A stretch of DNA of 26,466 nucleotides, from positions 1 to 26,466 of the IMG/VR virus record IMGVR_UViG_3300027788_000066; one strand, written 5' to 3'. Source of the stretch: a virus. Of the stretch, positions 1-26,466 are shown piece by piece. Both the position numbers and the translations under genes were made by a program. The notes beneath the pieces are model-generated. The model was not told where the DNA came from. It worked only from the letters and a program-made list of their open reading frames with translations, and did no database searches. The number at the start of each line of letters is the position of its first letter. Within the stretch, counting starts at the first letter, position 1.

Positions 1-78
1 ATACATAGTATGTACATAGGTAATACAAGTATGTAAGGATAATAAGAATGTAATAACAATGTAACATAATACAACATG

Positions 79-90
79 ATAAGATCTTAT
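79..90. repeat. Perfect 12-nt palindrome
   Basis: The bases ataagatcttat read the same on both strands; the flanking bases do not extend the symmetry. It sits exactly where the AT-rich leader turns into the G-rich tract. It could be a protein-binding site for a dimer, or chance. Confidence 0.5.
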
Positions 91-103
91 GCGTGAGTGA
101 TGA

Positions 104-126
104 GGGTAGGTGGCTGGTGGGCTGGG
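104..126 (+). other. Possible two-layer G-quadruplex tract
   Basis: Six runs of two or three G are separated by loops of one or two bases (ta, t, ct, t, ct) within 23 nt. This satisfies the loose G2 quadruplex pattern but not the stricter G3 pattern. Such runs are rare elsewhere in this AT-rich window outside the Gly-rich collagen gene. Folding is an inference only. Confidence 0.35.
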
Positions 127-335
127 CCAGCTAGGTAATGTCTCAATATGTGGGGGAAAAGAGAGAGTAGGTGAGGTGAGTGAGGTGTAGATGCTATACA
201 CTGACAAGGGTATGTCTATGGTAAACGAAGAGGGACATGGGGACCCGGCAAAAAGATTTGAGTTTCCCTTTTACGGTGCGGTCGTTAGGAGTAGGAGCAA
301 CACAAACTCCCAAAATTTTTAACAAGTTTTTTTTA

Positions 336-378
336 TGACACTAGCCTTATAAGGTATATAAGTAAGGGGCTAATGTCA
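336..378. promoter_or_regulatory. Imperfect inverted repeat upstream of first gene
   Basis: The arms tgacactagcc (336-346) and ggctaatgtca (368-378) pair at 10 of 11 positions around a 21-nt spacer. Inside lies a second perfect palindrome, ccttataagg (345-354). The element follows a run of eight T and ends 39 nt before the chosen start of the first gene, so an operator or a 5' untranslated hairpin is plausible. No standard promoter boxes are clear beside it. Confidence 0.4.
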
Positions 379-417
379 CGTTTTAATTTTTTTATATATT
401 ATGTAACTATATATCCT

Positions 418-660
418 ATGGGACAAAAGCTATCAGCTCAAGCAAGAAGAGATAAAGCGGCACGTGATCTAGCATTCGCTAAAACACCGGCTAGGAGAGC
501 TAAAAAAGCACATGCTCAACGTATGGCTAGAAAGAATCCCAGAGCGTCAGAGGGTATGGACTATGATCATAAAGATCAACAGTACGAATCTCCTTCTAAG
601 AATAGAGGAAATGACGGACAAGGAACTAAAAAAGAAAGTGGCAGTAGGTATGCTACTTAA
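418..660 (+). CDS. Small basic protein with SPSK motif, unknown function
   Basis: An 80-residue, highly charged protein with no membrane segment. The N-terminal half (residues 1-45) is a Lys/Arg/Ala-rich, probably helical stretch. The C-terminal half carries the sequence MDYDHKDQQYESPSKNRG, then a Gly/Lys tail ending SGSRYAT. The S58-P59-x-K61 word matches the motif found in the protein cluster at 3682-7714. The frame stays open upstream to an ATG at 373, but that would add a hydrophobic MSRFNFF leader and would place the coding region over the right arm of the inverted repeat. I therefore chose the ATG at 418, which follows tatatcct. I recall similar DYDH...NRGNxGxGTKKE sequences from marine Bacteroidota phages, without a known function. 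Confidence 0.6.
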   Translation: MGQKLSAQARRDKAARDLAFAKTPARRAKKAHAQRMARKNPRASEGMDYDHKDQQYESPSKNRGNDGQGTKKESGSRYAT

Positions 661-690
661 TTAACCTAATACCTAATAACAAATACTAAC

Positions 691-702
691 GTCCGAAAGG
701 AC
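691..702 (+). other. Small GAAA-tetraloop hairpin in a 5' leader
   Basis: The bases gtcc-gaaa-ggac form a four-pair stem capped by a GNRA-type loop, 18 nt before the ATG at 721. A tandem ACCTAAT repeat (664-670, 671-677) lies just upstream. It could help stabilise or space the leader of the next gene. The stem is short, so chance is not excluded. Confidence 0.3.
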
Positions 703-720
703 AAACAAAAACAATTAATT

Positions 721-1011
721 ATGGCATGTTACAAAGAACTAGTTATCCCGGTTAACGTTGGGGGAGCGACATTTTACAATCACAGATTAGTCTTAACAGA
801 CGCAATGGTACAATCATCTCAAGCAACTCACAATGGTGTGACTTTATTGCTAGGTGTTAACGATGCAACAGTTACTATTACTTATGCAGCAGTTGTAAAT
901 TACGCTTCTTTAATCGCGTTTCAAAATTCAGTTAAAACGTTACTTACAGATTCAACATTGAATTCAGTAACTTTAGCTAATCAAACCGTTTCAGCAGTTA
1001 TCGTGAGCTAA
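721..1011 (+). CDS. Small beta-rich protein, unknown function
   Basis: A 96-residue protein with alternating hydrophobic and Thr/Ser/Asn residues throughout (for example HRLVLTD and VTLLLGVNDATVTITYA), suggesting mainly beta structure. No signal peptide and no catalytic motif are visible. Length and composition would fit a small virion decoration or structural protein, but that is only a guess. The start follows an A/T leader (acaattaattATGGC) with no Shine-Dalgarno run. A hairpin followed by a T-rich stretch comes soon after the stop, so this gene and the one before it may form a short transcription unit. Confidence 0.65.
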   Translation: MACYKELVIPVNVGGATFYNHRLVLTDAMVQSSQATHNGVTLLLGVNDATVTITYAAVVNYASLIAFQNSVKTLLTDSTLNSVTLANQTVSAVIVS

Positions 1012-1030
1012 TCACAAAAACCTTTAGATT

Positions 1031-1065
1031 TAAGGCGTCTTAATCGGCGCCTTACTTCTATTTTT
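1031..1065 (+). terminator. Intrinsic terminator-like hairpin
   Basis: Arms taaggcg (1031-1037) and cgcctta (1048-1054) pair perfectly over seven bases around a 10-nt loop. A T-rich stretch (cttctattttt) follows. It lies between two small genes in a 77-nt gap, where a rho-independent terminator is expected. Confidence 0.6.
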
Positions 1066-1088
1066 ATTAAACATTAAAACCAAAACCA

Positions 1089-1382
1089 ATGACACTATTT
1101 CATTACCAGACTAGCACGCAGTTTAGTCAACCGCAAATTACAGAAGAAACCATTAACCTTTGGAAAAATCTCTCAGATAAAAAGAACTGGAGAATAACCC
1201 AATTACCAAGTGGATATTATCAATCAGAATACCTAGACGTTAAAGATAAAGACGTTTGGCATGATGTAACGAGACGAGAGACCGTAGAAGGAGCTGAACA
1301 AGCTATTGACGGATCTGTCGAACACTACAAAAGGAAGGTAGATTACTTAAAAGGACCTACAGTAGTAAAAACATTCAAATAG
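1089..1382 (+). CDS. Small soluble protein, unknown function
   Basis: A 97-residue protein with mixed charge and several aromatics (LWKNLSDKKNW, GYYQSEYLD). The C-terminal half (about residues 60-90) looks helical and charged: WHDVTRRETVEGAEQAIDGSVEHY. No domain that I know is evident, and there is no membrane segment. It lies just upstream of the chaperonin gene, separated by a 34-nt AT-rich gap, so it may be co-transcribed with it. The start follows cattaaaaccaaaaccaATG, again without a Shine-Dalgarno sequence. Confidence 0.6.
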   Translation: MTLFHYQTSTQFSQPQITEETINLWKNLSDKKNWRITQLPSGYYQSEYLDVKDKDVWHDVTRRETVEGAEQAIDGSVEHYKRKVDYLKGPTVVKTFK

Positions 1383-1416
1383 ACCATACTAATATAATCT
1401 AATTAAATACAATATA

Positions 1417-2985
1417 ATGAATTATAACAATGCTAGTAATATAGTAAAGGAGTTAACTTTCAATAAGAAGGCTAAATCCAAAATAATGAAGGGTGTAGAC
1501 AAGTTAGCAAGAGCCGTAGGCTCAACTCTTGGTGCATCTGGAAAATGTGTGATCTATGAAGATACCATGGGTCGACCGGTGATAACAAAAGATGGTGTAA
1601 CCGTTGCGGAAAGCGTAGTCTTAATGGACCCGGTCGAGAACATTGGTGCAACTTTGGTTAAAGAAGCTGCCTCCAAAACAGTAGAAGAAGCAGGTGACGG
1701 TACTACAACAGCTACCGTCCTTGCTCATTCTATTTTAACTAACTACCATGAGTACGATGGTTGGGAAAGTTTAAGAAATATAAAGAATGGTATAGATTAT
1801 TCTTTAGAAAAAGTACTAGAGTACCTAGAAAAAATAAAAATTCCCGCAGACGACAAGTTAATTAAGCATGTAGCTAAGATTTCTTGTAATAACGACGAAA
1901 CACTAGGTAACTTAATCGCTGAGGCTTACGAAAAAGTAGGTAAAAACGGCGTAGTTTTGATGGAAGGCTCGGAAGATGAGCAAACACACATCGAAATTGT
2001 TGATGGGGTTGAGCTTCACGGCTGTAAAATAAAATCTCCTCATCTATTAACAGATAAAGACAACCATAAGTCGGTACTAGAAGAGCCATACGTGCTAATC
2101 GTAGATTCTCCTGTGGAAAATGTACGCAAAATACAGACAATATTGGAATATATAATAAAAGGTGGTAAATCACTGCTTATTATAGCTGAATTAGAGCAAC
2201 AACCGTTTGCTACTTTGTTAATGAACAAGGTTAAAGGCAATATAAAGGTTAATATTATAGATCTACCAGGATTTGGGCCATCTAAAAGAGATACACTAGA
2301 AGATATAGCGCTATTAACAGGTGCTAAGGTCATAAGTGAAGAGCTTGGAGATGATATGGACATGATTAGTCCAGATGTTTTAGGTAGAGCTAAGAAAGCT
2401 GTTACAGATAAAAGATCTACAATACTTACTGTAGACAAAGATCCTAAACTATTAAAAGATAGGATTAAAACTGTAGAAAAGAAAATCAAAGAAACTAAAG
2501 ATAAGTATTGGAAAGGTCTTCATCAAAAAAGACTAGCTATGTTATCAGGTTTAGTTGGTATAATCAAAGTAGGTGCTTACTCTCAAGTAGAGCGCAAAGA
2601 AAAGATGGATAGAGTGGAAGATGCTTTGTATGCTACTAAAGCTGCTATCGAGGAAGGTATTGTACCAGGTGGTGGTATTGCTTTGTTAAACGCTGCAAGT
2701 ATGGTTGAAAACCACGGTGGAGCTGGAGAGTTAATATTACTAAGCGCAATACAAGCTCCTTTTGAAAAAGTATTAGAAAATGCTAATATGATGGAAAGAG
2801 TGTCTTGGGCAGAAGGTTGGGAAGAAGGAGAAGGTATAGATGTTACATGTGGTTGTACTAAGCATATGGTAACAGAAGGTATTGTCGATCCTCTTCTTGT
2901 AACTAAGTCAGCACTTAAATATGCAGTAAGTGTTGCTAAGACTATTATGTCTGCGGATTGTGTAATATCAAACGTAAGAGAATAA
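1417..2985 (+). CDS. groEL: Phage GroEL-type chaperonin
   Basis: A 522-residue group I chaperonin subunit, expected to form a ring that folds proteins using ATP together with a co-chaperonin. Family landmarks are in order: ITKDG with D59; the nucleotide loop [11 protein letters not shown] with D94; the hinge/apical region with LLIIAE (253-258); PGFG (284-287); the equatorial RVEDALYAT with D402, which aligns with the ATPase aspartate D398 of E. coli GroEL; GGG at 418-420; and GIVDP with D491, aligning with D495. The usual GPKGRNV segment is altered to GASGKCV. In the apical domain the substrate-contacting Tyr-Phe pair of E. coli (203-204) appears as His-Leu (209-210). The Gly-Gly-Met tail is absent. 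All ATP-handling aspartates are kept, so I expect activity, perhaps with changed client preference. The stop overlaps the next start by one base, and the next gene is the GroES partner. Confidence 0.95.
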
Positions 2986-3242
2986 TGAAAGCAATAAACT
3001 ACTACATAGTAATAGAAAAGATAAAAGAAGAACCAAGAGAGGTTGGTGGTCTTATTATCGCAGAAAGAACAGATACAGAAGTTAGATACAAAAAAGCTAA
3101 AGTAATAACAGTTGGTGACAAAGTACAGGGTGTTGTAGAAGATGATGTCATATTCTACGACAAACACGCAGGTCACGGTATTTCTTACAAAGAGAAAGTA
3201 TATACAGTTATTAACTTAGGGGACGTTGTTTTAGTCGAATGA
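2985..3242 (+). CDS. groES: Phage GroES-type co-chaperonin
   Basis: An 85-residue protein with the GroES barrel layout. It has an N-terminal strand (KAINYYIVIEKIKEE), a mobile-loop segment EVGGLIIAER (residues 19-28) matching the GGIVL loop by which GroES docks on GroEL, then AKVITVGDKV, a DDVIFYDKHAG stretch, and a C-terminal strand VINLGDVVLVE. It is slightly shorter than the cellular protein (about 97 residues). I chose the ATG at 2985, inside the TAATG overlap with the groEL stop. The frame extends to a TTG at 2958, but that only adds basic residues that the family lacks. The gene order, groEL before groES, is the reverse of the usual bacterial operon. It should cap the GroEL ring encoded next to it; compare T4 gp31, which replaces host GroES. 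Confidence 0.9.
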   Translation: MKAINYYIVIEKIKEEPREVGGLIIAERTDTEVRYKKAKVITVGDKVQGVVEDDVIFYDKHAGHGISYKEKVYTVINLGDVVLVE

Positions 3243-3679
3243 GACTAAGCGCTTCTGATCTACGTGAAATAAATTTATTTAAGTATTACAGGCTTGTTAG
3301 AAAATGGGCCTGTAAGACTTATAATATAAAAGATGCAGATTTAGAATTACTCATCTATTTAGATTGCAAAACTCATTTTACACGTAATGATTTTATAGAA
3401 GGTGTATATACATACTCCTGGGACAAAGCCCGTTGGGAACGACTTCGTAAAGATGGTTGGATCGATGTTTGGCGTCACCGAAACCGCACTTCAATTAAAT
3501 ACAGCGTTTACAAGACTTCTTTCAGATGTAGACAGCTAATCTCAAGAATTTACAGAATATTGCTCGCCGAGGAGGATTTACCTACCAGCGAGCGAAGCAA
3601 GTTTTATAACAATAAGACATATACAGACAAGGTCTACAATAAGGCTATTGATGATATGATTAAGGATAAAAACAGATAA
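3239..3679 (+). CDS. Winged-helix-like protein coupled to the chaperonin genes
   Basis: A 146-residue basic protein. The run ELLIYLDCKTHFTRNDF (about 36-52), then YSWDKARWERLRKDGWI (59-75) and a basic WRHRNRTSIKYSVY hairpin (78-91), has the helix-helix-wing rhythm of a MarR-like DNA-binding fold. The C-terminal part (RQLISRIYRILLAEEDLPTS) is helical and could serve as a dimer arm. Its ATG overlaps the groES stop (ATGA), so it is translationally coupled to the co-chaperonin. I recall similar wHTH-like proteins in marine Bacteroidota phages. Possible roles are a late-gene regulator or a nucleoprotein. The fold call is by pattern and not certain. Confidence 0.55.
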   Translation: MRLSASDLREINLFKYYRLVRKWACKTYNIKDADLELLIYLDCKTHFTRNDFIEGVYTYSWDKARWERLRKDGWIDVWRHRNRTSIKYSVYKTSFRCRQLISRIYRILLAEEDLPTSERSKFYNNKTYTDKVYNKAIDDMIKDKNR

Positions 3680-3681
3680 TT

Positions 3682-4092
3682 ATGGCATACAAAGGCTACA
3701 AAGGATGCGGACCAAAAAAGATAGGTGCATCGCCAATGAAACAAACAGTTGCACAAAATGATGCAAGAAGAGACGCAACAAGAGATAAAATAGCAAAATC
3801 TAGAGGAAAAGACTTAATTGGAAGTGATGCTAGGTTAGGAAAAGGATATGGTGTAATTGGAGCTATAAATGCAGGTGTCAAAAATTTTAGAGAAAATACA
3901 ATGACACCAGAAGGTAGAAGCAAGTTTGGGAAAAATATTGCAAAAGATGTAAGCAGACTTACTTCTGGTGTAAAAGACATGTTTAAGTCTACACACCAAC
4001 ACCATAGTGATAACAGATTTAAGAAGAAAAATACTTCTAAAGTTATAAATCAAGGAAAATCAAACGAAAAACTTAGAACAAAAATAAACTAA
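3682..4092 (+). CDS. Basic low-complexity protein with SPMK motif
   Basis: A 136-residue, Lys-rich protein beginning MAYKGYKGCGPKKIGASPMKQ, with the S17-P18-x-K20 word near the N terminus. The middle (about 45-105) looks helical and charged. The tail is histidine- and lysine-rich (THQHHSDNRFKKKN) and contains VINQGKSNEKLR, echoing the INQGDK word of the next protein. No enzymatic motif or membrane segment is visible. It is the first of eight consecutive genes whose products share the S-P-x-K-type motif. The start has the A/T leader gataattATGGC. Likely a minor virion or DNA-associated protein; the function is unknown. Confidence 0.6.
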   Translation: MAYKGYKGCGPKKIGASPMKQTVAQNDARRDATRDKIAKSRGKDLIGSDARLGKGYGVIGAINAGVKNFRENTMTPEGRSKFGKNIAKDVSRLTSGVKDMFKSTHQHHSDNRFKKKNTSKVINQGKSNEKLRTKIN

Positions 4093-4110
4093 CTTAATTA
4101 ACATAAAACA

Positions 4111-4659
4111 ATGGCTCACAACAAATCACCTTTCAAAATGGCGGGTAAATCCCCGTTAATGAAACAACTAATAGGTAAACAAAGTATGTTACCTGAAGGA
4201 TTACAGGCTGCTATAAAAGCCTCGCCAGCTAAAAAGTACGGACACTCACCAGCTAAGCAAGATGAAAAACCTTCTCCAGCTAAAGAAATAAATAAATTAA
4301 GCGCAAGAACTATTAACCAGGGAGATAAAGCAGAAGCTGCTTATGAATCAGGTGATACTAAGAAAGGAAACAAGCATACAGCTAGAGCAGCTCGTATGGA
4401 CGCTAGAAACATGAAGAAGATAAGTAAGTTTAATGAAAAACCTTCTCCAGCAAAACAAGTTAGAGTTAAAGACTTACCTAAAAAAGCTGTTGATTTAGGG
4501 GAAGACATACTTGAAGGAGGTAAAAAGTTTATTAAATCAATAGGTAATATTAAATTATCAAGTAAAGCAAGAGAAGATTGTAAAAAAGCAGGCGGTAAGT
4601 ACTCAAGAAAAAAAGGATGCTTAATGCCAGTAAAACAAGAAGCAAAATCATCAAAATAA
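4111..4659 (+). CDS. Basic protein with six S-P motifs
   Basis: A 182-residue, strongly basic and probably largely unstructured protein. S-P words occur at residues 6-7, 14-15, 38-39, 46-47, 55-56 and 112-113; four of them are exactly SPAK, and the first is KSPFKM. Between them lies INQGDKAEAAYESGDTKKGN (68-87) and a helical Ala/Arg-rich stretch to about 100. The C terminus has a paired-cysteine unit, EDCKKAGGKYSRKKGC (155-170). The repeated motif inside one chain shows it is a functional unit rather than a chance word. The stop overlaps the next start (TAATG). Candidate roles are binding packaged DNA, capsid targeting or docking to another virion protein. None is proven by the sequence. Confidence 0.65.
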   Translation: MAHNKSPFKMAGKSPLMKQLIGKQSMLPEGLQAAIKASPAKKYGHSPAKQDEKPSPAKEINKLSARTINQGDKAEAAYESGDTKKGNKHTARAARMDARNMKKISKFNEKPSPAKQVRVKDLPKKAVDLGEDILEGGKKFIKSIGNIKLSSKAREDCKKAGGKYSRKKGCLMPVKQEAKSSK

Positions 4660-4889
4660 TGGGAACAAAAGGAATAACAAACATGCCTATAACGGCAATC
4701 GTTCAAAAAGGCAAGAAAAAACTATTTGAAGGAGGAGACAAACAGAACATTGAGGTAGAAGGATCACCAGTTGTATCTGCAGCAGGTAATAGACCTATTG
4801 AAACAAAACCTGAGTCTTACTTATTTAATAACTCACCTAAGTCTCCTGTAGACGGTTCAGGTGGAGGAAGCAAAAAGGGTGGAAAATAG
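4659..4889 (+). CDS. Small S-P-motif protein, unknown function
   Basis: A 76-residue protein starting MGTKGITNMPITAIVQKGKK at the ATG inside the TAATG overlap. A longer frame opens upstream at 4617, but it would overlap the previous gene by 43 nt. S-P words occur at 36-37 (EGSPVV), 59-60 and 62-63 (NNSPKSPVDG). The chain ends in a Gly/Ser/Lys linker (SGGGSKKGGK). There is no recognisable domain. It may be an adaptor or a flexible virion component. Its 3' end overlaps the 5' end of the next gene by about 29 nt if that gene starts at its GTG. Confidence 0.55.
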   Translation: MGTKGITNMPITAIVQKGKKKLFEGGDKQNIEVEGSPVVSAAGNRPIETKPESYLFNNSPKSPVDGSGGGSKKGGK

Positions 4890-5199
4890 AGTAAGCCCTA
4901 TAACACAAAATGCCAAATCTAGACCTATAATAAAAAAGGATCTAGAACCTGGCATAATGGCTGAGGCTAACAAAGACGGTAGTACTTACGTAAGTAAGGA
5001 TGCTAGTCCTGCTCAGATGAAAGACGCTATAGATCATGAGGAAGTTCACCACAAACAAATGGAAAGAGGTGATCTTGATTATGATGATGATAACGTAATT
5101 TGGAAAGGTAAAAAATTCTCAAGAGCTAAAATGAATGAAGGGGCACAAAAACTACCCTGGGAGGCTGAAGCTTATAAGAAAACAAAAAAATCGAAATAA
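4861..5199 (+). CDS. Putative small zinc metallopeptidase (HExxH) with S-P motifs
   Basis: A 112-residue protein containing H59-E60-E61-V62-H63, the zinc-binding and catalytic HExxH signature, on a likely helix (DAIDHEEVHHKQMERGD). Some 38 residues downstream, PWEAEAY offers glutamates (E101 or E103) that could be the third zinc ligand, as in gluzincin-type peptidases. Upstream are GIMAEANKDGSTYVSKDASP (31-50) and an S-P at 12-13. No signal peptide. The start is unsure: GTG at 4861 gives the full chain but overlaps the previous gene by 29 nt, while the first ATG in frame is at 4957 (residue 33). I keep the GTG because the sequence before residue 33 has the same style as its neighbours. It could process virion proteins, act in cell-wall entry, or be an inactive relative. 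Confidence 0.55.
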   Translation: MEEAKRVENRVSPITQNAKSRPIIKKDLEPGIMAEANKDGSTYVSKDASPAQMKDAIDHEEVHHKQMERGDLDYDDDNVIWKGKKFSRAKMNEGAQKLPWEAEAYKKTKKSK

Positions 5200-5690
5200 T
5201 GGCATTTAAGTTAAAATTAAAACAAGTTCAACTAAGCGGTAGTAAAGCTAGTCCTTTTAAGATCAATGAATCTTTAGTGGCTGGAGCAGGAATAGCAGCA
5301 AAAGGCTTTTCAACTGATTTAGGAGGAGCAAGTAGAGCTATGGCAAAACCAGTTCAAGTTGGTGGTGGTGATGAAGGTAGTGGTAGTGATACTGCAACAG
5401 CTGCTCAAACCTCACAAAAATGTGAAGATAGAGATTTAACTGGCGACGCATTAGCTAAATGTCAAGAATTAACTAACACAAAGTTTTTAACCGAAACCGC
5501 TGCACAAGAGAAAGCGATAGCAGATGCAAAATTAAAAAAAGACACTGCTACAAAAGCTAGTAATGACAAGCAAGATGCTTATTGTTTAAGAAATCCAAAT
5601 AAAAAAGCATGTAAAAATCACACGCCTCAAGGTAAAACTGAAGATGTTGCTGATGTCGACACGACTCCAGCTCCTCTTCCAACAGAATAA
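5199..5690 (+). CDS. S-P-motif protein with cysteine pairs
   Basis: A 163-residue protein opening MAFKLKLKQVQLSGSKASPF, with K at 21, so the S18-P19-F-K word sits close to the N terminus. An Ala/Gly-rich stretch (26-70) follows. Then come CEDRDLTGDALAKC (cysteines 13 residues apart), a long charged helix, and CLRNPNKKAC (cysteines nine apart), before an acidic Thr/Pro tail. The MAFK opening recurs in the next gene. The ATG overlaps the preceding stop (TAATGG), indicating coupled translation. No enzyme motif is evident. A structural or packaged virion protein is likely. Confidence 0.6.
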   Translation: MAFKLKLKQVQLSGSKASPFKINESLVAGAGIAAKGFSTDLGGASRAMAKPVQVGGGDEGSGSDTATAAQTSQKCEDRDLTGDALAKCQELTNTKFLTETAAQEKAIADAKLKKDTATKASNDKQDAYCLRNPNKKACKNHTPQGKTEDVADVDTTPAPLPTE

Positions 5691-5704
5691 TTAACATATA
5701 AACT

Positions 5705-6934
5705 ATGGCATTTAAAATGAAAAGGGCTGGAATGAGCCTAAGATCCAGTACCAACATACAACCTCAGTTAACAAACGTTGAGAGAAGCGGAGGTATGCAA
5801 GAAGCAAGTCCTTTTAAACAACAAACAGACGCTAAATTTAATAGAACATTAAATACCGACGGGTCTATTAAGATTGATAAAAACGAGGAAGGTGAAACAA
5901 CACTTACGCCTAAAGTTCATACCGGTATAGGTGCTTGTGATAAACTTAAAAAAGGAGATAATCTTGCCCCTAACTCGGCGGCATGTCTAAAATATAAGAA
6001 GTCTGCAAAGAAATGCGAAGGCTTGTCTCAAGAAGAATTAATGGATCCAGCCAACGACTGTACTGGCCATGCGATGGATGAGACTACAACACCTGACGTT
6101 TTAGACGAAGCTTCCGGAATTGTTCAAGGCCCAGGAGGTACAACACCTAGAACAAACATACTTACGCCTAGAGAAATGAGACGTAATATGAGAATGAGAA
6201 GATTTGCTTCAGATGGTAGTGAGCGTTTAAAGAAGAAAGCAAACAGAAATATAAGACAAGCTATTAGAAGAGGAGAATCGCCAGACCAAGGTGATTTAGA
6301 TATACTTTCTGGAGAAGATTTAGGTAACTTAGATGGTATAAACATCATGCAAGATTCTACAGGTACTACGAATTTATTTACAAAACAACAAACCTCTGCG
6401 TTCCAACAGAATCCAGGTGGCGAGACAATTGACCCTCAAGTTTACCAAAAAGAATTAGATGCTCAATTAACCTTAATAGAACAAGGAGATGTAGAGTATG
6501 ATGATATGGAGGCAACAATGAAAGCGGCTGAGGCAGCTACTCAAGCAAGTCTTGGAGTTGGTTCAAAAGGTCAAAGTGGTGTTGAGCAAGGTCAGTACTT
6601 GACCAACAGAACAAGAAGAACCATGAGAAGAAACAATGCTGACATGGAAGATGCTGGTGTGAATAAAAATGATAAGGTAAGCGAGAGAAAAAGAGATTCA
6701 AACAAAAGAAAAGTAACAAAATACAAAGACAAGCTAAAAGGATCTGTAGATGCTGAAGGGAATTACGTAAAGAAAGAAGGTGGTATATCTAAAAAGAAAT
6801 ACGACAGATTAAAAAGAAAAGCTAAAGACAAAGGTGGTAATGTTAGTGCTTTTAAGAAAAAAGGATCACCTATGCATATGACCGTGAACGTAACAAAACC
6901 ATCTTACAAAATGGGTGGATTTGGATCTAAGTAA
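5705..6934 (+). CDS. Large basic S-P-motif protein, unknown function
   Basis: A 409-residue protein, the largest of the S-P cluster. It opens MAFKMKRAGM and carries EASPFKQQ (S35-P36) near the start and GSPMHM (S388-P389) near the end, so motifs bracket the chain. Between them are a Cys-containing section (about 78-120), a strongly basic Arg/Lys/Met stretch around 155-190 (REMRRNMRMRRFASDG), an acidic and Gln-rich middle, and a second basic block (about 300-385). No signal peptide, membrane segment or catalytic motif. The basic blocks would suit contact with DNA or with an acidic scaffold. It ends 2 nt before the next gene. Confidence 0.6.
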   Translation: MAFKMKRAGMSLRSSTNIQPQLTNVERSGGMQEASPFKQQTDAKFNRTLNTDGSIKIDKNEEGETTLTPKVHTGIGACDKLKKGDNLAPNSAACLKYKKSAKKCEGLSQEELMDPANDCTGHAMDETTTPDVLDEASGIVQGPGGTTPRTNILTPREMRRNMRMRRFASDGSERLKKKANRNIRQAIRRGESPDQGDLDILSGEDLGNLDGINIMQDSTGTTNLFTKQQTSAFQQNPGGETIDPQVYQKELDAQLTLIEQGDVEYDDMEATMKAAEAATQASLGVGSKGQSGVEQGQYLTNRTRRTMRRNNADMEDAGVNKNDKVSERKRDSNKRKVTKYKDKLKGSVDAEGNYVKKEGGISKKKYDRLKRKAKDKGGNVSAFKKKGSPMHMTVNVTKPSYKMGGFGSK

Positions 6935-6936
6935 TT

Positions 6937-7383
6937 ATGCCATTTAAACTACCGAATAAAAACATAAGAGCAGCAATATCTACAACTGGCTATAAATCTA
7001 ATAGTCCAGATGTAGATAATGATGTAAACGTTATACCTAGTAATAAAATTACTATGAAAGGCGTAGACTTCCCTGTTAAGGGTGTTGGCAGTAATGGTGT
7101 TACTAAGAAGATGAAACCTGGAGAAAACTATGATTTTGGTGATGCTGATTATGTGGTTGAAACGCCTCTTAAAAGAACTAAGCCTTATAAAGCAGGTATG
7201 AGTGCTTCTGAGAGAAAAGCTTATAACAATAAAACAGGTGGTAACGTTCAAGCTCCTCAACCAGGTGGAGGATCACGTAAGAAGTCTTACTGTGCTAGAT
7301 CCGCTGGTATTAAGAAATGCAAGAACCCAGATAAAAATGGCGACTGTCCTAATGACATAGCTAGAAGAAATTGGAAATGTTAG
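6937..7383 (+). CDS. Small protein with cysteine-rich C-terminal module
   Basis: A 148-residue protein with a MPFKL opening and an S23-P24 word. Residues about 32-76 (VIPSNKITMKGVDFPVKGV, then KKMKPGENYDFGDADYVVE) form a beta-rich unit that I recall from many marine phage minor proteins. A Lys/Gly linker follows. The C-terminal 32 residues form a compact four-cysteine unit: SYCARSAGIKKCK, then GDCPNDIARRNWKC. The SYCARSAG...W-C pattern also recurs in marine phage proteins, as I remember, with no assigned function. It could bind a metal or be disulphide-linked after release. Start: aagtaattATGCC, 2 nt after the previous stop. Confidence 0.6.
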   Translation: MPFKLPNKNIRAAISTTGYKSNSPDVDNDVNVIPSNKITMKGVDFPVKGVGSNGVTKKMKPGENYDFGDADYVVETPLKRTKPYKAGMSASERKAYNNKTGGNVQAPQPGGGSRKKSYCARSAGIKKCKNPDKNGDCPNDIARRNWKC

Positions 7384-7393
7384 TATATATATT

Positions 7394-7714
7394 ATGACTT
7401 GGATAAAAAAACACTTAAAAGTATCTGTGCCATCTCCGCTAAAACAAGACGAGAAGAAAAACGAAGTTAACCTAAGAGCTAACAGGAACACTCAAAAAAG
7501 TGAAACTGACGCGGGTAAATCTACTTCAAGCCTTAGTGGTGGAATAGACTATAATAGAGGTAATTTAAATTTAAATGCTTCTGGTGATACGAATAAAAAC
7601 TATAACGTTGGACTACGCTTGTCTAATAAGAAGGGAAATGTATCTGGAGGTGTTAACTATAACACGGGACAATTCGGTAGTAACATAGGTGGTAATCTTA
7701 AAATAAAGTTTTAA
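7394..7714 (+). CDS. S-P-motif protein with beta-repeat C terminus
   Basis: A 106-residue protein. The N terminus, MTWIKKHLKVSVPSPLKQDE, holds the last clear S-P-x-K word of the cluster (S14-P15-L-K17). From about residue 48 to the end the chain alternates polar and apolar residues in four or five strand-length units rich in Gly and Asn (GGIDYNRGNLNLNASGD, YNVGLRLSNKKGN, GGVNYNTGQFG). This resembles outer-membrane beta-hairpins or small fibre strands. No signal peptide is visible. Only one base separates its stop from the start of the holin-like gene. Function unknown. Confidence 0.55.
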   Translation: MTWIKKHLKVSVPSPLKQDEKKNEVNLRANRNTQKSETDAGKSTSSLSGGIDYNRGNLNLNASGDTNKNYNVGLRLSNKKGNVSGGVNYNTGQFGSNIGGNLKIKF

Positions 7715-7715
7715 T

Positions 7716-8165
7716 ATGCCTAAAAAGAAATTTAGTGAAACAAAGGTCGGAGCATTTTTATCAAAAGTAGCTCCAGGTATATTAGGAACCGTGGGTGACA
7801 TACTACCTGATAACGGTTTATTTGGTGTTGTAAAAAATCTTATTTCAAAAGACGAAACAATGCCAGCTGAAGATAAAGAAAAAGCTTTAAAGCTATTAGA
7901 ACAAGATATGGTTGAAATGCAAGAGATAAGTAAGCGCTGGGCCAGCGACATGAAAAGCGATTCATGGTTAAGTAAAAATACACGCCCACTTACACTAATA
8001 TTTTTAACTGTATCTATGGTATTATTAATATTCTCTGATAGCATAGGTGATTCTTTTGATGTTGATTCAGGTTGGGTTGACTTATTGAAATCATTACTAA
8101 TAACGGTTTACGTAGCTTACTTTGGTTCTCGTGGTGCTGAAAAATTCAAGAAAATATCTAAATAA
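7716..8165 (+). CDS. Holin-like membrane protein (GTA holin 3TM type)
   Basis: A 149-residue protein with a soluble N-terminal half and two hydrophobic helices: TRPLTLIFLTVSMVLLIFS (about 89-107) and WVDLLKSLLITVYVAYFGS (about 120-138), followed by a short basic tail. The segment ISKRWASDMKSDSWLSKNTR before the first helix is what I remember of the GTA_holin_3TM family (Pfam PF11351), found in many phages. The expected role is timed permeabilisation of the inner membrane to release the lysin. No endolysin is visible in this window, so the partner enzyme would be elsewhere. The stop overlaps the next start (TAATGG). Confidence is good for a membrane protein, moderate for holin. Confidence 0.7.
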   Translation: MPKKKFSETKVGAFLSKVAPGILGTVGDILPDNGLFGVVKNLISKDETMPAEDKEKALKLLEQDMVEMQEISKRWASDMKSDSWLSKNTRPLTLIFLTVSMVLLIFSDSIGDSFDVDSGWVDLLKSLLITVYVAYFGSRGAEKFKKISK

Positions 8166-8845
8166 TGGCTAGATTAAATCAATATCCACTAGATGGAAAT
8201 ATAGATAAAACAGACTTACTGCTAGGTTCTGACAATGGTGGTACTACAAAAAACTACCAAATAGCATCTATAGGTAAAGCTATAAGTAAGTTTAACATGT
8301 CTGGACAACCTCAGATATGTTATAGATATAACCAAGGAGCTAACCTTGCTGGGAATATAAGCATAGTTGGCGGGAACGCGACTAAGGCGTTTACTTCAAT
8401 CAGTAGTATAATAGTGAGTAAATTTGCATTCGGTGAAACTAACACTGCTCAGAACATCTTATTAAACATGGTTGGCCAAGAGGTTACTATAACAGATATA
8501 GACAATCCAAACAACTTTGGATCTTATACTCTAGACTCAGCAACAGCGCTTGCTTCTGATAACAACTTTTATACACTGGCTCTCTTCAATACTGGAGGTG
8601 CCGGTAATATTGTTTATGAGCAATTCTATGTAATGACTAGCAAGAAAGGTGATTTATCTTTTGTGCATACTCAAACAAACGCTGCTGCTCAATGGGTGAT
8701 AACTCATAACTTAGGAAAAAAACCATCAGTAACAATAGTAACAGCAACAGAAACAACTGTTGTAGGTGAAGTTACATATAATAGCAATAACCAACTAACA
8801 ATAAATTTATCCAGTGCTAACGCTGGGAAAGCATACTTAAACTAA
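8165..8845 (+). CDS. Putative tail appendage protein
   Basis: A 226-residue protein. The opening ARLNQYPLDGNIDKTDLLLGSDNGGTTKNY has the form of a common N-terminal attachment segment of phage appendage proteins (a D-K-x-L-G-S/T-D word, then a TKN-hydrophobic stretch). Residues about 170-226 contain AAQWVITHNLGKKPSVTIVT, a short beta domain that I know from tail fibre and spike chains. No enzymatic motif. It is the first of four consecutive appendage-type genes and follows the holin-like gene with a one-base overlap. The most likely role is a short fibre or an adaptor on the virion surface. Confidence 0.6.
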   Translation: MARLNQYPLDGNIDKTDLLLGSDNGGTTKNYQIASIGKAISKFNMSGQPQICYRYNQGANLAGNISIVGGNATKAFTSISSIIVSKFAFGETNTAQNILLNMVGQEVTITDIDNPNNFGSYTLDSATALASDNNFYTLALFNTGGAGNIVYEQFYVMTSKKGDLSFVHTQTNAAAQWVITHNLGKKPSVTIVTATETTVVGEVTYNSNNQLTINLSSANAGKAYLN

Positions 8846-8868
8846 CAATAACTAACAAAAATTAAAAA

Positions 8869-11223
8869 ATGGCATTAAAATATCTAGTTGATTTAAACAT
8901 CAATGATAACGTTCTTCAAAACGCAAGATTGTTTTCAAGCGGAACTGCACCAACCGCGTCAATTGGTGCTATTTATGTAGACACCGGTGATAGCAATAAA
9001 CTTAAGTACCACAATGGAACTGCTTTTGTTGCTTTAGGAACTGGAACTGCAACTGGTGATTTAACAGCTATTGTAGCTGGTTCTGGTATGACTGGTACAA
9101 GTTTGACTGGTCCAATACCAACGTTGAATGTTATAGGTGGAGATGGTATTACTGCCAACGCTAATGACATGGAGGTAACACCTGGACAAACAACTATAAC
9201 AAGTATATACAATACTGGTTTAATAGTTGGTAGAGCATCAAATGACGCTAGAATAGATTTTTCTGCTGCTAACCAAGTAAGACTTATAAGTAATAACGAT
9301 GGTCAAGGCGGTATAACACTTGGGACTGGCGTGCTTAAACCAGCTACAACAAATAATATAGATTTAGGTACTTCTAGCGTACAGTTTAAAAATGCTTATT
9401 TTGATGGCACCGTAACTTCAGATGCTTTTTCTGGTCCTTTGACTGGTAACGTAACTGGTGATGTAAGTGGATCTTCTGGATCAACAACAGGTAATGCTGC
9501 TACAGCAACAAAAATTTCTAGTATTACAAACAGTAATATTGTTCAACTTGTTGCAACGCAAACATTAACAAATAAAACTTTAACTGCACCTACTATTGGT
9601 AACACGTCTAATATTACTTTTCCAACCTTTAATCAAAACACTACAGGTTCTGCTGCAACACTTACAACAGCTAGAGCAATTAATGGTGTGGATTTTGATG
9701 GTTCTGCCGCTATCACAATAACAGCAGCAGGTTCTACGTTAAGTGGAACTTCTCTTAAATCAACAATATTAGGTTCTTCACTAACAAGTGTAGGAGCTTT
9801 AAACTCTGGTTCTATAACATCAGGTTTTGGAGCTATAGATGTAGGTAGTAGTGCGATATCAGCTGGTAGCTTCGATGCTTCGGATGGTAACATAACAAAC
9901 GTTGGTAGTATATCTCTAGATGCTATTATTGCCGATGGTTCAGCTATAACAATAGGTACAGACACTTCAGGTGACACTGTTACAATTGGTCATACTACTT
10001 CAGAAGTAACTGTTGGAGATAACTTAACAGTTGCTGGTAGCGCTACAATATCTGGAGATTTAACTGTTAATGGTACAACTACCACTGTAGATTCAACTAC
10101 TGTCGCTATTGGTGACAACATGATGAAGTATGCTAAAGACAACACAGCTAATTCAGTTGACATTGGTTGGTACGGTAAAGCTGTGCAATCTGGCACAAAA
10201 TTCCCAACAATGTTTTACGATGCTAGTTCTGGTATTGCTACTCCATTATTTCAAGTTGGTCTTGCAACAACTGAACCAGCGGGCACAGGTGCTATAGCTG
10301 TAAAAGGTACGGTAGTTGCAAATTTAAGTGGTAACGCAACAGGTTCATCTGGATCTTGTACAGGTAATGCAGCCACAGCATCAGCTGTAGCTTACACAGG
10401 TTTAACTGGAACAGTTCCAACATGGAATCAAGCCACGACAGGTAATGCAGCTACTTCAACTAAGATCGATAGTATAACTAACAGTAATATAGTTCAGTTA
10501 ACTACTACTCAAACTTTAACTAATAAGACTTTAACGTCTCCTACTATTGGAAATACTTCAAACATTACTTTTCCAACTTTTAATCAAAGTACGACAGGTA
10601 ACGCGGCTACAGCTACTAAGATAACAAGTATAACTAATAGCAATATTGTTCAGCTTGCAGTAACGCAGACGTTGACAAATAAGACTTTAACGTCACCTAC
10701 TTTTACAGCGCCAGTCTTAGGAACACCTGGATCTGGAACTTTAACTAATTGTACATTCCCTACATTAAATCAAAATACAACTGGTCTTGCAGGAACAGCA
10801 ACAACTTTAGCAACTGGTAGAACAATAGCTATGACTGGTGATGTTGCATGGACTTCAGCTTCATTTACTGGAGGTGGAAACGTAACTGGAACATCTACAA
10901 TACAAGCTGGTGCTGTTGAGCACTCTATGCTTGCTAATAACATACAAGGTAGACAAACTCTGCTTAACTCTGGTGTTAGTGGTATTGGTAGAACTTATAA
11001 CGTAGGAAGTAACGGTCTTACTATATTTACTATAACTTTAGCTACTTTTTATGGATCTGGAGACCCAGACGGTAGATTTATACAAGTGGAATTACACGAG
11101 GCTTCAACTTATGCTACTGTTTACGCAGATGTAGCTAGAGCCTCGGCAACAGTTACTATAACAATGAAAGGCAGTGTAGCTGATTCTGCTTATGGTATAT
11201 TACTTAAACCAGTGACAGCATAA
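8869..11223 (+). CDS. Tail fibre-like protein with internal repeats
   Basis: A 784-residue Thr/Ser/Asn/Gly-rich chain typical of trimeric phage fibres. Three copies of a repeat of about 52 residues occur at 208-264, 525-576 and 577 to about 640, each with SITNSNIVQL, TQTLTNKTLT and NITFPTFNQ words. The TNKTLTSPTFTAPVLGTPGS stretch is a familiar fibre sequence. The N-terminal 60 residues (VDLNINDNVLQNARLFSSG, then IGAIYVDTGDSNKLKYHNGT) look like an attachment domain. A middle part (about 400-470) with DSTTVAIGDNMMKYAKDN breaks the repeats. The last 80 residues form a different, probably globular, beta domain. The likely job is host recognition or a long surface appendage. A strong terminator-like hairpin follows. 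Confidence 0.8.
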   Translation: MALKYLVDLNINDNVLQNARLFSSGTAPTASIGAIYVDTGDSNKLKYHNGTAFVALGTGTATGDLTAIVAGSGMTGTSLTGPIPTLNVIGGDGITANANDMEVTPGQTTITSIYNTGLIVGRASNDARIDFSAANQVRLISNNDGQGGITLGTGVLKPATTNNIDLGTSSVQFKNAYFDGTVTSDAFSGPLTGNVTGDVSGSSGSTTGNAATATKISSITNSNIVQLVATQTLTNKTLTAPTIGNTSNITFPTFNQNTTGSAATLTTARAINGVDFDGSAAITITAAGSTLSGTSLKSTILGSSLTSVGALNSGSITSGFGAIDVGSSAISAGSFDASDGNITNVGSISLDAIIADGSAITIGTDTSGDTVTIGHTTSEVTVGDNLTVAGSATISGDLTVNGTTTTVDSTTVAIGDNMMKYAKDNTANSVDIGWYGKAVQSGTKFPTMFYDASSGIATPLFQVGLATTEPAGTGAIAVKGTVVANLSGNATGSSGSCTGNAATASAVAYTGLTGTVPTWNQATTGNAATSTKIDSITNSNIVQLTTTQTLTNKTLTSPTIGNTSNITFPTFNQSTTGNAATATKITSITNSNIVQLAVTQTLTNKTLTSPTFTAPVLGTPGSGTLTNCTFPTLNQNTTGLAGTATTLATGRTIAMTGDVAWTSASFTGGGNVTGTSTIQAGAVEHSMLANNIQGRQTLLNSGVSGIGRTYNVGSNGLTIFTITLATFYGSGDPDGRFIQVELHEASTYATVYADVARASATVTITMKGSVADSAYGILLKPVTA
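9490..9660 (+). repeat. Fibre repeat unit, copy 1
   Basis: This stretch encodes residues 208-264 of the fibre-like protein (GNAATATKISSITNSNIVQL and onward to the TTGSAAT word). The amino acid words match copies 2 and 3 closely, but many third codon positions differ, so the repeat is old and kept at protein level. Confidence 0.7.
10441..10788 (+). repeat. Fibre repeat units, copies 2 and 3 in tandem
   Basis: Copy 2 (10441-10596) and copy 3 (from 10597) are direct repeats with a 156-nt (52-codon) period. Both begin GNAAT-TKI-SITNSNIVQL and contain TQTLTNKTLTSPT. Copy 3 diverges after that word into a Gly/Pro segment and returns to TFPTLNQNTTG. Synonymous differences between copies are frequent. 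Confidence 0.7.
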
Positions 11224-11237
11224 TAACAATAATATTT

Positions 11238-11262
11238 AACCGGCTCTTCGGGGTCGGTTTTT
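11238..11262 (+). terminator. Intrinsic terminator with UUCG tetraloop
   Basis: A nine-pair stem (11238-11246 with 11251-11259, including two G-T wobbles) is closed by a C(TTCG)G loop, the very stable UUCG tetraloop. The stem runs into five T (11258-11262). It lies 15 nt after the fibre gene stop and before the next appendage gene, splitting the appendage cassette into separately controlled parts. Confidence 0.8.
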
Positions 11263-11279
11263 AATTTAATATATAACAA

Positions 11280-12671
11280 ATGTCTAAATTTTTAACAGAT
11301 TCAACTTTCTCAGGAAAAGTTAACGTTGCTGGTTCTCAGAACAACGCAAGCGCATTAAACGTTAGAACAGCAGATGGTAGTACTGGATCTATTGGTTTTG
11401 AAACTGGTTCTGAAATAACAGGTATCATAAGCAGCGCAACTGAAACAATGGATTTTAGAGTTGGTGATGGAGTTGGCATGAGCAGTGCTAAAAGTCTAAG
11501 AATAGATACTGGTGGTATTGAAGTAACAGGTAATATTGATTTAACCGGAGGTATTGTTTGCCCTAGCGTTCTTGCTATAACTACCGCATCGAGTTATGTT
11601 CAAATAAATACAGCTAGTGGTTATATTCAAATAGGGGCAATGAACACGAGTCACGCTCATATATACTCAGATAGACCTAGTTTTTATTTTAATAAAAACA
11701 TCCTTGTTAATGGAACTACTTTAACAGGAGCTCAAACAACTGTATCAGGTAACGCAGGTTCTGCTACTGTATTGCAAACAGCAAGAACTATAGCTGGTGT
11801 AAGTTTCAATGGTTCAGCAAACATATCTTTAAACAACAACGCTATTACTAACGGTGCTGGGTATACAACCAACGTAGGTACGGTAACTAAATCAGGAACA
11901 ATAAATGCTAATGAATTTCCACAATGGAAATCCGCATCAGATTTAGGAGCATTAACTGCTGCTGAAATGAGATCTGCATTAAATGTACCTAATACTACAA
12001 CTGTTATTACCAATAACAATCAATTAACAAACGGATCAGGATATACAACCAATACAGGAACGGTTACACAAGTTAACGTAGGAACTGGTTTAGATGTTTC
12101 TAACGCAACAACAACACCAACTGTTAGCTTAGATTTTACAGAATTAAACAACATTGATGGAGATGATCCACAAATAACAGATTTTGTTGTAGTTTCTAAT
12201 GAAGGTGAAAGTGCTAGGTGTAATTTATCGGACACTAAAATAGCATTGGGAGCTAATAAAAGTCAATTCGTATTAAATAGTAATTTCTCAGATGACTCAT
12301 CTACTATTAGTTATATTTATATGCCATTTAATACTACATCAGATACTACGTCTGCTCAGTATTATGTTCACTGGGCTGCTCCATGTACAGGTAGAATTAA
12401 AAGAATAGTAATGCAACATGTTTATGGAACTATGAGTAGTAGTTTTACTACACAGCTACAAGTCTATAAAGGTGGTTCAACTTTTACAACATCAGGTGAA
12501 TTAACAGCTACTTCAACAAACGATGGTGGTTACATAGAATACAATCCAACTGGAAGCAATGTTGAATTTGTAAAAGGAGATAGAATTAGAATTAGATATA
12601 GTAAAAGTGCAACTAGTAAATACTGGAGAGGCGTTGCCGCTTCTATAATAATGGAATTAGATCAAGTATAA
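11280..12671 (+). CDS. Tail fibre-like protein with C-terminal head domain
   Basis: A 463-residue protein starting MSKFLTDSTFSGKVNVAGSQ. The central part carries familiar fibre words: VSGNAGSATVLQTARTIAGV followed by SFNGSANISL, and two NGxGYTTNxGTVT units (around residues 190 and 250). The final 130 residues or so (from about QFVLNSNFSDDSSTISYIYM) differ in style, with more aromatics, and read as a compact beta-sandwich head: YYVHWAAPCTGRIKRIV and RIRIRYSKSATSKYWRG. Such ends usually hold receptor-binding activity in fibres. It follows the UUCG terminator and has an AT-rich leader (atataacaaATG). The receptor-binding role is inferred from position and layout. Confidence 0.75.
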   Translation: MSKFLTDSTFSGKVNVAGSQNNASALNVRTADGSTGSIGFETGSEITGIISSATETMDFRVGDGVGMSSAKSLRIDTGGIEVTGNIDLTGGIVCPSVLAITTASSYVQINTASGYIQIGAMNTSHAHIYSDRPSFYFNKNILVNGTTLTGAQTTVSGNAGSATVLQTARTIAGVSFNGSANISLNNNAITNGAGYTTNVGTVTKSGTINANEFPQWKSASDLGALTAAEMRSALNVPNTTTVITNNNQLTNGSGYTTNTGTVTQVNVGTGLDVSNATTTPTVSLDFTELNNIDGDDPQITDFVVVSNEGESARCNLSDTKIALGANKSQFVLNSNFSDDSSTISYIYMPFNTTSDTTSAQYYVHWAAPCTGRIKRIVMQHVYGTMSSSFTTQLQVYKGGSTFTTSGELTATSTNDGGYIEYNPTGSNVEFVKGDRIRIRYSKSATSKYWRGVAASIIMELDQV

Positions 12672-12673
12672 TT

Positions 12674-14125
12674 ATGGCAAATATAAATGATAACATAAGA
12701 GGCAAGAAGCTATTTAAACAAGGATCGACTGGGGCTAGAGCCTCTAAAGGTAGCGATGGAGAGTTTACTGTTTCAAAAGAAATATCTGATGATCTTAATG
12801 CTCTTACGGATATTAGCGATATATTTAATGACGATGGTTTATATCAAATAAATAGATATTTAATAAAACAATTAGAAGATGTTAGAGCTGACGTAGAAGA
12901 ATTACACGCGTTTATAAAAGACGCTTTTGGTAGTGATTCATCTTCAGCTGCTTCAAGAGGAGGTACTGGTGCAAAAGGTGATACTGGTTCTACTGGTGGC
13001 AAAGGTAACAAAGGTGATACAGGTTCAGCAGGTTCTAATGGATCTAATGGATTAAAAGGTAATACTGGAGCAGCAGGTAGTGCAGGAGCAGCCGGTCCTC
13101 AAGGACTTAAGGGTAATACTGGATCTGGAGGTTCAAATGGTGCTAAGGGTGACCAAGGAATACAGGGCATCCAAGGTGAAGAGGGTGATGAGGGTAGTGA
13201 TGGAGATAGAGGTCCTCGAGGTTCTACAGGTTCTACAGGAACTAAAGGAGACCAAGGAATACAAGGTAATACAGGAAGTACCGGGTCACAAGGACCTAAG
13301 GGAGACGCTGGTGCAACAGGAGGCGTTGGTCCAAAAGGTAGCACAGGTTCTGCGGGATCTGACGGAGACGATGGGGCTAAAGGTGATAAAGGTTCCACTG
13401 GATCACAAGGCGCAAAAGGTGATACTGGATCGCAAGGAATACAAGGAATACAAGGTCCAGCTGGGGCTAAGGGTAGTACAGGATCAACTGGGGCTAAAGG
13501 AGATGCTGGTGACGCAGGTGGAACAGGACCAGCTGGAGCAAAAGGCGCTACAGGTAGTGCTGGAAGCAATGGATCAAATGGTGGAAAAGGCGACAAAGGT
13601 GATACCGGAGCTGCTGGCTCTGCTGGTGGTAAAGGAGATAAGGGTGACACCGGGTCAGCCGGATCCGCGGGTGGTAAAGGAGATACTGGTTCAGCAGGAC
13701 CAACGGGGCCAAAAGGTAGTACGGGTTCAACCGGTGCCGCTGGAAGTAATGGCTCAAACGGTGGTGCTGGTGCTAAAGGTAGTACAGGTTCAGCAGGACC
13801 AACAGGGCCAGCTGGCGCAAAGGGTGACACTGGTAACGCTGGAAGTAACGGATCAAATGGATCAGCTGGAGCTAAAGGTGCCACTGGGTCAACGGGTCCA
13901 CAAGGAGGCACAGGAGCAACAGGACCGCAAGGACCTGCTGGAGCCGCTGGTGCTGCTGGAGCTGCAGGAGCGAAAGGAAATACTGGATCACAAGGATCAA
14001 CTGGACCACAAGGAGCAACCGGTGCAGCGGGTAGTGATGCCTCAGTAAGCGGTGCAACAGCTAGCTTTGCTGTAGGTAAAGTAACGTATACATTTAAAAA
14101 CGGGTTGCTAACAACCGCTAAGTAA
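12674..14125 (+). CDS. Collagen-like virion protein
   Basis: A 483-residue protein in three parts. Residues 1-95 form a non-repetitive head that includes a likely coiled coil (INRYLIKQLEDVRADVEELH, 59-78), well placed to trimerise the chain. Residues 96-455 are 120 consecutive Gly-X-Y triplets with no interruption, dominated by GST, GAK, GDK/GDT, GSA, GSN and GIQ. The last 28 residues (TASFAVGKVTYTFKNGLLTT) form a short beta cap that may nucleate folding. Proline is scarce in the triplets and Thr, Ser and Lys abundant, as in bacterial and phage collagen-like proteins that lack hydroxyproline. It is expected to be a rod-like tail or head appendage. It begins 2 nt after the preceding fibre gene. 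The large overlapping frames in this stretch are by-products of GGN-rich codons. Confidence 0.9.
   Translation: MANINDNIRGKKLFKQGSTGARASKGSDGEFTVSKEISDDLNALTDISDIFNDDGLYQINRYLIKQLEDVRADVEELHAFIKDAFGSDSSSAASRGGTGAKGDTGSTGGKGNKGDTGSAGSNGSNGLKGNTGAAGSAGAAGPQGLKGNTGSGGSNGAKGDQGIQGIQGEEGDEGSDGDRGPRGSTGSTGTKGDQGIQGNTGSTGSQGPKGDAGATGGVGPKGSTGSAGSDGDDGAKGDKGSTGSQGAKGDTGSQGIQGIQGPAGAKGSTGSTGAKGDAGDAGGTGPAGAKGATGSAGSNGSNGGKGDKGDTGAAGSAGGKGDKGDTGSAGSAGGKGDTGSAGPTGPKGSTGSTGAAGSNGSNGGAGAKGSTGSAGPTGPAGAKGDTGNAGSNGSNGSAGAKGATGSTGPQGGTGATGPQGPAGAAGAAGAAGAKGNTGSQGSTGPQGATGAAGSDASVSGATASFAVGKVTYTFKNGLLTTAK
12959..14038 (+). repeat. 120 Gly-X-Y codon triplets
   Basis: A 1080-nt region with a GGN codon every nine bases, encoding the collagen-like rod. 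Glycine is mostly GGT and GGA. Imperfect longer units recur, such as GSNGSNGGKGDKGD and GSAGPTGP, showing growth by local duplication. This is the most GC-rich coding stretch of the window. Confidence 0.9.
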
Positions 14126-14131
14126 TTTACA

Positions 14132-14152
14132 AATCACTATAAATAAGTGATT
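14132..14152 (+). other. Intergenic hairpin after collagen-like gene
   Basis: Arms aatcact (14132-14138) and agtgatt (14146-14152) pair perfectly around a 7-nt loop. No run of T follows; the downstream stretch is aatatatatagg. It may be a weak terminator, an mRNA end stabiliser, or part of the leader of the next gene. Confidence 0.4.
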
Positions 14153-14186
14153 AATATATATAGGATTAATAATTAAATATAATAAA

Positions 14187-14441
14187 ATGGCAAAAAAAAT
14201 TAAAAAACAAGAATTAGAAGAATTACAGGGTGTAATTGGTAAGTTAAATCAAATAAAATTAAGAATAGGAGACGTGGAAGTGCAAAAGCATCAACTACTA
14301 CATCAAGCAGCTATAATTGAATCTGAAGAACTTAAAAAAATTCAAGATGATTTAGAAAATACTTACGGAAAAGTTAGTATAAATGTTACTGATGGTTCTA
14401 TAGAGAAAATAAAAGAAGATGAGCCTAGTAAGAAAGATTAG
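14187..14441 (+). CDS. Small coiled-coil protein
   Basis: An 84-residue, highly charged protein. Residues about 5-62 form an almost continuous helix with hydrophobic positions spaced as in a coiled coil (LEELQGVIGKLNQIKLRIGD, then QKHQLLHQAAIIESEELKKI). A short YGKVSINVTDGSIEKI strand segment and an acidic/basic tail follow. I recall small coiled-coil proteins at this place, next to terminase genes, in marine phages, without a firm role. The gene is preceded by a 61-nt AT-rich gap with a hairpin, and its last 23 nt overlap the next gene. Confidence 0.6.
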   Translation: MAKKIKKQELEELQGVIGKLNQIKLRIGDVEVQKHQLLHQAAIIESEELKKIQDDLENTYGKVSINVTDGSIEKIKEDEPSKKD

Positions 14442-14637
14442 TATAGGTAAAGATTATAAAAATGACTCCATGCACTACTCTGTAGGGCAAGAGGTTTATG
14501 GTGGTCACACTATAGATTGCATTGTTGAAAACAAAGATAAATACTCTGTATTTATAAAGAAGGGTGTAAATGTTTTACCTTGGAAAGACTTCAACAAAAA
14601 CATGGCCATATCAGTTGAGTATAACTTGGACTATTAA
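14419..14637 (+). CDS. Small beta-rich protein near terminase, unknown function
   Basis: A 72-residue protein: MSLVRKISIGKDYKNDSMHY, then VGQEVYGGHTIDCIVENKDKYSVFIKK and LPWKDFNKNMAISVEYNLDY. It is mostly short strands, like a small beta-barrel. The pattern VRKISIG-DYK..MHY-VGQEV...ISVEYN is one I remember from small conserved genes of marine tailed phages, with no assigned function. The start lies inside the preceding gene (23-nt overlap), and the stop overlaps the next ATG, so translation of the three genes is probably coupled. Confidence 0.6.
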   Translation: MSLVRKISIGKDYKNDSMHYSVGQEVYGGHTIDCIVENKDKYSVFIKKGVNVLPWKDFNKNMAISVEYNLDY

Positions 14638-15233
14638 TGAAAAGTGTAACCAATTTTATAATCAAACCAAAAGAAACCCGATACAACAATATTAAAAAAG
14701 TAGGTGATAAAGATCTTATATTAAACACTGAGATCTTTACTCACCAAAACGTTAGTAGAAATGCTATAGTTTTAGAGACACCTACAGTAGGTTGTACAGA
14801 GGTTAGACAAGGTGACGAAGTTATAGTACATCACAATGTCTTTAGAAGATGGAAAGATATTAAGAATAGAGAACAAAACTCAAAGTCTTTTTATAAAGAA
14901 GACATGTATTTTGTTATGCCAGATCAAATATTCGCTTATAAAAGAAATGACGTCTGGAGAGCTGTTAAAGGCTTTAGCTTTATACAACCATTAGAAAATA
15001 CAGATAAGTTCTCTATAGACAAGGAAGCACCTCTAAAAGGTGTTATAAAACATATAGATCCAGACTTGATGGATAAAGATATATATTTAAACTCTTTGGT
15101 TGGGTTTGCACCTAATTCAGAATATGAGTTTATAATAGACGGGCAGAGGTTATACCGAGTTCCCACTAATGCAATTACAATTAAATATGAATATCAAGGA
15201 AACGAAAAAGAGTATAATCCAAGCTGGGCATAA
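14637..15233 (+). CDS. Putative tandem GroES-like co-chaperonin
   Basis: A 198-residue protein that reads as two GroES-like barrels. First unit: IIKPKETRYNN, a loop GDKDLILNTEI (23-33) where GroES has its mobile GroEL-binding loop, then AIVLETPTVGCTEVRQGDEV (43-62), matching the GEVLAVG...VKVGDIVIF strand pair, and MYFVMPDQIFAYK (90-102), matching the closing strands. Second unit, from about 133: KGVIKHIDPD, LVGFAPNSEYEFIIDGQRLY (154-173) and VPTNAITIKYEY. The spacing of the GD-hydrophobic word and of the closing YxVxxxxI strand repeats in both. The assignment is by pattern, not search. A known parallel is chloroplast Cpn20, two GroES units in one chain. It sits directly before the terminase genes, well apart from the groEL/groES pair. 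Alternatively it may be an unrelated beta-barrel head protein. Confidence 0.5.
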   Translation: MKSVTNFIIKPKETRYNNIKKVGDKDLILNTEIFTHQNVSRNAIVLETPTVGCTEVRQGDEVIVHHNVFRRWKDIKNREQNSKSFYKEDMYFVMPDQIFAYKRNDVWRAVKGFSFIQPLENTDKFSIDKEAPLKGVIKHIDPDLMDKDIYLNSLVGFAPNSEYEFIIDGQRLYRVPTNAITIKYEYQGNEKEYNPSWA

Positions 15234-15462
15234 AGCAGTTGAGGAACTTATCAAAGTAGCTAAAGAAGCTATTGTAGATTCAGGAGATGATATAACAGCT
15301 GATAGACTTAAGAATGCTGCTGCAACAAAAAAACTAGCTATATTCGATGCTTTTGAAATATTGAATAGAATACAGGACGAAGAAGATATGTTAAACAATA
15401 AAACTAAAGAGGTTGTTGAAGAAACATCTTTTGGTGGATTTGCTGAAAGAAGATCTAAGTAA
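15187..15462 (+). CDS. Putative terminase small subunit
   Basis: A 91-residue helical protein: MNIKETKKSIIQAGHKAVEE, then LIKVAKEAIVDSGDDITADRLKNAAATKK and LAIFDAFEILNRIQDEEDML, ending in an FGGFAERRSK tail. The ADRLKNAAATKK...FDAFEIL stretch is what I recall of short proteins encoded directly before large terminase genes in marine phages. Here too the large terminase starts inside its stop codon (TAATG). A small subunit recognises the phage DNA and hands it to the motor. The frame opens at an ATG at 15169 as well. I chose 15187 because it follows an AATTAAAT leader and gives the smaller overlap with the previous gene. Confidence 0.55.
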   Translation: MNIKETKKSIIQAGHKAVEELIKVAKEAIVDSGDDITADRLKNAAATKKLAIFDAFEILNRIQDEEDMLNNKTKEVVEETSFGGFAERRSK

Positions 15463-17675
15463 TGTACAAGCAAACTTTATTTAAGGTTGTAGAACCTATA
15501 AAAATAAATACCATAAAAAGACTTAATAAGTCTAAAAAATGGAAATATGGTTATAACAAAGAACATGACGTTGTTGTTATAAGCAAGACGGGTGAAATAG
15601 GTGAGATATATGAAATACAAAATTTTAAAATAGCTTTACCTAAATTAACAAGCCCTCATAAGTTTAGTGAAAATAAATGGGAAGTAACTGAGTATCCTAA
15701 AGAACTTAAAAGAATAAAAACAATATTTGATTGGAAGAATTATCCAGATGATTTCAAGAAAAAATATATAGACTACATAGAAAATGAGTTCAAAAAAAGA
15801 GATGAAGGTTTTTGGTACATTAACAAAGGTGTTCCTACTTACATTACTGGCACTCATTACATGTACCTGCAGTGGTCCAAGATTGATGTTGGGCAACCAG
15901 ACTTTAGAGAAGCAAATAGATTATTCTACATATTCTGGGAAGCTTGCAAAGCAGATACAAGATGTTACGGAATGTGCTACCTTAAAAACAGACGTTCAGG
16001 ATTCTCTTTTATGGCTTCTGGAGAAACAGTCAACCAAGCCACAATATCATCTGATGCTAGATTTGGTATCTTATCAAAGTCAGGACCAGATGCTAAAAAA
16101 ATGTTTACCGACAAGGTTGTACCAATATCCATCAACTACCCTTTCTTTTTCAAACCAATACAAGACGGTATGGACCGTCCAAAAACAGAACTTGCCTATA
16201 GAGTACCTGCGAGTAAACTTACAAGACGAAGTATTGTTAGCTCTGAAAAACCAGAAGAATTAGAAGGTCTTGATACAACTATAGATTGGAAAAACACAGG
16301 TGACAACAGTTACGATGGTGAAAAACTAAAGCTCTTAGTGCATGATGAGTCAGGTAAGTGGGAAAGACCTAATAATATATTAAACAACTGGAGAGTCACA
16401 AAAACAACATTAAGATTAGGTTCTAGGATTATAGGTAAATGTATGATGGGATCAACATCAAACGCCTTAGATAAAGGTGGTGATAATTTTAAGAAACTAT
16501 ACAGAAACTCAGATGTTACAAAAAGAAACCGCAATGGACAGACTAGCTCAGGATTATATAGTTTGTTCATACCTATGGAATGGAACTACGAAGGATTCAT
16601 TGACTCTAATGGCATACCTGTATTCGACACACCCGAGCAAGAAAGTTTTGGACCGCATGGTGAATCTATAAACAGTGGCATATTAGAGCACTGGCAAAAT
16701 GAAGTTGATGGTTTAAAAGAAGATGGAGATGCTTTAAACGAGTTCTACAGACAATTTCCTAGAACAGAAGAACACGCGTTTAGGGACGAAACTAAAAACA
16801 GTATATTTAATTTAGCAAAAATATACGAACAAATAGATTTTAACGAGGATCTTAATAATGATTCTCAAGTAACAGTTGGTAGCTTTCAATGGGTTAATGG
16901 TATAAAAGATTCAACAGTAATGTTTTATCCAAATCCAGCTGGTAGATTTAAAATTAGCTGGGTACCACCTGGAAATAGGCAAAACGCTAGTATAGTTAAA
17001 AATGGTATGAGATACCCAGGCAACGAACACATGGGTGCTTTTGGTTGTGATAGTTATGACATATCAGGAACTGTTGATGGTAAAGGTTCTAACGGAGCTT
17101 TACACGGGTTAACAAAGTTTAGTATGGAAGATTGTCCACCAAACCAATTTTTTTTAGAATACGTAGCAAGACCACAAACCGCTGAGATATTCTTTGAAGA
17201 TGTTTTAATGGCTTTAGTTTTTTACGGTATGCCATTATTAGCTGAAAACAATAAGCCTCGTTTATTATATTATTTAAGAAGACGTGGATATAGAGGTTAC
17301 TCAATGAATAGGCCTGATAGAATTTGGAATAAATTATCAGTTGCTGAAAAAGAAGTAGGTGGAATACCAAACTCAAGTGAAGATATTAAGCAAGCACACG
17401 CTGCTGCTATTGAAATGTATATACAAGATCATGTTGGAATGAAGTCTGATAATACATATGGAACATGTTATTTTAACGAAACGTTGCAAGACTGGGCAAA
17501 GTTTGACATTAATAATCGTACAAAGTTTGATGCGGCTATTAGTTCAGGTTTAGCTGTTATGGCTTGTAACAGACATTTGTACAGAGCAAACCCAATTATG
17601 AAAAAAGAAAAATTAAACTTAAGCATAGCTAAATACGGACAATCCGGTATGCAATCAAAACTAATAGAAAATTAA
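15462..17675 (+). CDS. terL: Terminase large subunit
   Basis: A 737-residue DNA-packaging motor protein: an ATPase followed by a nuclease. The phosphate-binding loop is K175-N-R-R-S-G-F-S182, with the lysine at the front and Phe where the standard loop has Lys. This matches the deviant loop of phage lambda gpA (KSARVGYSK). The Walker B strand is LKLLVHDE, with D295-E296. A coupling motif MMGSTSN (328-334) follows. In the C-terminal nuclease, GAFGCDSYD (D530) and AEIFFEDVL (E579-D580) supply likely metal-binding acids. The length is on the long side for the family because of an N-terminal extension of about 110 residues (DVVVISKTGEIGEIYEIQNF and following). The gene is coupled to the putative small subunit by TAATG and ends 1 nt before the portal start. 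The family call is firm; exact nuclease residues need alignment. Confidence 0.85.
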   Translation: MYKQTLFKVVEPIKINTIKRLNKSKKWKYGYNKEHDVVVISKTGEIGEIYEIQNFKIALPKLTSPHKFSENKWEVTEYPKELKRIKTIFDWKNYPDDFKKKYIDYIENEFKKRDEGFWYINKGVPTYITGTHYMYLQWSKIDVGQPDFREANRLFYIFWEACKADTRCYGMCYLKNRRSGFSFMASGETVNQATISSDARFGILSKSGPDAKKMFTDKVVPISINYPFFFKPIQDGMDRPKTELAYRVPASKLTRRSIVSSEKPEELEGLDTTIDWKNTGDNSYDGEKLKLLVHDESGKWERPNNILNNWRVTKTTLRLGSRIIGKCMMGSTSNALDKGGDNFKKLYRNSDVTKRNRNGQTSSGLYSLFIPMEWNYEGFIDSNGIPVFDTPEQESFGPHGESINSGILEHWQNEVDGLKEDGDALNEFYRQFPRTEEHAFRDETKNSIFNLAKIYEQIDFNEDLNNDSQVTVGSFQWVNGIKDSTVMFYPNPAGRFKISWVPPGNRQNASIVKNGMRYPGNEHMGAFGCDSYDISGTVDGKGSNGALHGLTKFSMEDCPPNQFFLEYVARPQTAEIFFEDVLMALVFYGMPLLAENNKPRLLYYLRRRGYRGYSMNRPDRIWNKLSVAEKEVGGIPNSSEDIKQAHAAAIEMYIQDHVGMKSDNTYGTCYFNETLQDWAKFDINNRTKFDAAISSGLAVMACNRHLYRANPIMKKEKLNLSIAKYGQSGMQSKLIEN

Positions 17676-17676
17676 T

Positions 17677-20100
17677 ATGGCTGAGTCAGTTGTAAAAGGT
17701 TATTTTCCGAGTCAAGTTGTACCTGACGCAGAGAAATTAAGTGCTGAGTATGGATTACAAGTAGGTAAGGCCATTGAGTACGAGTGGTTTGATGGATCTA
17801 CGTCTAATCAAAGATACAATCAGCACCAAGCTGAGTTTCATAAACTAAGGCTTTATGCTAGAGGTGAACAACCTATTCAAAAATACAAAGATGAATTATC
17901 TGTAAACGGTGACTTAAGCTACTTAAACTTAGATTGGAAACCAGTACCTGTTGTTCCTAAATTTGTAGATATAGTAGTTAACGGTATATCAGAAAGATCA
18001 TTTGATATAAAATGTTACTCTCAAGATCCTTACGGTATAAGTAAGAGAACAAAGTACATGGAATCTATAATGAGAGACATGCAGACACAAGAGTTAAGTG
18101 CTTTTGCACAAGAAGCTTTTGGCATTGCATTATTTGAAAACGCTCCAGACAAACTACCTGACAGTCAAGAAGAGTTAGATCTTCATATGCAATTAAGTTA
18201 CAAGCAAGGTATAGAGTTAGCTGAAGAGCAAGCTATAAACGTATTGCTTAAAGGTAACAGATATGATCTAACAAAAAGAAGAGTTAACTACGATCTAGCT
18301 ACAATAGGTATAGGCTGCGTGAAAAATACTTTTACACAATCAGAAGGAGTTAAAGTTGAATATGTGGATCCAGCTAATATAGTTTATTCTTATACAGAAG
18401 ATCCAGACTTTCAAGATATATATTACGTAGGTGAAATAAAAACAATACCTATAAACGAACTTAAAAAAGAATTTCCAAATCTAACTGATGAGGATTTAAA
18501 ATCTATACAAAGTCAAAGCATACATCAGAATAGTTACTCTAGCAATAGATACAACTCTTCTTATTACGACGATAAAAACCAGATTCAAGTTTTATATTTT
18601 AACTACAAAACCTATATGAACGAGGTTTACAAGGTTAAAGAAACTTCAACTGGTGCAGAAAAAATAATACTAAGAGACGATACATTTGATCCACCTATAA
18701 ATGAAATGACAGGTAACTTTGGTAAAATATCAAGGTCATTAGAAGTTTTATATGAAGGTTGTTTAATTTTAGGAACAGACTACTTATTAAAGTGGGAGTT
18801 AGCTAAAAACATGATGAGACCTAAAAGCGACTATAGTAAAGTTAAAATGAACTACGCTATTAATGCTCCTAGAATGTATAAGGGTAGAATTGATTCATTA
18901 GTAAAACGTATAACAGGTTTTGCTGACATGATACAGTTGACTCATTTAAAACTACAACAAGTAATGTCTAGAATGGTACCAGACGGTGTTTATTTAGACG
19001 CTGATGGTTTAGCTGAGGTTGATTTAGGCAATGGAACTAATTATAATCCACAAGAAGCGTTAAATATGTTCTTTCAGACGGGATCTATAATAGGTAGATC
19101 TTTTACTTCTGAAGGAGACATGAACCCAGGTAAAGTACCTATTCAAGAAATACAATCAGGATCTGGTGGTCAAAAAATACAAACTTTAATAACCAACTAC
19201 AACTATTACATGCAAATGATAAGAGATGTAACTGGTTTAAACGAAGCTAGAGATGGTAGCACTCCTGATAGTAGAGCGTTAGTTGGGGTTCAAAAGCTAG
19301 CTGCTGCTAACTCAAACACGGCTACTAGACATATATTAAATTCTGGTTTAGCTTTGACACAAGAGCTTGCGGAAGGTTTGTCTCTTAGAATATCTGATAT
19401 ATTAGAGTTTTCACCAACAAAAGAAGCTTTTATACAAAAAATAGGTAATCAAAATGTTGGAGTGCTAGAAGATATAGCTAAATTACATTTACATGATTTT
19501 GGAATATTCATAGAGCTTACTCCTGATGAAGAACAAAAAGCTATATTAGAACAAAACATACAAGTTGCTATAGCTCAAGGATTAATTGATCTAGAAGATG
19601 CTATTGATCTTAGAGAGTTAAAAAATATAAAACTTGCAAATCAACTGTTAAAAATACGTAGAAAGAAAAAGCAAGAAAGAGAGCAGAAGATGCAACAAGA
19701 AAATATGCAGGCTCAAGCACAGGCAAATGCACAAGCTCAACAAGTTGCAGCTCAAGCTGAGGTTCAAAAAGCTCAACAACTGTTTCAAATAGAAACACAG
19801 ATGGAGCAAATGAAAGGTGAAATAGCTAATCAAAAAATGCAAACAGAAGCAATGCTAAAGAAAGAGTTAATGGCATTGGAGTTTCAGTTTAACATGGAAT
19901 TAAAAAATGCTGAGGTTGATAATGCTAAGGGAAAAGAACAATACAAAGAAGATCGTAAAGACGAGAGAACAAAAATACAGGCTAGTCAACAAAGTGAGTT
20001 GATAAACCAAAGACAGAACGACGCGCCACCAAAGAAATTTGAGTCATCTGGAAATGATAATATGAGTGGTTTTGACTTAGGTTCGTTTGGACCTATGTAA
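17677..20100 (+). CDS. Portal protein
   Basis: An 807-residue protein, expected to form the dodecameric DNA gateway at one vertex of the head. Early residues include YNQHQAEFHKLRLYARGEQP and NLDWKPVPVVPKFVDIVVNG, a familiar portal opening. A Tyr-rich beta region (VEYVDPANIVYSYTEDPDFQ) forms the clip and wing area. The diagnostic stem words are RDVTGLNEARDGSTPDSRAL, then GVQKLAAANSNTATRHI (around 514-550). From about residue 659 to 760 there is a long Gln/Glu/Ala/Lys helix (KKKQEREQKMQQENMQAQAQ) like the helical barrel extension seen in podovirus portals. It lies immediately after the terminase, the usual order. Confidence 0.88.
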   Translation: MAESVVKGYFPSQVVPDAEKLSAEYGLQVGKAIEYEWFDGSTSNQRYNQHQAEFHKLRLYARGEQPIQKYKDELSVNGDLSYLNLDWKPVPVVPKFVDIVVNGISERSFDIKCYSQDPYGISKRTKYMESIMRDMQTQELSAFAQEAFGIALFENAPDKLPDSQEELDLHMQLSYKQGIELAEEQAINVLLKGNRYDLTKRRVNYDLATIGIGCVKNTFTQSEGVKVEYVDPANIVYSYTEDPDFQDIYYVGEIKTIPINELKKEFPNLTDEDLKSIQSQSIHQNSYSSNRYNSSYYDDKNQIQVLYFNYKTYMNEVYKVKETSTGAEKIILRDDTFDPPINEMTGNFGKISRSLEVLYEGCLILGTDYLLKWELAKNMMRPKSDYSKVKMNYAINAPRMYKGRIDSLVKRITGFADMIQLTHLKLQQVMSRMVPDGVYLDADGLAEVDLGNGTNYNPQEALNMFFQTGSIIGRSFTSEGDMNPGKVPIQEIQSGSGGQKIQTLITNYNYYMQMIRDVTGLNEARDGSTPDSRALVGVQKLAAANSNTATRHILNSGLALTQELAEGLSLRISDILEFSPTKEAFIQKIGNQNVGVLEDIAKLHLHDFGIFIELTPDEEQKAILEQNIQVAIAQGLIDLEDAIDLRELKNIKLANQLLKIRRKKKQEREQKMQQENMQAQAQANAQAQQVAAQAEVQKAQQLFQIETQMEQMKGEIANQKMQTEAMLKKELMALEFQFNMELKNAEVDNAKGKEQYKEDRKDERTKIQASQQSELINQRQNDAPPKKFESSGNDNMSGFDLGSFGPM

Positions 20101-20129
20101 TTAATTTTATAATTTTATAATATTTTATT

Positions 20130-21278
20130 ATGGCTAAAGAAGAAAAAGTAGTCGAAGAGGTAGTGGAAGAAATAACTCCGCAGGCTCAAGAGACTGAAAA
20201 AGGTGATCTAGTACCTGAAGTTACTGTCAAAGAAGATGGTACACATAAAATAGATTTTGACAAATTAGTAACTAAGCCAGAAAAAGGCAAGGTTGCTGAA
20301 GAAGTTAAAGAAGAAGTAAAGGTTGAAGAACCTGTAGCTGTTATTGAAGAAGAGGTTGCTCCTAAAGAGCCTACTGTTTTAGAAGAAATAACAGAAGAAG
20401 AGGTTGTTGAGAAAGCTGAGGAGATTGCAGAAGCAGTTGTTGAAGCTCAAGAAACTGGAAAACCTTTACCAGAAAACATTCAAAAAGTTGTAGACTTTAT
20501 AGATGAGACTGGTGGAAGTTTAGAAGACTATGTTAAACTTAACCAAGACGTGGATGCTTTAAATGAAGATCAATTGCTAGTTGAGTATTATCAAAACACA
20601 AGACCTCATTTAGATCCATCGGAGATAAACTTTTTGATAGAAGATAAGTTTTCTATTGAAGAAGATACTGAAGATGAAAGAGATATTAAAAGAAAAAAAT
20701 TAGCTAGAAAAGAAGAATTAGCATACGCTAAAAATCATCTTAATAGCTTAAAAGATAAATACTATGAAGAAATCAAAGGCGGCTCTAGGTTAGCTCCTGA
20801 GCAAAAAAAGGCTGTAGATTTTTTCAACAGATATAATAAAAATCAAGAGGTTGCTGAAAAGCAAACTCAAACTTTCAACAATAAAACTAACCAAGTTTTT
20901 AATGACGAATTCAAAGGTTTTGAATATAAAGTCGGAGACAAGAGGTATAGGTTTAATGTTAAAAACCCGAATGAGGTTAAAGATACACAAGGTAACATCA
21001 ATAATTTTGTTAAGAAGTTTCTTAATAAAAACAATGAGATGGAAGACGCTGCGGGTTATCACAAATCTTTATTCACCGCAATGAATCCCGATGCAATTGC
21101 AAACCATTTTTACGAACAAGGAAAGTCTGATGCTATGAGACAGAGTATTTCTCAAACAAAAAACATTAGTATGGATCCTAGAAAAGCTCAAGGAGAAGCA
21201 CCTAAATCAGGTACTACTTACAGAGCTGTCGATGCAGATGGTTCATCTTTTAAGTGGGGTTTCAAAAAAAATAAATAA
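20130..21278 (+). CDS. Putative capsid scaffold protein
   Basis: A 382-residue protein. The first 110 residues are extremely acidic and Glu/Val-rich (VVEEVVEEITPQAQETEKGD, VKEEVKVEEPVAVIEEEVAP). The middle is helical and charged (ERDIKRKKLARKEELAYAKN), and the C terminus is basic and aromatic (SSFKWGFKKNK). An acidic helical body with a short basic end, encoded between portal and major capsid protein, is the standard picture of a phage scaffold, whose basic tip contacts capsid subunits during assembly. No protease domain is fused to it. The start follows ttttataatattttattATGGC. Confidence 0.75.
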   Translation: MAKEEKVVEEVVEEITPQAQETEKGDLVPEVTVKEDGTHKIDFDKLVTKPEKGKVAEEVKEEVKVEEPVAVIEEEVAPKEPTVLEEITEEEVVEKAEEIAEAVVEAQETGKPLPENIQKVVDFIDETGGSLEDYVKLNQDVDALNEDQLLVEYYQNTRPHLDPSEINFLIEDKFSIEEDTEDERDIKRKKLARKEELAYAKNHLNSLKDKYYEEIKGGSRLAPEQKKAVDFFNRYNKNQEVAEKQTQTFNNKTNQVFNDEFKGFEYKVGDKRYRFNVKNPNEVKDTQGNINNFVKKFLNKNNEMEDAAGYHKSLFTAMNPDAIANHFYEQGKSDAMRQSISQTKNISMDPRKAQGEAPKSGTTYRAVDADGSSFKWGFKKNK

Positions 21279-21303
21279 TTAATAAAACTAAAAATTAAAA
21301 ATT

Positions 21304-22764
21304 ATGGCTTTAGCTGGAACTGGCGCTGAGTTATCACATGTGGTACCTCGCCCAAACAAACTTGCATTTGACAATAACTATTTGTCAATTGCTGATAATG
21401 ATTTTAACTTTGCTAAGCAATTCTTACCAGAAGTTTACGAGAAAGAAGTAGAAAGATACGGTAACCGTACTATCTCTGGTTTCTTAAGAATGGTTGGTGC
21501 TGAAATGCCAATGGCTTCTGATCAAGTAGTTTGGTCTGAACAAGGTAGAATTCACGTAGCATCTAATAACGCTACAATCGCAAACACAAACGCAACAAGC
21601 GATACAATTACACTAGTTGCTGATCCCGTTGGAAATGGTGACGGATTAACTGCTGCTCAACAATGGGCGTTATATTCTGTAGGTGACACTTTAGTTGTTT
21701 CTCAAGGGAATTTAACTGTAAAAGCAAGAGTACAAAGCAAACCTGCTGGAACTGTTACTTTAGTAGTATCTGCTTACGATTTTGCTGGTATTGTACTAGG
21801 TGGTGCTAATGATGCTGGATTTTCTGCTGCTGCAGTAAAACTATTCATCTTTGGTTCTGAATACGGAAAAGGAACAGACAACGCGTCTCAACAATCTGTA
21901 GATTCTCCATTCACTAAATTTGATAACAAACCTATCATTATGAAAGGTAAGTATGAAATTAGTGGATCTGATACTGCACAAATTGGATGGGTTGAAGTTG
22001 CTACTGAAGCTGGTGCTTCTGGGTACCTTTGGTATTTAAAATCTGAAAGTGAAACTAGAATTAGATTTGAAGATAAATTAGAGATGGCAATGATTGAAGC
22101 TGAAAAAGCTGTTGCTGCATCTGGATTATCTGCTACTTTTACTGGATCTGAAGGATTATTTGCTGCTATTGAATCAAGAGGATTAGTATATAACAATCAA
22201 GGATTTGCTAACGCTTGCGTTGGTGGTGGAATTGATGAGTTTGATGCTATCTTACAAGAGCTTGATAAGCAAGGAGCTATCGAAGAGAACATGATGTTCT
22301 TAGATAGATCTACTGCTTTAAGCATTGATAAAATGTTAGCTAATCAAAATTCTTACGGAGCTGGTGGTACATCTTACGGTGTATTTGACAATTCTGAGGA
22401 TATGGCTTTAAATTTAGGTTTCTCTGGATTTAGACGTGGATCTTACGATTTCTACAAGTCTGACTGGAAATACTTAAACGATGCTACTACTCGTGGATTA
22501 ATAGCTGACGTAGAAGGTGTTATTGTACCAGCTGGTACTTCAACAGTATATGACCAATCAATGGGGAAAAATATTTCAAGACCATTCTTACACATCCGTT
22601 ACAGAGCTTCTGAAGCAGATGATAGAAAAATGAAATCTTGGATTACAGGATCTGTTGGTGGAAGTTATACTTCTGACTTAGATAGCATGACTGTAAACTT
22701 CTTATCAGAAAGATGTTTATGTGTACAAGCTGCTAACAACTTCGTATTATTGAAAAAATCATAA
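21304..22764 (+). CDS. Major capsid protein
   Basis: A 486-residue protein opening MALAGTGAELSHVVPRPNKL, then FDNNYLSIADNDFNFAKQFL and a WSEQGRIHV strand. It has a long Ala/Glu helix region (EDKLEMAMIEAEKAVAASGL, about 258-277) and a C-terminal TVNFLSERCLCVQAANNFVL. Size, position after the scaffold and the composition fit the HK97-fold shell protein. Codon use differs clearly from its neighbours: I count one ATA among about 24 Ile codons, and several CGT/CGC Arg codons, whereas the portal gene uses mostly ATA and AGA. This is a sign of selection for very high expression. A strong terminator-like hairpin follows 18 nt after the stop. Confidence 0.85.
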   Translation: MALAGTGAELSHVVPRPNKLAFDNNYLSIADNDFNFAKQFLPEVYEKEVERYGNRTISGFLRMVGAEMPMASDQVVWSEQGRIHVASNNATIANTNATSDTITLVADPVGNGDGLTAAQQWALYSVGDTLVVSQGNLTVKARVQSKPAGTVTLVVSAYDFAGIVLGGANDAGFSAAAVKLFIFGSEYGKGTDNASQQSVDSPFTKFDNKPIIMKGKYEISGSDTAQIGWVEVATEAGASGYLWYLKSESETRIRFEDKLEMAMIEAEKAVAASGLSATFTGSEGLFAAIESRGLVYNNQGFANACVGGGIDEFDAILQELDKQGAIEENMMFLDRSTALSIDKMLANQNSYGAGGTSYGVFDNSEDMALNLGFSGFRRGSYDFYKSDWKYLNDATTRGLIADVEGVIVPAGTSTVYDQSMGKNISRPFLHIRYRASEADDRKMKSWITGSVGGSYTSDLDSMTVNFLSERCLCVQAANNFVLLKKS

Positions 22765-22782
22765 TACAAAACTAAGTAATTC

Positions 22783-22822
22783 TTACCCTCGTTATATCAA
22801 CGGGGGTAACTATTACTTTTAT
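22783..22822 (+). terminator. Intrinsic terminator after major capsid gene
   Basis: An 11-pair stem (22783-22793 with 22799-22809, one G-T wobble) closes on a 5-nt loop; its core is taccctcgtt pairing with aacgggggta. A T-rich stretch (acttttattt) follows from 22815. The hairpin would let capsid mRNA accumulate above the level of the downstream genes. Confidence 0.75.
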
Positions 22823-22847
22823 TTAAACTATTTAATTATATTATATC

Positions 22848-23618
22848 ATGGAAAAAACAAAAAGAAAAACTCCAACCAAAATAGACGGTTGGGAAATCAA
22901 AGATAGATTATATGAACTAAACGGTAGACACAAGCCTATTGTTTTTTCAATACCTTCTTTACATACATCAGAAAGACCTTTACTTTATTTTGACGAAGTA
23001 GAAGGTTATAATAGGGAACTTAAATACGCAACAAACCATTGGTCTCCATTTGTGGACGAACAAGATGGCAATGCTACTTTAGGTAGAATTATAATGAGAA
23101 ACGGTAAACTATTTGTTCCAAAATCGGATCAGAGTTTACAAAAACTGTTATCACTATATCACCCTATGAAAGATCGTACTTATAGCGAATACAACAAAAT
23201 AGAAGAAGCAACAGATGATTTAGCTTACATGGAATACGAGATTAACGCTCTTATTGCTGCTAAGTCCTTAGATGTAGACGCTGCTGAAGCTATACTGAGA
23301 TCAGAAATTGGTAGTGAAGTAAACAACATGACAAGTAAAGAAATTAAAAGAGATGTTCTTTTAATGGCTAGGAGAAATCCAGGAATGTTCTTACAACTAG
23401 CAAATGATGAAAATGTAGAATTAAAAAACATTGGAGCAAAGTTTGTTGAAAACAACTTAATTAAACTTTCAGCCGATCAAAGAGTTTTTAGTTATCCTAA
23501 TGGCAAGAAAATATGTGCTGTTCCTTACGATGAACACCCTATGAATGCTTTAGCTGCTTTCTTTAAAACTGACGATGGAATGGAACTGTTTAAAAACTTA
23601 TCCAAAAAATTAAAATAA
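22848..23618 (+). CDS. Protein of unknown function between capsid and neck genes
   Basis: A 256-residue soluble protein. The N-terminal part is beta-like (KIDGWEIKDRLYELNGRHKP, then IVFSIPSLHTSERPLLYFDE). The middle is helical (EEATDDLAYMEYEINALIAA). A C-terminal region, MTSKEIKRDVLLMARRNPGM followed by FLQLANDENVELKNIGAKFV, looks like a small helical domain, and the last 45 residues include CAVPYDEHPMNALAAFFKTD. I know no domain for it. It is isolated between two terminator-like hairpins, so it may have its own expression level. A head-completion or tail-assembly role is plausible from position only. Confidence 0.6.
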   Translation: MEKTKRKTPTKIDGWEIKDRLYELNGRHKPIVFSIPSLHTSERPLLYFDEVEGYNRELKYATNHWSPFVDEQDGNATLGRIIMRNGKLFVPKSDQSLQKLLSLYHPMKDRTYSEYNKIEEATDDLAYMEYEINALIAAKSLDVDAAEAILRSEIGSEVNNMTSKEIKRDVLLMARRNPGMFLQLANDENVELKNIGAKFVENNLIKLSADQRVFSYPNGKKICAVPYDEHPMNALAAFFKTDDGMELFKNLSKKLK

Positions 23619-23630
23619 AAACAATGTAAA

Positions 23631-23652
23631 GTGACCGCCTTCGGGCGGTTAC
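23631..23652 (+). terminator. Hairpin with UUCG tetraloop
   Basis: Arms gtgaccgcc (23631-23639) and ggcggttac (23644-23652) pair over nine bases, with one G-T wobble, around a TTCG loop. An alternative, longer form adds AATGTAA (23623-23629) pairing with TTACATT (23649-23655) past a bulge. Only a weak T stretch (atttactt) follows, so it may be a terminator or an mRNA end stabiliser. Confidence 0.65.
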
Positions 23653-23671
23653 ATTTACTTAAATATATTAT

Positions 23672-23833
23672 ATGGCCTTTAACATGAAACATAAAGGTTT
23701 CGGCGATACGGTTGAAGCCATCACAAAAGCGACTGGAATAAAAAAAGTCGTAGATAAAGTTAGCGAAATCACGGGCATAGACTGCGGATGTGACGCTAGA
23801 AAACAAGCATTAAATAAAAAATTCCCTTATTAA
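23672..23833 (+). CDS. 53-residue conserved-looking small protein
   Basis: The protein starts MAFNMKHKGFGDTVEAITKA, continues TGIKKVVDKVSEITGIDCGC and ends DARKQALNKKFPY. It fills the gap between the UUCG hairpin and the next gene exactly, ending 2 nt before that start. The MAFxMK opening echoes the S-P-motif proteins at 5199 and 5705. A D-C-G-C-D cysteine pair lies near the end. I recall the GDT-E-IT-ATGIK...DCGCD-RK...LN-FPY pattern from small genes or gene ends in Bacteroidota phages. The function is unknown; the cysteines might bind metal. Confidence 0.65.
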   Translation: MAFNMKHKGFGDTVEAITKATGIKKVVDKVSEITGIDCGCDARKQALNKKFPY

Positions 23834-23835
23834 TT

Positions 23836-24537
23836 ATGGCTGTAAGTGTAGATACTGTTTATCAAACTGTTTTAAGTACATTAAACAAAGAGCAACGTGG
23901 TTACGTTACACCTCAAGAGTTTAATTTATTTGCAGAGCAAGCTCAATTAGATATATTCGAACAATATTTCTATGACATAAATCAATTCGGTAGACTGCAC
24001 GGTAACAGTACAGAATACTCAGACATGCTAGATATACTTGAAGAAAAGTTAAGTATATTTGAATCACCGCCTGTAGCTGTGGTTATGGCTAACACAGGTG
24101 TAGGAACTCTTCCTGCTAATTACAGACTGGGTAATGTAATTCATACTACTAGCGGAGTAGCTAGAATAGTAGAAAAGTTAAACAAAAAAGACATACAAGT
24201 TCTTGAGATGTCTCCACTAACAACTCCAAACTTAATTAGACCCGCTTACACTAGAACAAGCGAGACTACAATACAGCTTTATCCTGCAACTATAATATCA
24301 GCTATAACTTGCGATACTGTTGCTAGACCAACAGCTCCAAACTGGGGTTACGTAATGGTTTATGGTGAAGCTTTATATAATGCAGCTACTAGTGTAAACT
24401 TTCAACTACATCAATCAGAAGAGATTGCTTTAGTAGAAAAAATATTAGAATTAGCTGGCTTATCTACTAAGGAAGTTCAAATGTATCAAATTGCAAATCA
24501 AGAAGAAATGCAAACAATCCAACAAGAAAAACAATAA
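23836..24537 (+). CDS. Putative neck (head-tail connector) protein
   Basis: A 233-residue protein. The N-terminal 60 residues are helical (VYQTVLSTLNKEQRGYVTPQ, then EFNLFAEQAQLDIFEQYFYD), followed by a beta-rich centre (RLGNVIHTTSGVARIVEKLN, TTIQLYPATIISAITCDTVA) and a C-terminal helix ending in a Gln/Glu-rich tail. The opening YQTVLSTLNKEQRGYVTPQEFN...QAQLDIFEQYF resembles ring or neck proteins of crAss-like and other short-tailed Bacteroidota phages, as I remember them. Its place between the capsid gene and the tail proteins supports a connector role. Confidence 0.6.
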   Translation: MAVSVDTVYQTVLSTLNKEQRGYVTPQEFNLFAEQAQLDIFEQYFYDINQFGRLHGNSTEYSDMLDILEEKLSIFESPPVAVVMANTGVGTLPANYRLGNVIHTTSGVARIVEKLNKKDIQVLEMSPLTTPNLIRPAYTRTSETTIQLYPATIISAITCDTVARPTAPNWGYVMVYGEALYNAATSVNFQLHQSEEIALVEKILELAGLSTKEVQMYQIANQEEMQTIQQEKQ

Positions 24538-24540
24538 GAT

Positions 24541-25707
24541 ATGCCATTATTTCAAGGAACACAACAAGGTTATTACGAGCAGAGTCAAAGCTTTATTGGA
24601 GCTGGTTCTGGAAACCTAACGGTTGGCCCAGTTACAGTGGCTTATTTTGCAACTAGACCTACTCAGCAAGTTGATATAATAATATTTATAAACAACATAG
24701 AGGTAAGCAAGAATAGTTATTCTTATAATGGTACTAGCCCAGGTGACGTTACTCCTAATAATAGTTACAATTTAGTATTTAATAACACTAACATAAACGC
24801 TAACATACAAGCTGCCGATGGCTCACCTTTATTAGGTCTACCTATATTACTTAGAGAAGTATTAGCTACAGAGCAGTTTGGAAACTACCAGTATGTTTCA
24901 TTAGAAAACATAATAAACAATTTCATTATATCTTACGTAGGTGAAGACAAGATAATAAGTAAAATAAGAAGAGCAGATATTGCTTTCCACGCACAAAGAG
25001 GCTTAGCAGAGCTTAGTTACGATACTTTAAAATCTTTTAAATCACAAGAAATAGAGATACCACCTTCGTTATCAATGAAGTTACCTCATGACTTTGTTAA
25101 CTACGTTAAACTATCTTGGTTAGATAATGATGGTATAGAAAGAATATTAATGCCAACTAGAAAAACTAGTAATCCAGAAGCCTTAATACAGGATAGTAGC
25201 TATGATTACACTTTTGACACTGACGGAACTTTATTAACCGCAGCTAACTCAGAAACATGGGATAAGTTTAGAGACGCTACAAATAGAAACACAACAAATT
25301 CAGATAGTTTAGATGAGTTTGAAAGATATAAAGGAGCTCAAGGGGCTAGATATGGATTAGAGCCTGAGTTTGCTAATAGTAATGGTGTTTATTTTATAGA
25401 CAATCTAAGAGGTAGAATATTTTTTGACTCCAGCTTATCTGGCAAAATAATTACTTTAAAATATGTAAGTGATTCTCTTGGTACAGATGGTGAGATGATT
25501 GTACACAAATTTGCTGAAGAGGCAATGTACAAGCACATAGCTTATGCGATACTAGCAACAAGAGCAAACACACAAGAGTACTTAGTAATGAGATTTAAAA
25601 AAGAAAAGTTTGCGGCTACTCGTCAAGCTAAGTTAAGATTATCAAATTTAAAATCAGAAGAGTTAACTCAAGTAATGAGAGGTAAGTCTAAGATTATAAA
25701 ACACTAA
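24541..25707 (+). CDS. Putative tail tubular / neck protein
   Basis: A 388-residue protein with two parts. Residues 1-110 are a beta-rich Asn/Thr/Ser-containing domain, perhaps an inserted surface domain (GNLTVGPVTVAYFATRPTQQ). From about 137, KIISKIRRADIAFHAQRGLA followed by ELSYDTLKSFKSQEIEIPPS, then KLPHDFVNYVKLSWLDNDGI, forms the recognisable connector core: a helix packed against a strand layer. The C-terminal DGEMIVHKFAEEAMYKHIAY is the helical end. The layout matches proteins described as tail tubular protein A (T7 gp11-like) or ring proteins in Bacteroidota podovirus-type phages. It lies 3 nt after the preceding neck gene and 3 nt before the nozzle gene. Confidence 0.65.
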   Translation: MPLFQGTQQGYYEQSQSFIGAGSGNLTVGPVTVAYFATRPTQQVDIIIFINNIEVSKNSYSYNGTSPGDVTPNNSYNLVFNNTNINANIQAADGSPLLGLPILLREVLATEQFGNYQYVSLENIINNFIISYVGEDKIISKIRRADIAFHAQRGLAELSYDTLKSFKSQEIEIPPSLSMKLPHDFVNYVKLSWLDNDGIERILMPTRKTSNPEALIQDSSYDYTFDTDGTLLTAANSETWDKFRDATNRNTTNSDSLDEFERYKGAQGARYGLEPEFANSNGVYFIDNLRGRIFFDSSLSGKIITLKYVSDSLGTDGEMIVHKFAEEAMYKHIAYAILATRANTQEYLVMRFKKEKFAATRQAKLRLSNLKSEELTQVMRGKSKIIKH

Positions 25708-25710
25708 AAT

Positions 25711-26466
25711 ATGCCAGAATTTATTCATAACTTTACTAAGGGGAAGATGAATCATGATCTCGATGAGAGAATGGTTCCAAACGGTCAATACAGAGATGCT
25801 TTGAACGTTACCGTGTCAACTTCTGAATCTAGCAATGTTGGTGCTTTACAAAATTTAAAAGGTAACACCGAGCTAAAAGGCAACCCTTCCTCTACTGGTG
25901 ATTGGTCATCTAATTACATAAGCAATTTATACAACCCTATATGTATTGGCTCAATAAGACACGAGCCTACAGAGTGTATATATTGGTTTATAGCTACTGA
26001 TGCAGATTCTGGAAAAAACGCTCTCAGTATAATAGCTGAGTTTGATCAAAAAACAGGTGACGTAACACCAGTTTTAGTAGACACTGAAAATATATTAAAA
26101 TTTAGCAAAGACTATTTAATTACAGGTATAAATATAATAGACGATCTATTATTCTTCACAGACAATAATACAGAACCTAAAAAAATAAACATTAAAAAGT
26201 TTAAAGCAGGATCTGTAAATTTTGTTACCCACACGTTAATTCCAACGTACTACAAATCAAGCAAAACATACTCAACACCTTTAACTTCATCTTTCTCAGA
26301 GCAAGATGTTACTGTTATAAAAAAATCTCCATTGAGTGCGCCTTACTTAGGGATGTCAACAACTATAGTTGGCGGACCAGGTACAGGTATAACACCTGTG
26401 TCAACTACTTTTTCTGCCAACAACTACTATAACTTTACTTACATACAAGAAGCAGAAACAGCTAAT
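25711..26466 (+). CDS. Nozzle / stabilisation tail protein, partial (3' end cut by window)
   Basis: The frame is open from the ATG at 25711 to the last base with no stop, giving 252 residues of a longer protein. It opens MPEFIHNFTKGKMNHDLDER, then MVPNGQYRDALNVTVSTSES and SNVGALQNLKGN. This is a characteristic start of the tail stabilisation or nozzle proteins of crAss-like and related phages, comparable in role to T7 gp12. The following ICIGSIRHEPTECIYWFIAT and YLITGINIIDDLLFFTDNNT are repeated beta-propeller-like blade words, with DDLLFFTDN-EPKKINI as a typical blade. It should form the tip of the short tail. The missing C terminus prevents a full-length comparison. Confidence 0.75.
   Translation, partial: MPEFIHNFTKGKMNHDLDERMVPNGQYRDALNVTVSTSESSNVGALQNLKGNTELKGNPSSTGDWSSNYISNLYNPICIGSIRHEPTECIYWFIATDADSGKNALSIIAEFDQKTGDVTPVLVDTENILKFSKDYLITGINIIDDLLFFTDNNTEPKKINIKKFKAGSVNFVTHTLIPTYYKSSKTYSTPLTSSFSEQDVTVIKKSPLSAPYLGMSTTIVGGPGTGITPVSTTFSANNYYNFTYIQEAETAN

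Follow-up and report, generated by a model that had tools for sequence, protein, structure and literature searches.

Why should eight consecutive small proteins of one phage, otherwise unrelated in sequence, carry the same short S-P-x-K word? The question was raised by an initial annotation of the window, by which we mean the whole 26,466-base linear IMG/VR virus record IMGVR_UViG_3300027788_000066. Its genes run in the order GroEL, GroES, a 146-aa protein, eight small proteins, holin, fibres, terminase, portal, an acidic protein at the scaffold position, and capsid. Its terminase has matches in Bacteroidota phages: Manatee Spring podovirus (63%), Elemovirus (44%), and Cellulophaga phi18:3 and phi38:1 (about 36%). 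The features referred to below, all on the plus strand, are as follows.

373..660, +, small basic protein of the phi40:1 gp080 family; no tag in the window copy, tag in some relatives (RRSPFAKQ, KGSPIKLK)
1417..2985, +, GroEL encoded by the phage, on the upstream side of the cohort and kept throughout the lineage
2985..3242, +, phage-encoded GroES-like protein, adjoining GroEL, upstream of the cohort
3682..4092, +, first of the small basic proteins, 136 aa, tagged GASPMKQ; SPMK encoded at 3730-3741 (motif scan)
4111..4659, +, small basic protein 2, 182 aa, orthologues in relatives L004 and L283; motif sites SPFK 4126-4137, SPLMK 4150-4164, SPAK 4222-4233, 4246-4257, 4273-4284 and 4444-4455
4659..4889, +, small protein 3, 76 aa from ATG 4659; SP present, SPxK absent
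4861..5199, +, small protein resembling zinc peptidases, 112 aa counted from GTG; SPITQ 4894-4908 (tag position), HEEVH 5035-5049, third-ligand candidate E101 (PWE)
5199..5690, +, small protein 5, 163 aa, MAFKLK opening, KASPFK; SPFK 5250-5261
5705..6934, +, protein 6, 409 aa, MAFKMK opening, EASPFKQ; SPFK 5807-5818
6937..7383, +, protein 7, 148 aa, MPFKL opening; TPLK 7162-7173; C-terminal half is DUF6321
7394..7714, +, small protein 8, 106 aa, PSPLKQ; SPLK 7433-7444
7716..8165, +, holin-like protein bordering the cohort on its downstream side (phrog_3427, 8e-20)
15462..17675, +, terminase large subunit, lineage marker
17677..20100, +, portal protein, P22-like by homology
20130..21278, +, acidic protein at the scaffold position
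21304..22764, +, major capsid protein position

The GroEL/GroES pair (1417-3242) lies directly upstream of the cohort and is kept in the near-complete genomes of the lineage. Among the fibre genes, positions 12674-14125 encode a collagen-like protein of Gly-x-x repeats, with 43% GC against about 35% around it.

The annotation had all eight cohort proteins sharing the motif. S-P does occur at least once in each of them, but strict SPxK is found in only five: as SPMK at residue 17 of the 3682 protein, SPFK at residue 18 of the 5199 protein, SPFK at residue 35 of the 5705 protein, SPLK at residue 14 of the 7394 protein, and in the 4111 protein as SPFK followed by four SPAK. Six copies had been counted in the last of these, of which five are strict and the sixth reads SPLMK. 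Elsewhere, the 6937 protein has TPLK (residue 76), the 4861 protein SPITQ (12) and SPAQMK (49), and the 4659 protein only SPVV, SPKS and SPVD; a good motif is missing from two of the eight. The MAFK-type opening, described as frequent, is present as a MAF/MPF/MAY-K start in four of the eight.

Composition-preserving shuffles showed how far this exceeds chance. SP[AFILMV]K was observed 9 times in the eight proteins (3682-7714) versus 0.18 expected, and none of 20,000 shuffles reached 9; the figures for SPxK were 9 versus 0.66 (0/20,000). Leaving out the repetitive 4111 protein, SP[AFILMV]K was still observed 4 times versus 0.12 expected (0/20,000). The other 24 window proteins had none, with 0.38 expected. 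Since these proteins are free of the motif, high lysine content does not explain its presence in the cohort, and composition as a cause was ruled out by the shuffles together with the K-rich proteins outside the cohort. The annotation is partly confirmed: strict SPxK is in fewer proteins than stated, but, joined with the lineage-wide survey below, the counts show that the enrichment is real and larger than first noted.

The motif also persisted in homologues from two syntenic relatives, L004 and L283, whose bodies are 29-89% identical to those of the window. The 4111 orthologues kept the N-terminal SPFK, SPLMK and SPAK, and the 5199 protein kept ASPFKINE in both relatives while its remainder diverged to 41-44%. 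SPLKQ was retained in L004, from which the 3682 protein is absent. In orthologues of the 5705 protein the motif shifts position, EASPFKQ becoming GSPLRQ or SSPFHQ, and the L283 homologue of the 4861 protein has RNSPFKKK at the place of RVSPITQ in the window.

How widely is the tag spread? We scanned the collection with a DNA pattern in which SP[hydrophobic]xK comes at most 30 bases after MAFKMK, and 69 viral DNA stretches matched; an earlier, stricter DNA pattern had given no matches. About 50 of the 69 were short open frames with the tag at the start and unrelated continuations. A permuted control pattern matched 42 stretches, but mostly in MAFKMK proteins of the same cohort (e.g., MAFKMKGPSLY); because these matches (MAFKMK-PS...) are largely variants of the tag family, the control is unclean and the collection scan yields no chance rate. 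The terminase lineage of the window was present on 48 of 50 tested contigs (both scans, with L004), at 65-88% identity, mostly 75-80%. Bacterial and archaeal genomes totalling 257 Gb gave a single match to the pattern, on a contig of the same terminase lineage: the 63,395-base contig 28 of a Sphingobacteriales MAG (L298-L299), with terminase at 78% and GroEL at 60%. The binning of this phage contig in a Sphingobacteriales MAG weakly suggests that the lineage infects Bacteroidota. In addition to this 63 kb contig, a second contig has a terminase at 74%, again weak evidence on the host.

Isolates of the phage collection contained no tag, the lone Klebsiella match being spurious (E about 2), and no isolate homologues were found for the 5705 protein or for a tagged 4111-like protein. 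Literature searches returned nothing on MAFKMK, or on SPKK with phage. The tag is real and lineage-specific, and apparently undescribed in the literature searched. Some genomes carry only two or three tagged proteins. The window terminase has at least 600 relatives in IMG/VR, and the lineage consists of very abundant, uncultured marine podoviruses. Two proteins of genome G050, at 13622 (97 aa) and 24799 (93 aa), were present in 10 of 10 near-complete genomes, whereas a search of four isolate regions found neither; they are possibly lineage-specific partners of the tag.

Within the lineage, the motif was concentrated in one position and one genomic region. In loci chosen solely by their terminase, small genes upstream of terminase had 45 N-terminal SP-hydrophobic-K/R sites versus 6.0 expected (0/200 shuffles), numbers that are approximate because the gene caller was simple and the loci were partly redundant. 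Genes downstream of terminase in the same loci showed no enrichment (1 versus 2.4 expected), nor did minus-strand early genes of tag-selected genomes (1 versus 2.8). The bodies behind the tag were diverse: 105 tagged proteins fell into 53 clusters, 41 of them singletons. Within one phage lineage, late proteins with nothing else in common share one peptide, and the suggestion of the annotation that they have one common partner is well supported. The motif and its tie to one terminase lineage are established irrespective of mechanism.

Several of the bodies are modules known elsewhere, namely DUF6321, a DUF5872-like WPSAYASG module and CWKGY. These three form separate tagged proteins here and are fused within one cyanomyovirus protein, T4 GC0119 (S-SM1, L116; S-P4, L117). 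The S-P4 copy is annotated as structural; as a 2010 cyanophage comparison labelled T4-GC119 hypothetical, that label may be annotation only, and the link to the virion is weak.

Homology to virion proteins was found for three body families. In Cellulophaga phage phi4:1, the N-terminal half of the 6937 protein recurs as a domain of gp040, whose record gives experimental MS/MS, and the 6937 protein matches phrog_36695, a virion structural protein, at 1e-12. Its predicted structure was unusable (pLDDT 41), and neither this protein nor phi17:2 gp41 had a match when searched by sequence against the PDB. A tagged protein of genome G017 is homologous (2e-12, single comparison) to phi40:1 gp080, an untagged 101-aa basic protein annotated as structural from MS/MS, as are phi40:1 gp069 and gp077; the untagged window protein at 373-660 has weaker homology to gp080 than the G017 protein. 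The third family comprises 28 proteins encoded downstream of terminase and preceding two large proteins, a likeness to T7 gp14, gp15 and gp16 in gene order alone. When compared with the MS/MS virion proteins elemo gp20, phi18:3 gp120 and phi38:1 gp99, this family gave an hhalign probability of 95.8% (E 6.7e-9), with controls at most 0.2%. Homology and gene order agree in placing the tagged proteins of 200-300 aa, which occur in relatives of the window, among podoviral gp14-position virion proteins.

Some gp14-position proteins open with the tag (SPFKSK...SPVKQ in G046, ESPMKK in G043), and the G046 protein also matches phrog_6121, a virion structural protein. Among the genes running from terminase up to the giant protein, the tag was carried by 4 of 22 gp14-like proteins versus 4 of 270 others (p = 0.0014, a value resting on four proteins). 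Packaging does not in general require the motif, because it is missing from most gp14-like proteins and phi40:1 gp080 is a virion protein without it; with virion proteins among untagged relatives, the tag cannot be the sole packaging route.

The annotation had offered three roles: a capsid-targeting tag, DNA contact or a maturation cleavage site. The first fits best, given the N-terminal motif, the unrelated and exchangeable bodies, the three body families with MS/MS-annotated virion relatives, and the motif on some putative ejection proteins; the other two fit less well. The chance seems about even that the SPxK-type tag is an N-terminal short linear motif recruiting variable basic cargo into the virion.

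Could the motif have no virion role and instead recruit a partner in the cytoplasm, be it the adjoining phage GroEL/GroES, some host factor, or a system that governs degradation or stability? The cohort does flank phage GroEL/GroES in mapped genomes, and late small proteins can be host-takeover factors. We consider this unlikely, however: three body families have virion homologues, putative ejection proteins carry tags, and in Elemovirus and the Manatee Spring phage, which have GroEL, the late genes checked include no tagged cohort.

A DNA-contact element resembling histone H1 tails, which would bind the AT-rich minor groove and make the proteins DNA-condensing or chromatin-like in virion or cell, is rather improbable. 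Tagged proteins (median 106 aa) are indeed basic, with 22.6% K+R versus 13.7%, the SPAK repeats of the 4111 protein and its orthologues are compatible with such contact, and K stands at position +2 in 107 of 282 N-terminal SP sites. SPKK elements have basic residues after SP and lie in tandem in basic tails, whereas the residue following SP in these 282 sites was hydrophobic in 207 (73%) and basic in 14 (5%), so histone-like contact fits less well. Moreover, a single copy close to the N terminus is the rule (73 of 87 tagged proteins), and the GC content of the window (32-43%) is not extreme.

Proteolytic maturation, in which an N-terminal leader would be removed by cleavage at SPxK or close by as the head matures, the zinc-peptidase-like protein of the cohort being a possible agent, is quite improbable. 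In its favour, the small peptidase-like protein (HExxH) is a cohort member in most loci with the region covered, and in T4 the targeting sequence is cleaved off the internal proteins (PMC7697877). In the 4861 protein, E60, H63, W100 and E101 are invariant across 21 homologues and H59 nearly so; a few homologues, among them those of L215 and L283 with EExxH, have lost an intact HExxH, which argues against a cleavage role. Homologues mostly start M[AGSP]F/YKL, and with this MAFKL-type opening the peptidase-like protein itself looks like cargo. In its predicted structure a disordered tag region precedes a folded core, a point in favour of the cargo-tag reading. A fold search gave minigluzincins (selecase, abylysin) as the best PDB matches, none below E 0.001, and a sequence profile compared with MJ1213 gave E 0.57. 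The frame at 4861-5199 has no clear ATG start; it runs from GTG 4861 or later and overlaps the preceding gene. As to other proteases, S78 prohead protease (PF04586) had no match in 10 genomes with a positive control, making classical maturation cleavage less likely; S77 (PF03420) had none in the same number of genomes, but its control matched nowhere either, so that search is uninformative. The motif is also found in tandem copies and in the middle of proteins, and this repetition inside some proteins, together with the S78 result, is why cleavage fits less well.

Very improbable, finally, is recurrence with no peptide function, arising from recent duplication or from DNA shared for recombination or as signals for starting translation: AT-rich codons in MAFK openings and the sometimes similar starts of neighbouring genes would suit it, but the opening is missing from the major capsid protein, portal and terminase, the distance from opening to SP varies, and codon entropy in the tag equals that of the rest of the genome (S, 2.22 versus 2.20 bits; P, 1.51 versus 1.48 bits), so that DNA-level conservation is disfavoured and, the S and P codons varying freely, the conserved entity is the peptide.

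Returning to the capsid-targeting tag, we infer how it could serve in packaging, partner binding, ejection and payload. The word SP[F/L/M/A/I]xK, usually about 20 residues or less from the start and often behind a MAFKMK-type opening, would mark virion cargo. Late in infection a common assembly partner would bind the unrelated small basic tagged proteins; candidates are the portal, the ejection-protein complex or the scaffold, the acidic protein at the scaffold position (20130..21278) being a speculative partner of the basic tags. Tagged proteins would then enter the head before or with the DNA, short and basic as would be expected of DNA-associated internal proteins. Their bodies would be a variable payload, delivered or DNA-associated, differing between related phages. 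More tentatively, and at somewhat less than an even chance, these marine, probably Bacteroidota-infecting podoviruses use a compact, modular, sometimes multivalent SP-hydrophobic-K tag to load fast-changing small proteins, including the zinc-peptidase-like one, into particles that deliver them along with the genome; such a cargo code would have arisen separately from that of T4. Should the packaging reading hold, a sequence rule would become available for spotting virion cargo among small phage genes that cannot otherwise be interpreted. Proteins so marked would be candidates for injection into the host, to take it over or to counter its defences, and the tag could be a tool for loading proteins into phage heads.

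How does the tag compare with known systems? Its putative cargo has possible or partial counterparts. Minigluzincins have an HExxH helix and a downstream Glu ligand in a fold of about 100 aa; the 4861 protein, with E60, H63 and E101 invariant and H59 nearly so, may be of this kind, the fold matches being non-significant. Cyanophage T4 GC0119 of S-SM1 and S-P4 contains the WPSAYASG, CWKGY and DUF6321 modules, but as a single large untagged protein rather than separate tagged ones. The histone H1-type S/TPXK (SPKK) element is the same short S-P-x-K word in basic chains, SPAK included; here, however, x is mostly hydrophobic (F/L/M/A/I) and there is usually one N-terminal copy. Phi40:1 gp069 and gp080 are likewise short and basic, with genes upstream of lysis genes and terminase, but unlike the lineage proteins have no SPxK tag. 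In crAss001, also a Bacteroidota phage, virus-encoded proteins are stored in head and tail for ejection, and C1 docks on the portal (PMC10172136). C1 (gp45) and C2 (gp46) are large proteins with docking domains, in place of many small proteins with a common short tag.

The closest parallel is with the T4 internal proteins IPI, IPII and IPIII, whose capsid-targeting sequence (CTS) is their sole conserved part and is able to bring foreign proteins into the capsid (PMC3012670, PMC7697877). As with the CTS, a short N-terminal peptide is common to diverse, fast-changing small proteins with unrelated bodies, their virion location being suggested here only by homologues. Unlike the CTS, the peptide is SP-hydrophobic-K, may be repeated or displaced and shows no sign of removal, the virion is of podovirus type, and S78 protease was not detected. 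Without implying relatedness to the T4 CTS, the analogy suggests that the tag would work like the known T4-type targeting.
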